Shown: positions 1-64,000 of the stretch, piece by piece
Numbering within the stretch: the stretch's first letter is position 1
Layout: every line of letters begins with the position of its first letter
From: Bacteroidia bacterium
Lineage (GTDB): Bacteria; Bacteroidota; Bacteroidia; NS11-12g; UBA9320
NCBI GenBank assembly: GCA_018402155.1
Contig: JAGYJG010000001.1
Span: 694,198 to 758,197 of the forward strand
Length of the DNA: 64,000 nt
Direction: 5' to 3'
Notes under the pieces: model-generated
Database searches by the model: none
What the model was told of the DNA's origin: nothing
What the model saw: only the letters and a program-made list of their open reading frames with translations
Made by a program: the position numbers and the translations under genes

Positions 1-1
1 T

Positions 2-100
2 AAAGAACTCCAAGAAACTATTACTTTCATGTTTGATGATGTAGACCTACGTAAAAAATTCACTAATCCATTATTCTATCTGCGTGTCTTACTGAATTAG
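2..100 (+). CDS. C-terminal fragment of an unidentified protein (cut by window edge)
   Basis: An open frame runs from the first bases of the window to a TAG stop at 98-100. The 32 visible residues end in ...NPLFYLRVLLN. The rest of the gene lies to the left of the window. The fragment is too short to assign a family, and no motif is recognisable. It could also be a chance open frame, but the residue composition (mixed acidic and hydrophobic) is protein-like. It is followed by about 90 bp without features before the convergent DoxX-like genes. Confidence 0.35.
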   Translation, partial: KELQETITFMFDDVDLRKKFTNPLFYLRVLLN

Positions 101-189
101 TTGTAGAATTTGAAGCACATAAGAGTAAATAATTCATGTTTATTGACTAAAAATTCAAACCTAGGATTATCTTTATACCTCGGTGTTTT

Positions 190-528
190 TCATATAATAG
201 ACACAAAAAAAATATATAAATTCAAAAAAAAATAAAATAAAGCAGGGGTCATTAGCAATAAAGAATCTTTCATTCTGAGCCTAACTAGAGTTCCAAAGAA
301 CATTAATAATACTAGTATAGCTGAAAATACAGTTAAAAATAAAGGGTATTTTATACCAATGAGTAAACCCATTGCAGCTACCAATTCAGTTACTGCAGTT
401 GTTAAACCTAATTTTTCTAGCCCAAATCTTTTAAATTCGGATTTCATTTTTTTTGACGTGAAATAGGTAATGCCATAAAAAACAAATGATAAACTGGAAA
501 AAATAATTAAAAAGTGGTCAAGCGTCAC
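190..528 (-). CDS. DoxX-like small membrane protein (second of tandem pair)
   Basis: A 112-residue hydrophobic protein with about four predicted membrane helices. It has the DoxX-like layout: a first helix, a charged Lys/Phe/Gly linker (residues about 25-45, KFxxFGLEKLGL type), then three helices. The start is GTG at 526-528, two bases after the TAG stop of the upstream gene (sequence TAGAGTG), so translation is probably coupled. The linker FKRFGLEKLGL resembles FKSYGLSDLTRN in the neighbour, so the two are diverged paralogues. The family is mostly uncharacterised. Some DoxX proteins act in redox or sulfur metabolism, but nothing here fixes the substrate. Confidence 0.7.
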   Translation of the reverse strand: MTLDHFLIIFSSLSFVFYGITYFTSKKMKSEFKRFGLEKLGLTTAVTELVAAMGLLIGIKYPLFLTVFSAILVLLMFFGTLVRLRMKDSLLLMTPALFYFFLNLYIFFVSII

Positions 529-529
529 T

Positions 530-877
530 CTAAATAAGTTTACTTGCTACTGCAGCAATAAAAAGACAAAATATTAATAAAATAAAAGAGAGGACAAAAT
601 ATAACAATGGATGCTTCGCTTTGTAGTGATAAAACTGTGCAGCAATCATTAAAAATGCCATCAATAGAGAGGAAATGAGTAACAAATCTTTATACCAAAT
701 ACCAACAATTAGTAAAGTTGATAAAGATATTTTTGACGCACCAACTAAATTTCGAGTTAAGTCGCTTAATCCATACGACTTGAACTCCTTTTCAACTCTA
801 TTAAATCTGAATACCCAAATTATCACTATAGTTAAGGCAATTAAAATTTGTGCCGTTATGGATATTTTTTCCAACAT
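530..877 (-). CDS. DoxX-like small membrane protein (first of tandem pair)
   Basis: A 115-residue integral membrane protein with four predicted helices and an ATG at 875-877. After the first helix comes a basic segment (FNRVEKEFKSYGL), followed by helices with a Gly/Ala/Ser-rich face, as in DoxX-like proteins. It lies immediately upstream of a paralogue in the same orientation and the two probably form a bicistronic unit. Function unknown. Tandem small DoxX-like proteins may form heteromers; that is inference only. Confidence 0.7.
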   Translation of the reverse strand: MLEKISITAQILIALTIVIIWVFRFNRVEKEFKSYGLSDLTRNLVGASKISLSTLLIVGIWYKDLLLISSLLMAFLMIAAQFYHYKAKHPLLYFVLSFILLIFCLFIAAVASKLI

Positions 878-1313
878 TCTTATCTTCTTTAGATTAGGAT
901 CAAAAATACACTAATTTATCTATCTTTTGATTTATTTAAACTTAATTTTGAGGGAGTAACAATAAACGTTTATATGATAAAATTCTTCTTTAAGTTCTAT
1001 GCATTTGATGGCGATATGGAAAAAATTTAAAATAATTGACCTATTAAACTAAAAACCATTCAACTGTATGTAAATTTAATAGATTGCTTTGAAATAATTC
1101 ATTTATAAAACTTCTATGAATTGTTAAATTATATTGTGAATTTAGGATGTTTTAGGATATATCTAACTGTTAATCAGAAGATTTTACCGAATGTCAGAAT
1201 AAAAAAGAAATAACGAATTTGTTTTATCCTCAAAAAATGCCATTATTCAACGGGTTCTTACGTCCGGTAAACTTTAACAATAATATTGCAGATTTTTTAC
1301 CTGTAAAGAGCCT

Positions 1314-1320
1314 TACTTTG
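1314..1320 (+). promoter_or_regulatory. -7 box-like element before the sugar dehydrogenase
   Basis: TACTTTG is a one-base-shorter version of the Bacteroidota -7 box TAnnTTTG. It would start transcription around 1325-1328, about 10 nt before the chosen ATG at 1336, and so supports that start over the earlier in-frame ATG. Confidence 0.4.
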
Positions 1321-1335
1321 TGGACTAAAACAAAG

Positions 1336-2760
1336 ATGAAAAAAATAAGCTTCTGTTCTACAGTTTTATCTAAAGTTAAATTAATGGCGCTACTTATGGG
1401 TGCCATAGGTGTGTTTTTGGCAAATTTTGGATTTTCACAAACACCCGAATTATTTGAAGAAAAAATACTTTTCGACGATATGGCTGCACCTTGGGGCTTT
1501 ACGTTTATCAATAGTAATGAAGTTTTATTTACTGAAAAACAAGGTAAAGTATGGCATTTTACCATTTCTACGGAGACTATTAAAGAAATAAGTGGCGTAC
1601 CTGCTGTAGCACAATTTGGTCAAGGAGGGCTATTGGATATTGCTTTACATCCAAATTTTAATACTAACGGTTTTGTTTATCTGACCTACGCTGTTGCTTC
1701 AGCTGGTGGGCAAACAACTGCATTAGGCAGAGGAACACTTGTAGGCAATCAACTTCAAAATTTTACTGAGTTGTTTCGAGCTCTGCCTATCGTTAACTCT
1801 GCAACTCATTTTGGTAGTCGTATTGTTTTCGACAGAGATAATTTTCTTTATATGTCTGTGGGGGATCGTGGCAGGCGAGATAGCGCGCAAAGCATAAGCA
1901 ATCACTTCGGTAAAGTATTGCGGTTTAATGATGACGGAACCGTACCCGCAAGTAACCCACTAGTGGGTATGACCAACGCAAAACCCGAAATATATACTTG
2001 GGGAAATAGAAACATTCAAGGTATGGCAATGAATCCTGCAACAGGCGAAATATATGCACACGAGCACGGTCCTAGAGGTGGAGATGAACTCAATCTGATT
2101 AAACCAAATACTAATTATGGTTGGCCTGCAGTTACTTTTGGTATCAATTATAATGGAACTCCCATTACGTCTGATACTACGCTTCCTGGAATGGAACTTC
2201 CTCTTACTTATTGGGTTCCATCTATTGCACCAAGTGGTATGACCTTCATTAAGAACGGTCAACCAAATAATGAAGCTGATATTTTAATCGGAGCATTGGC
2301 TGGTACGCATATTCATTGGCTGAAGATGAAAGATAATACAAGAGTTTCTTCTACCCGAAGTATGAATGGATACGCACGTTTTCGGGATGTACGACAAGCA
2401 CCTGATGGAAAGATTTATGCAATGACCGAATCTCCAAATCGATTTGTGCGGTTGCGTTCTAGTGTGCCAATTTTGACTTCTATAGAAGATATTCGAACTG
2501 AAATGACAGAGAAAGATATACTTTATCCAAATCCTAGTATGGGAGAAACCACTTTATCATTTTATGTGTCAAATAACCAACTTGTTTCCGTAAAAATTTT
2601 CGGCTCAAATGGAATTTTAGTTAAACAATTAACTTCTGAAATCCTAACGAAGGGCAAGCACACATTGCAAATAGAATCGACTAAATTTCCTCAAGGTATT
2701 TATCATATTGAAATTAACAAAGGAGGCCAAAGTACTTTTCTAAAATATATAAAAATCTAG
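1336..2760 (+). CDS. Secreted PQQ-dependent sugar dehydrogenase-like protein with T9SS type A sorting domain
   Basis: A 474-residue secreted protein. I start it at the ATG at 1336, which gives a clean signal peptide (MKKISF... ending ...ANFGFSQ). The frame is open further upstream (ATG at 1237) but that would bury the signal peptide. A TACTTTG box at 1314-1320 sits just before 1336. The middle (residues about 30-385) is a glucose/sorbosone dehydrogenase-type six-bladed beta propeller: APWGFTF near the start, LLDIALHPNF, FGSRIVFDRD, GDRGRRDSAQ, GNRNIQGMAMNP and HEHGPRGGDELNLI are family motifs, including the HGPRGGDE segment near the PQQ/Ca site. The last about 80 residues (starting LYPNPSMGET) are a type A C-terminal sorting domain for type IX secretion. 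Likely exported and surface-attached or released. The actual sugar substrate cannot be told. Confidence 0.85.
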   Translation: MKKISFCSTVLSKVKLMALLMGAIGVFLANFGFSQTPELFEEKILFDDMAAPWGFTFINSNEVLFTEKQGKVWHFTISTETIKEISGVPAVAQFGQGGLLDIALHPNFNTNGFVYLTYAVASAGGQTTALGRGTLVGNQLQNFTELFRALPIVNSATHFGSRIVFDRDNFLYMSVGDRGRRDSAQSISNHFGKVLRFNDDGTVPASNPLVGMTNAKPEIYTWGNRNIQGMAMNPATGEIYAHEHGPRGGDELNLIKPNTNYGWPAVTFGINYNGTPITSDTTLPGMELPLTYWVPSIAPSGMTFIKNGQPNNEADILIGALAGTHIHWLKMKDNTRVSSTRSMNGYARFRDVRQAPDGKIYAMTESPNRFVRLRSSVPILTSIEDIRTEMTEKDILYPNPSMGETTLSFYVSNNQLVSVKIFGSNGILVKQLTSEILTKGKHTLQIESTKFPQGIYHIEINKGGQSTFLKYIKI

Positions 2761-2936
2761 GAATTGATACAGTATTAGTAACTTCAAAAAAATAATATCT
2801 AATAGAAACTGCTATTAAATGAAAGGCTATTGAGTACAATATTACTTTTTCAATATAAAAAAGCCCGGAATAAAATTAGAATAAAAAGGTTTGTATAAAA
2901 AATTACTTTACTTTAGCGCTGCGCAAGTAATATCAT

Positions 2937-3890
2937 ATGTATTTACAAAATTTATCAGAAACGCTGTTTCAGCGTTTATTATCTGAAAGAAGTAAAGAAA
3001 AGAGTGAAAGAGTAATACTACAAGTAGCTATAGCTAGTTTTATTATTCATTTACTTCTAATTGGCTTGGTCAATTTTGATATTATTTCTCTCGATGAGCC
3101 CTCTAGCTTATTGAAAAACCCTATTGCAGCGATCTATACGCCGTTTTCGTTTATACTCGTTTATGAGGTATACTTGCTCATTTATTACCTCCCAAAGTCC
3201 ACTTCAATATATGTTTCCAAACAATACGAAATTATCACATTAATTATTTTTAGGCGCTTATTCAAAGATTTGTCAAGCCTTAATCTTACCACAAATTGGT
3301 TTCATAACAAAAATGATTTACAGTTTACATTCGATTTGTTGACCGCTATTGTTTTATTTTATCTCATCTACTTATTCCACCTACATCGATTGAAAATTTA
3401 TAAAACTGTTCAACAAAAAAATCTGAATGCATTGAAAATAACAAAGTTTGTAAACACTAAAAAATGGATAGCTACAGCGCTAGTTCCTGCTCTTGTACTT
3501 ATTTCTGTTTTTTCTCTTGCCAATTGGTGTATGGGTGTTTTTCAACCGAACGCACACTATGCCGTTTCGTTCAAATCCATCAATAATATTTTCTTCGAAC
3601 AGTTTTTTACAATACTAATTATTGCAGATGTATTCTTACTTTTATTCTCTTTTTTTCACACCGATAATTTCAATACAGTCATTCGAAATTCAGGATTTAT
3701 TATATCTACAATCTTGCTGAGAATATCTTTTTCGGTAGATGGTATCGTAAATAATTTACTGATAATTACGGCTGTGGTTTTTGGACTAATCATTATGATC
3801 ATAAACAATAGATTTGAAATGCGATTAGGAATAGGCAATAAAAATTTATTCGATAATATCACAAATGAGGGAGATAACCCCATTGACTGA
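2937..3890 (+). CDS. Integral membrane protein of unknown function
   Basis: A 317-residue protein with an N-terminal amphipathic or soluble stretch (MYLQNLSETLFQRLLSERS) and about six to seven predicted membrane helices. These fall around residues 28-48, 60-85, 130-148, 175-198, 220-240, 250-270 and 272-292. A charged cytosolic loop separates the third and fourth helices, and the tail is short and polar. I recognise no catalytic motif or named family. A near-consensus -7 element (TACTTTAG, 2909-2916) precedes the gene. It stands alone between two unrelated genes. Confidence 0.6.
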   Translation: MYLQNLSETLFQRLLSERSKEKSERVILQVAIASFIIHLLLIGLVNFDIISLDEPSSLLKNPIAAIYTPFSFILVYEVYLLIYYLPKSTSIYVSKQYEIITLIIFRRLFKDLSSLNLTTNWFHNKNDLQFTFDLLTAIVLFYLIYLFHLHRLKIYKTVQQKNLNALKITKFVNTKKWIATALVPALVLISVFSLANWCMGVFQPNAHYAVSFKSINNIFFEQFFTILIIADVFLLLFSFFHTDNFNTVIRNSGFIISTILLRISFSVDGIVNNLLIITAVVFGLIIMIINNRFEMRLGIGNKNLFDNITNEGDNPID

Positions 3891-3921
3891 GTCTTTGATT
3901 TAGGTTATTTTTTTACTTAAT

Positions 3922-3943
3922 TAGTACTGAGTACTCAGTACTA
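3922..3943. repeat. Perfect 22-bp palindrome built from AGTACT units
   Basis: Positions 3922-3943 read the same on both strands. The core is AGTACTGAGT followed by its reverse complement, so the hexamer AGTACT occurs three times. It lies 32 bp after the membrane-protein stop codon and about 215 bp before the DUF3050 start. No T-run follows, which argues against a simple intrinsic terminator. It may be an operator or other protein-binding site. Confidence 0.6.
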
Positions 3944-4159
3944 TAATTTAATTCGTCGTTTTTTACTTGGTTTGTATCTTACCTATCTGAGCTAAATTTT
4001 GCTGACTTTTAAGAAAGGTACTACCTGTGAGTCATCTGCAGTCCTCCATACTATCTTAGAGCATACTTTTTTGTGTATCAATAAAGAATCAAATGAATAT
4101 CCCCAAAAAGTGGCAAACATTCGTTTAGATCAAATGTTCAACTAAGAAATAATATTAAG

Positions 4160-4951
4160 ATGACCCAGCATATTGAACGAATTAAACTAGCCATTGAGCC
4201 GCTTAGACAAGAAATTATTAATCATAGGGTATATTCTGTTATAAAGGATATTGAGGATCTTAAAGTGTTTATGGAACATCACGTATATGCAGTTTGGGAT
4301 TTTATGTCTTTACTAAAAACATTGCAAAATAGCCTTACTTGTACTTCTATCCCTTGGTTTCCAAAGCCTAATGCAGATATAGGTTATCTTATCAATGAAA
4401 TTGTAGTGGGTGAAGAGTCTGATATTGACTTAGCCGGTGATAGAAAAAGTCATTTTGAATTATATATAGATGCTATGCGGCAATGTGGAGCAGATACAAT
4501 TCAAATAGAAACCTTCGCAAGGACATTGCAAAAAACCGGTGATTTTAATGCTGCATACACTGCAGCCAACACACCCAAGGCAGCTCGAGATTTTGTTGAC
4601 TTTTCATTCCAGATTATTGGCAGTGACAAAAACTTTTTACAATCTGCTATTTTTACCTTTGGCCGAGAAGACCTTATACCAAACATGTTTTTTTCTATCA
4701 TCAATGAAATGCATAAAAACTTTCCCGATGATATTTCAATTTTTAAATATTACATTGAAAGACATATAGAAGTAGATGGTGATCACCACAGTCATTTAGC
4801 CCTAAAAATGACCGAAATTTTGTGCGGAGACAATCAGGCTCATTGGCAAGAAGTGGAAAATGCTGTTATAGAATCACTGCAGCAGCGTATTAAACTGTGG
4901 GATGGTGTCTACGAAAGACTTACTGATAGTAAGACAATATCTGTGGTTTAG
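4160..4951 (+). CDS. DUF3050 family protein (heme oxygenase-like fold)
   Basis: A 263-residue soluble, mostly helical protein. It matches the DUF3050 pattern: an early helix with FMEHHVYAVWDFMSLLK (residues 37-53), a central GEESDID segment, FTFGREDLIPNMF, and a late YYIERHIEVDGDHHSHL helix (about 197-215). The conserved Glu and His residues in these helices resemble metal-ligand positions in heme-oxygenase-like diiron enzymes. That is inference from fold and spacing, not a demonstrated activity. Start at ATG 4160. It stands alone and converges on the metal-efflux operon. The upstream 210 bp contains the 22-bp palindrome and nothing else I can name. Confidence 0.75.
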   Translation: MTQHIERIKLAIEPLRQEIINHRVYSVIKDIEDLKVFMEHHVYAVWDFMSLLKTLQNSLTCTSIPWFPKPNADIGYLINEIVVGEESDIDLAGDRKSHFELYIDAMRQCGADTIQIETFARTLQKTGDFNAAYTAANTPKAARDFVDFSFQIIGSDKNFLQSAIFTFGREDLIPNMFFSIINEMHKNFPDDISIFKYYIERHIEVDGDHHSHLALKMTEILCGDNQAHWQEVENAVIESLQQRIKLWDGVYERLTDSKTISVV

Positions 4952-5091
4952 CGGTGATTCAAGTTTCTTGCTACATTAACCTAATCTGTTTCGTTTTTGT
5001 CAAGAATCAGCTTTATCGTAATTTACGGTTAACGCTTTTGAGAGATATCTTTAAGGAATACATTTAACTGGGGTATTATGAATTTGTCTGT

Positions 5092-6225
5092 CTACATAGC
5101 TAGATCATAAACACCATTTTGTAAAATTAAGTCTTCTGCTTTTACCCCTTCCACGTATAAAAATCCATCGGTTTTTTTAGCTATAACTACTTCTCTCTTT
5201 CTCAGTATGTAGCCTTTTTTGGTATTTTTTTGTTTTACTAATATGTAAGACTTCCCATTCAGATCTACAACGCAGGTTTCGGGTATGCCAAGTAATTGCT
5301 GTGTTTTGGTTGTGATTTTGGCTTCCACAAACATACCAGGGTAAAGACCTTCTAACTCTTTCATGCGGTCTATATGGCCATGAACGTTTACGACACTTTT
5401 CCCTTCTGAAACAACGTGACTCACAAGGTGTACATTTCCACTTGCTCTGTTAGCATGGCCTACAAAGGTGTAATCTATTCTTTGTCCTTCTTTTACCTTA
5501 GTAATATCTTGCTCAAAGACCATGATCTCAGCGTGCAGATGCTCCGTATTTACGATTTTTAATGCTACGTCGTTCGGGTTTAGAATTTTCCCTGGACTTA
5601 TTTCGATTTCAGTTATGTAGCCAGCTATAGGAGCCAAGATTTCAATGTTTGTTCGTAAGTTTGAACTGCTTAAGGTTGAAGTATTTATTCCGATTAACAT
5701 CAATTTTTTTTGCAATGCTTTATACCGCGTATTGGTTACTCCAAACTCACTTTTTGCTTTTAGAAAATTCTTTTTTGAGGCAATGTTTTCGTTGGCTAAT
5801 TGCTCTTGTCGTTCATAGTTGTTCTGCAAGTATGCCAACTGCTCTTTGGCTTCTAAATAGGCTTGCTGCATTTCGATGAATTCTGGGTTTTGTAATAAGA
5901 AAAGTACCGTCCCCTTTCTTACATATTGGCCTTCTAATAACTTTAAATTGCTTACGTATCCGGCATAAAATGTGCTTATAGATGCCTTGTATTGGGGTGG
6001 TACATCTACTATTCCCGTAGTTTTTATGTGTTCATAGAAAGAAACTAATTTAGGAGTGATCATATTCATTTTTCCTGCCTCATACTGTGCCTGAGTAACT
6101 TCTATTTCATTGGTTATTTCGTCTTCTTGTTCTGTAACGGTTCTTTTCTCATTGGTGCTATTATTAGTGCAGGCAGAAATCAGTCCTATACTAAAAATGA
6201 AGAGTTGTTTTAATGCGTTTTTCAT
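5092..6225 (-). CDS. czcB: Periplasmic adaptor lipoprotein of heavy-metal RND efflux pump (CzcB/CusB family)
   Basis: A 377-residue membrane fusion protein. The N-terminus MKNALKQLFIFSIGLISAC is a lipoprotein signal with lipobox ISAC at residues 16-19. It then has the adaptor order: a beta-barrel/lipoyl half (YAGYVSNLKLLEGQYVRKGTVL), a helical hairpin (about 110-175, EMQQAYLEAKEQLAYLQNNYERQ), the second lipoyl half (ILAPIAGYITEIEISPG), a beta-barrel domain and a C-terminal membrane-proximal domain. It starts 7 bp after the pump gene's stop, so it is co-transcribed and should link the pump to its outer membrane part. The symbol indicates family; CzcB and CusB cannot be told apart from this sequence alone. 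Confidence 0.88.
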   Translation of the reverse strand: MKNALKQLFIFSIGLISACTNNSTNEKRTVTEQEDEITNEIEVTQAQYEAGKMNMITPKLVSFYEHIKTTGIVDVPPQYKASISTFYAGYVSNLKLLEGQYVRKGTVLFLLQNPEFIEMQQAYLEAKEQLAYLQNNYERQEQLANENIASKKNFLKAKSEFGVTNTRYKALQKKLMLIGINTSTLSSSNLRTNIEILAPIAGYITEIEISPGKILNPNDVALKIVNTEHLHAEIMVFEQDITKVKEGQRIDYTFVGHANRASGNVHLVSHVVSEGKSVVNVHGHIDRMKELEGLYPGMFVEAKITTKTQQLLGIPETCVVDLNGKSYILVKQKNTKKGYILRKREVVIAKKTDGFLYVEGVKAEDLILQNGVYDLAM

Positions 6226-6232
6226 GTGTATT

Positions 6233-9200
6233 TTAATTTAAAAATTGAATTTGAATGGCAGTATTATTATAGTTTCTGAGGTTTTCTAAGTAGTTCATTT
6301 CTATCTGTTTGGCTTCTTCCATACTGGTTATTAGAGTGGGGTAGCTCATTTCGCCAACTTCATATGAGGTAATGGCCGTTTGAAGTATACTCTCAGATAA
6401 TTTTTGAAGCGTTTGGGTGTAGAGGTCTATAGATATTTCGTATTTTAATAGTAGCTCTTTTAGTTGTAGCGCCTTGTTATTATAAGTAAGTAAATAGTTT
6501 TCTTCTTGCAGTTCTATACTTTTTTGTGCTAGTTTGGCTGAGTTTAATGCGGTTCTTTGTGCTCCATAAAAAAGGGGTACGGCTATGCCTGCTTGTACAC
6601 CTCTATACATTTTGGCTGCTGGGCCGTCATTTGTCCCTTGAAAATAAGAGGCTTGTAAGTCGGGAAAAAACTGATGCTTACTCAGACTTAAACTCTTATT
6701 TACCTGTTCACTGTAGCTTTGTATTAGTTGGTATGTTGGTGCAGTGGTTATCGCCCTTTGGGTAGATGGAGTTAGGTTTATTTCTGCTGGCGACACCAAG
6801 AAAATTTCATCTGTTTGCAGTAGTTGACGCAGTTTTAGGTAAGCCATTTTGAGGTCTGCTTGAGATTGTGCAAGCAAGGATTTTTGTTCTTGATACTTAC
6901 TTTGAGCCAATAGCGTTTCCAATTCATTGATTTCGCCAAGTTCATGACGACGTTTTGCTGCTTGGCTAAACTTTTCAAAAATACTATCTAAATAGGTGTA
7001 TATCCTTACTTGTTTTTCGCTGTATTGTATAGTGTAGAAAGCAACGGTTACTTCTTTGTGTAACTCAAACTTCTGAAGCTCTTTGTACGATTTATGTACC
7101 TCAATCTTTGCTTTATTGAGTGCTTTCGTTTTAGTGTATACAGTGGGAAATTCAATGGTTTGGCTTACTCCAAAAACGTCAATCGGTAATCCGTTTTCTG
7201 AAATGTTATTCTCATCATAACTGTAGTAAAAATTTGTTTTATCACCTTTATAATTATTTTTCGCCTGGAATACTGCCTTCTCTATTTCTAGATCTTGTTG
7301 TTTTAGCATTTTATTGTTATGTAATGCAATAGTGTAAGCTTCTTCTAATGTGATTACTCTGCCATCTTGTGCAGTAGCGCTAAATCCTATCAGCAATAGG
7401 CCAATTACTGCAGTGCTCTTAATTTTTAATTTAAATTTTCGTTGGTCGAAAATGCTATATAGGACCGGCAAAACAAAAAGTGTAAGCAACGTAGCTGAAA
7501 ATAATCCTCCGATAACTACTGTAGCTAAAGGGCGCTGCACCTCAGCACCTGCCAATGTAGAAAATGCCATAGGTAAAAAACCAAGTGCAGCTGCCATAGC
7601 AGTTAATAATACAGGTCTCAATCGGTGTATTGTGCCGGTTATTACGCGTTCATTTGTTGTCATATTTTTATTATTTTTTAGTTGCTTAAATTCTTCTATT
7701 AATACTATTCCATTGAGCACGGCAATACCAAATAATGCAATAAAACCAATACCCGCAGAAATACTAAATGGCAAATCTCTGAGGTATAAAAATACTACTC
7801 CTCCCACTACAGAAAGAGGAATAGCAGTAAATACCAAAATCGCTTCTAGCACTGTACCTATAGCGAAATAGAGGAGAATAAAAATGAGTAATAATGCTAG
7901 AGGAACTACAATGAGTAGCCGATCTTTAGCGTTTTGAAGGTTTTCAAATTGGCCTCCATATGTTATTCTATAGCCTGGAGGTAATTTTATTTTAGTGCTG
8001 ATCAGGTTTTGTACTTCTGATACTACAGACTCTAAATCTCTATTTCTTACATTGATGCCGAGCACTATTCTTCGCTTGGTGTCGTCCCTCGATATTTTAG
8101 CAGGACCATTGGTGTAACTCACTTCTGCAAGTTGATTTATAGGAATCTGCAAACCCGACGGAGCTGTTACGTATGTTTGACCTAAATCAGAAAGTGTAGC
8201 TCTTTTATTTGCCGCATTGCGGATGACAAGGTCAAATCGACGTTCACCCTCAAAAACTACTCCGGCAACTTTGCCTGCAAAAGCCATTTCTATGGCATCA
8301 TTTACATCGTCGGCACTCATTCCGTACCTTGAGATAGCTCTGCGGTTTAGTTTTACATTCATTTGTGGAAGACCCTCTGTTTTTTCTACACTTATGTCTG
8401 CAGCGCCCTCTACGTTTTGTATTACATTTTTTATCTCCGCAGCTTTGGCAGCTAAAACACGTAGGTCTTCTCCAAAAATTTTTATGGCTAAATCTGTACG
8501 AACACCCGTTATAAGCTCATTGAATCGCATTTCTATGGGCTGCGTGAACTCAAAGTCCACGCCTGGTATATTCATGAGTTTTGCTTTAAAAGCATCCGCG
8601 AGTTCATCTTTGGTAGTCGCAGTGGTCCACATTTTTTTTGGTTTCAGTTTTATGATAACATCGCTCTCTTCCATGCTCATAGGATCTGTTGGTACTTCGG
8701 CTGCACCTATCCTCGACACAGTTTGATCTACCTCCGGAAAAGTTGCTAATATTTTTTCTATTTCGGTAGTTATTTCGATGGTTTTACTCAGAGATGTTCC
8801 TGTTTTTAAAACGGGTTGTATCACAAAATCACCCTCATCTAATGTGGGCACAAATTCTCCGCCCATTTTACTAAAAAGAATTCCAGTAAATAGCAACAGA
8901 AAAAGTGAGGCTATGAGGACTGTTTTTTTATGTTCTAGTGCCCACTTTATTGCAGGTCTGTATATATTTTCGATGACGCGCATCATTTGATTATTCCAAG
9001 AGTTTTTAAGGTTGTTATCTGGTTTTAGCAGCAGTGAAGCCGCCACTGGTACATAGGTGAAACACAGAAACATAGCCCCCAATAATGCAAAACAAAATGC
9101 TAAAGCCATAGGGACAAACATTTTTCCCTCTACACCCGAAAGCGATAAAACAGGAAGAAAAACCAAGATAATGATTAACTGGCCAAATATGGCTGAATTC

Positions 9201-10549
9201 ATCATTTTGCTGGCACCCTGTTTTGCTATTTTTTCGGTTTCTTCCTTTATTTGCGCTATGCCAAGTGTACTTAGGTAAGCACCAGAAGAGGTGAGTTTGT
9301 AGGCAATATATTCTACAATAATGACAGCTCCATCTATGATAATACCAAAGTCTATGGCACCCAAGCTCATAAGATTGGCATCGATGCCAAAAATGTACAT
9401 TAATGACAGTGCAAAGAATAAGCACAACGGGATTACAGAGGCTACTACCAATCCACTTCGCCAGCTACCTAGCATAAACACTACAACAAAAAGTACGATG
9501 AGAAAGCCTAGTATTAGATTTTCTGTAACGGTGTAGGTAGTTTTTGCTATTAATTCGCTGCGTTCTAAAATAGGATTTATGAATACTCCCTCAGGTAGTG
9601 TTTTTTGTGTTTCGGCCACACGTTTTTTTACGGCTTTCATCACCTCATTGGCATTTGCACCTTTTAGCATCATTATTTGCCCCATTACTTTTTCTCCTTC
9701 TCCGTTTGCGGTTATAGCACCAAAACGTGTCGCCGATCCTAGTTTTACTTCTGCTATGTTTCGCACAAAAATGGGTTGCCCATCAATCTGTGATACTACT
9801 ATCTGTTCTATTTCTGCTATATTGCCTATGAGTCCTTCTCCACGAATAAAATAACTTTGACTATTTTTCTCAATGTATCCTCCACCTGCTACTGAATTAT
9901 TAGCTTGCATAGCAATGTAAACTGCTGATATACTTATATTTAGGCTGATTAGTTTTGCAGGGTCTATTGCTACTTCATATTGCTTAAGTTGGCCGCCCCA
10001 GGTATTCACTTCTACCACGCCGGGTATGCCAGATAATTGGCGTTTTACCTCCCAATCTTGTAAAGTACGCAATTCCATAATAGAATATTTGTCTTCGTAT
10101 CCTGGCTTTGTGTCTAGCACGTATTGATAAATTTCACCCAAGCCTGTTGTAATGGGACCCATAAATGGTGTTCCGAATCCTGCAGGTATTTTTTCTGAGG
10201 CGCTAGCTATTTTTTCCGCTATAAGCTGACGAGGTAGGTAGGTGCCCATTTTCTCTTCAAACACGATGGTGACAACAGACAATCCAAATTTGGATATAGA
10301 GCGTATTTCTTCTACTCCCGGTAAGTTTGCCATTTCTAGCTCTACCGGCGTTGTTATAAATTGCTCTATATCAGCAGTTGATAGATTGCGCGAGGTGGTG
10401 ATTACCTGCACCTGATTATTGGTGATATCTGGCACAGCTCCTATCGGTATCTGGGTAATGGAAAAAATCCCAAACCCGACTATAAATAGGGCCATAAGCC
10501 CTACGATTAGTTTATTCTTTAAAGAATAATGTATTATAGTGTCTAACAT
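6233..10549 (-). CDS. czcA: CzcA-type heavy-metal RND pump fused to a TolC-like outer membrane factor
   Basis: A 1438-residue fusion starting at ATG 10547-10549 (MLDTIIHYSLKNKLIVG, the usual CzcA start). An earlier in-frame ATG at 10597 adds 16 residues and is less likely. Residues 1 to about 1030 are a complete HME-RND proton/cation antiporter. Helix 4 carries DFGIIIDGAVIIVEY (D400, D406, E413), the proton-relay signature of CzcA/CnrA-type pumps for Zn, Co, Cd or Ni rather than CusA-type Cu/Ag pumps. Residues from about 1050 onwards (near 7360 down to 6236) form an outer-membrane efflux protein of about 400 residues with long coiled helices. The junction holds a signal-peptide-like segment (STAVIGLLLIGFSATAQ). 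The usual separate CzcC gene is absent. First large gene of a pump-adaptor operon; such fusions are known in Bacteroidota. Confidence 0.9.
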   Translation of the reverse strand: MLDTIIHYSLKNKLIVGLMALFIVGFGIFSITQIPIGAVPDITNNQVQVITTSRNLSTADIEQFITTPVELEMANLPGVEEIRSISKFGLSVVTIVFEEKMGTYLPRQLIAEKIASASEKIPAGFGTPFMGPITTGLGEIYQYVLDTKPGYEDKYSIMELRTLQDWEVKRQLSGIPGVVEVNTWGGQLKQYEVAIDPAKLISLNISISAVYIAMQANNSVAGGGYIEKNSQSYFIRGEGLIGNIAEIEQIVVSQIDGQPIFVRNIAEVKLGSATRFGAITANGEGEKVMGQIMMLKGANANEVMKAVKKRVAETQKTLPEGVFINPILERSELIAKTTYTVTENLILGFLIVLFVVVFMLGSWRSGLVVASVIPLCLFFALSLMYIFGIDANLMSLGAIDFGIIIDGAVIIVEYIAYKLTSSGAYLSTLGIAQIKEETEKIAKQGASKMMNSAIFGQLIIILVFLPVLSLSGVEGKMFVPMALAFCFALLGAMFLCFTYVPVAASLLLKPDNNLKNSWNNQMMRVIENIYRPAIKWALEHKKTVLIASLFLLLFTGILFSKMGGEFVPTLDEGDFVIQPVLKTGTSLSKTIEITTEIEKILATFPEVDQTVSRIGAAEVPTDPMSMEESDVIIKLKPKKMWTTATTKDELADAFKAKLMNIPGVDFEFTQPIEMRFNELITGVRTDLAIKIFGEDLRVLAAKAAEIKNVIQNVEGAADISVEKTEGLPQMNVKLNRRAISRYGMSADDVNDAIEMAFAGKVAGVVFEGERRFDLVIRNAANKRATLSDLGQTYVTAPSGLQIPINQLAEVSYTNGPAKISRDDTKRRIVLGINVRNRDLESVVSEVQNLISTKIKLPPGYRITYGGQFENLQNAKDRLLIVVPLALLLIFILLYFAIGTVLEAILVFTAIPLSVVGGVVFLYLRDLPFSISAGIGFIALFGIAVLNGIVLIEEFKQLKNNKNMTTNERVITGTIHRLRPVLLTAMAAALGFLPMAFSTLAGAEVQRPLATVVIGGLFSATLLTLFVLPVLYSIFDQRKFKLKIKSTAVIGLLLIGFSATAQDGRVITLEEAYTIALHNNKMLKQQDLEIEKAVFQAKNNYKGDKTNFYYSYDENNISENGLPIDVFGVSQTIEFPTVYTKTKALNKAKIEVHKSYKELQKFELHKEVTVAFYTIQYSEKQVRIYTYLDSIFEKFSQAAKRRHELGEINELETLLAQSKYQEQKSLLAQSQADLKMAYLKLRQLLQTDEIFLVSPAEINLTPSTQRAITTAPTYQLIQSYSEQVNKSLSLSKHQFFPDLQASYFQGTNDGPAAKMYRGVQAGIAVPLFYGAQRTALNSAKLAQKSIELQEENYLLTYNNKALQLKELLLKYEISIDLYTQTLQKLSESILQTAITSYEVGEMSYPTLITSMEEAKQIEMNYLENLRNYNNTAIQIQFLN

Positions 10550-10667
10550 TTTTTTTAATGGTTTTAATAGAAATAATTGTGTATGCAGAATTTCCACTGT
10601 TGTGGTTTTCTGTGAAAAATAAAACTAGAGCTATGAAAAAATAGGGAATAAAAAAATTCCTAAAAAG

Positions 10668-11042
10668 CTAAACAAAAGGAGGACCTCTGAAATAGGTTTG
10701 GTGCCAAAAATGATTTGCAGGAGAGAACCACTCCGAAAAAAGTGGGTATATTGTTTTAATATTCTCTGTTCTTTTTTCTGAAAACACAACATAGCTCAAC
10801 AAAAAGTGAATAGGAGCATCAGATAAGTTTAATTCATTGGCGTGCTCAAAGTTTTCTAAGTGGTCGCCACCCAAATCTATATGAAAAGACAACTGTAAGA
10901 AGTCTAACAGACTATTGGCTTTCTGATGTTCTGCACTATGCAGCGTTTCATCCAACTCTGAATGATGGGTATGAGGTAGCGTATTGTGTAAAAACAATAA
11001 GCCAACTGCCAAAACCAATAATATGAAACGTATTTGTTTGAT
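10668..11042 (-). CDS. Small exported His-rich protein upstream of the metal pump; start codon probably ATC
   Basis: An envelope protein of about 124 residues with an N-terminal hydrophobic segment followed by LPHTHHSELDE and further His/Asp/Glu (FHIDLGGDHLENFEHA), ending GPPFV. Its place at the head of the czcA-czcB set suggests a metal-binding or accessory role. The family is not one I can name. Start problem: the only standard start codon is TTG at 11018, which removes the basic N-terminus of the signal peptide. In frame upstream lies ATC (11040-11042) followed by KQIRFILLVLAVGLLF, a textbook signal sequence, and then, further up, a stop at 11061-11063. No ATG exists in this interval. A TACCTTTG box ends at 11048. 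I prefer the ATC start. Confidence 0.6.
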   Translation of the reverse strand: MKQIRFILLVLAVGLLFLHNTLPHTHHSELDETLHSAEHQKANSLLDFLQLSFHIDLGGDHLENFEHANELNLSDAPIHFLLSYVVFSEKRTENIKTIYPLFSEWFSPANHFWHQTYFRGPPFV

Positions 11043-11047
11043 ATAAA

Positions 11048-11055
11048 CAAAGGTA
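11048..11055 (-). promoter_or_regulatory. -7 promoter box of the metal-efflux operon
   Basis: On the minus strand the bases read TACCTTTG, a perfect match to the Bacteroidota -7 consensus TAnnTTTG. Transcription would begin near 11041-11043, right at the proposed ATC start of the small His-rich protein, so the mRNA may be leaderless or nearly so. Confidence 0.55.
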
Positions 11056-11238
11056 TATTTTCAAATTTAAAAATGAGTTAAAAATATTTTTTTACGAAAA
11101 ATGAGGTTATCAGGTCTAGGTCTTGCGCTAAATGTATTTGATCATTTTTTGAAGTTTTAGATTTAAGTAAAATGAGGCGAAGCAAGTTTATTAAAGAGTA
11201 GTAAAAAAAACTGCGCAAATGGCAATATCTTCCGACAC

Positions 11239-11271
11239 TTTGTCACAAACTGCTCTTTGGTCTGTACTTTG
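11239..11271 (+). promoter_or_regulatory. Probable promoter of htpG
   Basis: TTTG at 11239-11242 (-33 element) and TACTTTG at 11265-11271 (-7 element with one base missing) are about 22 bp apart, 44 bp before the htpG ATG. No CIRCE-like inverted repeat is seen. Confidence 0.4.
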
Positions 11272-11314
11272 ATAGATGGATATCAAACGTTCAAATTAAT
11301 AAATATAATAGATT

Positions 11315-13120
11315 ATGCAAAAAGGAAAAGTTTCAGTAAACACGGAGAATATATTTCCCATCATTAAAAAATTTCTATACACAGACAACGAGATTTTTTT
11401 GAGAGAGTTAATCTCAAATGCTACAGATGCGACAAATAAGTTGAAAGTACTTAGTCAACGAGGAGAAACCTCTGGTGAACTTGGCGATCTTACCATAAAA
11501 GTGTCGATAGACGAGGCCAAAAAAACGCTGACGATAAGCGATAGCGGCTTAGGAATGACTGCAGAAGAAATAGATAAATACATCAATCAAATTGCTTTTT
11601 CAGGCGCAGAGGAGTTTGTAGAGAAATTTAAGGATACAAAAGAAGATGCCAATATCATTGGGCATTTTGGTTTAGGATTTTACTCTAGTTATATGGTGGC
11701 TGACAAAGTAGAAATAAACTCGCTTAGCCACACCGAGGGAGCAGAACCTGCCAAGTGGGTATGCGAGGGGAGCACAGATTTTAAAATAACAAAAGGCAAG
11801 CGAAAAACTCGAGGAACAGATATTATTTTGCACGTTAATGAGGAAAATAGTGAGTTTCTACAAAAATGGAAAATACAAGAATTACTAAATAAATATTGCA
11901 AGTTTTTGCCTATACCTATTCAGTTTGACGATAAAGTTATAAATGAAATTGCACCACTTTGGAAAAAAAATCCAAGCGATTTAAAGGAGGAGGATTATAC
12001 TGAATTTTATAGTACCCTTTATCCTATGAGTGAGCCGCCTTTGTTTTGGATTCATCTCAATGTAGATTACCCGTTTAACCTCACTGGAGTACTCTATTTT
12101 CCGAAAATAAAAAAGGAAATAGATCCGAGTAGAAATAAAATACAGCTCTACAGCAATCAGGTGTATGTGACAGATAATGTAGAAGATATAGTACCAGAGT
12201 ACCTCATGCTGCTTCACGGTGTGATAGATAGCCCAGATATACCTCTAAACGTGAGTAGAAGTAGCCTACAAGCAGATGGAGCCGTAAAAAAAATAACAAG
12301 CCATATTAGCAAAAAAGTTGCTGACAAACTTGCTGAGCTTCACAAAGCAGATTTTGAAGATTATAAGGCAAAATGGCACAACATGAGCATCTTTGTAAAA
12401 TATGGTATGCTCTCCGATGATAAGTTTTATGACCGAGCAAAGGGCATCTGCTTACTACAGAATACTGACAAAGTATATAGCAGTATAGAAGAATATATTG
12501 CTAAAATAGAGCCAAATCAAACCGATAAAAACGGCAACAAAATAGGTCTTTACACAAACGATGCAGATAAACAACACAGTTTTGTGGAAGCTGCTAAAGC
12601 TAAAGGTTACGATGTACTCTTACTAGATGAGGTGATAGACAATCATTTTATTAGTAATTTGGAACAAAAAAACGAGAAGTTTCAGCTAAAAAGAGTAGAC
12701 GCAGATACCGCCGGAAAACTAATAGATAAGGATGATAAAACAGAAAGTGTACTAAGTGATGACGAAGTAGCGAATCTAAAAACAGCATTTGAAACCGCGG
12801 TAGATAAAGATAAATATACAATAACTACCGAGGTTATGAGTCCAGATGAAGCATTTGTAACAATAACTCGAAGTGAGTGGGAGAGACGGATGAGTGAGAT
12901 GGGCGGTATGGGCGGCATGCAAATGTTTGGGCAAATGCCAGAAAAGTATTCGGTAGCCATTAATACAAATCACAATCTAGCGACCAAAGTACTACAAGCA
13001 GATGCTGACGAACAAAAAACGCTAATGAGCAAAGCAATTGACCTTGCAAAACTTTCTCAAAACCTACTTACCGGAAAAGAGTTGAGTGATTTTGTCAAAA
13101 AACAAATGGCAAGCTTGTAA
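11315..13120 (+). CDS. htpG: Molecular chaperone HtpG (Hsp90)
   Basis: A 601-residue bacterial Hsp90, an ATP-driven cytosolic chaperone dimer. The GHKL ATPase domain is clear: RELISNATDA with catalytic E31 and N35, SDSGLGMT, and GHFGLGFYSSYMVADKVE, with GTDIILHV closing the nucleotide pocket. The middle domain (LFWIHLNVDYPFNLTGVLYFP, then the arginine-bearing NVSRSSLQ motif) and the C-terminal dimerisation domain follow. The length is near the usual 600-630 residues. Start at ATG 11315. Monocistronic, with a hairpin terminator directly downstream. Confidence 0.96.
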   Translation: MQKGKVSVNTENIFPIIKKFLYTDNEIFLRELISNATDATNKLKVLSQRGETSGELGDLTIKVSIDEAKKTLTISDSGLGMTAEEIDKYINQIAFSGAEEFVEKFKDTKEDANIIGHFGLGFYSSYMVADKVEINSLSHTEGAEPAKWVCEGSTDFKITKGKRKTRGTDIILHVNEENSEFLQKWKIQELLNKYCKFLPIPIQFDDKVINEIAPLWKKNPSDLKEEDYTEFYSTLYPMSEPPLFWIHLNVDYPFNLTGVLYFPKIKKEIDPSRNKIQLYSNQVYVTDNVEDIVPEYLMLLHGVIDSPDIPLNVSRSSLQADGAVKKITSHISKKVADKLAELHKADFEDYKAKWHNMSIFVKYGMLSDDKFYDRAKGICLLQNTDKVYSSIEEYIAKIEPNQTDKNGNKIGLYTNDADKQHSFVEAAKAKGYDVLLLDEVIDNHFISNLEQKNEKFQLKRVDADTAGKLIDKDDKTESVLSDDEVANLKTAFETAVDKDKYTITTEVMSPDEAFVTITRSEWERRMSEMGGMGGMQMFGQMPEKYSVAINTNHNLATKVLQADADEQKTLMSKAIDLAKLSQNLLTGKELSDFVKKQMASL

Positions 13121-13140
13121 TAGTTCTTAAAAATTAAGCA

Positions 13141-13185
13141 AAGTCGATGAGTGGGGAGCTTTGTTTCCTGCACATCGACTTTTTA
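13141..13185 (+). terminator. Intrinsic terminator after htpG
   Basis: A 9-bp perfect stem, AAGTCGATG (13141-13149) and CATCGACTT (13173-13181), is followed by a T-run. It starts 20 bp after the htpG stop codon. Confidence 0.75.
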
Positions 13186-13280
13186 ATTTATTAGCTTATG
13201 GCCACCATAAAATTGGGTTTTTTTGGTATAAAAAAATACAAGGCTTACTTTTAATAATCTCATGAGCCAAACAATATTTT

Positions 13281-13308
13281 TTTGGGAGGTCTATGAGATT
13301 TAACTTTG
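13281..13308 (+). promoter_or_regulatory. Consensus Bacteroidota promoter of the amidase gene
   Basis: TTTG at 13281-13284 (-33) and TAACTTTG at 13301-13308 (-7) are separated by 16 bp. The predicted start of transcription, near 13313, leaves a leader of only about six bases before ATG 13319. Confidence 0.6.
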
Positions 13309-13318
13309 TCAAATTAAT

Positions 13319-14074
13319 ATGCAGGTAGTCATTGTACAGTTTCCTATTTTGTCAAAAAATAAACAAGGTAATATTGACCAAATTGAAAAGCTTTTGGTTA
13401 ATATAAAAGCCGATCTTATTGTTCTTCCTGAAATGTTTAATACCGGATTTTTTACGGATGATATTTCGCTCGCTGAAGAAATGAATGGGCCTACCCTGAA
13501 TTGGATGTTAGATTTTTCAGAAAAGTCTCAAAATGCTGTCTGCGGCAGCTTGCTTTGCAAAGAGAGTAATATCATTTTTAATCGTTTCTTGATGGTAAAT
13601 AAGGGCGAAATTGTAGGCCACTATGACAAGATTCATTTGTTTTCTATGTCTAAAGAACATGAGACAGTAACTGCTGGTAATACAAAAGTTGATGTGGTGA
13701 TTAATGGCTGGAAAATTAGACCAATTATATGCTATGACTTACGTTTTCCATATACCACGTTTAATGATTCAGCTTATGATTTATTAATCAATGTTGCAAG
13801 CTGGCCAAGCCAGCGAATTACGCATTGGGATAGCTTGTTGCAGGCGCGAGCAATCGAAAATCAAGCATATGTAATCGGATGCAATAGGGTAGGAGAGCAA
13901 ACTATAGGCAATGGCGAGAATATTTTCTATCCTGGACACAGCTCCGTTTATTTACCCGATGGAAAAATTCTAGCTCACGCAGTAAAAGAAGAAGTAATAC
14001 GTGTAGTTTTAGACAAACAAATACTGCAAGACACTCGCACACGCCTTCCATTTTTGCAAGACAGAAGACTTTAG
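13319..14074 (+). CDS. Nitrilase-superfamily amidase (omega-amidase / YafV type)
   Basis: A 251-residue carbon-nitrogen hydrolase. The catalytic triad is visible: E38 in VLPEMFNTGF, K104 in HYDKIHLF and C138 in PIICYDLRFP. The LPEMFNTGF and CYDLRFP contexts are those of the YafV/Nit2 omega-amidase branch, which hydrolyses alpha-ketoglutaramate or alpha-ketosuccinamate, clearing products of glutamine transamination and methionine salvage. The length is typical (about 255). Start at ATG 13319 just behind a consensus promoter. It is followed 76 bp later by map, which has its own promoter, so the two are not clearly one operon. Cytosolic. Confidence 0.85.
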   Translation: MQVVIVQFPILSKNKQGNIDQIEKLLVNIKADLIVLPEMFNTGFFTDDISLAEEMNGPTLNWMLDFSEKSQNAVCGSLLCKESNIIFNRFLMVNKGEIVGHYDKIHLFSMSKEHETVTAGNTKVDVVINGWKIRPIICYDLRFPYTTFNDSAYDLLINVASWPSQRITHWDSLLQARAIENQAYVIGCNRVGEQTIGNGENIFYPGHSSVYLPDGKILAHAVKEEVIRVVLDKQILQDTRTRLPFLQDRRL

Positions 14075-14103
14075 ATTTTAGCTAAAGCTATATAGGCAAA
14101 AAG

Positions 14104-14135
14104 TTTGACATTGACAAATCATCTGTCTACCTTTG
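14104..14135 (+). promoter_or_regulatory. map: Consensus Bacteroidota promoter of map
   Basis: TTTG at 14104-14107 (-33) and TACCTTTG at 14128-14135 (-7) are separated by 20 bp, 15 bp before the ATG. Both boxes match the consensus exactly. Confidence 0.65.
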
Positions 14136-14150
14136 CGAAAGCTTTAGTTT

Positions 14151-14930
14151 ATGGCCATCAAAATAAAATCCAAAGAACAAATAGAGGGCATCCGTAAGGC
14201 CTCTATACTGTCTGCAAATGTATTAAAACACTTAGAGCAGTTTGTAGTAGCTGGAAACACGACGAAATTTATAAACGATAAAGCATTAGAATATATAACC
14301 CTCCATGGGGCAAAGTCAGCAACTTTAGGGTATAAGACGCACGGATCTCCTGCTTTTAGTGGTGCGGTATGTACGAGTGTGAATGAGGTGATATGTCACG
14401 GTGTGCCAAACGATTACGTTCTCAAAGATGGTGATATTTTGAATGTAGATGTTACCACTATACTAAACGGATACTACGGAGATACATGCAGAATGTACTC
14501 TGTAGGACAAATTTCTGAAAATGCCCAAAATTTGATAGACGTCACCCGAGAGTGTTTGGCTATAGGAGTAAAAGAGTGTAGACCAGGAAATAGGTTTGGA
14601 AACATCGGATACGAAATACAACGCTACGCCGAATCAAAAGGTTACGGAGTAGTTTGGCAGTTTTGTGGTCATGGCGTAGGGCTGAAGTTTCATGAAGAAC
14701 CTGAGATAAGTCATGTAGGTGAAAAAAATACAGGAAAAAAAATGAAACCAGGCATGGTATTTACCATAGAGCCCATGATAAATGAGGGAGTAGCTGAGTG
14801 TATTATAGACAAAGGTGATGGTTGGACAGCTCGCACTCGAGATTATAAACTCTCGGCACAGTTTGAGCACACAATTGTAATTACCGAAGACGGTTGTGAG
14901 TGCCTTACTGACGTGTTTGGAGAGTTTTGA
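14151..14930 (+). CDS. map: Type I methionine aminopeptidase
   Basis: A 259-residue cytosolic metalloprotease that removes the N-terminal methionine from nascent proteins. All five metal ligands are present: D100 and D111 (NVDVTT...GYYGDTCR), H174 (FCGHGVG), E207 (FTIEPMI) and E239 (QFEHTIVIT). The substrate-site His is in ICHGVPN (H83). The length is standard for type I enzymes without an N-terminal extension. Start at ATG 14151, supported by the promoter ending 15 bp upstream. Confidence 0.96.
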   Translation: MAIKIKSKEQIEGIRKASILSANVLKHLEQFVVAGNTTKFINDKALEYITLHGAKSATLGYKTHGSPAFSGAVCTSVNEVICHGVPNDYVLKDGDILNVDVTTILNGYYGDTCRMYSVGQISENAQNLIDVTRECLAIGVKECRPGNRFGNIGYEIQRYAESKGYGVVWQFCGHGVGLKFHEEPEISHVGEKNTGKKMKPGMVFTIEPMINEGVAECIIDKGDGWTARTRDYKLSAQFEHTIVITEDGCECLTDVFGEF

Positions 14931-15054
14931 TATAGAATTTAGCTCGACTTTATTACATACTTTTGATTCCTGAATTTATCTCCTTTTTTTATGTTTCCTA
15001 ACATAGTTTTTTAAAAACAAGAATAATGACAAACAAGGTTTACGATACTGAAGC

Positions 15055-16542
15055 ATGAACGCATTTCTTATAGAACGATTGGCTATTGAGCTACGAATTC
15101 TTCTCGGTGGAAAACGTTTGGATGAGGCTTTTACTACCTCCCAGTTTGATACTCATTTAGTATTTGAAGATCTAGCCATAAAAATAAGCTTTTTTCAAGG
15201 ACAAGCCTATTTTCAGTTGCCAGATTTATTAAAACTGCAAAAAAAAAACAGATTACAATCCTTTAAAACTGCTAAAGGTAATAAAGTAATAGATGTAATT
15301 AGCTATCCGTACGATCGTAGATTTGATATACTATTGGAACATGGGGATATTTTAGCTTTTTATCTCTTTGGTAAATTTGGGCAGATTACACACTACTGTA
15401 ACAATCTGTGGCAAGAGACTTTTCCTTCAAAAAGTTCCAAAATAGAGGTATATGAAAAAACTATTAACCAACCGTGGGAGAGGAGTTTGAATGAACTCAA
15501 ATTTCTAAGCAAAGAGGATAAGGAATTACTTTATAACTGTAATTTTGATGATAAAACCATAAAAGAGAGGGAAAAACTACTTGACAAGCACAAAAGTAAT
15601 GTTTTAAAAAAGAGGCTGTATGTAAATAAAAATCCTCAGAAATATACCCTAGACTATGAGCAGGGAGAAAATTCAATAGCCTATTTTGATAGTGTTCTGG
15701 ACGCACTAGACCAGTACGCACGGTTATACATTGCGCATCAGGTGTATAATCAAACTAAGAATGCACATATCGGTCAGCTTCTCAAGGAGTTGTTGGTTCT
15801 AGAAAAAAAATTAGGTGCTGCAGAGAAAAGACTGTCAGAACTCAATAGAGCTAGTACATATAAAGAAAAAGCAGATTTGTTAATGGCAAATATGTGGCAA
15901 ATACATAGAGGTACAAAAACGGTCAAATTAAAAAGTTTTTATGGCGAAAAGGAAGTAGAGATTAAACTGCAAGAATCACTCACCCCTCAAGCCAATGCGG
16001 AGCGCTATTACACGAAGGCCAAAAACGAGAGTAAACAACGCGCTTTTGCCCATAAAAATAAAGAAGATATACGAATCTTGTATAATGAGAAAAAATTGGA
16101 AATGCTTGCTTTTGAGCAAATAGACAGCCTAAAAGTATTGCGCAAAGAAGTCGAAATAAAAGTAGCAAAGAAGGATGTCCGATTGCCATACAAAACTACG
16201 GTAGTAGACGGATTTGAAATCCGTATAGGCAAAGGAGCCAAAGATAATGACGAGTTGCTGAGGCGCTATACCACTAAAACAGATATATGGCTGCATGCCA
16301 AAAATGTAAGTGGTAGCCATGTTATTATCCGTAATCCGGGCGATTCAAAAATTCCACAGACTACTTTAGAAAAGGTAGCATCTATAGCAGCTTTTTATAG
16401 TAAGGCAAAAAGTGAAGGACTAGCGGCGGTTATATTCACCTCGCGCAAGTATATCCGAAAACCAAAGGGCGCTACCCCTGGATTGGTAAAAGTTGAGAAA
16501 GAAGAAGTGATGCTCGTAGAGCCACGAAACTATTCATATTAA
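15055..16542 (+). CDS. NFACT-family protein (Rqc2/RqcH-like ribosome quality-control factor)
   Basis: A 495-residue NFACT protein. The NFACT-N region (1 to about 190) keeps the Asp-Arg pair (D87-R88 in YPYDRRFDI) at the position where Rqc2/RqcH need it for aminoacyl-tRNA handling, and it has a KFGQIT segment like the family's GRHSNI. A coiled-coil middle (about 225-330, LLKELLVLEKKLGAAEKRL) follows. The NFACT-R domain (about 375-495) then shows DIWLHAKNVSGSHVIIR and IRKPKGATPGLV. In other bacteria RqcH binds stalled 50S subunits and adds alanine tails. The Bacteroidota form is diverged and the activity here is inferred. Start at ATG 15055. It stands alone between map and tRNA-Met. Confidence 0.82.
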   Translation: MNAFLIERLAIELRILLGGKRLDEAFTTSQFDTHLVFEDLAIKISFFQGQAYFQLPDLLKLQKKNRLQSFKTAKGNKVIDVISYPYDRRFDILLEHGDILAFYLFGKFGQITHYCNNLWQETFPSKSSKIEVYEKTINQPWERSLNELKFLSKEDKELLYNCNFDDKTIKEREKLLDKHKSNVLKKRLYVNKNPQKYTLDYEQGENSIAYFDSVLDALDQYARLYIAHQVYNQTKNAHIGQLLKELLVLEKKLGAAEKRLSELNRASTYKEKADLLMANMWQIHRGTKTVKLKSFYGEKEVEIKLQESLTPQANAERYYTKAKNESKQRAFAHKNKEDIRILYNEKKLEMLAFEQIDSLKVLRKEVEIKVAKKDVRLPYKTTVVDGFEIRIGKGAKDNDELLRRYTTKTDIWLHAKNVSGSHVIIRNPGDSKIPQTTLEKVASIAAFYSKAKSEGLAAVIFTSRKYIRKPKGATPGLVKVEKEEVMLVEPRNYSY

Positions 16543-16644
16543 AAGTTTTTAGAGGATTTTTAGAAATAGGGCGCTTAAAATTCAAAAAAATCAATCAACT
16601 AAGTTTGTGGTAGCAAATAAAAAATTATTTTTGCACCCCCTTAT

Positions 16645-16718
16645 GGCGGGATAGCTCAGATGGTTAGAGCGTCGGATTCATAACCCGGAGGTCGGCAGTT
16701 CGATTCTGCTTCCCGCTA
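16645..16718 (+). tRNA. tRNA-Met (CAT)
   Basis: A 74-nt cloverleaf. The acceptor arm GGCGGGA pairs with TCCCGCT, the D arm is GCTC...GAGC, the anticodon CAT lies in loop TTCATAA, and the T arm has GTTCGATTC. The discriminator is A and CCA is not encoded. The first acceptor pair is G-U and the arm is fully paired, which fits an elongator rather than an initiator tRNA. Confidence 0.93.
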
Positions 16719-16724
16719 CTTTTA

Positions 16725-16765
16725 CCCTTTAAAGATCCTTTTCTCAGACTTTAAAGGGCTTTTTC
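16725..16765 (+). terminator. Terminator after tRNA-Met
   Basis: A 10-bp perfect stem, CCCTTTAAAG (16725-16734) with CTTTAAAGGG (16749-16758), is followed by CTTTTTC. Confidence 0.8.
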
Positions 16766-16968
16766 ATAATTGTTTGTCAAGTGGCGGAAGATTTTTCTTC
16801 AGTTCTGGTTTATTTTTACAAAGCGCTGGGGTAAAAAAAATAATCAAATCTCTGTTCTTTAAATTGTTTAACGATCAGTATGAAATTATTTTTTGACTCG
16901 GAAATCGTTTACTTTCATTTTTTGCTACAAAATCTTTTTAATGTGCCATAAATTGTCGTAAAGCAGTA

Positions 16969-16976
16969 TATTTTTG
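16969..16976 (+). promoter_or_regulatory. -7 box of the heptose operon
   Basis: TATTTTTG matches TAnnTTTG exactly and ends 6 bp before the ATG at 16983, so the transcript should be leaderless or nearly so. It also rules out the TTG at 16974 as a start, because that codon lies inside the box. Confidence 0.5.
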
Positions 16977-16982
16977 CCCAAT

Positions 16983-18008
16983 ATGATTATCAGAAGCAAA
17001 GCACCCCTTAGAATAGGATTAGCTGGCGGTGGCACGGATGTTAGCCCTTATTCAGATCTTTATGGTGGCTCTATTCTTAATGCGACTATAAATCTTTTTG
17101 CTAATACTACTATCATACCCACAGATAATGGTAAAATTCATTTAGAAGCTCAAGATATGGGACACATTGAAACCTTGGATAGTGCTAAAGTTTTGGATAC
17201 TAGTGGGCCTTTGGCTCTGCTCAAAGGAGTATACAACCGAATGATAAAAGACTTTATCAAAAAACCACTGTCTTTCGAAATGTATACAAGTGTAGATGCC
17301 CCTCCTGGTTCTGGTCTTGGAAGTAGTAGTACGTTGGTAGTTAGCATTATAGGTGCTTTTTCAGAATGGTATAATATTCCGCTAGGAGAATATGACATTG
17401 CACATTTGGCATATGAAATAGAACGTGAAGATCTCGGTTTAGCAGGCGGTAGGCAAGATCAATATGCCGCTACGTTTGGAGGTTTTAATTTTATGGAGTT
17501 CTATAAAGATGATAAGGTTATTGTAAATCCATTGAGAATAAAACAAAAATATGCTGCTGAACTCGAAAATAATTTAGTACTTTTTTATATGGGTACAAGC
17601 AGAGAATCTGCCCAAATTATAAAAAAACAAACTGATAATATACAAAAAAGTGATAATCATGCTCTCGAAGCTACACACCGCATTAAGTATCAAAGTCTGA
17701 AAATGAAGGAAATGATATTAATGGGGAAAATGGACGAAATAGGAGCGGTAATGCATCATGGTTGGGAATCAAAAAAAATGATAGCCGACGGCATTAGTAA
17801 TCCATTGATTGACGAAATATACCATACAGCACTTGAAAACGGTGCAACCGGGGGTAAGATAAGTGGAGCAGGGGGTGGTGGATTTTTCTTTTTCTACTGT
17901 CCAAGAGTATCACGCCATAAGCTTATAAAAAGTCTAGAAAAATATAATGTAAGTGCACAGAATTATAGTTTTACCCGCACTGGCCTTTACACATACACAC
18001 TGCTATGA
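16983..18008 (+). CDS. hddA: D-glycero-alpha-D-manno-heptose-7-phosphate kinase
   Basis: A 341-residue GHMP-family kinase. Family motifs: KAPLRIGLAGGGTDVSPY at the N-terminus, the nucleotide loop PPGSGLGSSSTLVVS (about 104-118) and the C-terminal SGAGGGGFFFF. The GGGTDV N-terminus and the neighbours (a sugar-1-phosphate nucleotidyltransferase and a GmhB-like phosphatase) point to HddA, which phosphorylates heptose-7-phosphate at O-1 on the way to GDP-D-glycero-alpha-D-manno-heptose for LPS or surface glycans. A related GHMP sugar kinase, such as an L-fucose kinase-like enzyme, is the alternative. Start at ATG 16983, placed by the -7 box just upstream. Its stop overlaps the next start (ATGA). 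Confidence 0.82.
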   Translation: MIIRSKAPLRIGLAGGGTDVSPYSDLYGGSILNATINLFANTTIIPTDNGKIHLEAQDMGHIETLDSAKVLDTSGPLALLKGVYNRMIKDFIKKPLSFEMYTSVDAPPGSGLGSSSTLVVSIIGAFSEWYNIPLGEYDIAHLAYEIEREDLGLAGGRQDQYAATFGGFNFMEFYKDDKVIVNPLRIKQKYAAELENNLVLFYMGTSRESAQIIKKQTDNIQKSDNHALEATHRIKYQSLKMKEMILMGKMDEIGAVMHHGWESKKMIADGISNPLIDEIYHTALENGATGGKISGAGGGGFFFFYCPRVSRHKLIKSLEKYNVSAQNYSFTRTGLYTYTLL

Positions 18009-18703
18009 AACTAGATGTAATAATACTCGCGGGTGGCTTAGGAACTCGTTTGGCAGCTGTAGTAAGCGATGTCCCTAAACCTATGGCTCCCGTGGGAGGC
18101 AAGCCGTTCTTAGAACAAATTTTGAAGACATTACCTGCTGCTCATGTAGCTAAAGTGATACTAGCAGTAGGATACAAATATGAAAAGATAAAAGCGTATT
18201 ATGGCTCAGATTTTAACGGTATACCACTTGTTTACTCTATAGAAGACGAACCCCTCGGAACTGGAGGAGGTATAGGTTTAGCAATGCAACAGGCCACTAC
18301 CGAACATATTCTAATTCTCAATGGAGATACTTTTTTTGATGTTAACTTAGCAGAAATGTTCGAGGTACATACCAACGAAAATGCTACGTTGACTTTGGCA
18401 CTAAAACAAATGACAAAGCCAGACAGATACGGTACAGTATTATTAGAAAAACATACCGTAGTACGTTTTCAAGAGAAGCAAAAATTTTTGCCTACAGGAC
18501 TCATAAATGGGGGAGTCTATTTAGCCAACAAATCTCTAACCAATGAGCTTCCTTCGGTAGCTAATTATTCTTTTGAAACTGAAGTTTTAGAGGCAAAAGT
18601 GGAAACTGGAAAATTAAAAGGATATATTTCCACGGGTAATTTTATAGACATAGGTATTCCAGAAGATTATGAGCGAGCACAACAAATATTTGCCCAAGGC
18701 TAA
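18005..18703 (+). CDS. hddC: Heptose-1-phosphate guanylyltransferase (HddC-like nucleotidyltransferase)
   Basis: A 232-residue nucleotidyltransferase of the GlmU/RmlA/GMP type with LAGGLGTRLAAVVSDVPKPMAPVGGKPFLE, which is the P-loop-like signature and catalytic lysine. LILNGDTFFDVN supplies the Mg-binding Asp, and GTGGGIGLA and INGGVYL are also present. By context it should activate D-glycero-D-manno-heptose-1-phosphate with GTP; the nucleotide preference cannot be read directly. The start codon overlaps the stop of the kinase gene by four bases and the end overlaps the phosphatase gene by 35 bp, so the three are one operon. Confidence 0.8.
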   Translation: MKLDVIILAGGLGTRLAAVVSDVPKPMAPVGGKPFLEQILKTLPAAHVAKVILAVGYKYEKIKAYYGSDFNGIPLVYSIEDEPLGTGGGIGLAMQQATTEHILILNGDTFFDVNLAEMFEVHTNENATLTLALKQMTKPDRYGTVLLEKHTVVRFQEKQKFLPTGLINGGVYLANKSLTNELPSVANYSFETEVLEAKVETGKLKGYISTGNFIDIGIPEDYERAQQIFAQG

Positions 18704-19235
18704 AGATTGTCAGGACTACACGCTATTTGTAGACCGAGACGGAGTTTTGAATCAATATATCGTGAATGATTACGCACGAAAACCCGAGGACTTAGTCTTG
18801 GTGCCAGGTATTATAGATGCCTTAAAAACTGCAAAGAGACTATTTAAACATGTTATTTTAGTAACAAATCAGCAAGGGGTCGGTAAAGAGTTGATGACTG
18901 ATAGTGACTTAGAAAATGTACATTTAAAAATATACAATAATCTAAAAAACAATGGATTAAATTGGTTTGACGCAGCTTTTTATGCCCCCTATTTAAAAAC
19001 AGAAAATCACAATTGGCGTAAGCCAAATAACGGGATGTTACTTCAAGGTAAGAATTATTTTCCGAACGTAGATTGGCATAAAAGTATAATGGTAGGAGAC
19101 TCACTTTCAGATATGAAACTTGCTGATAGCTTGGATCTAATTAAGGTACGTATAAAAAACCCTCAATTTAACTTTGATAATCAAGATTTTTACTTTTTGT
19201 CGTTTGCAGATTTCATAGCACATTTCAAAATATAA
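18669..19235 (+). CDS. gmhB: HAD-IIIA phosphatase, GmhB-like (heptose bisphosphate 7-phosphatase)
   Basis: A 188-residue HAD hydrolase. Motif I is LFVDRDGVLNQ (Asp nucleophile and Asp acid/base). Motif II is ILVTNQQGVG. Motif III/IV is WRKPNNGMLLQG with MVGDSLSDMKLA. The RDGVLN, TNQQGVG and RKPNxGM pattern is that of GmhB/histidinol phosphatase. In context it should remove the 7-phosphate of heptose-1,7-bisphosphate. Odd points: the Cys/His zinc loop that GmhB usually carries before the RKP motif is missing (FYAPYLKTENHNWRKP has no Cys), and the gene overlaps hddC by 35 bp. No gmhA isomerase gene is adjacent. Confidence 0.75.
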   Translation: MSEHNKYLPKAKDCQDYTLFVDRDGVLNQYIVNDYARKPEDLVLVPGIIDALKTAKRLFKHVILVTNQQGVGKELMTDSDLENVHLKIYNNLKNNGLNWFDAAFYAPYLKTENHNWRKPNNGMLLQGKNYFPNVDWHKSIMVGDSLSDMKLADSLDLIKVRIKNPQFNFDNQDFYFLSFADFIAHFKI

Positions 19236-19287
19236 AATATGGTACAACTATTGCTCAGTATGTAACGTTTACTAAAACAAAGAGCTT

Positions 19288-19295
19288 TATCTTTG
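19288..19295 (+). promoter_or_regulatory. -7 box of the T9SS type B adhesin gene
   Basis: TATCTTTG is an exact TAnnTTTG match ending 12 bp before the ATG at 19308. TTTA at 19268-19271 could be a weak -33 element. Confidence 0.5.
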
Positions 19296-19307
19296 TGAAG
19301 TTTAGGA

Positions 19308-22300
19308 ATGATATTAATGCGGAGATATCTTGTTGTAATAGTTAGCTTTTTAGCCTTGGCTTTGCCTTCCTCTGCCACTCATCTTGTTGGTGGGTATATG
19401 AACTACACCTTCGTAGGAAAACTTGCAAATGGCGATTCGAGATACAAGATTACGTTCAACGTTTACCGCGATTGTGATGACGGTATACCATTGGACAATA
19501 CTATCAAACTAGGTGTTTATCTTAATGATGCTGCAACATCGTTGAATCAAAATCCTGTATTTACACTTGTTAGAAAACAAAAAGTAGATGCGCCTGGATC
19601 GGTAGATTGCCCCGATATACAGGCAAATGTCTGTATCGAAGAAGGTCTTTATGAAGGTATTGTGACGTTAAAGCCATACTCGGGCGGCTATCATATAACC
19701 TACACAGTGTGTTGTAGAAATACACAAGCTAATATTACCCAAACTGGCAGCGATCCTAGCCAAGGACAAACATACTATTGCTTTATCCCCAATACAGATT
19801 TAGAGAACAATTCTCCATCTTTTTACGGCGTTCCTAGTCCGTATATGTGTGCCAATGATACTACTTCTTTTCTTTTTGATGCCATAGATAGAGATGGAGA
19901 TAGTTTGGCTTATCGTTTTATGCGACCATTTAATTCAGGAGGTGTAGGCGTAATCATAATCGAGCCTTCACCAACATTGGATACTCCCATGTTAGCTTAT
20001 AAACCAGGTTATAGTTTTAGGCAACCTTTTGGAGCTGCGGGACATGTATTTATCGATCATCAAACTGGATATACCGAGCTTTTTTCCAATCAAACAGGAC
20101 GTTTTGTCTTGGGTGTGGAAGTACGTGAATTTAGAAATGGTATTTTAATAAGTACAACTCGTTTAGATTTGTCAATCATCGTCTTGGATTGTGCACCAAA
20201 TAAAATTCCCGAAATATTCAGCAATAGTGATAAAAGGCTTCGTGTACAAGCTGGTGATGAAATATGCTTTGATGTAACAGCGACAGACGAAAATGACCCC
20301 AATGGAGATATTGTGAGATTAAAAGGTAGAGGCGGATTATTAGGCGTAGGCGGCTCTATAGACGGAACCTTGGCTACCTTTACTGATGTAGCGGGCCAGC
20401 CCACTGCGACTAGTGAATTTTGTTGGATTCCAGATTGTGATGCTGCTCGTAGTGAGCCGTATATCGCATATTTTACTGTGGAAGACGGCGGATGCCCACC
20501 TAAATCAAATAACCTAGATGTTGTAATATATGTAGACCCTTTTGAGGGAGCTGAATTACTAGAAGGCCCAGATGAAGTATGTGAAGGGAATGAGGCTACC
20601 TACCGCGTGACTGACGGAAAGCAGGCTTCTACCTTTGAGTGGCAAATAGAAGAAGGAGAAATACTTGGAGCAAGAAATACCCCAGAACTGCGCGTAAGGT
20701 GGAACGGTAGTGGCACTGGATTATTGCGGGTAAGGGAAGTAAGCGCAGGAGGCTGTCTTGGAAATTGGATAGAGAAAGATGTCGTTTTGGTGCCTAGTCC
20801 TGCAAAACCTAACATTATAGGCAGAGATACAGTGTGCAAAAATGAATTTGGACTTCTCTACACGGTAGCAGCTGTAACAGGTGTATCGTACTATTGGAAT
20901 ACCATAAATGCTACCATTGGTACAATAAACGGTAATACCATTAGCATAACGGATTATGATGTGCCCTCTTTTATTGTACAAAGTGCAATTACTAATGAAT
21001 TGGGATGTGCAAGTGATACCGTAGAAAAAAATGTTTTAGTAAGCGTTCCAAACCCCATTTTGTTAGGGCCTAACATAGTTTGCCCCAATGCTAAAGGAAT
21101 AGCATATTCTGCTGAAGGTTCAATTAATTCTGCATATATGTGGGATGTTTTGGGTGGAACTATTGCAAGCGGTGCTTCTACCGAATCCATTACCATAGAC
21201 TGGGGCAATGAGGGTATAGGTACTATAAAGGTTGAAGAGATAAATTCGCTTGGCTGTAGAAGTGAACCTTTTGAATTGATTGTAAATAAAACGTATGTTT
21301 TAAAGATTGATAGCATTTTAGGCAAAATAGAAGTATGTGAGTTTGACCAAGGTGAAATATACGAAGTAGAAGAATCAAATGGTAGTGTTTACGACTGGGT
21401 AGTAGCTGGTGGCACACAAGTATTTGGAGATTCTAGCAAACGCATTGGTATAGATTGGGGTCTCGCTGGCATGGCTTCTGTGAGCGTGATACAGAGGGCT
21501 TTTGATGCTGTAAACGACAAAAATTGCTTGAGTCCACCATTTATTTTACCCGTAATTATATATCCTAAGCCAACCTCAGACCTAATAGTTGGTGCTACGG
21601 AAGTATGCCAAGCAGCGGGAACATCAGAATATACTATCACTGGGCTCCCAAATTCTAACTACCGCTGGTCCATCAACGGGAGTGACCAAAATATAGAAGG
21701 TCAAGGTAGTAACACAGTAACAATTTTTTGGAACCAAAGTGGAATATTCACGCTATCGGTACAGGAAATTTCGATAAACGGTTGCCTAGGAGATGTGGTA
21801 GATACCCTCATTTTGGTTAATCCAAAGCCGGCAACTTCGCCTATAATAGGAGAAAATATTATTTGTCCTACGCGTTTTGAACAGCAGGTGTATAGTGTTT
21901 CAGGGTTTCCTACTTCTAGCTTTGTGTGGGAAGTGCAAGGAGCTCTAACTATGGAGCAAGACGGCAGAAATACAGCAACTGTAAGTTGGGATACTACGAA
22001 AAGTAAAGGAAATATCTGGGTAGTAGAAATAAGCGATAAAGGCTGTAAAGGTGATACGGTGTATTTTGATGTTACCATTGATAGACTAGCTATTGATCTA
22101 AGATTTGTTACGGTTGGTACACCAGACGATAGAATGATTATAGACTGGCAATTGCTTAATAACAGTGTGGCAAACGAGCTTAGTATCGAAAAACGAAAAG
22201 CAGGCGCAGGCAACAGTTGGCAAACCATAGCTACTGTATCAGGCACTATTACCAATTATCTTGAAGCTGATATAAATACCGACTTATATCCTTTTGAATA

Positions 22301-22904
22301 CCGTATAGTTGGATTAAATAAATGCGGTGTGCTTATCTATTCTGAGCCACACACCAATATTTGGTTATCTGGGGAGCAGGATGAAAGCTTTAATTCTATT
22401 TTGCAATTTACTGATTACTTAGGTTGGGAAAATGGCGTGGATATTTATGATTTACTTTTGGAAGATAACGTGAGTGCTTACCGCATTGAATATCCAGATG
22501 CTTTACCCCTCGAGATACTATCCTTACCACACAACCCCAAGCAGTTTCGCAAGTGTTTTAGAGTGCAAGCTAAAGAACTTGATGGAGAAGAAACTACATC
22601 TCTCAGCAATGAAATTTGCTTCTTTTTTTCGCCAGAAATTTACGTACCTAATGCATTTACCGCCAATAATGACGGTCTGAACGATGGCTTTGGAGTAAAA
22701 GGTGTTGCAATTAATGAGTTTGAAATTACTATTTTTAACAGATGGGGAGAAAAATTATATACCTCTAGTGATATAGACCAAAAATGGATACCAGAATATC
22801 GTGGTGCAGACGTTCAAATTGGTACCTATGTCTACCTAATAAAATACACTGATTTTGAGAACAAAGTCTATCAAAAAACGGGCACTATTATTCTGCTTCG
22901 TTGA
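19308..22904 (+). CDS. Giant secreted protein with PKD-like repeats and T9SS type B (gliding motility-associated) sorting domain
   Basis: A 1198-residue secreted protein. The signal peptide is RRYLVVIVSFLALALPSSA, after either ATG 19308 or ATG 19317. The first 400 residues begin ATHLVGGYMNYTF and are typical of large Bacteroidota surface proteins. From about 415 to 960 there are roughly six degenerate repeats of 85-90 residues. Each has an early Cys (DxVCxGxxxxY pattern), a central Trp, a DWG/RWN motif and a late GC(L/K)G; these are PKD-like beta-sandwich domains. The end (from about 1105, SPEIYVPNAFTANNDGLND) is a type B C-terminal sorting domain, sending the protein through the type IX machinery to the surface. 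It follows the heptose operon; a link through T9SS A-LPS anchoring is speculation. Confidence 0.88.
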   Translation: MILMRRYLVVIVSFLALALPSSATHLVGGYMNYTFVGKLANGDSRYKITFNVYRDCDDGIPLDNTIKLGVYLNDAATSLNQNPVFTLVRKQKVDAPGSVDCPDIQANVCIEEGLYEGIVTLKPYSGGYHITYTVCCRNTQANITQTGSDPSQGQTYYCFIPNTDLENNSPSFYGVPSPYMCANDTTSFLFDAIDRDGDSLAYRFMRPFNSGGVGVIIIEPSPTLDTPMLAYKPGYSFRQPFGAAGHVFIDHQTGYTELFSNQTGRFVLGVEVREFRNGILISTTRLDLSIIVLDCAPNKIPEIFSNSDKRLRVQAGDEICFDVTATDENDPNGDIVRLKGRGGLLGVGGSIDGTLATFTDVAGQPTATSEFCWIPDCDAARSEPYIAYFTVEDGGCPPKSNNLDVVIYVDPFEGAELLEGPDEVCEGNEATYRVTDGKQASTFEWQIEEGEILGARNTPELRVRWNGSGTGLLRVREVSAGGCLGNWIEKDVVLVPSPAKPNIIGRDTVCKNEFGLLYTVAAVTGVSYYWNTINATIGTINGNTISITDYDVPSFIVQSAITNELGCASDTVEKNVLVSVPNPILLGPNIVCPNAKGIAYSAEGSINSAYMWDVLGGTIASGASTESITIDWGNEGIGTIKVEEINSLGCRSEPFELIVNKTYVLKIDSILGKIEVCEFDQGEIYEVEESNGSVYDWVVAGGTQVFGDSSKRIGIDWGLAGMASVSVIQRAFDAVNDKNCLSPPFILPVIIYPKPTSDLIVGATEVCQAAGTSEYTITGLPNSNYRWSINGSDQNIEGQGSNTVTIFWNQSGIFTLSVQEISINGCLGDVVDTLILVNPKPATSPIIGENIICPTRFEQQVYSVSGFPTSSFVWEVQGALTMEQDGRNTATVSWDTTKSKGNIWVVEISDKGCKGDTVYFDVTIDRLAIDLRFVTVGTPDDRMIIDWQLLNNSVANELSIEKRKAGAGNSWQTIATVSGTITNYLEADINTDLYPFEYRIVGLNKCGVLIYSEPHTNIWLSGEQDESFNSILQFTDYLGWENGVDIYDLLLEDNVSAYRIEYPDALPLEILSLPHNPKQFRKCFRVQAKELDGEETTSLSNEICFFFSPEIYVPNAFTANNDGLNDGFGVKGVAINEFEITIFNRWGEKLYTSSDIDQKWIPEYRGADVQIGTYVYLIKYTDFENKVYQKTGTIILLR

Positions 22905-22970
22905 TAGTTTTTAATATCAAGAGTAAGGATTCTCTAATGTTTTTACTTTTCGGTATAGCGAATTTTCGCA

Positions 22971-23588
22971 CTACCAGCTAACAGTTATTATTTTTTTAGT
23001 TTCAAAAAATGGTTCAGGAAGAGACTCATATAGGTTAGTTTCGAGCCATTTTGCATTTTTATATATAGCAGTAAACTCATTTTTTTCTATCGTCAAATCC
23101 CCACCTTTCAAAAAGATGTGCTTGCCATCATTTGCAAGTGCATTTTTGGTGTATTTGACTAATTTATCAGCAGATGCAACGGCTCTAGAAACTACCGTAG
23201 AGTACCTTTCGGTAATGTTTTCAAAACGATCGTTAAGTACAGTCACATTTTGTAAATCTAAAGCCTCAACTACACCATTTATAACAGTAGTTTTTTTTCG
23301 GATACTGTCTACAAGAGTAAATGACGTGTCTGGGAAACATATAGCTAATGGTATTCCAGGAAATCCTCCCCCTGTGCCAATATCGAGTACCTTGTCTCCC
23401 GGATTGAAGGGATAGAGCTTCGCAATACTAAGGGAATGTAAGACATGATTGCAATAAAATTCATCAATATCTTTTCTACTTATAACATTGATTTTTGCGT
23501 TCCAATCCTCATATAGTGGCTTGAGTTGAGCTATTCTGTCAATTTGTAGAGCAGTGAGGGTTGGAAAGTATTTTTTAATTAATTCCAT
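22971..23588 (-). CDS. rsmG: 16S rRNA (guanine-527 N7)-methyltransferase
   Basis: A 205-residue class I methyltransferase of the RsmG/GidB family. The SAM loop is VLDIGTGGGFPGIPLAI, followed by FTLVDSIRKK and the family motif NVTVLNDRFENI, and SRAVAS precedes the active site. It methylates G527 of 16S rRNA. Loss in other bacteria gives low-level streptomycin resistance. Start at ATG 23586-23588, overlapping the end of the upstream glycosyltransferase gene by 10 bp, so it is translated as the last gene of a three-gene operon. Confidence 0.95.
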   Translation of the reverse strand: MELIKKYFPTLTALQIDRIAQLKPLYEDWNAKINVISRKDIDEFYCNHVLHSLSIAKLYPFNPGDKVLDIGTGGGFPGIPLAICFPDTSFTLVDSIRKKTTVINGVVEALDLQNVTVLNDRFENITERYSTVVSRAVASADKLVKYTKNALANDGKHIFLKGGDLTIEKNEFTAIYKNAKWLETNLYESLPEPFFETKKIITVSW

Positions 23589-24700
23589 GTTTTTGGTTTT
23601 AAAAATGGTCTGGCAAAGCCGAAGATAATGAGATAAATAGTGTAAAGAATGTCATAGTAGGGAAGGGCGAAGCCTATTTTTTTGTAACCCAAATGTTTTG
23701 AGGGTTTGAACATAACAATCCATTGTACAGACCACTTACTTATTAGTATGCAGACACTAAGGTACCAAAATGATGGAGATAGTGCTACTATAGCAATTGC
23801 ACAAGCATAAGTAAGTAAGTGAGCAAGTGAGTAAATTCCTAAAAAGAGTTTTAGTTTGGTAGTATATAACTTACCAGTGCTCAAATGACGTATCTTTTGT
23901 TTAAACCATGTTCCAAGGCTTTTAGGCCCTTCAGATTGTGTAAAACTGTCAGGGTCTATACAAATAGCAGTGTTTTTATTTGAAGCAACTTCTTGTACAA
24001 ACAAATCATCGTCTCCAGATAGAATATGTTGATGGTTAGCAAATCCTTTATTTTGAAAAAATAAGGTTTTGGTATAGGCTAGGTTTCTGCCTACCCCCAT
24101 ATAAGGATAACCTTTTTTTGCATAACTGAGATATTGCAGTGCAGTGTGAAAAGTCTCATAATGTACCATAGAGCCCAGTAGGTTTTTTGTAACTGTGAGA
24201 GGAGAGTTACCTAGCAGTATTTCTTTTTCGTCTTCTAGGTGATTCATCATACACTCTATCCACTTGTTTGTCATTGGTTTACAATCGGCATCGGTAAAAA
24301 GTAAGTACTCGTAACTAGCTGCTTTTATTCCCAAAGTCAGAGCAAATTTTTTACCTCGTTGAAATTGCTCCTTCAGCTCTACGGTTACTATTTTCAGTTT
24401 GGGATAGGTGAGTGCTAGTTCTTTTAGGTAGTCTTTAGTTCCATCATAACTGCCATCATTAATTACTACCACTTCAAAAATTGAGTAGTTTTGGGTGAGT
24501 ATGTGAGGTAAATTACGTTTTAAGTTATGTAGCTCATTTCTTGCAGCAATTATTACAGATACTGGCTTATCGCTTTTGTTTGACACTGAATGATTATTAA
24601 GCCCTGTAAAAAAATATAGATAATAACTGTATAATGTTATTAGAGAAACACAGCTTATGCCCAGCAATATTTCGGCTTCGATTGTTAAAGCACTAGTCAT
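23579..24700 (-). CDS. Membrane-bound family 2 glycosyltransferase
   Basis: A 373-residue GT-A fold transferase. An N-terminal membrane helix (about 8-32) is followed by the GT2 core: PVSVIIAARNELHNLKRNLP, VVVINDGSYDGTKDY, then LLFTDADCKP (the DxD-like metal site) and SGDDDLFVQE (about 228-237, acceptor side). Two to three C-terminal helices close the protein. The HLSTG segment after the core stands in for the usual QxxRW motif. The substrate is unknown: a cell-wall, lipid or surface-glycan sugar is likely. It begins 11 bp after the AAA+ gene and overlaps rsmG. Confidence 0.85.
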   Translation of the reverse strand: MTSALTIEAEILLGISCVSLITLYSYYLYFFTGLNNHSVSNKSDKPVSVIIAARNELHNLKRNLPHILTQNYSIFEVVVINDGSYDGTKDYLKELALTYPKLKIVTVELKEQFQRGKKFALTLGIKAASYEYLLFTDADCKPMTNKWIECMMNHLEDEKEILLGNSPLTVTKNLLGSMVHYETFHTALQYLSYAKKGYPYMGVGRNLAYTKTLFFQNKGFANHQHILSGDDDLFVQEVASNKNTAICIDPDSFTQSEGPKSLGTWFKQKIRHLSTGKLYTTKLKLFLGIYSLAHLLTYACAIAIVALSPSFWYLSVCILISKWSVQWIVMFKPSKHLGYKKIGFALPYYDILYTIYLIIFGFARPFLKPKTWN

Positions 24701-24711
24701 ATAATTAATTT

Positions 24712-27327
24712 TCAGTTACTTTGTCTAAAACCCATTGTCGGGATTTTATCTGGTTTTGATTTGTCTTCGAAAGATATTACTTCTACATCCGAAGTAATTA
24801 TCGTTTTAGTCATTTTTTTCGAGCGTTTTTTGGGTTCTAAGTCACTCATACGTAGGTGTTGATTTCTGATTGCTTCCTCTACTATTTTACGAACGCTTCT
24901 GCCGTTTCCAAAGTACTTGTCTTTAGTTGCATACATATTTTCAATGAGTACTTTTAGGCTTTTTTCTGCCGCTTCCGCCATAAAAAAACCGGCATCAGAA
25001 ATTTGATTTTTTGCAATTTTGTTCAAGAGTTCAGCATCAAAATCTTCAAATTCAAATACTTTGTCGAAACGAGATTTAAGCCCTGGATTTGATTCAATAA
25101 AGCGTGCCATATTTTCAGTATATCCTGCTGCTATCACAATAAATCTACCTCTGAAATCTTCCATTCTTTTCAAAATAATTTCAATAGCTTCTTTACCGTA
25201 GTCAGCATTTCCGCCTTCAGTGAGAGAGTATGCTTCGTCTATAAATAAAACGCCCCCCATAGCCTTATCTATCATTTCGCCTGTTTTAATAGCTGTTTGA
25301 CCTACGTATCCACCTATTAAACTTTGGCGATCGCATTCTACTAAGTTTCCTTTTTCTAGGATACCTAAAGCTTTATAAATTTGTGCAAGAATTCTTGCAA
25401 CAGTAGTTTTTCCGGTTCCAGGATTTCCGGTAAAAACAGAATGGAGACTAAAGCTGTTTTGCACCTCAAGGTTAGTTTCTTTGTAGTATCTTACTAGTTT
25501 TACTAAGCTTTTTATTTCATCTTTCACGGAGTCTATTCCAATTAACCCCTCTAGTTTTTCCAAAGATAATTGAAGCAGTTCTTCATCAATGGGAATATCT
25601 GGAATAACATTTTTGGTGTTGATGCTGAGCTTTTCAATATCTTCTATAGATACTTGGGAGAGCTCCTCTATAGAGAGAGCAGCAGGGTTTTCATCGTTCA
25701 TGACACGTATACCCAAATTTAGTTTAGCTTCTTCTATAAGCGATACAATAAGCCGAGCATTACCAAAAAACTGATCTCTATTCCTATAGGCATCTACTAT
25801 TTTTTTATAAAATAGGACTTCAGCATCTTCAGCAAATCGAATACCTTTTTTTTGACTATGTATATGAGCAATTTCTAATAATTCTTGCGGAGCATAGTCA
25901 GGAAAATCATAAATCATTCTAAACCTGGATTTTAAGCCAGGGTTTGATTCTATAAAGGTGTCCATTTCTTTTGGATATCCAGCAGCAATGATTGCTATGT
26001 CTTTACCGTCAGACAATTCTTTGAGGAGTATTTCAATAGCTTCTTTACCGAAATCCTTGCTGTCATCATCCTTGCGTGCTAAAGAATAAGCCTCGTCAAT
26101 AAAAAGTATACCCCCCTCAGCTTTTTTTATGGCCGCTTTTGTTTTTGGGGCTGTTTGCCCTATAAACTCAGCAACTAAATCACCTCTGTCAACCTCGTGA
26201 ACATGGCCCTTACTGAGAAGGCCGAGTTGCTTATATATTTTGCCTAGCTTTCGAGCAATTGTGGTTTTTCCAGTACCAGGATTACCTTTAAATACACAAT
26301 TTAAATTCAGGGTCTCATCTTCAGCTAATCCTTTATCCTTACGTAAAGCTATAAACTCTAAATAATTGGCGTACTCTTTTATTCTATCTTTTACGCTATG
26401 TAGTCCAATTAAATCATCCAATTCACTTAGTGTTTTACCAACGTTATTGATTTTAGTCGTTGTTTTTTCTCGCTGCCCAGAATCTATTAGAGGTTGCTTT
26501 TCATGTCCATCTTCTTCCAAAAAATACTCAACAAAGTCATTGCCAATGAAAAACTCCTTTTGCTTCACAAGCTGATCCATAAAAATAATATTGAGGTAGT
26601 ATGTGCCTTTGAGCCAACTACCTGGTTTGTCTGCACCCCAGCCTACAGTGAATTTAAATTCATCGTCTTGTTGATACACAAACATTAACTTACTTACGGA
26701 ACCCTTAAGTAAGTGCGTTTCTGTTAAAAAATTGAACACAAACTCACAGCTCCAAAAATCTAAATCTTTTGACTTGTTACTAGCCGTTATTTCTGCCCAA
26801 ATATAACGAGATTCTTGTGCACTAAATTGTTGAAAATAGCTACGATTTAACTGCTGCGTATTGTCATATGGACCTTCATAAAAATGCACAGATTTAATAT
26901 CAAAATACGGATTTTTGAGTTTAGTTACTAAACCGACATCTTGCACATAAAAGTTTTTTTCTGCTACTACTATTTCCTCTACCTCTGCAGACCACGTATA
27001 CGTTCCTACTAGCCAATAAATGCCAGAATTATGTGTGCCCCAGCCCTCTCTGACAAAAAGTAAATTTGTGTTTGAAGATACATTTCTGTTACAGTTTAAT
27101 CTACAAATTTCTTGTTTGTTTTGGTCTCGGCAAACCAATTCTAACTTTAAGTCCCAGTCGTTTTCTTTAAAATGCAAATTAAAAAAGGAGAACTCTGCAT
27201 AGATATATGTCGCTTCATTCTTATCAAAAACAGAACGATACCTTTTCTTATTATCCGCAAGCCATTCAGTTGAGCTGTAAGCCTTAAGATCTCTGAAAAT
27301 AAAGTCACTGTTTTTTTTGTTCACCAT
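24712..27327 (-). CDS. Tandem AAA+ ATPase of the CbxX/CfqX-SpoVK type with duplicated N-terminal beta domains
   Basis: An 871-residue protein. Residues about 1-125 and 130-270 look like two copies of one domain. Both contain a YIxAE segment, an xGWGxxxxGxYWLxGTY or GWGADKPGSWLKGTY segment, and a closing FxV/FIG strand. Two AAA+ modules of the CbxX/CfqX (RuBisCO activase-like, SpoVK, EccA) type follow. Each begins with a conserved (D/G)LIGxxSVKDxIK lead-in. The first has Walker A GNPGTGKTTIARKL near residue 350 and Walker B GGILFIDEAYSL; the second has GNPGTGKTTVARIL near 633 and GGVLFIDEAYSL. Both have arginine-rich pore-side SNPGLKSRF segments. All ATPase residues look intact. Function unknown; probably a remodelling ATPase with substrate-binding N-domains. 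First gene of an operon with a glycosyltransferase and rsmG. Confidence 0.8.
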   Translation of the reverse strand: MVNKKNSDFIFRDLKAYSSTEWLADNKKRYRSVFDKNEATYIYAEFSFFNLHFKENDWDLKLELVCRDQNKQEICRLNCNRNVSSNTNLLFVREGWGTHNSGIYWLVGTYTWSAEVEEIVVAEKNFYVQDVGLVTKLKNPYFDIKSVHFYEGPYDNTQQLNRSYFQQFSAQESRYIWAEITASNKSKDLDFWSCEFVFNFLTETHLLKGSVSKLMFVYQQDDEFKFTVGWGADKPGSWLKGTYYLNIIFMDQLVKQKEFFIGNDFVEYFLEEDGHEKQPLIDSGQREKTTTKINNVGKTLSELDDLIGLHSVKDRIKEYANYLEFIALRKDKGLAEDETLNLNCVFKGNPGTGKTTIARKLGKIYKQLGLLSKGHVHEVDRGDLVAEFIGQTAPKTKAAIKKAEGGILFIDEAYSLARKDDDSKDFGKEAIEILLKELSDGKDIAIIAAGYPKEMDTFIESNPGLKSRFRMIYDFPDYAPQELLEIAHIHSQKKGIRFAEDAEVLFYKKIVDAYRNRDQFFGNARLIVSLIEEAKLNLGIRVMNDENPAALSIEELSQVSIEDIEKLSINTKNVIPDIPIDEELLQLSLEKLEGLIGIDSVKDEIKSLVKLVRYYKETNLEVQNSFSLHSVFTGNPGTGKTTVARILAQIYKALGILEKGNLVECDRQSLIGGYVGQTAIKTGEMIDKAMGGVLFIDEAYSLTEGGNADYGKEAIEIILKRMEDFRGRFIVIAAGYTENMARFIESNPGLKSRFDKVFEFEDFDAELLNKIAKNQISDAGFFMAEAAEKSLKVLIENMYATKDKYFGNGRSVRKIVEEAIRNQHLRMSDLEPKKRSKKMTKTIITSDVEVISFEDKSKPDKIPTMGFRQSN

Positions 27328-27430
27328 TAAGGGTCAAGATTAAATAATTATATTGAAATTCTAGCATACCTATTTCAAATAAAAAAACATTTTTTTTTTC
27401 GCATTTAGATTGCCGCTTTGAAAATAATTT

Positions 27431-27438
27431 TAACTTTG
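27431..27438 (+). promoter_or_regulatory. -7 box of the tRNA-Ser/Arg/Pro array
   Basis: TAACTTTG matches TAnnTTTG exactly, 12 bp before the first base of tRNA-Ser. No clear -33 element is seen at the right distance. Confidence 0.45.
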
Positions 27439-27449
27439 CACTCCTTTTT

Positions 27450-27540
27450 GGTGAGATGGGTGAGTGGCTTAAACCAGTAGTTTGCTAAACTGCCGTACCT
27501 CTCAAGGGTACCCCGGGTTCGAATCCCGGTCTCACCGCCA
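27450..27540 (+). tRNA. tRNA-Ser (GCT)
   Basis: A class II tRNA with a long variable arm. Acceptor GGTGAGA pairs with TCTCACC. The anticodon is GCT (27484-27486) and the T arm has GGGTTCGAATCCC. The discriminator is G, and CCA is encoded at 27538-27540, unlike the other tRNAs in this window. Confidence 0.93.
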
Positions 27541-27582
27541 AAAAAGAAGGCTTTTGCTTGTGTTCTTTGCATACAACTAAAT

Positions 27583-27656
27583 GGTTCCATAGCTCAACCG
27601 GATAGAGCAACGGTTTTCTAAACCGTAGGTTCCAGGTTCGAGTCCTGGTGGGATCA
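27583..27656 (+). tRNA. tRNA-Arg (TCT)
   Basis: A 74-nt cloverleaf. Acceptor GGTTCCA pairs with TGGGATC (two G-U pairs). The anticodon stem ACGGT/ACCGT encloses loop TTTCTAA with anticodon TCT, which reads AGA/AGG. The T arm is CCAGGTTCGAGTCCTGG. The discriminator is A and CCA is not encoded. Confidence 0.93.
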
Positions 27657-27736
27657 CTGGATTTATTTTAACACTTTTAATCCAAAAAAAATGTGTTTGC
27701 TCATAGTTTAGCTTCATACGCTAAAAAATTACACCT

Positions 27737-27810
27737 CGGGGTGTAGCGTAGCCCGGTATCGCGCCTGCTTTGGGAGCAGGAGGTCGTAGGTTCGAATCCT
27801 GCCACCCCGA
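27737..27810 (+). tRNA. tRNA-Pro (TGG)
   Basis: A 74-nt cloverleaf. Acceptor CGGGGTG pairs with CACCCCG. The anticodon stem CCTGC/GCAGG has loop TTTGGGA with anticodon TGG. The T arm has GGTTCGAATCC. The discriminator is A and CCA is not encoded. Last of three tRNAs and followed by a terminator. Confidence 0.93.
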
Positions 27811-27816
27811 CACTTC

Positions 27817-27855
27817 AAAGCCCTTGTAGAATTAATACTTTACAAGGGCTTTTTG
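27817..27855 (+). terminator. Terminator of the tRNA array
   Basis: A 12-bp perfect stem, AAAGCCCTTGTA (27817-27828) with TACAAGGGCTTT (27841-27852), runs into a T-run. The next 280 bp up to the uvrA promoter is AT-rich and holds nothing I can name. Confidence 0.82.
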
Positions 27856-28135
27856 TTTATAAATAAAAGTGAAAACCGGTTTCAAAATCCTAATCCAAAA
27901 AGTCAGGAAATCACCTAGTTACCAATCACCTAAAACCAAGAAAAGTTTAGAATAAAATACTATGTACATTAAAAATATTCAATGTTTTGGTTAAAAATGG
28001 TTTTCTTATTTTGTATATTTCTTTTCATATAATGTCTGGAAATAGATTATTTGTAGACTTAGTATTTTTAAAGTTTTTACGATTGTAGTTTTTTTCTGCT
28101 TATTTTCATCAAAAAGAATGTGTTGGCCGAACAAT

Positions 28136-28169
28136 TTTGACTTGTGTATGGTTCTAAGAATTACCTTCG
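28136..28169 (+). promoter_or_regulatory. uvrA: Probable promoter of uvrA
   Basis: TTTG at 28136-28139 and TACCTTCG at 28162-28169 (one mismatch to TAnnTTTG) are 22 bp apart. Transcription would start near 28175, so the mRNA includes the two ATC codons at 28189 and 28192 but no ATG before the UvrA P-loop. Confidence 0.4.
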
Positions 28170-28191
28170 TCAACTTAAATAATTTTCAATC

Positions 28192-31014
28192 ATCAGCGAT
28201 CAAGATTTCATAAAAATAATAGGTGCAAGAGAGCACAATCTCAAGAATATTAACCTTGAGATTCCACGACATAAACTAGTAGTTTTCACAGGTTTGAGCG
28301 GCAGTGGAAAGTCTAGTTTAGCGTTTGATACCATTTTTGCAGAGGGACAAAGAAGATATATGGATACTTTTTCGGCCTATGCTCGACAATTTGTGGGGGA
28401 TATGAAACGTCCAGATGTTGATAAGATAGAAGGATTGAGTCCTGTAATAGCAATAGAACAAAAGACAGTAAGTAAAAATCCACGCAGCACAGTTGGCACA
28501 ATTACAGAAGTCTATGATTTTTTGAGATTGCTTTTTGCGCGTTCAGGGGATGCTTATTCCTATATTAGTGGAAACAAGATGAAAAGCTTTACAGAGCAAG
28601 AAATTATTGACACTGTAAACAAAAAGTTTAGTTTGCAAAAAATGATGATTTTGGCACCGCTGGTGAAAGGAAGAAAAGGGCACTACCGCGAAATTTTTGA
28701 ACAATATAGAAAGCGAGGATTTACCAAGGTTTGGGTGGACGGATCGTTAATGAACATAGAACCAGGGTTGCAGCTCGATCGTTACAAAATCCACGATATA
28801 GATTTAGTTATAGATCGGATTTCACCAGCAGATGCAGGAAGTATGCGTGTCACAGATTCTATACGTGCAGCTATCAAAATGGGAAAAGGGGTGGTAAGTA
28901 TTCTTAATGTTGATACACATGAGATAACCCACTTTAGTAAATATCTTATGGATGTAGATACTGGATTATCGTATAATGAACCGCAGCCTAATTTGTTTTC
29001 GTTCAATTCACCTTATGGTGCTTGTCCCAATTGTGATGGTTTGGGTACAAGTACAGATATTTTGCAAGAAGATCTTATTCCAAACCCGAAACTTAGTATC
29101 AATAAAGGCGGCTTAGCACCTTTAGGCGATGTCAAAGACAATTGGACATTCACGCAGCTAAAGGCAATGAGTAAAAAATTAAAATTTAGCTTATCCAAAC
29201 CAATAGCAGAGATATCTAAGGATATCATGAAAGTGATATTGTACGGTAGTGACGAAAAATTTGAGGTAGAGTATAGGAGCAACACAGGCTATAAAGAAAG
29301 TTATGATACCACATGGAAGGGATTAGTACCCTCACTTTTGGAGGCGTATCACGAAAAAAATTTTGGGACGTTGAGTAGATGGGCCGATGAATTTATGACA
29401 GTTGTAGCATGCCCAGAATGTAAGGGTGGCCGACTCAATAAGGAGGCTCTATCTTACCGCATTGGAAAAATGAATATTGCTGAATTGAGTAATAAAAGTA
29501 TTGGTGATTTGAAGATTTGGCTAGAGACAGCAAGATCCCAAATGAGCAATAGGCAGCTTACTATAGCAAATGAGGTGATAAAAGAAATCAGTGAGCGCGT
29601 GAAATTTCTCGTAGATGTTGGTCTATCTTATTTATCACTAAACAATAGCGCCAAAACACTGAGTGGCGGTGAAGCACAACGGATACGCTTGGCTACCCAA
29701 ATAGGCTCTAAATTAGAAGAAGTACTCTACATATTAGATGAACCAAGTATAGGGCTTCATCAGCGCGATAATAAGCGACTGATCAACTCACTTAAAGAGC
29801 TTAGAGACATTGGTAATTCGGTGCTTGTAGTGGAGCACGACCGCGATATGATACTAGAAAGTGACTATGTAGTGGATATAGGTCCCAAAGCGGGAAAAAA
29901 TGGAGGAGAGATAGTTGCAGCTGGCAAGTGGGAAGACATTAAAAATAACGGAACAGTTACTTCAGATTATTTAGGGGGCTATCGTACTATACCAATACCA
30001 CCTAAACGAAGAAAAGGTACAGGGCAAAAATTAACTTTGAGTGGATGTACAGGAAATAACTTAAAAGATATTACTGTTTCATTTCCTTTGGGCACTCTCA
30101 TCGCTGTTACTGGTGTAAGTGGAAGTGGAAAGAGTTCACTGATTAACGAAACACTTCATCCAATTCTATCGGAGTACGTGTATAATTCGAAGAAAAAACC
30201 TTTGCCATATAAAAAAATAAAAGGTCTTGAACATTTGGATAAAGTGATAACAATAGACCAGTCGCCCATAGGAAGAACACCGCGCAGTAATCCTGCTACC
30301 TATGTAGGTTTTTTTGCAGATATTCGAAATCTGTATGCTGAAATAGGAGAAAGTAAAATACGGGGTTACAAGCCAGGGAGATTTAGTTTCAATGTGAAAG
30401 GTGGAAGATGTGAAACCTGCAGAGGTGGGGGTCAAAAAGTGATTGAGATGAATTTTCTTCCTGATGTTTTGGTAGAATGTGAAACTTGTATAGGTAAGAG
30501 ATACAATCGAGAAACCTTGGAAATACGCTACAAAAACAAAACCATTAGCGATGTATTGAACATGACCGTAGAAGAGGCTGTTGAGTTTTTTGAGGCAGTA
30601 CCTAGTATTTATAGAAAAGTAAGAGCGCTCAACGATGTAGGGTTGGGTTATATTACCCTTGGCCAAAGCAGTACCACTATATCTGGAGGAGAAGCTCAAA
30701 GAGTTAAACTTGCTAGTGAACTTGGCAAAATAAATACTGGTAAAACATTTTATATACTTGATGAGCCTACTACTGGTTTGCACTTTGAAGATATCAGTGT
30801 ACTCCTAGAAGTACTGCAAAATTTGGTAGATTTGGGTAATACCGTTTTGGTCATTGAGCACAACTTAGATGTAGTAAAGGTAGCAGATCATGTTATCGAT
30901 ATAGGGCCTGAAGGTGGCTATGCTGGAGGCCAAGTAGTGATGACAGGAACTCCTGAAGAATTAGTTAAATCAAAGAATGGTTATACTGCAGAATTCTTGG
31001 CGATGGAAATGTAA
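28192..31014 (+). CDS. uvrA: Excinuclease ABC subunit UvrA; apparent ATC start codon
   Basis: About 940 residues, the damage-sensing ATPase of nucleotide excision repair. Both ABC modules are complete: GLSGSGKSSLAF and GVSGSGKSSL as P-loops, and LSGGEAQR and ISGGEAQR as signatures. The zinc modules CPNCDG...CPEC and CETCRGGG...CETC are present, as is YILDEPSIGL/YILDEPTTGL. The start is abnormal. In frame, a TAA at 28180-28182 is followed by codons reading FSII and then SDQDFIKIIGAREHNLKN, which is standard UvrA N-terminus, with no ATG, GTG or TTG. The first standard codon is TTG 28294, inside the P-loop and unusable. I place the start at ATC 28192 (28189 is also possible). Confidence 0.93.
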   Translation: MSDQDFIKIIGAREHNLKNINLEIPRHKLVVFTGLSGSGKSSLAFDTIFAEGQRRYMDTFSAYARQFVGDMKRPDVDKIEGLSPVIAIEQKTVSKNPRSTVGTITEVYDFLRLLFARSGDAYSYISGNKMKSFTEQEIIDTVNKKFSLQKMMILAPLVKGRKGHYREIFEQYRKRGFTKVWVDGSLMNIEPGLQLDRYKIHDIDLVIDRISPADAGSMRVTDSIRAAIKMGKGVVSILNVDTHEITHFSKYLMDVDTGLSYNEPQPNLFSFNSPYGACPNCDGLGTSTDILQEDLIPNPKLSINKGGLAPLGDVKDNWTFTQLKAMSKKLKFSLSKPIAEISKDIMKVILYGSDEKFEVEYRSNTGYKESYDTTWKGLVPSLLEAYHEKNFGTLSRWADEFMTVVACPECKGGRLNKEALSYRIGKMNIAELSNKSIGDLKIWLETARSQMSNRQLTIANEVIKEISERVKFLVDVGLSYLSLNNSAKTLSGGEAQRIRLATQIGSKLEEVLYILDEPSIGLHQRDNKRLINSLKELRDIGNSVLVVEHDRDMILESDYVVDIGPKAGKNGGEIVAAGKWEDIKNNGTVTSDYLGGYRTIPIPPKRRKGTGQKLTLSGCTGNNLKDITVSFPLGTLIAVTGVSGSGKSSLINETLHPILSEYVYNSKKKPLPYKKIKGLEHLDKVITIDQSPIGRTPRSNPATYVGFFADIRNLYAEIGESKIRGYKPGRFSFNVKGGRCETCRGGGQKVIEMNFLPDVLVECETCIGKRYNRETLEIRYKNKTISDVLNMTVEEAVEFFEAVPSIYRKVRALNDVGLGYITLGQSSTTISGGEAQRVKLASELGKINTGKTFYILDEPTTGLHFEDISVLLEVLQNLVDLGNTVLVIEHNLDVVKVADHVIDIGPEGGYAGGQVVMTGTPEELVKSKNGYTAEFLAMEM

Positions 31015-31066
31015 CTTTTATTGGTATTTGTGAAAACTGCCGTAAAGTCACGTATTGTCTTTGGCT

Positions 31067-31074
31067 TACTTTTG
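31067..31074 (+). promoter_or_regulatory. -7 box of the ABC exporter gene
   Basis: TACTTTTG is an exact TAnnTTTG match, 14 bp before ATG 31089. No convincing -33 element at the right spacing. Confidence 0.45.
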
Positions 31075-31088
31075 GCAAAAGTGGTGCT

Positions 31089-32825
31089 ATGAGCAAAAAA
31101 AAAGTGTCCCTAAAATGGGCCTTAAATGAATATGTGTGGCCGAGAAGAAAAATGCTGAGCGTAGGGCTAGTATTTATTGTGATACGAAGTCTTTCGGGTT
31201 TGGTTTTACCTTACGAAACGAAAAATCTGCTTGACGTGGTGGTGCCGAGTAGAGATATAGGGGAACTTTGGAAACTCATTTTTTTGGTAGCTGCTGCTAT
31301 TTTAGTGCAGGCTGCTACCTCTTTTATACTGACTAGACTTCTTAGCGTAGAGGCGCAGCTGCTCATTGCCCAGCTGCGTGCACAAGTGCAAAAAAAACTT
31401 CTAAAATTACCCATTGCCTTTTTTGATAATAACAAGAGTGGTGCTTTGGTAAGTAGGGTAATGAGTGATGTAGAAGGTGTTCGAAACTTAGTTGGCACCG
31501 GCTTAGTTCAGCTCATAGGGGGTACTATTACCGCTATAGTAGCCTTCTTTTTTTTACTTAAAATAAATGCTACTATGACTTTGTTTGTATTTTTACCTGT
31601 TGGCTTATTTGGGTTTATAGCCTTAAAAGCCTTTGGGTATATCCGACCTATTTTTAGAGATAGAGGAAAAATAAATGCAGAAGTCACGGGTAGATTAACA
31701 GAAACGCTGAATGGTGTGCGAGTGATAAAAGGATTTAACGCTGAGGAGCAAGAAAATAAAACGTTTGAAGCCGGCGTAGACAGATTGTATCAAAACGTTA
31801 AAAAAAGCTTGACAACTACAGCGTTGATGACTAGTTCTAGTACTTTTTTACTAGGTATGGCTACCGTTGGTATTATGGGAATGGGGGGTTATTTTATTAT
31901 GCACGGAAGTATGACCAATGGAGACTTAGTCTCCTTTTTGTTATTTCTGGGATTTATGGTAGCGCCTATTGTGCAAATGAGTAATATCGGTAGTCAACTC
32001 ACAGAAGCTTTGGCAGGTTTAGACCGTACACAAGAGCTTATGAACATGACAGAAGAAGACGACCCGGATGTACGTCAAATTATGTTGAGAGAGATACAAG
32101 GAAACATCATTTTTGACGAAGTCGGATTTAGTTATGAAGATGATAAAGAAGTTCTTCACGACATAAGTTTTGAAGCCAATGCAGGCAGTGTTACAGCATT
32201 GGTAGGTAGCAGTGGTAGCGGTAAGTCTACTATAGCAGGTTTGGCCGCTACATTTCTTAATCCGGTAAGTGGTAAAGTAACTCTAGATGGCAAAGACTTG
32301 GCTCATGTTAATCTCAGTAGTTTTAGAAGGCATTTAGGAGTGGTACTGCAAGATGATTTTTTATATGAAGGAACCATTCGAGAAAATATTCTTTTCCCAA
32401 GACCTGAGGCTACCGAAGAGGAACTACAAGCTGCAGTAAATGGAGCATATGTCAATGAATTTACTGACAGATTTGACGATGGATTGGAAACTGTGATAGG
32501 AGAGAGAGGAGTGAAGTTGAGTGGCGGTCAACGCCAGCGCATTTCGATAGCACGAGCACTATTGGCAAATCCTAAAATTATCATCTTAGATGAGGCTACC
32601 TCAAATTTAGACACCGAAAGCGAAAGCTATATCCAAAAAAGTTTAAATGTTTTGATGAAAGACCGTACTACTATTGTAATCGCCCACAGACTGAGTACTA
32701 TTCAGCAAGCAGACCAAATTTTGGTGATAGAAAATGGACATATCGTTGAGCGTGGAAAACACGCAGAACTTTTAGAAACCAAAGGAAGATACTACCAGCT
32801 TTATACTTATCAAAGTAGAATATAA
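31089..32825 (+). CDS. ABC transporter with fused membrane and ATPase domains (MsbA/BmrA type)
   Basis: A 578-residue half-transporter that should act as a homodimeric exporter in the inner membrane. Residues about 20-310 carry six membrane helices with the typical FFDNNKSGALVSRVMSDVEGVR coupling helix. The ATPase domain is canonical: VGSSGSGKSTI (Walker A), VLQDDFLYEGTIRENI (Q-loop), VKLSGGQRQRISIARAL (signature), IIILDEATSNLD (Walker B with catalytic Glu) and VIAHRLSTI (H-loop His). Substrate unknown; lipid, peptide or drug are all possible. It has its own promoter and is separate from uvrA upstream. Confidence 0.9.
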   Translation: MSKKKVSLKWALNEYVWPRRKMLSVGLVFIVIRSLSGLVLPYETKNLLDVVVPSRDIGELWKLIFLVAAAILVQAATSFILTRLLSVEAQLLIAQLRAQVQKKLLKLPIAFFDNNKSGALVSRVMSDVEGVRNLVGTGLVQLIGGTITAIVAFFFLLKINATMTLFVFLPVGLFGFIALKAFGYIRPIFRDRGKINAEVTGRLTETLNGVRVIKGFNAEEQENKTFEAGVDRLYQNVKKSLTTTALMTSSSTFLLGMATVGIMGMGGYFIMHGSMTNGDLVSFLLFLGFMVAPIVQMSNIGSQLTEALAGLDRTQELMNMTEEDDPDVRQIMLREIQGNIIFDEVGFSYEDDKEVLHDISFEANAGSVTALVGSSGSGKSTIAGLAATFLNPVSGKVTLDGKDLAHVNLSSFRRHLGVVLQDDFLYEGTIRENILFPRPEATEEELQAAVNGAYVNEFTDRFDDGLETVIGERGVKLSGGQRQRISIARALLANPKIIILDEATSNLDTESESYIQKSLNVLMKDRTTIVIAHRLSTIQQADQILVIENGHIVERGKHAELLETKGRYYQLYTYQSRI

Positions 32826-32867
32826 TATTGGCTTGAAAAATTGGTTTAATTCATTTGAATTAGCAAA

Positions 32868-33292
32868 GTGAAAAGCGGCTTTACCTTATTTTTATTGAGC
32901 ATCGCTGAAGTATCGGCAGCGCAAAGTGAGGCAAAGCTTGATTTTAAGAAATTCACCTTTTAATTTGGAGTTCAGAATGTACTCTATCAAAATTTAAATA
33001 CAAAAGAAGATGCTGTGCTTGATCCACTTGACTCTCTGAATTCTGAGGATAATGATTTAAACATTGGCACAGAGGAATACGTCCTTTATAATCCATATCC
33101 TTTTAAGGCTTGGGATTTGTATGACGTATGGCCAAGTTTCTAAAAAAAAGTGGCTACGACCACAGCAGTTATGAGTTTAAATTAGGCTATCAAATCAAAG
33201 ATAAAATAACTCTTCAAGTCTATTATGGTCATTCAGTTAAAAATGATTTTGTATTAGTTAGTAAGAATAATTTTAATGTAGGAGGAAGCTAA
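32868..33292 (+). pseudogene. Decayed gene for a secreted or outer-membrane protein
   Basis: A GTG at 32868 begins a signal-peptide-like stretch (KSGFTLFLLSIAEVSAAQ). The frame stops at TAA 32961-32963, reopens at once in the same frame (FGVQNVLYQNLNTKEDAV...WDLYDVWPSF) to TAA 33141-33143, then continues one frame over (from about 33128, AKFLKKSGYDHSSYEFKL...VYYGHSV) to TAA 33290-33292. One nonsense change and one frameshift near an eight-A run explain the pattern. Alternating polar and hydrophobic residues near the end suggest a beta barrel. The family is not recognised. The frames were read by hand; there is no intact gene here. Confidence 0.55.
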
Positions 33293-33402
33293 ATGTATAG
33301 GTGGGAAGACTGTCAAAAAAAATTCTTCAAAGTGAATTAGGTAAAATGAATTCTTGACTTCGCTTTTTACTTCTAGTGGCTTGCATCAAAGATAATGCTG
33401 GA

Positions 33403-35088
33403 TCAAGAAGAGACAAACACCTGATTCAATATCTTTTCGGTAATGAGGTACGTGGGTTTCACACCAGTAGTGCCTAGTCCCCCGCTTGCCAACGTGCTTC
33501 CAGTTTCTAGTGGGTTGTCACTAGCGTAGTAAGCGTAGTTTATAGTAACATCTTCGCGTATACTTCTACGTATTTTAGAATGAGCTTGTATGGCTTTTTG
33601 ATAGTGTGCACCTTCCATTTCTAATCCCACTACTCCCCATGTGCTCCTATTAAAATAACGAAGTAAGTCTTTATTTTGTAAGGATGTGCCGAGCACAGAT
33701 ATCATATTCCCATCATATACTCCAATTTCATGTCCTTCTAAGTGCTCTTTTTTTAGCCCATTGACGAAAGGATAATTATCTGCGGTACCTTCAAAAATGT
33801 GAGCATTAGGAATCATAATATCTCCCTTACCTCCGGTGAGTATTCCTGCTTTACCCATTACAGAAATTGAAATAACGTGAAGATAATGCTCTGTTTTTCC
33901 ATTTGGTTTGTATGGTTTTAATAGCTCGTCCATGGTTTCGTATGCTTGCTCTCCAAAAGCATAGTCCATTACCACAAGTATCGGTTTTTTGTCCTGCTCA
34001 ATGTCTTTAATTTTAGCTGCAAATTCACCACTTACCAATTTAGCGGTATCAAAAATTTGCACGTCTATATTAGTACCACTTTGGTCTGGCAAGAAAGTCA
34101 TACCTTCTTTCAATGCTGCTTTGTATACTATTTCTCGGTTTTGCTCGCTAGCACTAAGTTCTTCGAAAAGTGCAAGTTTATTTTTTCCTTTTTGCTTGGT
34201 TTTTAGTGCTTCTGGTGCAAAAAGAGTATTAAGTACACTGTGCATATTGGCGCTTATAATGTGTATGGGGCGGTGCAGTATGTTTTGCTTATGAAGTTCT
34301 GCCTTTATGCTATCTGCCCAACGTTCACCATGTATATGCTGACCCAATGTTTCCCTAAGCACAGAACTGAAGGTAATTGTTCGCTTGTTGCCTTGCAGCG
34401 TCTCTTCTAGTGCAAGTTTACCAAGCCAGTATATTATATGTAGAAAACGCTCTGGATTTGCCGAACTCTTAAAACCATCATAAACTCCGCTTACCTCTTG
34501 ATAGGTTCGGCCTAGTATATTGGCAGTGTGTGACAATGCTACTTCTCGCTCCTTTTTACTTAATTCTCGCCTTTGTGTTACGGCTGCTTCTAGTTTTTGC
34601 CAGTCTCTATTTACGGAACCTTCATCATTTATAAGCACTTGTTTCATTATTTTGTGACTTTCTATCATCAAAAATGTAAGGTGTGTGAGTATGTCGTATA
34701 TCTCTGAGCGGCCACGAGTTATTTCTATATTCATCTGCTCATCGTCTATTCTGTAGCAGTTGCGTCTTCTTTTGGGTGGTATAATAGGCGTAAAATGTGA
34801 GTCTTTATATCCTTCTTCGCTAGTCAAATTGATGTAGCGGCACTCTTCAATGCCCATGGGTAGCCGGTCTATGATGTATAGTAAGCCCGCTAATTCTACC
34901 TTATCTTGTGCTATGCTGCCATATATTTCTGGTCTTAGTGCGAGTAGTGCTTCCCTTAGCGACTCACCACTTACCCCCATTGGTTTATAAAATCCTCTAT
35001 TAAAAAGGTGGCGCATAGTGACGTACAATTTTTGTATAGCTGTAGTGCTTTCTCGCGCTCTAGATCGATAGTGGTTGCTGTTTTTCAT
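33403..35088 (-). CDS. Conserved Bacteroidota protein with nucleoside-phosphorylase-like C-terminal domain
   Basis: A 561-residue soluble protein (probably the family called DUF6909). Residues 1 to about 280 are mostly helical with a basic start (NHYRSRARESTTAIQKLYVTMRHLF) and RGRSEIYDILTHLTFLMIESHKI. Residues from about 285 resemble the PNP/AMP-nucleosidase superfamily: a Gly-rich GKAGILTGGKGDIMIPNAHI segment, VVGLEMEGAHYQKAI (the EMEG motif that binds ribose in phosphorylases) and YYASDNPLETG where the catalytic Asp of an SDxP motif would lie. This suggests N-glycosidic bond cleavage of a nucleotide-like substrate; the activity is inference. Start at ATG 35086-35088. Single gene, convergent with the decayed gene. 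Confidence 0.7.
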   Translation of the reverse strand: MKNSNHYRSRARESTTAIQKLYVTMRHLFNRGFYKPMGVSGESLREALLALRPEIYGSIAQDKVELAGLLYIIDRLPMGIEECRYINLTSEEGYKDSHFTPIIPPKRRRNCYRIDDEQMNIEITRGRSEIYDILTHLTFLMIESHKIMKQVLINDEGSVNRDWQKLEAAVTQRRELSKKEREVALSHTANILGRTYQEVSGVYDGFKSSANPERFLHIIYWLGKLALEETLQGNKRTITFSSVLRETLGQHIHGERWADSIKAELHKQNILHRPIHIISANMHSVLNTLFAPEALKTKQKGKNKLALFEELSASEQNREIVYKAALKEGMTFLPDQSGTNIDVQIFDTAKLVSGEFAAKIKDIEQDKKPILVVMDYAFGEQAYETMDELLKPYKPNGKTEHYLHVISISVMGKAGILTGGKGDIMIPNAHIFEGTADNYPFVNGLKKEHLEGHEIGVYDGNMISVLGTSLQNKDLLRYFNRSTWGVVGLEMEGAHYQKAIQAHSKIRRSIREDVTINYAYYASDNPLETGSTLASGGLGTTGVKPTYLITEKILNQVFVSS

Positions 35089-35256
35089 ATTCTATTGCAA
35101 ATATACAGCCTAAATCATACATCGATTTGTGTAACAGTTTTTAAGTATTCTGTTTTTTGAAAGCAGTATAAACGTTAAATTAACTTTTTTGATTCATTCA
35201 CCTCCAATCAATTTCAAATACTAACCACCAAACATAAGAAGGCGATTATACAGTTC

Positions 35257-35312
35257 ATTGATGGGTGTAGAAGGAACACTGCGACTGTTGAGTAGTACTC
35301 AATCCCATCAAT
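35257..35312. repeat. Nested inverted repeats in intergenic DNA
   Basis: ATTGATGGG (35257-35265) pairs with CCCATCAAT (35304-35312). Inside lies a second dyad, TTGAGTA (35288-35294) and TACTCAA (35296-35302). Together they could form a long imperfect hairpin in RNA or a cruciform in DNA. A 55-codon ORF (35261-35428, ATG to TGA) overlaps it but I do not recognise its product. The rest of the 390-bp gap between 35089 and the tRNA-Leu gene shows only the terminator at 35441. Confidence 0.45.
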
Positions 35313-35428
35313 CATTGACGGGCTGTACCTTTAAAACAAGTAAAACAGGAATTAAAATTGGCGCTATTGACATAATTGTGGGAAAGGTAGGAGTTGAAGT
35401 AAATAAACTAAATCGACAACTAAACTGA
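35261..35428 (+). other. Possible small ORF of 55 codons
   Basis: ATG 35261 to TGA 35426-35428 encodes MGVEGTLRLLSSTQ...KIGAIDIIVGKVGVEVN...RQLN. The second half (IKIGAIDIIVGKVGVEV) is strongly hydrophobic and charged in a protein-like way. No promoter box, no known family. It may be a chance frame or the remnant of a gene. Confidence 0.25.
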
Positions 35429-35440
35429 CAATTGACAAAT

Positions 35441-35477
35441 AAAAAAGCCTTAACTATTTAATAGTCAAGGCTTTTTT
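35441..35477. terminator. Bidirectional terminator beside tRNA-Leu
   Basis: AAAAAAGCCTT and AAGGCTTTTTT flank a small inner stem (ACTATT/ATAGT). A-run and T-run at the two ends make it usable on both strands. It lies directly downstream of the minus-strand tRNA-Leu. Confidence 0.75.
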
Positions 35478-35479
35478 CG

Positions 35480-35563
35480 TACTCGGGACGGGACTTGAAC
35501 CCGTACGACCGTGAGGTCATTGGATTTTAAGTCCAACGTGTCTACCGATTCCACCACCCAAGC
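35480..35563 (-). tRNA. tRNA-Leu (TAA)
   Basis: An 84-nt class II tRNA read on the minus strand. Acceptor GCTTGGG pairs with CCCGAGT. The anticodon loop CTTAAAA carries TAA. There is a long variable arm, and the T arm is GGGTTCAAGTCCC. The discriminator is A and CCA is not encoded. Confidence 0.93.
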
Positions 35564-35710
35564 ATATTAAATCTCCAAATAATTCATTTGATAAGATCTA
35601 AAGTTATTGAATAAACCATTCCAATTTTGGACGTAATTCATTCAATCCTAAAATTAATACCCCACATTAACAAAGTCAATAGGAGAGCAGTTTCGACTGC
35701 TGAAAAACAA

Positions 35711-35731
35711 AAAAAGGGATAAATTCCCTTG
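35711..35731 (-). terminator. Terminator after tRNA-Gly
   Basis: On the minus strand the stem AAGGGA/TCCCTT with loop ATTTA is followed by a run of T, a few bases after the tRNA 3' end. Confidence 0.65.
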
Positions 35732-35736
35732 TTTTG

Positions 35737-35809
35737 AGCGAAAGACGAGATTCGAACTCGCGACCCCCACCTTGGCAAGGTGATGCTCTACCAGCTGAGC
35801 TACTTTCGC
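35737..35809 (-). tRNA. tRNA-Gly (GCC)
   Basis: A 73-nt cloverleaf on the minus strand. Acceptor GCGAAAG pairs with CTTTCGC, the anticodon stem CACCTT...AAGGTG holds GCC, and the T arm is GCGAGTTCGAATCTCGT. The discriminator is T and CCA is not encoded. Confidence 0.93.
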
Positions 35810-35898
35810 TTAATTTTCTGCTATAACTGAAGCGAACTAATTTTCTTCATAAGCGGGTGCAAAAATATAACTCATTTTCACTCCTGCAATTAGTTTCT

Positions 35899-36489
35899 CT
35901 ATTTTTTTTGTAATTCAATCAATAGCTCAGAGCCTTGCCGCTGTGGTATACTATTTTTTGCGTTCTCTATGCGTATAATGTTGAATTTTGATTTAAATAA
36001 ATTAATATACTCTTTTTTACTTCCACCGTAGGGTGGCCCTTCGTTTTTATTGAAATTAAAAAGCACGCCATATATCTTGCCATTAGGATTCAGAATACTA
36101 TGCATTTTATTTACATAGTCCACCCTTTGTTGGGGATCTATAGCACAAAAAAATGTCTGTTCTAGTACCAAATCAAATCTTGAATCCAATTCAAAAAAAT
36201 CCTGTGTCAGGTACTGCTCTTTCGGAAAAGTTGGGTTTCTCTCTAAAAATCTATTTTTGGGAGCGCTAGCATAGTCTAGTGCGTAAGTATTGTAGAACCC
36301 TTGGCTATACAAGTAAGCCGTTGTATAGCCACTGCCTGCACCCGGCTCTAAGATGTGTAGTCCCTTGTCACCGATATGCGCTACATAGTCTGTATGTATA
36401 ACATTGTGATGGCCAATATCCCAACCGGTATTTTGGTCAAGGTACCTACTGTTCCAATAATTTGAAGTCAATTCACTATTTTCTGGCAT
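35899..36489 (-). CDS. SAM-dependent methyltransferase of the thiopurine methyltransferase-like family
   Basis: A 196-residue class I methyltransferase. The order fits TPMT-like enzymes: NYWNSRYLDQNTGWDIG at the N-terminus (residues 10-26), the SAM loop ILEPGAGSGYTTAYL (about 46-60), ALDYASAP for the ribose, then LVLEQTFFCAIDPQQRVDYV and a GPPYG loop. The EQTFFCA and GPPYG elements are typical of the branch found in Bacteroidota, whose natural substrates are unsettled (thiols, selenium or tellurium compounds, halides). The start ATG 36487-36489 overlaps the 3' end of the outer membrane protein gene by 14 bp. Confidence 0.82.
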   Translation of the reverse strand: MPENSELTSNYWNSRYLDQNTGWDIGHHNVIHTDYVAHIGDKGLHILEPGAGSGYTTAYLYSQGFYNTYALDYASAPKNRFLERNPTFPKEQYLTQDFFELDSRFDLVLEQTFFCAIDPQQRVDYVNKMHSILNPNGKIYGVLFNFNKNEGPPYGGSKKEYINLFKSKFNIIRIENAKNSIPQRQGSELLIELQKK

Positions 36490-37429
36490 TGGGATCTCGT
36501 TTTAGTCCGTCAGATTTTATTTGTGGAGTTTTTTTGGGGGTTGTGGTGTTCCTAGTGTTTCTATTCCCTGGTATTACTCGCTCCCTTTTGGTTGTGCTTT
36601 GCGCGTTTGTTGCATTCGTATCTCTATTTCCTGTGTTTTCTCTTTGTGAATTAGTTGTTTTAGGTCTCTGAGCATTTATGTTGTCGTAATTTTTAAATAG
36701 ATGTAAGCGTAAACCAACGTTCATAAGCAATAGGTCTGTTTTTACCCGCTGAAAATTAGTATAGTTTACTTCATTGCTGCCCTCGCTTCGCACAATATCT
36801 TGTAGTGGTAATACTGCTCCTATTTCTCCAAAGGTGTATGTTATACTGCTTTCCAATGAAAATGCAGGTGAAACTTGGTAGTTCACTCCAATACTACCGC
36901 CGTAGTGAAATCTCTTTGTGTGTACTACTCTGTTTACAACGTCACTTGATTCATATTCAGGGTTTAATCCAGGTTTATTTAGAGAAAGCGTTTGATGAGT
37001 GCTGTAGTTTCTGTGCCCTACTATGGCATCCATATACGGAGTTAGTTTTGTGCCATCAGGCAAAAAATTTATCCTGCCATTAGTAAATAAGCCATACATT
37101 GTGTTTCCAGCAGTTATAGTAGCTCCTCCGGGCAGTATGGTTCCATTATCTTCTACTATTATATTTTCAAACTCTCGTTTCCCAAGATTGCCAAAATCCA
37201 TACGGACACCCCATTGAAAATTAATTGGTGATTTATAGGGCATTTTTTTACTAAGATATGTGAAATGTATCCCAATTCCGTCATCGTATTTTATGTCTTT
37301 TAATTCGCTTTGAGGGCAGGCCCAATGCAGACCAAAACCCATAGATCCTTTGCTTATTCGGCCTGTTTGCTGCTGTGCGAATACACCAATACTCAAAGTT
37401 ACTAGCAAAAGTGTGCTTATTTTCTTCAT
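36476..37429 (-). CDS. Outer membrane beta-barrel protein with basic low-complexity tail
   Basis: A 317-residue protein with signal peptide MKKISTLLLVTLSIGVFAQ. The middle (about 25-255) alternates polar and hydrophobic residues in strands ending in aromatic residues (GIGIHFTYLSK, FQWGVRMDFG, YGGSIGVNYQV, LESSITYTFGE, LLLMNVGLRLHLF), the pattern of an outer membrane barrel. The last 60 residues are rich in Asn, Thr, Arg and Lys (TTNSQRENTGNRDTNATN), disordered and basic, which is unusual after a barrel. No OmpA peptidoglycan-binding domain is present. Function unknown. Confidence 0.72.
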   Translation of the reverse strand: MKKISTLLLVTLSIGVFAQQQTGRISKGSMGFGLHWACPQSELKDIKYDDGIGIHFTYLSKKMPYKSPINFQWGVRMDFGNLGKREFENIIVEDNGTILPGGATITAGNTMYGLFTNGRINFLPDGTKLTPYMDAIVGHRNYSTHQTLSLNKPGLNPEYESSDVVNRVVHTKRFHYGGSIGVNYQVSPAFSLESSITYTFGEIGAVLPLQDIVRSEGSNEVNYTNFQRVKTDLLLMNVGLRLHLFKNYDNINAQRPKTTNSQRENTGNRDTNATNAQSTTKRERVIPGNRNTRNTTTPKKTPQIKSDGLKRDPNARK

Positions 37430-37456
37430 ATATTTAGACTTTCAAAATTGATACCA

Positions 37457-37792
37457 TTAGCGAAGTCTTGGGTTATTCTTGTGTCTATTTTCATCTCTTT
37501 TAGTTTTTTTGTCTAAATTTTTAGTCAGTGCTTGTTCCAAATTTATATCACATTGATTTGCCAAGCACATCAGCACAAAAAGAACATCAGCCATTTCGTC
37601 AGCCAAATCTATTTTTTTATCAGAATCTTTAAAACTTTGCTCTCCATATCTTCGACTCATTATGCGAGCCACTTCGCCTACTTCTTCCATCAATAGTACT
37701 GTATTTGTCATAGGATCAAAGTAGCGCACACCAATGGTCTTTATCCAGTGGTCTATGGTCTCTTGGGCTTCGGTTATTGTCATATTCAGCAA
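37457..37792 (-). CDS. MazG-type nucleotide pyrophosphohydrolase
   Basis: A 111-residue all-alpha NTP-PPase-like protein. The metal-binding pattern EEVGEVARIMSRRYGEQ (EExxE) and the later DLADEMADVLFVLMCLANQ (ExxD) are present. It hydrolyses NTPs to NMP and pyrophosphate in related proteins, a house-cleaning role. Two in-frame starts exist (37792 and 37783); the second (MTITEAQETIDHWI) matches relatives better. It lies 27 bp from the outer membrane protein gene in the same direction. Confidence 0.85.
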   Translation of the reverse strand: MLNMTITEAQETIDHWIKTIGVRYFDPMTNTVLLMEEVGEVARIMSRRYGEQSFKDSDKKIDLADEMADVLFVLMCLANQCDINLEQALTKNLDKKTKRDENRHKNNPRLR

Positions 37793-37870
37793 ATAAACGA
37801 TGGTTTTTTATTTATCTTCAAGGTATCACCAAAATATTGTTCTCATTTTAATGGAGATGTGTTTTAATAT

Positions 37871-40330
37871 CTAAAACGCCCACGAGCTATTTTCTGCATT
37901 CCAAGGTGTTATTAAAAATTTAAACCCGGAGCGAAATCCCTGCTTGTTGCTTTGAGACACCACATAGTATGTACCAAATTTATAGCGTAATTTTCCGATA
38001 CGAAACAATCTACTCGCACCCAAATGAAGTTCTGCGTATTGAAAACGATACTCAGGTACAATTAGCAAGCCACCACCTACAGAGGTCCGTATGTTGAGCT
38101 GTTTTAAACCCGGTATTTTACTCATTAAAAAGCCATTAAACTCATGGTTGTAATGCGATTCAAAAAAAACATTAAAAACAGAGAAGGTGCTGTCTATCAA
38201 TTGATAACCAAACATAGGAGGAATAAAAAAATAAGGGTCACCTCCACGGATATAGCGGTAGTCCATCGGTAGCATTTTCGTAGTGTCTAGAAAAGAGCCA
38301 ACCTGAATGTTGTATTCGCTTATACCAAATACACCTGTATTTATTTTTTGATTTACACTAAATTCTATGTACTTAAAATCTGTTGTAGCTCCAAAAAGAT
38401 TGGGTACAGCTTGCTCATAATATAGACTGAAGGTTGGCCAGCGTGAGCCCAAAACTATTTTTTCTTTTGGCTCTTGTATGTAGAGCTGTTTGGGCGTGTA
38501 GGTGAGTCCTACTCTTACGACACTACTGCCATTTGGTTCAAAGTTTAGAAGTGGTCTATTAGCATTATTAAACGTACTATCGAATTCAGGGTTGAAGCTA
38601 AAATTTTGTAATGATTTCCGAATGTTGCTGCTAATGGAAGTTCCGAAATATAAGCCATTTAATACTTCTACGGAGTGTCCTAGCCTTATCGTTTTAGTCT
38701 CAAAAAAATTGGCTCTACTGAGTATATCTTGTATGGTAGCAAACTGATTTACAATACCAAATTCATTGTAATATGACAGGTTTAAGCGTGCTAGGCGCAT
38801 TGGGTTATAGGTCAAATTTACTGTGCCTCCGCCTTTCATATCATTGTTTCTAAAGCCATAATTGAGTAATGGAGCTACGTAGAGTTTTTTTCTACTTTCA
38901 AAAGTTTTTTCGAAGCTCACACTATAACGAAGCCGAAAACCACCTATAGCCATGGGGTTTATCATAGCGAGTGCAGGGTCAAATCGCCACATTTCTTTTT
39001 TGTCTCTATTGATATGCCCTTGCCCGTCCCAAAGCAAATTGGGTAGAGTTAGTCTATTAAAAACGGAGTCTATAGAGTCTAAGTATGAAGTGCTGTTCAT
39101 TACACGGAGCAAACTATCTTGATAGGCTATAAATTTTGACTCGTCGTTAGTCAGTGGCAAAGGGCGTATAGTGGCCCAGTAGCCTGTGTCTCTTTGGTAG
39201 GCGCTGTCTTGAGTCACGCCTACCTCAGCATTAAAAAAACGCTTATTATAGGTGCTATCAAAAGAATATTCTGTTAGTAGTATGTTGGCTGATCCTTCAG
39301 TTATTTCGGAATTAGTTTCTATCCTCCATGCAAGGTTTTCTTTTTGCAACACCCATTTGTCTTTGGCAATGCCATAAAACTGCTCTACCTCAAAAGCGTT
39401 AAATACTATGAGTGACCTTCTTGGAAGCGAAAGGTTGACGTATTTTAGCCGCCAGGTGCTGTCCCATATATGAAGTTCTCCACTAAAAAGTGCATTGCCT
39501 ATCTTACGCGGTTTTACCTGAATTTTAAAATACTTTGCACCATTTTCAAACGCAGAGCCTAGCATCTTAAACTTGTAGCTCAAAAAAGTCGTATTGCTCA
39601 ATGGACTCACATATGCGTTGTCTCCTAGTTTTTTTATAGTCAAAAAATTGTTGTAAAAGTTAAAATCAGCATCAGTTGTGTTGGTGTACATTAACGTATT
39701 CTGGCTGTTAATCCTTTTTGCAGCCACTTTTGTCTGCTTAAAACCGTAAGGTGGTTGGATATGTTGTAAAAATTTACCCTCAAAATAGTTGAGGTTGGGG
39801 ATACTATCGTTGTCATTTTTGGTGTTAGCCTCAAAGGAATTAATCTCATCATCAATTTCGTCTTTTTCGCCTTTTTTAGTACTTGTTATTTTTTCTATAC
39901 TCTTCACATAAATAGTCCTTTTCTGGTTGATATATTGGTTTTGATACAGCTCTTTGGCCTCTACCGCTCTTTGTATCACCTCATAAGAGTAGTCTTTACG
40001 TTTGTTTGCAATGGTCACTGTTTGCAGTTGTCCAGCGTCCTCATACAGCGTTACATTGAGTGTGATATTTCCATTTACCAGTTGGTCTATTTGCGTACTA
40101 CTATATCCGATGTATTGAAAACTAAGCCTGTGTACACCTTTTGGTAGTCTAAGCTCATACTTGCCTGCATTGTCAGTTACGGTACCCCCACCATCTTGTA
40201 AACGCACCAAAACTCCCGGCATTGGTGTTGCAGTTGTATCAGTTACATAACCACGTAGCAAATTAAACTCTTGGCCATAAACGCTGTTTGAGCATAAGAC
40301 AAAAAGAAGTATGACAATAAGTGGTTTCAC
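37871..40330 (-). CDS. DUF5686 outer membrane protein with carboxypeptidase-like regulatory domain
   Basis: A large envelope protein of about 819 residues. The signal peptide KPLIVILLFVLCSNSVYGQ follows a GTG start at 40328-40330; an earlier GTG at 40342 adds four residues. Residues about 22-110 form a CarboxypepD-reg-like beta-sandwich (LRGYVTDTTATPMPGVLVRL...GKYELRLPKG). The remainder is the DUF5686 region. Many aromatic-ended strands suggest a barrel. Such proteins resemble TonB-dependent receptors but lack the plug. Its ligand is unknown. No gene pair SusC/SusD is present. It ends 79 bp from the MazG gene in the same direction. Confidence 0.82.
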   Translation of the reverse strand: MKPLIVILLFVLCSNSVYGQEFNLLRGYVTDTTATPMPGVLVRLQDGGGTVTDNAGKYELRLPKGVHRLSFQYIGYSSTQIDQLVNGNITLNVTLYEDAGQLQTVTIANKRKDYSYEVIQRAVEAKELYQNQYINQKRTIYVKSIEKITSTKKGEKDEIDDEINSFEANTKNDNDSIPNLNYFEGKFLQHIQPPYGFKQTKVAAKRINSQNTLMYTNTTDADFNFYNNFLTIKKLGDNAYVSPLSNTTFLSYKFKMLGSAFENGAKYFKIQVKPRKIGNALFSGELHIWDSTWRLKYVNLSLPRRSLIVFNAFEVEQFYGIAKDKWVLQKENLAWRIETNSEITEGSANILLTEYSFDSTYNKRFFNAEVGVTQDSAYQRDTGYWATIRPLPLTNDESKFIAYQDSLLRVMNSTSYLDSIDSVFNRLTLPNLLWDGQGHINRDKKEMWRFDPALAMINPMAIGGFRLRYSVSFEKTFESRKKLYVAPLLNYGFRNNDMKGGGTVNLTYNPMRLARLNLSYYNEFGIVNQFATIQDILSRANFFETKTIRLGHSVEVLNGLYFGTSISSNIRKSLQNFSFNPEFDSTFNNANRPLLNFEPNGSSVVRVGLTYTPKQLYIQEPKEKIVLGSRWPTFSLYYEQAVPNLFGATTDFKYIEFSVNQKINTGVFGISEYNIQVGSFLDTTKMLPMDYRYIRGGDPYFFIPPMFGYQLIDSTFSVFNVFFESHYNHEFNGFLMSKIPGLKQLNIRTSVGGGLLIVPEYRFQYAELHLGASRLFRIGKLRYKFGTYYVVSQSNKQGFRSGFKFLITPWNAENSSWAF

Positions 40331-40479
40331 TAAATACGACACTATTTTAAACGCTTGTTTGAATTATTTGTTACAAATGGGTAAATATAGATGGCAAATG
40401 TGCGAACAAATATTGATTAATTTGTACTAAATGTGGGTATAATACAACCATTTAAGTCATGAAAAACTGCAGATGAACC

Positions 40480-40487
40480 TAGCTTTG
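40480..40487 (+). promoter_or_regulatory. gpmI: -7 box giving a probably leaderless gpmI transcript
   Basis: TAGCTTTG is an exact TAnnTTTG match ending 8 bp before the ATG at 40496. With the usual spacing, transcription starts at about 40491-40494. Confidence 0.5.
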
Positions 40488-40495
40488 TAAAAATT

Positions 40496-42022
40496 ATGAT
40501 AGACAAAAAAGTAATGTTGCTCATTTTAGACGGATGGGGAATAGGGAAACACGATAATACAGATGCTGTTTTTAAAGCAAAAACTCCATTTATAGATAGT
40601 TTACAGCACCAATATAAAAGCGCTACTCTCAAATCATTTGGCGAAAATGTTGGCTTGCCAACCGGACAAATGGGAAATTCAGAAGTAGGACATATGAATA
40701 TAGGAGCAGGTAGAGTCGTTTGGCAAATGCTGGTGCGTATCAATAAAGCGTTTGAAGACAATACTGTGTTAACTATGGATGGCTTTCAGCGGTTGATAGC
40801 CCTAGCTAATGAAAATCCTAACAGAAAGATACATCTTATGGGCTTGGTGAGTGATGGTGGAGTGCATAGCAGCCTAGAACATCTTAAAGCATTGAACCAA
40901 CTATTTACCTCTTTAGATTTGGATGAGCGGGTTTTTATACACGCATTTACAGATGGAAGAGATACAGATCCTCACAATGGCATCAGCTACATAGATGAGG
41001 TGACAAAATCTCCTGGTTTTGGTAAGGTAACTCTGGCAAGTGTCTGCGGTAGATACTACGCTATGGACAGAGACAAAAGATGGGATCGAACGAAATTGGC
41101 TTATGAAGCTTTGGTTTATGGTAAGGGTGAAAAAACTGATTCCTTTACACAAGGATTACAAAAAAGTTATGATGCAGGAATAAGTGATGAGTTTATACAG
41201 CCAATCATACTCAGTGACACTCCTATAAAAGACGATGACATTGTACTTTGTTTTAATTTTAGAACAGATAGAGGGAGGCAAATAAGTACTGTACTAACAC
41301 AAGAAGATCGCCCCGATTTTGGCATGGAAACGCTAGATATTCATTATTTTACAATGACTGAGTATGATAAAACATATCGCAATGTTAATGTGCTTTTCAC
41401 TAGTCAAGATTTGACCAATACGCTGGGAGAAGTGCTTGCTAAAAATGGAAAGACACAACTGCGTGCCGCCGAGACGGAAAAATATCCTCACGTTACTTTT
41501 TTCTTTAACGGAGGTAGAGAAGAACCGTTTCCAGGCGAAGATAGAACAATGGCAAGCTCGCCACAGGTAGCCACCTACGATCTGCAGCCAGAAATGAGCG
41601 CTGTAGAGCTTACAGAAAAAGTACTAATAGCCATGCGAAAAAAAGTATATAATTTCGTCTGTGTAAACTACGCAAATCCAGATATGGTGGGACATACTGG
41701 CGTATTTGAGGCGATAATTAAAGCGTGTGAAACAGTAGACTCTTGCGCAGAAACTCTCATTCATTTTGCTCGAAAAAATGGATATAGTGTGATAGTAACA
41801 GCCGACCATGGTAATGCAGAAATGGCCATAAATAAAGATGGTACTCCGCACACAGCACATACCACCAACCTAGTACCGATATACGTGCTAGATAGTGATG
41901 TGCAACAGCTACGAGATGGAAAACTTGCGGACATAGCACCTACAGTACTTCACTTGCTGAATTTACCAACGCCATTAGAGATGGATGGAATGTCTTTGTT
42001 AACAATACGCGAAAAAAAATAG
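40496..42022 (+). CDS. gpmI: 2,3-bisphosphoglycerate-independent phosphoglycerate mutase
   Basis: A 508-residue Mn-dependent glycolytic enzyme that interconverts 3- and 2-phosphoglycerate. Alkaline-phosphatase-fold metal site: LLILDGWG (D12) and the phospho-acceptor S62 in GQMGNSEVGHMNIGAGR. The inserted phosphotransferase domain includes LMGLVSDGGVHS, HAFTDGRDTDP and VCGRYYAMDRDKRWDR. C-terminal metal ligands are in NYANPDMVGHTG and VTADHGNAE. The length is typical (about 510). Single gene followed by the TetR operon. Confidence 0.97.
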   Translation: MIDKKVMLLILDGWGIGKHDNTDAVFKAKTPFIDSLQHQYKSATLKSFGENVGLPTGQMGNSEVGHMNIGAGRVVWQMLVRINKAFEDNTVLTMDGFQRLIALANENPNRKIHLMGLVSDGGVHSSLEHLKALNQLFTSLDLDERVFIHAFTDGRDTDPHNGISYIDEVTKSPGFGKVTLASVCGRYYAMDRDKRWDRTKLAYEALVYGKGEKTDSFTQGLQKSYDAGISDEFIQPIILSDTPIKDDDIVLCFNFRTDRGRQISTVLTQEDRPDFGMETLDIHYFTMTEYDKTYRNVNVLFTSQDLTNTLGEVLAKNGKTQLRAAETEKYPHVTFFFNGGREEPFPGEDRTMASSPQVATYDLQPEMSAVELTEKVLIAMRKKVYNFVCVNYANPDMVGHTGVFEAIIKACETVDSCAETLIHFARKNGYSVIVTADHGNAEMAINKDGTPHTAHTTNLVPIYVLDSDVQQLRDGKLADIAPTVLHLLNLPTPLEMDGMSLLTIREKK

Positions 42023-42044
42023 TTGGAATATAAATCAATAGTAA

Positions 42045-42052
42045 TACTTTTG
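42045..42052 (+). promoter_or_regulatory. -7 box of the TetR-ABC-HlyD-TolC operon
   Basis: TACTTTTG is an exact TAnnTTTG match, 13 bp before ATG 42066. TTG at 42023-42025 is a possible -33 element at suitable spacing. I see no clear operator palindrome here. Confidence 0.45.
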
Positions 42053-42065
42053 CAAACTGAAAGCA

Positions 42066-42746
42066 ATGCTATCAAATTTAACTTATACGGCAAACAATAA
42101 GACCTGTCTTAAAAACCCAGCGGAGTCCGATTTGGGCAGGCGTATTTTATCAGAAAGTATACATCTGATGGACGAGATAGGATTAGAACAATTCACGTTT
42201 CGTAAACTTGCAAACAATATAGGTTCTACTGAGGCGTCAGTTTATCGCTATTTCGAAAATAAGCATAAGCTACTGTTGTACTTGGTAGACTGGTATTGGG
42301 GTTGGTTAGAAAATAAAATTATGACAACGACGCATCATTTGTCATCTCCTTATCATAAACTAGACACTGCTATAGGTCTCTTAGCTAGCCCTATCTCAAT
42401 AGATGCGAGCATTGCCCACATAGATGAAACAAAGCTGTACACAATAATAATATCTGAAGGCCCAAAGGTCTACCTCGTGAAGGGTGTAGACAAGGAAAAT
42501 CTAGATGGAGTATACACGGGGTACAAAGGATTATGTAATATCTTGGCATCATTTATGATAAGCATAAATCCAATGTACAAATACGCACATTCGCTTGCGA
42601 GCACTATCGTAGAAACGTGTCATAATCAAGTTTTCTTTAGTCAGCATTTGCCACGACTTACAGATTTGGAACAAGAAGACTATGCCACACTCAAAGATTT
42701 TGTTATGCATCTTACCTCTTCAACTTTATTACAAAACAAAATTTAA
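42066..42746 (+). CDS. TetR-family transcriptional regulator
   Basis: A 226-residue regulator. The helix-turn-helix is in residues about 28-75 (LSESIHLMDEIGLEQFTFRKLANNI, then TEASVYRYFENKHKLLLYLVDWY), the TetR DNA-binding pattern. The C-terminal domain is divergent and longer than usual and would bind an unknown ligand. Its stop overlaps the ATG of the ABC gene (TAATG), so it is the first gene of the export operon and probably autoregulates it. Confidence 0.85.
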   Translation: MLSNLTYTANNKTCLKNPAESDLGRRILSESIHLMDEIGLEQFTFRKLANNIGSTEASVYRYFENKHKLLLYLVDWYWGWLENKIMTTTHHLSSPYHKLDTAIGLLASPISIDASIAHIDETKLYTIIISEGPKVYLVKGVDKENLDGVYTGYKGLCNILASFMISINPMYKYAHSLASTIVETCHNQVFFSQHLPRLTDLEQEDYATLKDFVMHLTSSTLLQNKI

Positions 42747-44377
42747 TGAAACCGATACAACGTTTTTGGGGATTATTAAAACAAGACAAAAAAGATCTTT
42801 TGTACTTGTATTTATATGCTGTTTGTAATGGCATCATAAACTTATCTTTACCCGTAGGTATTCAGGCTATATTGGGTTTGGTGCTGGCAGGTAGGTTGAG
42901 TGCTAGCTGGGGTATACTTACCGTTATAGTTATGCTAGGGGTAGCCATAGCTGGAGTTTTTCAGATTATGCAATTATATATAGTCGAGGTATTGCAACGT
43001 CGCCTTTTTGCTCGTGCAGCATTTGATTTTGCATATCGCATACCGAAATTAAAACTCAATAAACTAGGTAACTACTATGTTCCTGAGTTAGTAAATCGTT
43101 TTTTTGATACGGTTACTATCCAAAAGAGTTTGAGCAAAATTTTAATGGATTTTAGTGCGTCCATTTTGCAAATTATTTTTGGACTCATTCTTTTATCCTT
43201 ATATCACCCTATTTTTATAGCTTTCGGTCTTACACTACTTTTTGTTTTGTTTTTGATAATATATATCACGAGTAAGCCAGGTATGCGCACTAGTTTAGAA
43301 GAAAGTAACAACAAATACGAAATGGCTTTTTGGCTCACAGAGTTAGCACGTGCACTACCCACTTTTAAATTAAGTGCCGCATCTGAGCTCAATTTGAGAC
43401 GGACAGATGCTATAGTGCACAAGTATGTAGATTCCCGTAAAAATCATTTTAAGGTGTTGTTGGGGCAATATGCTAGTGTCATCGGATTAAAAACAGCGGT
43501 GACCGCAGGTTTACTTATAGTTGGGGCATTACTTCTCATACAAAATGCGATAACAATTGGACAATTTGTAGCATCAGAAATTGTTATTATTCTGATTTTA
43601 AATTCATCTGAAAAGCTGATAATGAGTATGGAGGCTATCTATGATGTCCTAACTTCGGTAGAAAAAATAGGCAAGGTAACTGATTTAGAGCTAGAAGAGG
43701 ACATCCCAAACGGTATGCGTTTAGACCCAAATGATAAAATAGGCATAGAAGTTCAAAATTTGAATATTTTTGGTACCCTTGAGCGCAGTAAAATAAGTGA
43801 GAATATTAATTTTATCATTCAACCCGGTAGCAGTGTTTGCTTAACTGGAGATGCGGGAGCAGGAAAGTCTTCAGTGCTAAAAATATTGAGCACGGTTATG
43901 GACAATTATGAGGGTAGTATCTTATATAATGATGTACCAATTCAAAATTTAGATTTGGAACATTTGCGTGCTTCCATAGGATATATATTTGCAGAACAGG
44001 AAATATTTTTTGGAAATTTTATAGAAAACATATCTCTAGGTAGGGAAGATGTAACCGATAGCGAGGTTATTGAAATTTGTCAGCAGGTAGGTTTAGACCA
44101 GCTTATACAGAGTTTTCCTGAAGGTTACCATCACGTTATTTTAAACTCAGAACGGGTTTTTTCTGGTACTGACAGAGCAAGACTTTTGGTAGCTCGCGCA
44201 CTTATTGCCAATCCTAAAATCATTTTTGTTGAGGATATATTTTCAGGCTTAAAAGCAGTACATGCTAAAAAATTAATAGATATACTGATGAATCAATGCA
44301 AGGATAAGACCTTTGTAGTAGTGACTAATAATAATCTTATTTTAGATTATTGCGATACAACAATAGAACTAAAATAA
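42746..44377 (+). CDS. ABC exporter-like protein with degenerate ATPase domain
   Basis: A 543-residue protein. Residues about 15-310 form a membrane domain of the type I exporter kind with five or six helices; there is no C39 peptidase domain. The ATPase domain (about 330-543) keeps Walker A (GDAGAGKSS, near 370), but the other motifs differ. The Q-loop Gln is replaced (GYIFAEQEIFFG). The signature reads VFSGTDRARLLVARAL instead of LSGGQ. Walker B ends FVED instead of LDE. The H-loop His is Asn (VVVTNNNLIL). The fold seems whole, so ATP binding without normal hydrolysis is likely. It lies between tetR and hlyD/tolC genes in a tight operon, so it probably energises or gates that export complex. 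Confidence 0.82.
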   Translation: MKPIQRFWGLLKQDKKDLLYLYLYAVCNGIINLSLPVGIQAILGLVLAGRLSASWGILTVIVMLGVAIAGVFQIMQLYIVEVLQRRLFARAAFDFAYRIPKLKLNKLGNYYVPELVNRFFDTVTIQKSLSKILMDFSASILQIIFGLILLSLYHPIFIAFGLTLLFVLFLIIYITSKPGMRTSLEESNNKYEMAFWLTELARALPTFKLSAASELNLRRTDAIVHKYVDSRKNHFKVLLGQYASVIGLKTAVTAGLLIVGALLLIQNAITIGQFVASEIVIILILNSSEKLIMSMEAIYDVLTSVEKIGKVTDLELEEDIPNGMRLDPNDKIGIEVQNLNIFGTLERSKISENINFIIQPGSSVCLTGDAGAGKSSVLKILSTVMDNYEGSILYNDVPIQNLDLEHLRASIGYIFAEQEIFFGNFIENISLGREDVTDSEVIEICQQVGLDQLIQSFPEGYHHVILNSERVFSGTDRARLLVARALIANPKIIFVEDIFSGLKAVHAKKLIDILMNQCKDKTFVVVTNNNLILDYCDTTIELK

Positions 44378-44389
44378 CAGCGAAGTACG

Positions 44390-45745
44390 ATGCTAAACAT
44401 ATCAAAAAAATCCATAGAGCACTCCATTTGGAAAAAAAGCTATACATCTTTGGAGGAGGTTAAAAATAATCTAGCTCGCCGTGTGTTTCTTAAATTATTG
44501 TTGGGCTTATTTATGCTTGTGATAATTATTCTGTTTTTGCCTTGGACTCAAAATATACAAAGCAAGGGCTTTGTAACCGCACTACGGCCAGACGAACGGC
44601 CTCAAACAATACAAAATACCATACCAGGGAAAATAGAAAAATGGTATGTACAGGAAGGTGATTTAGTGGAAAAAGGAGATACTATTTTGTTTCTCACAGA
44701 GATAAAGACAGAGTATTTTGACCCTGAACTTATAGAAAGAACCAAAGAGCAAGTAGACGCAAAAGCTGGAGGTATAAATGCCTATGAGAATAAACTCAAA
44801 GCATTGGATAATCAGATTCATTCGTTAAACGATTTACAAAAGTTCAAAATGAATATGATAGATAACGAAGTGAAGCAGGCGAGGCTTCAGGTATCTACAG
44901 ACAGCGCAGCTTGGAAGGCGGCAGAAATTGATTACATAACAGCTAATCAGCGACTATCTAGACAAGAGGAGATGTATGAGCAAGGGTTGATTTCACTTAC
45001 AGATTTAGAAACTCGTAGATTGAAATTACAAGAAACAAAAGCAAAATCAATTGAAAAAGAAAACAAGTACGGACTGAGCGTCAATAAATACATAAATACA
45101 TTAATAGAACAAGATCAAGTAGTAAGTGAGTTTGCAGAAAAAATTAGCGATGTACAATCTAAAAGAGGCACAGCCGGAAGTGAACTTTTTGCAGGCCTAA
45201 GCGATATGGCCAAAATGAAAAATCAATTAGTAAATTATCAGCTTAGACAAGATTTTTACTACGTTTTGGCACCGCGAGATGGATTTATTACTCAAGCAAT
45301 CGAAGCGGGTATTGGAGAAAATCTAAAAGAAAATACGCCCATTATAACCATCGTGCCCGAAATATGGAAGAAAGCTGTTGAAATTTTTGTAGACCCCATA
45401 GATTTACCACTTGTAAAAAAAGGGAGTGAGGTGATGTTTCTTTTCGATGGTTGGCCCAGCATAGTTTTCACAGGATGGCCAGAACTTACGTATGGTACGT
45501 TCCCCGGCAACGTACAAGCAGTAGATTATAATATAAGCTCTAATGGAAAATATCGTGTGCTGGTGCAAGAATCAGATAAAAAACCATGGCCAAATGAAGT
45601 ACGTATAGGATCTGGAGCTAGAGGTGTAGCCTTACTCAATAGAGTGCCAGTATGGTATGAGCTTTGGCGTCAGCTAAATGGTTTTCCGCCAGATTATTAC
45701 TTCAATAACGAAACCAAAAAGAATGCGAAACCTAAGGCAAAATAG
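44390..45745 (+). CDS. HlyD-family membrane fusion protein
   Basis: A 451-residue periplasmic adaptor with one N-terminal membrane helix (about 30-55, LLGLFMLVIIILFLPW). Lipoyl-like half-motifs surround a long helical hairpin (about 105-255, e.g. NKLKALDNQIHSLNDLQKF and RLSRQEEMYEQGLISLTDLE). The second lipoyl half is APRDGFITQAIEAGIGE, and a beta-barrel domain ends in RIGSGARGVALLNRVPVWYELWRQ. The ORF starts 12 bp after the ABC gene. It should join the ABC protein to the TolC homologue encoded next. Confidence 0.88.
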   Translation: MLNISKKSIEHSIWKKSYTSLEEVKNNLARRVFLKLLLGLFMLVIIILFLPWTQNIQSKGFVTALRPDERPQTIQNTIPGKIEKWYVQEGDLVEKGDTILFLTEIKTEYFDPELIERTKEQVDAKAGGINAYENKLKALDNQIHSLNDLQKFKMNMIDNEVKQARLQVSTDSAAWKAAEIDYITANQRLSRQEEMYEQGLISLTDLETRRLKLQETKAKSIEKENKYGLSVNKYINTLIEQDQVVSEFAEKISDVQSKRGTAGSELFAGLSDMAKMKNQLVNYQLRQDFYYVLAPRDGFITQAIEAGIGENLKENTPIITIVPEIWKKAVEIFVDPIDLPLVKKGSEVMFLFDGWPSIVFTGWPELTYGTFPGNVQAVDYNISSNGKYRVLVQESDKKPWPNEVRIGSGARGVALLNRVPVWYELWRQLNGFPPDYYFNNETKKNAKPKAK

Positions 45746-47114
45746 TTTTTATTTCATTTTTCTAAGTTTAACCTCTTTTGGTCAGTTGAATGACACGCTG
45801 CGTTTCAACGAAGCTAACTTTTTGAAACAAGTTAAAGATTTTGCGCCCGCTGTGCTGAATAGTGGATTAGAAGTAGGTATCCAAAATCAAGAGTTCTTGG
45901 CTGTTAAAAGTGCATTTGAACCAAAGCTTATGGGTACCTATGCACTCAAAAATTTCAATAATCAGACCTATTTCAATAGACTAAATACTGGCATTAAAAT
46001 AAAAACTCCCCTTGGTATACGTGTAGACGGTGGTTTTGCCTCAAACGACGGAATCTATCTTAACCCAGAATCTAATTTGCCCGTGCAAGGCCTTGCTTTT
46101 GCCGGTGTAGAAATACCTATAGGTGCAGGATTATTGACGGATGAAGATCGAACTGCTGTAAAACAGCAACGCATAGAAAGAGATGCAGCTATGCTAGTAA
46201 ATCAACTTGCAGTTAATGACTACCTGCTAGAGGCGGGCGAATCTTTTTGGGAATGGTATGGCAGTATAATGATGCTTCAAGTGAGTGAGGAAGCAGTAGA
46301 ATTAGCCACCAATAGACTCAATTTCGTTAAAAGTAAAAATAAAATTGGAGAATCTGCTGACATAGATACGCTCGAAGCGTTTATCAATTTCCAAAACCGA
46401 CAAGCACTTAATCTAAGTACTCTAGTACTATGGGAAAAAAATAAAAACTTTGTTCAAAATTATATTTGGCTACCAGACCAAAGGCCCGATGCTTTTCAAC
46501 CTGAGGTAGATATGAACTACACTGCTGTATTACCTGATTCTTTGGTAGATAATGATTTTATAAGCACTCATCCTTTGGTGCGTTTGCTAGAGGCAGACTC
46601 TCTCATAAATAGAGCCGGTATGGCTCTAGCACGAGAGTACTATAAACCACAAGTAGATGTGGCGCTAAAATTACAAGAAAACGCAAGTGATTTTGGACAA
46701 TTTGATTATTCACCAGCTGAGAACCACTATGTAGGAGTTAATTTTTATATGCCACTGCTTCTCAGAAAAGAACGTGCTAAAGCAAAACAATTGCAACTAA
46801 AAGAATCAATCATAAGCAATAAAAAAACTGAGATACTTACAAAAATATATAATGCCCAACGAACTTATTTTGCCAATACTGCTGACCTTAAATCTTCTGT
46901 AATTTTGTGGGGACAAGCTACTATAAACTACCGGGAACTTCTGCGTGCAGAGCAAATGAGATTTAACTTAGGAGAGAGTAGCTTATTTATAGTAAACAGT
47001 AGGGAGTTAAAATGGATAGAAGCTCGTGAAAAGTACATAAAAAGCTATGTAGAGTATCGAAAGTCTATCTTACGCTATTTTCATGCTTTAGGCTCCCTGC
47101 CAGACGTTATTTAG
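45723..47114 (+). CDS. TolC-family outer membrane efflux protein
   Basis: A 463-residue outer membrane channel subunit. The ATG at 45723 starts a signal peptide (RNLRQNSFYFIFLSLTSFGQ); an earlier in-frame ATG at 45678 lies deeper in the preceding gene. The gene overlaps the HlyD gene by 23 bp in another frame. The two long helix pairs of the OEP fold are visible (e.g. LLEAGESFWEWYGSIMMLQ...RLNFVKSKNKIGESADIDTLEA, and again REYYKPQVDVALKLQ...ERAKAKQLQLKES, RAEQMRFNLGESSLFIVN). Last gene of the TetR-ABC-HlyD-TolC operon. Confidence 0.88.
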   Translation: MRNLRQNSFYFIFLSLTSFGQLNDTLRFNEANFLKQVKDFAPAVLNSGLEVGIQNQEFLAVKSAFEPKLMGTYALKNFNNQTYFNRLNTGIKIKTPLGIRVDGGFASNDGIYLNPESNLPVQGLAFAGVEIPIGAGLLTDEDRTAVKQQRIERDAAMLVNQLAVNDYLLEAGESFWEWYGSIMMLQVSEEAVELATNRLNFVKSKNKIGESADIDTLEAFINFQNRQALNLSTLVLWEKNKNFVQNYIWLPDQRPDAFQPEVDMNYTAVLPDSLVDNDFISTHPLVRLLEADSLINRAGMALAREYYKPQVDVALKLQENASDFGQFDYSPAENHYVGVNFYMPLLLRKERAKAKQLQLKESIISNKKTEILTKIYNAQRTYFANTADLKSSVILWGQATINYRELLRAEQMRFNLGESSLFIVNSRELKWIEAREKYIKSYVEYRKSILRYFHALGSLPDVI

Positions 47115-47198
47115 TAAACTATAGTAGAAAACTAATAGTACCAGTTGTTTTTATTTATACTAGTCTTTTTTGAAAATGATTAGTATGATATTTCTACT

Positions 47199-47831
47199 CT
47201 AAAGTACTACTATTTTACTGCTATATCGCTGTTTTTGTGGGGCATATAAGTCTAAGTAAAATACCCCTGTCGGGAGTAAAAAGGAGCCGATGTTAATTTT
47301 TTCATCGCGTGTTTGGGTCACCAGAAATACATTTCCATTTATATCGTATACAGTAAGTGTATAGAGTGTTTGCTCTTTATTTTCATAGTAGATTGTAGAG
47401 CTACTTACCACCGGGTGCGGTAAGATTAAAATGCTATTGTTCAATTTTAGTACAACTAGGCTAATGGTGTTTGAGTAGCCTACAGTTCCGAGTTCGAGCT
47501 TGATAAAATTGCGTTCATTAAGGAAGGTATTTTCTAATAAGTAGGTGTATTGTTTTTCGCTAGTATCTCCGCACATTCCAAAGTAAGTTCCCCGTCTTTC
47601 GTATCCTAAGAGACTATCGCGCGATACATAAATATGTATGTCTTGACAAGTAAACCCAGCACGAGTAGTCCAACTTAAGTATATACTTCCGTTTTTAGCA
47701 TTAGCAGTAAAAGATTTTATGAATGGATTATTTTCTTGCTGACCAAAAGTCTCAATTGAACTAAAAAAGAGTAAAAACAAGATTGCAGTGTACCTTCTCA
47801 ACGTATTTATATGTTTACTTTTGCTACTCAT
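47199..47831 (-). CDS. Small secreted protein with T9SS type A sorting domain
   Basis: A 210-residue exported protein: a basic N-terminus and signal peptide (RRYTAILFLLFFSSIETFGQ), a short fibronectin-like beta domain (about 35-125, GSIYLSWTTRAGF...IYVSRD), and a type A C-terminal sorting domain (LTVYDINGNVFLVTQ..., LPTGVFYLDLY). It would leave the cell through the type IX system. Function unknown. Its ATG (47829-47831) is only 6 bp from the ATG of the divergent kdsA. Two Cys residues in the middle may form a disulfide. Confidence 0.72.
   Translation of the reverse strand: MSSKSKHINTLRRYTAILFLLFFSSIETFGQQENNPFIKSFTANAKNGSIYLSWTTRAGFTCQDIHIYVSRDSLLGYERRGTYFGMCGDTSEKQYTYLLENTFLNERNFIKLELGTVGYSNTISLVVLKLNNSILILPHPVVSSSTIYYENKEQTLYTLTVYDINGNVFLVTQTRDEKINIGSFLLPTGVFYLDLYAPQKQRYSSKIVVL
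47816..47823 (+). promoter_or_regulatory. kdsA: -7 box of kdsA, inside the divergent gene
   Basis: TACTTTTG matches TAnnTTTG, 14 bp before the kdsA ATG at 47838, and it lies within the first codons of the minus-strand T9SS cargo gene. Confidence 0.5.
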
Positions 47832-47837
47832 ATTATC

Positions 47838-48650
47838 ATGGATAAAATAGAATCAATTTTACATAATGTTTTGCACTCTGAAAAGCTCTTTCTATTGGCA
47901 GGGCCTTGTGTAGTAGAAAATGAGAAAATAACACTTGAGACAGCTTCCTTTCTTGCAAATTTAACAGATAAATTGGGAATTCCTTTTGTTTATAAGTCAT
48001 CGTATCGTAAGGCGAACCGAACGAAATCGAGCTCATTTTCTGGTATAGGCGATGAGAAAGCTTTAAAATTATTAGGAAAAGTAAGAACTGAATTTGGTGT
48101 GCCAACTGTAACGGATATACACGAAAGCCGTGAAGCAGCTGTAGCGGCAGAGTATGTTGATATGCTTCAAATACCAGCATTCTTGTTTAGGCAAACAGAT
48201 CTACTGCATGCCGCGGGCAATACCGGAAAGGTAGTGAATATAAAGAAAGGTCAATTTGCTGCAGTAGAAGCAATGGAATTTGCAGCTATTAAAGTCAAAG
48301 AGACAGGAAATAATAAGATTTTATTGACAGAGAGAGGAAATATGTTTGGATACGGTGATATGGTGGTAGATTATCGTAATCTTGTTTGGATGAAAGAACT
48401 AGGATACCCCACTGTGATGGATGTAACTCACTCGCTTCAACAGCCTAATAATGGGAGTGGAGTCACAGGAGGTTTGCCTCAGCTCATTGAGCCAATCGCA
48501 AAAGCGGCCGTGGCCGTTGGTGTAAGTGGACTTTTCATAGAAACTCACCCAGATCCCGCGTCTGCGCTGAGTGATGGTGCAAATATGTTGCCACTTAATA
48601 AAATGGAAGATTTGCTAACTCGGTTGATTCGACTAAGGGAAAGTCTTTAA
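47838..48650 (+). CDS. kdsA: 3-deoxy-8-phosphooctulonate synthase
   Basis: A 270-residue TIM-barrel aldolase that condenses phosphoenolpyruvate with arabinose-5-phosphate to Kdo-8-phosphate, the committed step of Kdo for lipid A-core LPS. Motifs: LLAGPCVVENE (PEP site), YKSSYRKANRTKSSSFSG, LQIPAFLFRQTDLLHAA, and VMDVTHSLQQPNNGSGVTGG. I start at ATG 47838 (MDKIESILHN); the upstream in-frame ATG 47811 overlaps the -7 box. A double terminator follows. Confidence 0.96.
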   Translation: MDKIESILHNVLHSEKLFLLAGPCVVENEKITLETASFLANLTDKLGIPFVYKSSYRKANRTKSSSFSGIGDEKALKLLGKVRTEFGVPTVTDIHESREAAVAAEYVDMLQIPAFLFRQTDLLHAAGNTGKVVNIKKGQFAAVEAMEFAAIKVKETGNNKILLTERGNMFGYGDMVVDYRNLVWMKELGYPTVMDVTHSLQQPNNGSGVTGGLPQLIEPIAKAAVAVGVSGLFIETHPDPASALSDGANMLPLNKMEDLLTRLIRLRESL

Positions 48651-48657
48651 AAAAAAA

Positions 48658-48683
48658 GGCAGGTTATCATAGGATAACCTGCC
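48658..48683 (+). terminator. Terminator after kdsA
   Basis: A perfect 11-bp stem, GGCAGGTTATC and GATAACCTGCC, with loop ATAG. It begins 8 bp after the stop codon and is preceded by an A-run; the right side lacks a long T-run. Confidence 0.7.
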
Positions 48684-48725
48684 TAACTAACTAACCAATT
48701 AAATCAAATTTACCTAGTTGCTAAC

Positions 48726-48769
48726 AAAAAGATATTGCAAATGTTTTGAACTAGTAATATCTTTTTTTT
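48726..48769 (+). terminator. Second terminator downstream of kdsA
   Basis: AAAAAGATATT (48726-48736) pairs with AATATCTTTTT (48756-48766) and a T-run follows. The 480 bp from here to the DUF5606 gene is AT-rich; I see no ORF or RNA in it, only a possible weak -7 element, TAATTTCG, at 49203-49210. Confidence 0.55.
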
Positions 48770-49250
48770 GTTAATAATAGGCTAAACATCAGTTTTCTGT
48801 GCAACACGGAAGTAATCTAGTCTTTTATTTTAAAGAATGATTAGGCCATATCTTTATCATTTATCGAGACCAATTAGTTTATATACTTTTCGACACAAAC
48901 TAACCTATGTCGTTCTATCTGAATTACAGAATTGAGTTTAAACTTATCACAAAGTACAATACTTTACTGATAATAGATGCTACTTTAAGGTAACGGATGC
49001 TGCTAATTTTAGTCTATAAATAAAAGGTTTTAGTATGTATCATAGAGAGTATGCTCACTCCGGTGTCATTTATCGCATTAGATTCATCCTAAATTGGTAA
49101 GAAATAGTATATTCTTTTAAAAGCTAATTTTTTATTTTAACGCTTTGAAGATAAAAAAACAAAAACAAACAAAATCCTTACACACTATGTGACAGAAATA
49201 AATAATTTCGCATAGCAAAGTAAAACAATGCAATTATTATTTATAAACCT

Positions 49251-49799
49251 ATGACATTATACCTTTCAGAAATAGTTTCAGTAGCTGGAAAACCAGGTCT
49301 ACAAAAGTTGGTTGGCAATAGATCGAATGGTCTAATTGTAGAATCATTGGATGAGTCAGGAAAAAGATTTCCGACCAGTATTACCCAAAAAGTTTCTTTT
49401 TTGAGCGACATAAGTATGTACACCTATGACGGCGATGAAAAACTCGCTGTTATTCTTCAAAAATTAAATACTGCTGTAGAGGGTGGATTGGAGCTAATTT
49501 CAAAGAAAAGTAGTGGGTCAGAAGTGCAATCATTTTTTAGGAAAGTAGTTGAAAATTTTGATGAAGACCAAGTTTATAACTCTGATATTTTAAAATTAGT
49601 AAGTTGGTATACTATTCTGAAGGGTAAAGTAGATTTCAATAACTTGATTGAGAAAGAAGGCTCTGAGGAAGAAAAAGTTAATGCTAAAAAAGCAGATAGT
49701 AAAAAGCCAAAATCAAAATCTACACCTAATTCCGCCCCAAAAGCACAAAGTAGAGCGAAGGGTGGTGTGAAAAAAAGCGGCAATCTAAAAGCCGGCTAA
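49251..49799 (+). CDS. DUF5606 protein with Lys/Ala/Pro-rich tail
   Basis: A 182-residue cytosolic protein. Residues 1 to about 130 match the DUF5606 family (SEIVSVAGKPGLQKLVGN, IVESLDESGKRFPT, QKVSFLSDISMYT, DILKLVSWYTIL). The tail (about 140-182) is lysine-, serine- and alanine-rich (KKADSKKPKSKSTPNSAPKA), disordered and basic, like histone-H1-type tails and so possibly nucleic-acid binding. The domain's function is not known. Start at ATG 49251. Single gene. Confidence 0.75.
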   Translation: MTLYLSEIVSVAGKPGLQKLVGNRSNGLIVESLDESGKRFPTSITQKVSFLSDISMYTYDGDEKLAVILQKLNTAVEGGLELISKKSSGSEVQSFFRKVVENFDEDQVYNSDILKLVSWYTILKGKVDFNNLIEKEGSEEEKVNAKKADSKKPKSKSTPNSAPKAQSRAKGGVKKSGNLKAG

Positions 49800-50010
49800 A
49801 AATAGTCTAACTTGAAGGTTACATTTTTTTTACTCGAACTGATTGTTGTAAACTATTAATAGTTTCAAATTATACTGTTCTTCTTTTTTGTTTCGTCAAT
49901 CGACAATAATGTCTTACAAACTTTAGCTTTAAATGGATACTCTATTGTTCCCGATTTAGTTTGTTTCTCAAAATACTTTAGGCTTTTGATTAATGAGGGT
50001 TTGTTGGTGT

Positions 50011-51609
50011 TCAAGAAGGATTAGAAAAGAACACTTGCTTCAAATCTAAATGGTTTAAAGCGTTTATTTTTATTCCGTTTACTCGTTTATTTTCAATCCA
50101 AATACTTTCGTCATAAAACAAAAGTATATAAGGTTGGTTTACCTCCAATATATTTTGCAAGGCAATAAATAGCTCTTGACGTTTTGTTGGATTTGACTCT
50201 AAAAGAAGCTTTGTGTACAACGAATCGTATTGTGAATTCGAAAATCTGGTATAGTTAGGGCCATTTGGGGCTTTATTTATACTGTAGAAGCAAGCCATAT
50301 AATTCTCGCCGTCAGGGTAATCTGCTATCCAGCTACTTCTAAAAAATGCAAGGTCTCCAGCTGATTTCTGTTGTTTTAATAAGCTGCTTGGTACTACATC
50401 TATTTTTATTTTTATGCCAATTTCTTCGCAGTTTTTTTGTACCAATATACATAAATCAAGATAGTTGCTTGTGGTGGTGAGTATCAAAGGTTTTGTTTGA
50501 GCAATTGCAGATTTTGCTAAAAATTGTTTTGCTAGCGCCACGTCATAAGTTGGCGCACCTATTTTCTGGTATCCTGGCAGACCTTTTGGACAAAAGCCAC
50601 CATCTGCCGGTTCTCCAACTCCATTTCTTAGGTATTTAATCATTTTTTCTCGGTCAATGCAGTGATGTATGGCTTTTCTGAAATAAACATCTGCAATAGG
50701 CGAACTTTGTTTTTCGAAGTTGAAGGCAAGATATTCGGTATTTAAAAAAGGATATTTTTTAAGTTTAAAGTTCCGAGTATACTTTGGATTCAATAATCCA
50801 GTAGAGGAGAGTATTTCGTCTTTAAATGAGCTTTCTAAGCCAGAGAATATATCGAGATTACCTTGAGTGAATGCCAATAACTCTGTCTGTTTACTTTGAA
50901 TGAATGAGATAGAAATTGCATCTAAAGATGGTATAGGATTTTTTCTTGTGCTTTCAAAGTATTGTTGATTTTTCACTAAATTCAGTTTAATGCCATCGGC
51001 CCAATTGGAAAATAAGAAAGGTCCTGTTCCTATTGGATGTTTTCCAAAATTACTTTGATAATGATTTATTGCCTCGTGAGGAACAACATAGCAATAAGCC
51101 ATAGTGAGCATACTAAGAAGCGGAGTAAATGGTTTTTTTAGTTGGATAATAAATGTACTATCGTTGGGTGCTAAAAATGGTTTTAAAGGGTCTATGATGT
51201 CATTGAAGATCCAAGCACCATCTGAGGCTGTAGTAGGGTCTATAATCCGCGAAAAAGAATAGACAAAATCATTTGCTACAACTTCTCGTTTTTGACCATT
51301 GAAAATTGGGTCATTGTGGAAAAGTACTCCTTTTTTTAGTGTGAAAGTATATGTTTTTGCATCGTTAGAAAGTACATATTTTTTGGCAATGCATGGTATT
51401 ACATTCAATTCCTTATCTAACTGAAGTAGCCCGTTAAATACTTGATTTACAGCGCGTATATTTTCTTGCGTTCTAGCAAAAGCGGGATCCAAAGAAGTGA
51501 TTCCTGATGAGCTATTGAAGCGAAAAATTTGTTTTTGTGATGACGTACTTTTGTTTTTGCAAGAAATCAACACACAAGTGATGTGTATAAGTAGTAAAAA
51601 CCTGTTTAT
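50011..51609 (-). CDS. ABC-type oligopeptide-binding lipoprotein (SBP family 5); start codon unclear
   Basis: A periplasmic solute-binding protein of about 533 residues (OppA/DppA type). The family start region SGITSLDPAFARTQENIRAVNQVFNGLLQLD, then the family motif YTFTLKKGVLFHND, DFVYSFSRIIDP and GTGPFLFSNW are all present. The lipobox LISC follows a hydrophobic stretch (RFLLLIHITCV). No ATG, GTG or TTG precedes that signal sequence closely. The ATA codon at 51607-51609 sits exactly where Met should be (ATA then NRFLLL). The nearest ATG is at 51687, overlapping the divergent MBL-fold gene by 30 bp and adding 26 residues before the signal. No permease genes are nearby. Family call firm; start open. 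Confidence 0.82.
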   Translation of the reverse strand: MNRFLLLIHITCVLISCKNKSTSSQKQIFRFNSSSGITSLDPAFARTQENIRAVNQVFNGLLQLDKELNVIPCIAKKYVLSNDAKTYTFTLKKGVLFHNDPIFNGQKREVVANDFVYSFSRIIDPTTASDGAWIFNDIIDPLKPFLAPNDSTFIIQLKKPFTPLLSMLTMAYCYVVPHEAINHYQSNFGKHPIGTGPFLFSNWADGIKLNLVKNQQYFESTRKNPIPSLDAISISFIQSKQTELLAFTQGNLDIFSGLESSFKDEILSSTGLLNPKYTRNFKLKKYPFLNTEYLAFNFEKQSSPIADVYFRKAIHHCIDREKMIKYLRNGVGEPADGGFCPKGLPGYQKIGAPTYDVALAKQFLAKSAIAQTKPLILTTTSNYLDLCILVQKNCEEIGIKIKIDVVPSSLLKQQKSAGDLAFFRSSWIADYPDGENYMACFYSINKAPNGPNYTRFSNSQYDSLYTKLLLESNPTKRQELFIALQNILEVNQPYILLFYDESIWIENKRVNGIKINALNHLDLKQVFFSNPS

Positions 51610-51629
51610 TACTGACCTACTTATCGGCT

Positions 51630-51637
51630 TAATTTTG
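51630..51637 (+). promoter_or_regulatory. -7 box of the MBL-fold hydrolase gene
   Basis: TAATTTTG matches TAnnTTTG, 20 bp before ATG 51658, in the 48-bp gap between divergent genes. Confidence 0.45.
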
Positions 51638-51657
51638 ACACATAAACTTGGATAATT

Positions 51658-52344
51658 ATGCGACCCAAAATTACATATTACGGACATTCTTGCTTTTCTG
51701 TTCAAATTGGCGGTAAAAATATGTTGTTTGACCCATTTATTTCTCCAAATCCTTCTGCAGATATGGTCGATATTTCCACAATACACCCAGATGTGATGCT
51801 AATAACCCATGGCCACGGAGACCACGTTTCTGATGCCGTATCTATTGCTAAACGAAGTGAGTGCAGTGTTATAGCAAACTATGAGGTGACAGAATGGATG
51901 GCATCTCAAGGTGTAGTAAACTGCTTACCAATGAATACTGGAGGTTCACTTAATCTGGGTTTTTGTATACTAAAAATGGTGAAAGCCGAGCACAGCAGCT
52001 CTTTTCCAGATGGTAGCTATGCAGGAAATGCTGTTGGATTTATAGTTAAATCTGATCAAACATGTTTCTACTATTCTGGAGATACCGCACTAACATTGGA
52101 TATGCAGCTCATACCTTTGGAGTTCTCCTTAGATTTTGCCTTTTTGCCAATTGGAGATAACTTTACGATGGGAGTGAACGATGCGTGTAAAGCTGCCAAA
52201 TTAATTAATTGTAATGAAATAATAGGAATGCACTTTGATACGTTTCCACCCATAGAAATAGACCACAACAAGGCTAAAAATACATTTAAAGAAAACGATG
52301 TTCGCTTAATCTTGCCGGTCATTAACCAAACCCTAGAACTATAA
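51658..52344 (+). CDS. Metallo-beta-lactamase-fold metal-dependent hydrolase (UPF0173 / UlaG-like)
   Basis: A 228-residue MBL-fold protein. The first lines ITYYGHSCFSVQIGGKNMLFDPF are the family N-terminus. The metal motif HxHxDH is in LITHGHGDHVSDA (residues 48-56), a later His is in KAEHSSSF, the bridging Asp is in YYSGDTALTLD, and a C-terminal His is in IGMHFDTFPP. This is the UPF0173 branch, whose substrate is unknown. It is 14 bp from parA in the same direction, possibly co-transcribed. Confidence 0.87.
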   Translation: MRPKITYYGHSCFSVQIGGKNMLFDPFISPNPSADMVDISTIHPDVMLITHGHGDHVSDAVSIAKRSECSVIANYEVTEWMASQGVVNCLPMNTGGSLNLGFCILKMVKAEHSSSFPDGSYAGNAVGFIVKSDQTCFYYSGDTALTLDMQLIPLEFSLDFAFLPIGDNFTMGVNDACKAAKLINCNEIIGMHFDTFPPIEIDHNKAKNTFKENDVRLILPVINQTLEL

Positions 52345-52358
52345 AATATAATAACAAA

Positions 52359-53159
52359 ATGTCAAAAATAATTTGCATAGCAAACCAAAAAGGCGGTGTA
52401 GGTAAAACAACAACTGCCACCAACCTGGCGTATAGCTTGGCTGTATTAGAGAATAAAGTACTGCTCGTAGATGCAGACCCACAAGCAAATTCTACTTCTC
52501 ATTTGGGTTTTGACCCAAAGAATATCCGCTTAGGTCTTTATGAACTAATGGTGCAAGATCTTAATCCATCTGACGCAATCTTAGATACAAAGTATGAATT
52601 TTTAAAAATATTGCCAGCAAATATTGATTTGGTCGGGGCTGAAATAGAAATGATTGATCTGCCAAATCGCGAAAAAATAATGAGTAAACTGCTCAATAAA
52701 ATAAGAGATACCTATGATTTTATAATCATTGATTGTTCTCCATCCTTGGGGCTGATAACCACTAATGCATTGGGCGCATCAGATTCAGTTATCATCCCCG
52801 TGCAGTGCGAGTATTTTGCGCTAGAGGGTTTAGGGAAATTACTAAATACCATCAAAATAGTACAACGTAGTATAAATACTAATCTAGAAATAGAAGGATT
52901 GCTGCTTACAATGTATGATACCCGTTTGAGATTAAGCAATCAAGTAGTAGATGAGGTTAAACTTCACTTCCAACAGTTGGTTTTCGACACTATAATAAAA
53001 CGTAATACAACATTGAGTGAGGCCCCAAGTTTCGGAGTACCTGTACTAGAACACGACGCAACTGCGGCTGGGAGTATCGGATATCTAAATCTAGCACGAG
53101 AGCTCCTTCAAAAAAACGGGTTGACAAAAATGAACGAGGAAGAAAGAACTATATATTAA
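52359..53159 (+). CDS. parA: Chromosome-partitioning ATPase ParA (Soj)
   Basis: A 266-residue deviant Walker ATPase that drives origin segregation with ParB. Visible motifs: the deviant P-loop KGGVGKTTTATNLAYSL near the N-terminus, VLLVDADPQANSTSHLG, and FIIIDCSPSLGLITTNAL (Walker B). It lacks the N-terminal DNA-binding domain of plasmid ParA, so it is the chromosomal Soj type. Start at ATG 52359. It touches parB, whose ATG follows directly after the TAA. Confidence 0.95.
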   Translation: MSKIICIANQKGGVGKTTTATNLAYSLAVLENKVLLVDADPQANSTSHLGFDPKNIRLGLYELMVQDLNPSDAILDTKYEFLKILPANIDLVGAEIEMIDLPNREKIMSKLLNKIRDTYDFIIIDCSPSLGLITTNALGASDSVIIPVQCEYFALEGLGKLLNTIKIVQRSINTNLEIEGLLLTMYDTRLRLSNQVVDEVKLHFQQLVFDTIIKRNTTLSEAPSFGVPVLEHDATAAGSIGYLNLARELLQKNGLTKMNEEERTIY

Positions 53160-54035
53160 ATGAGTAAAAAAGTTTTAGGAAGAGGTCTAAGTGCTCTGCT
53201 AGAAAATGCAGATACTGATATTACAAGCATAGAACCCAGAGTTTTACACAGTATAGCTGGAATACAAATTAGCCAAATAATCGCTAATCCTTTTCAGCCA
53301 CGTACAGATTTTGATGATGAGGCACTTAATGAATTGTCTGAATCAATTAAAATTCACGGAGTAATACAGCCTATCACAGTGCGGAAAGTAGGCTACGAAA
53401 AGTATGAGTTAATAAGTGGTGAGCGGCGTACTAGAGCCTCTATACTTGCAGGACTGAACCAAATACCGGCATATATACGATTAGCCAACGATCAGCAAAT
53501 GCTAGAAATGGCACTGATTGAAAATATTCAGCGCGAAAATCTAAATGCAATAGAAATTGCATTGTCTTATAAAAGATTGCTCGAGGAATGTGAACTGAAA
53601 CAAGAAGAATTGGGTGATAGAGTCGGAAAAAAAAGAAGTACTGTAAATAATTATTTACGTTTATTAAAACTTCCAGATGAAATACAATTATCGATTAAAA
53701 ATGGGGAATTGATGATGGGCCATGCACGCGCCTTAATTAATGTGGATAATACAAAGAGACAACTCGCAATTTTTAAAGCAGCAGTGAACGAAAATCTAAG
53801 TGTGAGGCAAGTGGAAGACCTTGTTAGAACAGAAAAAGATTCCCCAGTAGCAAACAAAAACAAATTACAAACCAACTATTTTAACTTTGATAGTTTTATA
53901 GATTACAAAGAAAAATTAGAAAAAAAATTAGGCGTTGAAGTTCGTTTTAAGGCACGCTCTGAGAATAACGGTTCTATTGTCATTCATTTTTCTTCAAAGA
54001 ATCAATTGGATGACATTTTTAAAAAAATGGAATAA
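53160..54035 (+). CDS. parB: Chromosome-partitioning protein ParB (Spo0J)
   Basis: A 291-residue ParB CTPase clamp. An N-terminal GRGLSALL motif that stimulates ParA is followed by NPFQPRTDFD, the CTP-binding SGERRTRASILAG and ENIQRENLNAIEIA, then the helix-turn-helix (QEELGDRVGKKRSTVNNYLRLLKLP) and a C-terminal dimerisation region. It starts one base after parA ends. I looked for the usual parS palindrome around the genes and did not find an exact copy in this window. Confidence 0.95.
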   Translation: MSKKVLGRGLSALLENADTDITSIEPRVLHSIAGIQISQIIANPFQPRTDFDDEALNELSESIKIHGVIQPITVRKVGYEKYELISGERRTRASILAGLNQIPAYIRLANDQQMLEMALIENIQRENLNAIEIALSYKRLLEECELKQEELGDRVGKKRSTVNNYLRLLKLPDEIQLSIKNGELMMGHARALINVDNTKRQLAIFKAAVNENLSVRQVEDLVRTEKDSPVANKNKLQTNYFNFDSFIDYKEKLEKKLGVEVRFKARSENNGSIVIHFSSKNQLDDIFKKME

Positions 54036-54047
54036 TAAATTGTTATC

Positions 54048-54641
54048 ATGAAAAACTGCCTAGGAGTAATCTTGATTTTGAGCTTGTCGATATTTAGCTA
54101 TGCCCAAGCGTCTCTTGCTCCTCCATATGTTACTGATATAAACTATGAAACTACTGCCAAAATCACCTTGAGAAAGGATAGCACCAACTGGAGTAGACCC
54201 AAAAAAGTAACTGTTATGGCCATGATTTTTCCCGGTGTAGGGCAGATATACAATAAAAAGTATTGGAAAGCTGGTATTGTTTATGCTGGTTTTGGTGGGT
54301 TAATGTACAGTTATAAACTAAGTTCAGATAGCTTGGCTAAATATCAAAATATACTGATAACTAAACTAAATAAAGATAGCGCTACAGTAGATAATTACCC
54401 TACATTGACCGCTGCAGGGGCAGCGCGTAGCAGAGATTTTTACAGACGGAATAGGGATTTTACCATTATAGGTTTTGTCGCTTTATATGCTTTACAAATT
54501 ATAGATGCCAATGTAGATGCACATCTAAAAGAGTTCGATATCAATGAAAACCTATCTCTCCATATTTCTCCAGATATTATGAAAACTCGGCCTGGCATGG
54601 GAACATACAACGGGCTTACTTTGACACTCCACCTCAGGTAG
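54048..54641 (+). CDS. DUF5683 membrane protein
   Basis: A 197-residue exported or membrane protein. Signal or first helix MKNCLGVILILSLSIFSYAQ, then the DUF5683 core RPKKVTVMAMIFPGVGQIYNKKYWKAGIVYAGFGGLMYSY (residues about 52-90), with a second helix near 135-152. The PGVGQIYNKKYWK motif is typical of TM2-like domains. It directly follows parAB, a common Bacteroidota neighbourhood (there usually with dapB and lepB, absent here). Function unknown. Confidence 0.82.
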   Translation: MKNCLGVILILSLSIFSYAQASLAPPYVTDINYETTAKITLRKDSTNWSRPKKVTVMAMIFPGVGQIYNKKYWKAGIVYAGFGGLMYSYKLSSDSLAKYQNILITKLNKDSATVDNYPTLTAAGAARSRDFYRRNRDFTIIGFVALYALQIIDANVDAHLKEFDINENLSLHISPDIMKTRPGMGTYNGLTLTLHLR

Positions 54642-54728
54642 TTTCATTCTAAAATACGATGTTGAGGGTCTTGTACTTTTTAGGTTACCCTTAAATGAAT
54701 ACCTTCGCATATCAATAAATAATATAGT

Positions 54729-55616
54729 ATGAAGCATATATCAGTAATAGGATCAGGAACTATGGGTAACGGAATAGCCCATGTATTTGCACAAAATAAT
54801 TATTGCGTTTCACTTATAGACATAAATCAAACTGCCTTAGATAACGCTATGAACATAATAGCAAAGAACCTAGATCGGATGGTGGTAAAAGAAAAAATAA
54901 TGGAGGCAGATAAGACTGCAACTCTCTCGAATATTACCACATATACAAATTTAGTAGAAGGAGTAAAATCTGCTGATTTGGTGATAGAGGCCGCTACGGA
55001 AAATAAAGAACTCAAATTTAAAATCTTTAGAGAGGTAGATGCACACGCACCTGCACATTGCATTTTGGCTTCCAATACTTCATCTATTAGCATTACAGAG
55101 CTGGCCGCCCAAACAAGTAGACCTGATAAAGTAATTGGGATGCATTTTATGAATCCTGTGCCCATAATGAAACTTGTAGAAATAATAAATGGGTATACTA
55201 CTTCGGCCGAAGTGACAAATACCATTGAGGAGCTGAGCAAGAAGATAGGTAAAATATCTGCTATGTCTAATGACTATCCTGGTTTTATTGCCAATAGAAT
55301 TCTTATGCCAATGATAAATGAGGCAATATGGACATTACATGAAGGGGTAGGAGAGGTAACGAATATAGATACCGTGATGAAACTAGGAATGGCTCACCCT
55401 ATGGGCCCTCTTCAGTTGGCTGATTTTATAGGTTTAGATGTTTGTTTAGCAATATTACATGTGCTTCACGATGGTTTTGGGAATCCTAAATACGCTCCTT
55501 GTCCATTATTGGTCAATATGGTCAATGCGGGTAAAAAAGGAGTAAAATCTGGGGAAGGTTTCTACTCGTGGAATCACGGTACCAAAGACTTGGTTGTTAG
55601 CAATAGTTTCAAGTAA
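54729..55616 (+). CDS. hbd: 3-hydroxybutyryl-CoA (3-hydroxyacyl-CoA) dehydrogenase
   Basis: A 295-residue NAD(P)-dependent dehydrogenase. The Rossmann motif is VIGSGTMGNGIAHVFAQ, followed by the D of SLIDIN for NAD. The central signature is ASNTSSISITELAA, then GMHFMNPVPIMKLVEII with the catalytic His. The helical C-terminal domain has NRILMPMINEAIWTLHEGV. The length (about 280-295) is that of the stand-alone short form. Role in butyrate or fatty-acid beta-oxidation/synthesis. A possible -7 box TACCTTCG at 54699-54706. Confidence 0.94.
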   Translation: MKHISVIGSGTMGNGIAHVFAQNNYCVSLIDINQTALDNAMNIIAKNLDRMVVKEKIMEADKTATLSNITTYTNLVEGVKSADLVIEAATENKELKFKIFREVDAHAPAHCILASNTSSISITELAAQTSRPDKVIGMHFMNPVPIMKLVEIINGYTTSAEVTNTIEELSKKIGKISAMSNDYPGFIANRILMPMINEAIWTLHEGVGEVTNIDTVMKLGMAHPMGPLQLADFIGLDVCLAILHVLHDGFGNPKYAPCPLLVNMVNAGKKGVKSGEGFYSWNHGTKDLVVSNSFK

Positions 55617-55711
55617 TCAACTAAAAAATGTATAAAATTTTTTGTCTTTTGATGTAGAGCTGTTTATCCGGTGTGAGATGCTTTTTCAAAGAATTTTTAT
55701 CACCTAAAAAC

Positions 55712-55751
55712 ACAACAGATTATTTTAATTCTTTTTAAAATAATCTGTTGT
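55712..55751. terminator. Long stem-loop between convergent hbd and valS
   Basis: A perfect 16-bp stem, ACAACAGATTATTTTA (55712-55727), pairs with its complement at 55736-55751, with an 8-base loop. It is AT-rich and sits between two converging genes, so it can end transcription from both sides, although T-runs are weak. Confidence 0.65.
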
Positions 55752-55766
55752 ATGAGCAAATAGGTA

Positions 55767-58370
55767 CTACTTTAATTGTTTCTTGAGGCTATCTATTTTG
55801 CTCAGGGTATCTGCTTTTTTCTGTTCTTCGCGCGTTATTACCTCAGGTGATGCATTGGCTATAAATTTTTCGTTTCCTAGCTTTTTGTCTATTGAATTGA
55901 GAAAAGAGTTTAACCGTTGTATTTCTTTAGAAACAACTGCAATATCAATTTTTTGAACAAAGTTTTTGAATGAAATAGAAACTTCATCAGTCCCCACTAA
56001 TACTTTAAAGGCATTTTCGTCGGCGCCCTCTAAAGTGGCAACATTGGCAAGTTTGTTAATAATACCGCTTGCCGCCAAATATATTTCACTGTTTTTAGAA
56101 TTTATTCCAAGACTTGCTTCTACTTTGGGAGAAATACCGTTTTCGTTTCGTTTCGCACGTATTTCAGATACAAGCTCAAAAACTTCTAAATGAATAGTTT
56201 GCTGGTCTAAATTTATACTGAAGGTTGGCCATTTTTGCTGGTTTATAAACTGGTTATCTCTTTGATCAAAGCCATGCCAAAGCTCTTCTGTTATAAATGG
56301 CATAAATGGATGTAGTAATTTCAAGAGTTCATCAAACATAGCCACAGTCCTATCAAAATCTATTTGTGGAATAGCATCTCCAAATGTTGGTTTTATCATC
56401 TCTAAATACCAACCGCTAAAATCATCGCGTGTGAGCTTGTATAGTTCCATAAGAGCATCAGATATGCGAAAGGCGTCAAAATGATTGTTTACCACTTGTG
56501 TAGTTTTTGCTATTTCAATTTGCATCCAATCATGTATTGTATCTCCGTAGGTAGTATAATAGCTGTTTCGTTTTTCGGTGATGTCTAAACTTTTAATTAA
56601 ACGGAAGGAATTCCAAAGTTTGTTGCAAAAATTTCGTCCCTGCTCGCAAAGTAACTCGTCAAAAAGAATATCATTACCTGCTGGGGCACTTAGCATCAGC
56701 CCCATACGTACACCGTCGGTGCCGTATTTGTTCATTAATTCAATAGGATCAGGACTGTTTCCTAGAGATTTAGACATTTTACGACGTTCCTTATCTCTAA
56801 CTATTCCTGTAAAATAAACGTTTTTAAACGGCATTTTACCCTCAAAAGCGTGGCCAGCCATAATCATACGAGCTACCCAAAAAAATAAAATGTCAGGAGC
56901 TGTTACCAAGTCGTTTGTAGGGTAATAATATTCTAACTCTTTTTTGCCATCTGCCTTGAAACCATTAAAAACACTGATAGGCCATAGCCAAGAACTGAAC
57001 CACGTATCAAGCACATCATCGTCTTGTTTTAAATCAATGACAGAAAGACTTTTGTCCGCCAACTTCTTAAGAGCTTCTTCAGGAGTTTTAGCTATAGCAA
57101 CCTCTCCACTTGGTGTGTACCATGCTGGTATGCGATGACCCCACCACAGTTGGCGCGAGATGCACCAGTCTTTTACGTTTATCAGCCAATGATTGTATGT
57201 GTTTTTAAATTTTTGTGGATGAAATTGTATTTCATCATTCATCACTTGGCTGAGTACCTCAGGATAGTCAGCCATAAATTTCTTCATATCGACAAACCAC
57301 TGAGCCGAAAGACGAGGCTCTATGACAGCTTTACTTCGCTCACTTTTGCCTACTTTATTGACTATATCTTCAGTTTTGGTCAGTATTCCAAGCTCCTCTA
57401 ATCTTTTTGCGGCTAGCTTTCTAGCAATAAAGCGGTCCTCACCTATGAAAATACCAGCTGCTGAGCTAATAGTAGCGTCATCGTTGAAAACATCTATAGA
57501 TTCTAAATTATGACGTTTACCTATTTCATAGTCGTTAATATCATGCGCGGGTGTCACTTTAAGGCAACCTGTACCAAATTCTATGTCTATATAGTCATCA
57601 GCAACTATAGGTACAATCCTATTTACAAGAGGTACAATACAGTTTTTACCTATTAAGTGAGCGTATCTGTCATCATTAGGATGCACGCAAACAGCGGTAT
57701 CACCCATAATGGTCTCTGGCCGTGTAGTGGCTATTTCAAGGTACTCGTTACTATGCTCTATTTGATATTTCACGTAGTATAATTTTGCCTGTTGCTCTTC
57801 ATAAATTACCTCCTCATCGCTTAAAGCAGTTTTGCCAATAGGATCCCAATTTATCATTCGTGTACCGTGATAGATATAGCCGCGGCTGTGAAGATCAATA
57901 AAGGAATCAATTACAGCTTCTGACAAATCAGGTTCCATAGTAAATCGTGTACGATCCCAATCACAGCTGCACCCAAGTTTTTTTAATTGCTCTAAGATGA
58001 TACCGCCATATTTTTCTTTCCAATCAAAGGCACGATTTAAGAATTCTTCGCGACCTATGATTTCTTTACTTAATTGCTGCTCCTTAAGCAGATTCACTAC
58101 CTTAGTTTCAGTTGCTATACTCGCGTGGTCAGTACCTGGCACCCAGCATGCATTGTAACCAAGCATTCTGGCACGTCTTACCAAAATATCTTGTATTGTA
58201 TTATTCAACATATGCCCCATGTGCAGTATCCCCGTTACATTTGGAGGAGGAATGACTATAGTATAACTTGGCCTTTCGTCAGGAACAGATGAAAAAAGCT
58301 TATTTTCTATCCATTTGTTATACCATTGTTGTTCAAGACCTTCTGGGTTGTATTTGCTTGATATTGCCAT
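55767..58370 (-). CDS. valS: Valyl-tRNA synthetase
   Basis: An 867-residue class Ia synthetase that charges tRNA-Val. The ATP motif HIGH is seen as PPPNVTGILHMGHML (about 41-55). The editing domain holds TTRPETIMGDTAVCVHP. KMSKS is in RRKMSKSLGNSPDPIELM. The anticodon-binding domain ends in a C-terminal coiled coil (SKEIQRLNSFLNSIDKKLGNEKF), which valS needs for tRNA binding. The length is typical for Bacteroidota. ATG at 58368-58370. Confidence 0.97.
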   Translation of the reverse strand: MAISSKYNPEGLEQQWYNKWIENKLFSSVPDERPSYTIVIPPPNVTGILHMGHMLNNTIQDILVRRARMLGYNACWVPGTDHASIATETKVVNLLKEQQLSKEIIGREEFLNRAFDWKEKYGGIILEQLKKLGCSCDWDRTRFTMEPDLSEAVIDSFIDLHSRGYIYHGTRMINWDPIGKTALSDEEVIYEEQQAKLYYVKYQIEHSNEYLEIATTRPETIMGDTAVCVHPNDDRYAHLIGKNCIVPLVNRIVPIVADDYIDIEFGTGCLKVTPAHDINDYEIGKRHNLESIDVFNDDATISSAAGIFIGEDRFIARKLAAKRLEELGILTKTEDIVNKVGKSERSKAVIEPRLSAQWFVDMKKFMADYPEVLSQVMNDEIQFHPQKFKNTYNHWLINVKDWCISRQLWWGHRIPAWYTPSGEVAIAKTPEEALKKLADKSLSVIDLKQDDDVLDTWFSSWLWPISVFNGFKADGKKELEYYYPTNDLVTAPDILFFWVARMIMAGHAFEGKMPFKNVYFTGIVRDKERRKMSKSLGNSPDPIELMNKYGTDGVRMGLMLSAPAGNDILFDELLCEQGRNFCNKLWNSFRLIKSLDITEKRNSYYTTYGDTIHDWMQIEIAKTTQVVNNHFDAFRISDALMELYKLTRDDFSGWYLEMIKPTFGDAIPQIDFDRTVAMFDELLKLLHPFMPFITEELWHGFDQRDNQFINQQKWPTFSINLDQQTIHLEVFELVSEIRAKRNENGISPKVEASLGINSKNSEIYLAASGIINKLANVATLEGADENAFKVLVGTDEVSISFKNFVQKIDIAVVSKEIQRLNSFLNSIDKKLGNEKFIANASPEVITREEQKKADTLSKIDSLKKQLK

Positions 58371-58417
58371 TGCGTAGTTCGAATTATCGTATTTTTTATT
58401 GAAAAATTAGTGCAAAT

Positions 58418-58454
58418 AAAAAAGCCCATCGTGGTTTTACCAAGACGGGCTTTA
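58418..58454 (-). terminator. Terminator after rplS
   Basis: On the minus strand AAAGCCCGTCTTGGT pairs imperfectly with ACCACGATGGGCTTT, ending in a T-run, 19 bp after the rplS stop. Confidence 0.7.
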
Positions 58455-58472
58455 CGTTCTTTAAACGTAAAA

Positions 58473-58817
58473 TTATCTTTTCTCTTTGATACGTGCACTC
58501 TTGCCAGAGCGTCCTCTCAAGTAGAAAATACGAGCTCTTCTTACTTTACCTCGTCTATTAACGTCTATTTTATCAATGTTTGGTGAGTGTATTGGGAATA
58601 TACGCTCAACACCAATACCACTACTAATCTTTCTGACAGTGAACGTTTCATCTAGGCCACTATTTCTTCTTTGTAGAACAGTCCCTTGAAAAACTTGGAT
58701 TCTTTCCTTTTCACCCTCTTTTATTTTGTAGTGCACAGACACATTATCTCCCGCCCCAAAGGTAGGTAGATCTGTTCTGATTTGGCTTGCTTCTATTTGC
58801 TTTACTAGGTCCATCAT
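58473..58817 (-). CDS. rplS: 50S ribosomal protein L19
   Basis: A 114-residue ribosomal protein at the 30S-50S interface. Recognised by [53 protein letters not shown] and [22 protein letters not shown] at 58815-58817 ([11 protein letters not shown]); an earlier ATG in frame at 58835 adds only MHSLFK and overlaps the promoter box. Single transcription unit with its own promoter and terminator. Confidence 0.96.
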
Positions 58818-58832
58818 TTTAAAAAGTGAGTG

Positions 58833-58840
58833 CAAAAGTA
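58833..58840 (-). promoter_or_regulatory. rplS: -7 box of rplS
   Basis: On the minus strand the bases read TACTTTTG, an exact TAnnTTTG match, 15 bp before the chosen ATG at 58817. Confidence 0.5.
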
Positions 58841-58936
58841 ATAAAAAGAATTAAGCGGTGTAAACATTCTTTGAAATTTTGTTATATTTTTTTAATAAAA
58901 TAAATCAAAGGTGTAGTTGTATTTGTAAATAAATTT

Positions 58937-58944
58937 TACTTTTG
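58937..58944 (+). promoter_or_regulatory. rplU: -7 box of the rplU-rpmA operon
   Basis: TACTTTTG matches TAnnTTTG, with GTTG at 58916-58919 as a possible -33 element 17 bp upstream. It lies 20 bp before the rplU ATG. Confidence 0.5.
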
Positions 58945-58964
58945 CAGCTCTTAAAAAAAACGAG

Positions 58965-59276
58965 ATGTACGCGATAGTAGATATAGCAGGAAAACAATTT
59001 AAGGTAGAGAAAGACCAAAAATTATATGTTCACAGATTACCACAAGAAGAGGGTAAATCAGTTAGCTTTGATAATGTAATGCTTGTGGATGACGCCGGTA
59101 ATGTAAATGTGGGTACTCCACGTATTGCAGGTGCAACTGTAGAAGCAAAGGTTCTTCAGCACCTCAAAGGTGATAAAGTAATCGTATTCAAAAAGAAAAG
59201 AAGAAAAGGCTATAAAGTGAGAAACGGACATAGACAGTATCTTACACAAATACAAATAGAAAGCATCAAAGGATAA
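58965..59276 (+). CDS. rplU: 50S ribosomal protein L21
   Basis: A 103-residue 23S rRNA-binding protein. Typical: MYAIVDIAGKQFKVEKDQKLYVHRL, VMLVDDAGNVNVGTP, VIVFKKKRRKGYKVRNGHRQ and LTQIQIESI. Start at ATG 58965. First gene of the rplU-rpmA pair, 3 bp before rpmA. Confidence 0.96.
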   Translation: MYAIVDIAGKQFKVEKDQKLYVHRLPQEEGKSVSFDNVMLVDDAGNVNVGTPRIAGATVEAKVLQHLKGDKVIVFKKKRRKGYKVRNGHRQYLTQIQIESIKG

Positions 59277-59279
59277 ATA

Positions 59280-59534
59280 ATGGCACATAAAAAAGGAGCA
59301 GGAAGTAGTAAAAACGGCAGAGAGTCAGAAAGTAAAAGACTCGGAGTGAAGATTTTTGGCGGACAAGGATGTATCGCAGGAAATATTATTGTTCGACAAA
59401 GAGGTACTAAACACCATCCTGGTGCAAATGTTGGTATCGGGAAAGATCACACTCTATATGCCCTTTCAGATGGTAAAGTCCAATTTCAAAGAAAAGCAAA
59501 TAATAGAAGCTTTGTTAACGTAGTAAACGATTAG
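59280..59534 (+). CDS. rpmA: 50S ribosomal protein L27
   Basis: An 84-residue protein whose N-terminus reaches the peptidyl transferase centre. It begins [19 protein letters not shown], so it has no Firmicutes-type N-terminal extension. [35 protein letters not shown] follows. Its stop codon lies inside a palindrome that probably ends transcription. Confidence 0.96.
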
Positions 59535-59544
59535 TACTAATCGT
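59527..59544. terminator. Perfect 18-bp palindrome over the rpmA stop codon
   Basis: ACGATTAGTACTAATCGT is its own reverse complement and contains the TAG stop (59532-59534). A T-rich tract follows at about 59550-59570. It can fold into a hairpin, but the stem is AT-rich and begins within the coding region. Confidence 0.45.
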
Positions 59545-59709
59545 ATTGTGTTAAATTTTTATTTTTTTTTGCTGAAATAAAGATTCCTATTAAGTAATCT
59601 TTTTATGATAACCGTAAGTTTAAAAATTGACCGCATATGTTTGTTAGTCTAAATATTAAAATGCATTAAAAATAAAAATAAAAAAACTTTAATGTATAGA
59701 CATGTATTA

Positions 59710-59717
59710 TATATTTG
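59710..59717 (+). promoter_or_regulatory. -7 box of the probable small RNA gene
   Basis: TATATTTG matches TAnnTTTG. TTTA at 59688-59691 is a near -33 element 18 bp upstream. No start codon with an ORF of any length follows. Confidence 0.5.
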
Positions 59718-59722
59718 CACTC

Positions 59723-59850
59723 AATAATTATAAAATCCTAACCGCTTTGTAACTCAAAGTAGTATAGATTAAAAAGCTTGGGCGTTCTAGCCCAAGATTT
59801 AGAGTTTTCATAGTCAATTGAAGAGGCTTCCGTAAGGGGGCCTTTTCTTG
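59723..59850 (+). ncRNA. Probable small non-coding RNA, family not identified
   Basis: About 130 nt downstream of a good -7 box. The middle forms a perfect 7-bp hairpin, CTTGGGC (59777-59783) with GCCCAAG (59790-59796). The end is a stem AGGCTTCC/GGGGGCCT closed by a GTAA tetraloop (about 59823-59842) and followed by TTTTC, resembling an intrinsic terminator. No ORF uses the stretch. Candidates include a 6S-type RNA or a regulator. I did not recognise a match and cannot search. The flanks (59545-59700 and 59860-60150) show nothing I can name. Confidence 0.5.
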
Positions 59851-60150
59851 TTTAAAATCCCTAGATAATAGTGTCATCACAAAAGTTACTTATCTAGTAT
59901 TTAAGTATAGCCTCAAAATAGTAGCCTATGATACCGAAAAAAAGGATACTGTATGTCCAAAATGAAATCCAAGTGTGTTCGCCTATTATTTATGAGGTAC
60001 AGTGCATGTATTCAAAAATATTGATTACTCATACAGTAGTATTTATACGTAGTGCTGTAGATTAAAATATTTTTAAATACACTCTCGCATTCCGATGGCC
60101 AACTATAGATAGAGTCTCTGAATGCTGCATATCGGAGAAAGTATAAGATA

Positions 60151-60795
60151 TTAATTAAAGATTTTACTACCTACCCTTATCATGGTGCTACCGCAAGAAA
60201 TAGCTTGAGGGTAGTCACCACTCATTCCCATACTCAGGGTATCCCATTGGTTTTCTTCGCTGTATTTATCATAAATCAGTTTCAGCGCAGTAAATTCCTT
60301 TTCCACTTGCACCGTATTTGTGGTGTTGGTAGCCATGCCCATCAAGCCTTTACATTTTACATTTTTTAATAGTGGTAGAATATTACTGCTTAAAATATCG
60401 CTCAGCTGATGTTCGAGAAGCCCGTATTTGCTATCTTCTTGGGCAATATGTAATTGAAACAAAAACGAAATTATTCTGTCTTGCTTTTCAGCCTCTTTGT
60501 TCACTATTTGTAGTAATTTCAGGCTATCTACTGAGTGAATTAGATCTACAAAAGGAGCGATATATTTTACTTTATTAGATTGGAGATGACCAATGATGTG
60601 CCACTTTATATCTTTAGGTAATTCATTGTATTTATTGACAAGCTCTTGAACTTTATTTTCTCCAAAATCTCTTTGATCAGTTTCATAGACTTCGTGAAGT
60701 TCTGCAATTGTTCTATACTTAGAAACCACAACTAATTTAATGTTTCCTATTTCAGACCGTATTTGTTTGATATTTTCGCGTATCGAATGAGACAT
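60151..60795 (-). CDS. yggS: YggS/PLPBP-family pyridoxal-phosphate homeostasis protein
   Basis: A 214-residue PLP-binding TIM-barrel protein that buffers pyridoxal phosphate and has no known catalysis. The PLP lysine is in KLVVVSKYRT, followed by DFGENKVQELVNKY, WHIIGHLQSNKVKYI, HSVDSLKLLQIV and GLMGMATNT; SMGMSGDYPQAISCGSTMIRVGS is the phosphate-binding C-terminus. ATG at 60793-60795. Its start overlaps the start of the divergent DUF4296 gene: the two ATGs lie within nine bases. Confidence 0.93.
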   Translation of the reverse strand: MSHSIRENIKQIRSEIGNIKLVVVSKYRTIAELHEVYETDQRDFGENKVQELVNKYNELPKDIKWHIIGHLQSNKVKYIAPFVDLIHSVDSLKLLQIVNKEAEKQDRIISFLFQLHIAQEDSKYGLLEHQLSDILSSNILPLLKNVKCKGLMGMATNTTNTVQVEKEFTALKLIYDKYSEENQWDTLSMGMSGDYPQAISCGSTMIRVGSKIFN

Positions 60796-61137
60796 AAAAA
60801 AAGAACAAAAGTAATCGTAGTTTGCTTATATAGTGTGGTTAGTCTATTAAGTTGTCAAAAAGCTACTGAAAAACTCCCCGAAGGTATACTTTCTATCGAA
60901 AAAATGGCTCCTTTGGTGGCAGATCTGCAATTAATAGAGGCAGCACAAAAACAACTTAATTTGGGTTTGTCGGAGCAAAATAGAATGAGAGATACTTCTT
61001 ACCATATAATTTTTAATAAATATGGGATTGATTCTACGCTATTTGATAGTAGTATGCGCGTTTATGCGAGGCATCCACAGCTGATGGCGGATATAATGGA
61101 ACAAGCAGCAGTGCATCTAAATAAGCAAGAAAAATAG
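60787..61137 (+). CDS. DUF4296 lipoprotein
   Basis: A 116-residue putative lipoprotein. Basic N-terminus and hydrophobic stretch end in lipobox LLSC (MRHKKRTKVIVVCLYSVVSLLSC). The rest is the DUF4296 region: ILSIEKMAPLVADLQLIEAAQ, then YHIIFNKYGIDSTLFDSSMRVYARHPQLMADIMEQ. Function unknown; common in Bacteroidota. ATG 60787; a TTG at 60763 in frame is inside the divergent yggS gene and unnecessary. Its stop overlaps the GTG of mutS2 by one base (TAGTG), so they are co-transcribed. Confidence 0.8.
   Translation: MRHKKRTKVIVVCLYSVVSLLSCQKATEKLPEGILSIEKMAPLVADLQLIEAAQKQLNLGLSEQNRMRDTSYHIIFNKYGIDSTLFDSSMRVYARHPQLMADIMEQAAVHLNKQEK
60806..60813 (-). promoter_or_regulatory. yggS: -7 box of yggS, inside the divergent gene
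   Basis: On the minus strand the bases read TACTTTTG, an exact TAnnTTTG match, 10 bp before the yggS ATG and inside the first codons of the DUF4296 gene. Confidence 0.5.
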
Positions 61138-63485
61138 TGTTTTATCCAAAAAACATCAGCGAAAAGTTAGGGATGGATCTTGTAGTAAGTTCAACCTTAG
61201 ACAGGTGCTCCACTGATGCTGGGAGGGAACATGTTCATAAAATAAAATGTTCTGGGGATATATCTTTGGTGGGTTTATGGCTAGAACAGACTGAGGAGAT
61301 ACGTCAAATTCTGAACAAAGGAGAACTTTCTATTTCATTTTATATCGATTTTGATCTCTGCCTAAAAACAGCGCATATCGCAGGTTTTTTTTATGAAGTA
61401 GAGACTATACAGCAAATACAAGACTGCCTGAGGGCTTTGAAACGATTTGTTCAATTTAGCGAAGACCGAAAGACAGCGTATCCGCGTTTAGCGCAGTTAT
61501 TTGAAGATTTACATATAGATTGGTCTTTAGTAGATTCCATTGACAAGATTTTGGAGATAGATGGAGAGATAAAATCCAGTGCTTCGTTAGGTTTACAGAA
61601 AATAATAACGGCAATAAAGCGAGCGGAGAGAAACATCATTAAGAGTTCAAATCTTATTTTTTCTCAGGTTAAAGACAAAGGAATGCTTGCGGACACCGAG
61701 CTTGGTATAAAAAATGGACGTATAGTCTTGCCTGTACTATCAGAGTACAAAAGAAAGGTTACAGGTGTATTAATCGATCAATCTGGTACAGGAAAAATAT
61801 CGTATATTGAGCCTTTAGAATTGGTTGGTTTAAATAATGAGTTGGCAGAGTTACATATCAAAAAACGACAAGAGATAATTAGTATTTTACGAAAAATTAC
61901 TGCAGAAATTATCATATATCTTTCAGAGATTAATCGAGGGCTACAAAAACTTGCAGTTTATGATTTTATCAGAGCAAAGGCTCGACTTGCTCTAGACTGG
62001 GACAGCCACTTACCAAAACTGAGTAATGAAACATCTGTTTTTGGAGCAAAGCACCCGCTATTGCAAGAGCGATTAATAAAGGAGCAAAAGGATATTGTGC
62101 CACTAGATTATTTGTTCAATTATGCTCAACGGTTAATAGTAATCTCTGGGCCAAATGCTGGTGGAAAATCCGTTGCTCTAAAAACTATTGGCTTACTTCA
62201 GTTTATGTTACAGTCGGGTTTTTTAGTACCTTGCAAGTCAGAAAGTACTTTTGTTATTTTTGATAATATATTTGTGGATATGGGCGATAATCAGAGTATT
62301 GAGTCAGATTTGAGTACCTATTCCAGCCATCTAAAAGCAGCTAAGCATATTATTAATTTTTGTAATGAACAAACGATGGTGCTAATGGACGAAATAGGAA
62401 CAGGAACTGATCCTATGTTTGGTGGACCTATGGCAGAGGCGATACTCGAAGAAATTCACCGTAAAAATGCTTTTGGTGTTATTACAACTCACTTTAGTAA
62501 TATTAAAACAAAAGCTGATAAACTAGAGGGAGTATCGAATGCGGCTATGCTTTTTGACTTAGATAAACTAATCCCGCTTTACAAGTTACAAATAGGTCAA
62601 CCCGGAAGTTCTTTTGTGTATGAAGTGGCAAGTAATATTGGTTTGAATAAAACACTTATAAAACGTGCCAAACAACTTACAAATACTAAACAGTACGACT
62701 TGGATGCGTTACTAGCCGAAGTGCAATCTCAAAAAGAAAAGTTACGATTGGAGCAACAGTTAATAAATAAAAAAGCCGAAGAAGCAGCCTTGATGGAAAA
62801 GGAATATCGTCTGTTAAAAGAAGATTTAGAAGCCCAAAAGAACGAAATTATTTTGCAAGCCAACAAAGAAGCTCGAAATGCGATACTAAACGCGAATAAA
62901 GATATAGAAAAAACCATACGTCTCATCCAAGAAAATAAAGCAGATAAACTAAAAACAAAGCAAGCCAGACAAGATTTACAAAGTAAAGCTAACAGTAGTA
63001 ATGTTTTGCACCAACGTGAAGATGAGCTAAAACTTAATTTTGAAGTGGGTGATTTAGTACAAATACGTGCAACGAATACATCAGGCGAAATAGTTGCGCT
63101 GCAAAAGGATAAGGCTACACTTCAGGTGGGTACTATTACTACAAAAACCAGCATTAAAAACTTGGAGAAAATAGGTAAGAGTTCGACAAAAAAAATAAAA
63201 AAATATATAAGTAATACCTCATACTCTGAAAAGCAAGGCTCGTTTAGAATAGAAAAAGATATACGGGGTATGCGCACATTTGAGGCTCTGAAAGAGATAG
63301 ATGTATGGATAGACAATGCTATTATTTTAGGGGTGAGCACCCTACGTCTGCTGCATGGGAAAGGTAATGGCATACTAAAGGCAGAAGTTCGGAGGCATCT
63401 AAAACCTAATACAGCTATACACAGCATAACCTATGAGCGTGTAGACTTGGGAGGAGAGGGAATCAGTATTATTGAATTAAAATAA
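61137..63485 (+). CDS. mutS2: MutS2 family endonuclease (Smr domain)
   Basis: A 782-residue MutS2. Clamp and lever helices (about 100-320) are followed by the ABC ATPase: VISGPNAGGKSVALKTIG (Walker A, about 337-355), STYSSHLKAAKHII, MVLMDEIGTGTDPMFGG (Walker B) and GVITTHFSNIK (H-loop). A coiled coil (about 515-620) and a C-terminal Smr nuclease domain come next, with the typical DIRGMRTFEAL and LRLLHGKGNGILKAEVRRHL (about 710-775). In other bacteria MutS2 acts on branched DNA or on collided ribosomes. Start GTG at 61137-61139, overlapping the DUF4296 stop. The mismatch-recognition domain of MutS is absent, as expected. Confidence 0.95.
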   Translation: MFYPKNISEKLGMDLVVSSTLDRCSTDAGREHVHKIKCSGDISLVGLWLEQTEEIRQILNKGELSISFYIDFDLCLKTAHIAGFFYEVETIQQIQDCLRALKRFVQFSEDRKTAYPRLAQLFEDLHIDWSLVDSIDKILEIDGEIKSSASLGLQKIITAIKRAERNIIKSSNLIFSQVKDKGMLADTELGIKNGRIVLPVLSEYKRKVTGVLIDQSGTGKISYIEPLELVGLNNELAELHIKKRQEIISILRKITAEIIIYLSEINRGLQKLAVYDFIRAKARLALDWDSHLPKLSNETSVFGAKHPLLQERLIKEQKDIVPLDYLFNYAQRLIVISGPNAGGKSVALKTIGLLQFMLQSGFLVPCKSESTFVIFDNIFVDMGDNQSIESDLSTYSSHLKAAKHIINFCNEQTMVLMDEIGTGTDPMFGGPMAEAILEEIHRKNAFGVITTHFSNIKTKADKLEGVSNAAMLFDLDKLIPLYKLQIGQPGSSFVYEVASNIGLNKTLIKRAKQLTNTKQYDLDALLAEVQSQKEKLRLEQQLINKKAEEAALMEKEYRLLKEDLEAQKNEIILQANKEARNAILNANKDIEKTIRLIQENKADKLKTKQARQDLQSKANSSNVLHQREDELKLNFEVGDLVQIRATNTSGEIVALQKDKATLQVGTITTKTSIKNLEKIGKSSTKKIKKYISNTSYSEKQGSFRIEKDIRGMRTFEALKEIDVWIDNAIILGVSTLRLLHGKGNGILKAEVRRHLKPNTAIHSITYERVDLGGEGISIIELK

Positions 63486-63660
63486 GAATAATAGAAGATT
63501 AGATATTTTATGATTAGAGTTTTTTGTATACTGAATAGAGGATTTTTTTTGAAACCTATCGTAAATTTGAACGAGAATTGCTAAAGTTGTGTGATATAAT
63601 GTGTTCTTTGCCCAAAAATTTCCACTAAACGTCGACAACACTGTGCTTCAACATAAAAAA

Positions 63661-64000
63661 TGAAACAATTATTCAAATACGGAGATACAAAAGAATTTTA
63701 TAAAAAAGTGGGCAAAAAAGACGCTGCTATTTTTAATGGTGTAATGGTGCACCCATATTATAGTACGTACGCTTTGGCTAGAGATGCAGAGTGGACCAGC
63801 AGGCTTTTTGTCCTAGATATGAAAGAGGCAGAAGAGGAAGGAATAGGTACATTTGTAAATGTGAAACATGTATCGCCGGCCAAAATAGGCGATGAAGTAC
63901 GTTTTATTGCTGTAATACAAAGTGTAGTAAATAACGAAATAAATTGTACAATTACGGCAAGAGTAGGTATGAGGCTTATTGCAAATATAGAAACTGGGCA
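63661..64000 (+). CDS. Thioesterase-like hotdog protein (FlK type), cut by window edge
   Basis: ATG at 63661 opens a frame that runs to the window end (113 codons visible). Residues about 21-50 (KDAAIFNGVMVHPYYSTYALARDAEW) and GIGTFVNVKHVSPAKIGDEVRFIAVI followed by INCTITARVGMRLIANIE match the fluoroacetyl-CoA-specific thioesterase-like (FlK) hotdog family. The G-x-G-T-x-V-x-V-x-H-x-x-P-A segment is the family's most conserved part. Function in this organism unknown. The 170 bp between mutS2 and this gene show no clear terminator. The C-terminus is missing from the window. Confidence 0.72.

Follow-up and report, generated by a model that had tools for sequence, protein, structure and literature searches.

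How can a tripartite exporter be driven if nearly all catalytic motifs of its ABC protein are altered? The operon raising this question lies in a stretch of 64,000 nucleotides, analysed here as a whole (the window, bases 694198-758197 of contig 1 of the genome). It comprises four genes in the order TetR-ABC-HlyD-TolC, as claimed in a preliminary description made from the letters alone and as borne out by open reading frames (ORFs) and Pfam matches, and is placed after a gene which, judging from its translation, is presumably gpmI. The start codon of the ABC gene lies inside the stop codon of the TetR gene (TAATG). The features are:

42066..42746, + strand: TetR-family regulator, first gene of the operon (ORF, PF00440)
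42746..44377, + strand: ABC exporter half with degenerate nucleotide-binding domain (NBD), 543 aa (ORF, Pfam, AlphaFold model)
42746..43693, + strand: transmembrane domain (TMD), residues 1-316, the conserved core of the family (alignments A1 and A2)
43364..43369, + strand: Phe207-Lys208 in coupling helix 2 (census; helix 204-209 in the model)
43577..43579, + strand: Glu278 in TM6 (99% conserved in all four architectures; model pLDDT low at 273-289)
43733..44374, + strand: pseudo-NBD, residues 330-543 (alignment, motif census, selection)
43847..43870, + strand: Walker A GDAGAGKS, residues 368-375, intact (read from the sequence)
43991..43993, + strand: Q-loop position, Ala416 replacing Gln (sequence and alignment)
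44159..44173, + strand: signature position, FSGTD (472-476) replacing LSGGQ (sequence and alignment)
44231..44236, + strand: Walker B position, Glu496-Asp497 replacing Asp-Glu (sequence and alignment)
44327..44329, + strand: H-loop position, Asn528 replacing His (sequence and alignment)
44390..45745, + strand: HlyD-type periplasmic adaptor, 451 aa (ORF, Pfam)
45678..47114, + strand: TolC-type outer-membrane channel, 478 aa from the first ATG (ORF, Pfam OEP)

The ABC protein matches the Pfam families ABC_membrane (PF00664, residues 20-279) and ABC_tran (residues 352-494), and no C39 peptidase domain was detected in it by the Pfam scan, in agreement with the preliminary description. An AlphaFold model calculated with 72 family rows (mean pLDDT 80) exhibits a type IV exporter fold with six long helices, coupling-helix segments at residues 104-107 and 204-209 and a well predicted NBD fold. 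Its best matches in the PDB (Foldseek) were PCAT1, TM287/288 and HlyB. The window protein possesses the TMD fold of type IV exporters with six TM helices and intracellular loops, and an adaptor and an outer-membrane channel are encoded alongside it, as in tripartite exporters. Walker A is kept in its NBD, and the alterations of the other motifs to Ala416, FSGTD, Glu496-Asp497 and Asn528 are those that had been claimed. At 47199-47831 on the minus strand we noticed a gene for a small secreted protein, the C-terminal end of which resembles a type IX secretion sorting domain by eye.

Motif loss in the family and its order

A match was present in 34 of 58 related genomes, and the same kind of motif losses was seen in all aligned NBDs. 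A TMD profile built from 18 sequences (A1) matched 200 of 395 Bacteroidia genomes at E<=1e-15 and 77 of 296 genomes of a phylum sample; 30 genomes were searched individually besides the matches listed for the 200. Relatives named among the best 80 of 576 loci, in a census leaning to near relatives, include Polaribacter, Tenacibaculum, Maribacter, Pontibacter, Cyclobacterium, Roseivirga and Saprospiraceae, the nearest named one among these 80 being the uncultured Bacteroidetes bacterium UBA10340 (88% in the TMD). From 293 TMD-matching ORFs, 273 complete ones were retained (20 fragments or open-ended ORFs were dropped) and, after removal of 17 duplicates, 256 unique relatives, nearly all of class Bacteroidia. 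These comprise 187 TMD-NBD proteins, 48 TMD-NBD proteins with an N-terminal extension, 11 TMD-only proteins and 10 TMD-HlyD fusions.

Not one of the 235 NBD-bearing relatives contains the SGG of the signature. The full Walker A consensus was found in 198 and is missing in 37 of them, the Q-loop Gln is present in 12, the Walker B Asp in 58, the Asp-Glu pair (DE) in 15 and the H-loop His in 11. At most four of the six canonical features occur together (in three proteins), and all six in none of the 235. For Walker A we prefer the full-consensus figure of 198 to the 214 proteins with a Walker A Lys by alignment column, which include at least one chance Lys (L187). In a control set of canonical exporters of the same class (31 rows including the query, one of them truncated), all 31 rows contain Walker A Lys and Gln, and 30 contain LSGGQ, DE and His; the canonical exporters of the window genome keep their motifs, too. 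Chance does not explain the loss, as SGG is missing from all 235 relatives and the motifs persist in canonical exporters from this genome and class. A single degenerate copy, which the preliminary description had proposed to recognise by comparing homologues, is ruled out by this family-wide loss, and its view that the locus is not in simple decay agrees with the family-wide alterations and the intact partner genes. In the accessible part of the open-access literature, to which most subscription papers do not belong, we found no description of this exporter family, and the reader of the sequence was right to single it out as an undescribed-looking transport system.

In 13 C39-type exporters serving as a further control, Gln, Walker A Lys, DE and His are present throughout and an LSxGQ-like signature in nine. 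Bacteroidota ABC transporters with a C39 peptidase (L366-L378) often carry LSxGQ (third place A, T, M, Q or V), with Q-loop, DE and His intact. An altered third signature residue alone is therefore no proof of inactivity. The N-terminal extension of the 48 members mentioned above (L179-L190, L261, L269-L316) comprises about 165-200 aa. Neither of two scanned extensions gave a Pfam match, and alignment to C39 domains was weak (hhalign E 6e-4, probability 28%). At five loci (L024, L027, L193, L216, L220) the family gene is split over two frames or interrupted by a stop codon, due either to assembly errors or to true pseudogenes.

Nineteen homologues from classes of the phylum other than that of the window (L400-L418) exhibit a different pattern. 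All 19 contain Walker A, 18 DE and 15 the H-loop His; the Q-loop Gln and SGG occur in none, and LSTGQ in two. HlyD and TolC follow downstream of nearly all of them (none was recognised at L400, and L410 has HlyD without TolC), and they form one side of the tree (SH-aLRT support 99). Motif pattern and tree position together indicate an order of loss beginning with Q-loop and signature, followed by Walker B and H-loop and then by Walker A or the whole NBD. As to homologues of the same operon with canonical motifs, which according to the preliminary description would have spoken for a degenerate single case, the full set was found in none of the 254 NBD-bearing proteins (235 and 19), but the sister-class members do keep Walker A and mostly DE and His next to a changed Q-loop and signature.

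This near-intact state in the sister classes, like the LSTGQ-like signatures in otherwise intact C39-type ABC transporters, could be taken as a sign that the NBD-bearing members still hydrolyse ATP by a divergent mechanism and that the NBD-less members have changed their function. We regard this as very unlikely: DE and His are lost in nearly all Bacteroidia members, and the NBD is less conserved than the TMD in every family pair. In none of the 7021 family pairs was identity higher in the NBD than in the TMD (mean 0.35 for the NBD and 0.59 for the TMD); in the canonical control set this was so for 98.5% of 465 pairs (means 0.59 and 0.37). The sister classes lie in between (20% of 171 pairs).

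Loss of the NBD and erosion of the coupling loops

TMD-only proteins were found in the families coded f2, f68 and f42; one more, L419 of f51, stands outside the 256 and groups with those of f42 in the tree. Altogether they form two clades. The TMD-HlyD fusions, distributed over six family codes (f4, f12, f29, f32, f43, f44), form a single clade (SH-aLRT support 99-100). The absence of the NBD requires three changes, i.e. three separate losses, on both of our trees; these were quick trees with SH-aLRT support only, one with far outgroups and the other with a sister-class outgroup and without L202, which joined the long branches of the far outgroups in the tree rooted with them. The f2 TMD-only clade is sister (support 100) to NBD-bearing proteins in which the Walker A Lys is replaced by Arg, and these sisters are a step toward NBD loss. 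At ten loci (L185, L187, L223, L240, L260, L262, L300, L308, L310, L312) Walker A is wholly gone with an NBD-sized tail still present, apparently the last stage before the domain is lost.

An artefact at a contig end accounts for the TMD-only protein L171, which was not counted; the 11 counted ones end in a stop codon and are directly followed by HlyD. A split of the NBD into a neighbouring gene was not seen at any of the 21 loci (11 TMD-only, 10 fusions), and ABC_tran was absent from eight NBD-less proteins in a Pfam scan at E<=0.1. At L173, an ordinary NBD gene of 286 aa is located 4.2 kb away from the NBD-less gene.

The remaining pseudo-NBDs are under purifying selection, with a median dN/dS of 0.12 (TMD 0.036) and values below 0.5 in all 40 pairs for which it was computable, the other 40 of the 80 pairs being saturated. 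The coupling loops are conserved only together with the domain. Mean identity in ICL1 is 0.24 in TMD-only proteins and 0.21 in fusions compared to 0.50 in NBD-bearing proteins, and in ICL2 0.20 and 0.13 compared to 0.43, while TM3 (0.60 and 0.72 vs 0.63) and TM6 (0.53 and 0.68 vs 0.66) hold; the NBD-bearing reference is a sample of 60 of the 235. Phe207-Lys208, counted over residues 200-216, occurs in 211 of 235 NBD-bearing and in none of 21 NBD-less members. Since erosion of the loops coincides with absence of the NBD, a pseudo-NBD that is present is probably still docked on them, and in NBD-less members nothing seems to dock.

The preliminary description had considered that ATP binding alone gates the duct. 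In such a nucleotide-gated channel or facilitator, binding without hydrolysis would open the TMD or the HlyD-TolC duct, and the full Walker A in 198 of 235 proteins as well as the selection on a pseudo-NBD co-conserved with the coupling loops would fit. With partner genes intact, however, 37 of 235 members lack the Walker A consensus and 21 of 256 the entire NBD, so nucleotide gating is no general mechanism. For the family as a whole we consider it rather improbable, though nucleotide binding may regulate the NBD-bearing members, and in this part the proposal stands.

The second proposal, that another ABC subunit supplies hydrolysis, found no support. The pseudo-ABC protein would then have a structural or regulatory role in a heteromer, and hydrolysis would fall to an ordinary ABC exporter from another locus, in the way a degenerate and a consensus site divide the task in TM287/288 or TmrAB. 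Heterodimers with a degenerate site are described in the accessible part of the review PMC7756269, the closest PDB folds include one of them (TM287/288), and canonical exporters are encoded in 59 of 60 genomes. According to the same source, signature, Walker B and H-loop of one NBD are altered in TM287/288 and TmrAB, too, but there the partner NBD restores one consensus site, whereas here the search revealed no partner, and a homodimer would have two degenerate sites. Another NBD gene was located nearby in 4 of 100 scanned loci, always 3-7 kb off and never within the operon. The 30 best NBD matches retrieved from 18 genomes with NBD-less proteins were all fused exporters of 583-762 aa, with no stand-alone NBD among them. 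Moreover, the coupling-loop motif is lost in NBD-less members, and the TMD-HlyD fusions favour a self-sufficient unit. A heteromer is thus unlikely.

Partner genes and charged residues of the TMD

The partner genes were retained irrespective of the state of the NBD. Among NBD-bearing loci with enough flank, HlyD follows the ABC gene in 137 of 138 and in 43 of 44 cases, and TolC is present in 133 of 134 and 42 of 43. HlyD overlaps each of the 11 TMD-only genes or follows it within 100 bases, and in all enlarged loci TolC comes after HlyD (truncated at the end of the contig in L177). In the 10 fusions the homologue of the window HlyD is joined to the TMD with no NBD between; TolC is located downstream of all 10, and a TetR gene adjoins in nine. 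Where there was room to see, TetR adjoins at 82 of 127 TMD-NBD and 11 of 42 N-extended loci. Upstream of one TMD-only gene, a 1368-aa ORF matching the TolC profile (L362:10896-14999, minus strand) possibly represents a transporter-channel fusion.

Several charged residues of the TMD are conserved across architectures: Glu81 (98%), Lys127 (100%), Lys131 (97%), Lys190 (100%), Glu278 (99%), Lys290 (98%), Asp300 (98%) and Lys307 (100%). Their placement in the membrane is deduced from predicted helices, and the model around Glu278 is of low confidence. Of 13 C39-type exporters none contains Glu81, Glu278 or Lys290, and Asp300 is present in eight. The same charged residues are found in the sister classes (Glu81 mostly as Asp), where the NBD is nearly intact, indicating that they predate the loss of the NBD and did not evolve as a substitute for ATP. 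Their role may concern the substrate, the dimer or the gate; an older ion-coupled core would be compatible with them as well, though not proved.

With its motor lost and in some members fused to HlyD, the protein might no longer be a transporter at all but a membrane scaffold or sensor for HlyD-TolC. Against this speak the TMD, which is better conserved than any other part of the protein (on average 59% identity between pairs), and its family-wide charged residues, neither of which a mere anchor would need. We therefore consider a scaffold or sensor extremely unlikely.

Proposed mechanism and comparison with known transporters

A different energy source is probable, since the ATPase domain decayed stepwise and was deleted at least three times with the rest of the pump intact; the persistence of Walker A in most members implies that ATP may still matter there. 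On balance, it appears fairly probable to us that the family comprises ABC-fold tripartite exporters working without ATP hydrolysis, in which the pseudo-NBD, where present, is regulatory and the driving force probably the ion motive force. An ABC-fold dimer in the inner membrane, the adaptor HlyD and the channel TolC would make up the tripartite exporter, with TetR as its regulator. Its inner-membrane protein would descend from an ABC exporter and have lost the ATPase function, presumably with signature and Q-loop changing first (sister classes), Walker B and H-loop next (Bacteroidia) and the whole NBD being lost in at least three lineages. Where retained, the folded and selected pseudo-NBD would dock on the coupling loops, probably bind nucleotides and play a regulatory or structural part. 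Transport would most likely use proton or ion motive force through Glu81, Lys127, Lys131, Lys190, Glu278, Lys290 and Asp300 and be directed outward into the HlyD-TolC duct, otherwise proceeding as in SbmA and NBD-less MsbA. A small molecule is suggested as substrate by the presence of a TetR regulator and by the fact that neither a peptidase nor a cargo gene was seen.

Precedents for the proposed ATP-free transport exist. SbmA is driven by protons after the loss of its NBD and coupling helices and has conserved acidic TMD residues (accessible text of PMC13316013), and NBD-less MsbA (MsbA-MD) and LmrA-MD are described to carry out proton-coupled drug transport by the TMD alone (PMC4979069, likewise in part). 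As far as these sources go, they render ATP-free, ion-driven export physically reasonable. The family resembles SbmA/BacA (SLiPT) in its conserved acidic TMD residues (for SbmA, see PMC13316013) and, in 21 of 256 relatives not including the window protein, in an ABC-exporter TMD without NBD and coupling helices. Its origin, however, is apparently separate: TMD profile and fold point to ComA/PCAT1 with ABC_membrane as the only Pfam match of the TMD, no Pfam match to the SbmA/BacA family was obtained for the window protein (E<=0.001) or for eight NBD-less relatives (E<=0.1), and the family, unlike SbmA/BacA, has an export operon with HlyD and TolC and extant intermediates with a decaying NBD. 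MsbA-MD and LmrA-MD, in turn, are laboratory truncations, whereas the NBD-less proteins of the family are natural and arose repeatedly.

Fold, TMD ancestry and HlyD-TolC partners are shared with the type IV exporters PCAT1, ComA and HlyB of type 1 secretion, and the N-terminal extension of some members aligns weakly with C39 domains. In contrast to those exporters, SGG is found in 0 of 254 NBD-bearing proteins, the NBD is missing in 21 of 256 and the window protein has no peptidase domain; by the census of motifs and architectures, the working ABC ATPase of type 1 secretion is lacking. The proposed arrangement of a non-ATP inner-membrane pump, an HlyD-type adaptor and TolC corresponds to EmrAB-TolC (PMC8277102, accessible part), except that the inner-membrane part has an ABC fold here and is an MFS protein there. 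ABC, RND and MFS are the engines of tripartite pumps named in that part of the review. Tentatively, and a little short of calling it probable, we propose that an ion-driven, ABC-fold protein is a third non-ATP inner-membrane engine of tripartite exporters besides RND and MFS, with all stages of the transition from ATP to ions extant. On the same tentative reading, a near-intact ATPase (sister classes) would be followed by a pseudo-ATPase (Bacteroidia), then by proteins devoid of the NBD and by a fusion of transporter and adaptor in a single chain.

It is the ATPase that defines ABC exporters. At least three losses of this motor with TMD, adaptor and channel kept suggest that the TMD alone can transport in nature, and the family offers an existing evolutionary series in which the conversion of a primary into a secondary transporter can be tested. 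If the favoured reading is true, many such Bacteroidota genes with an ABC_tran match encode non-working ATPases. Two of the TMD-only proteins match no Pfam family, so that domain annotation misses some family members.
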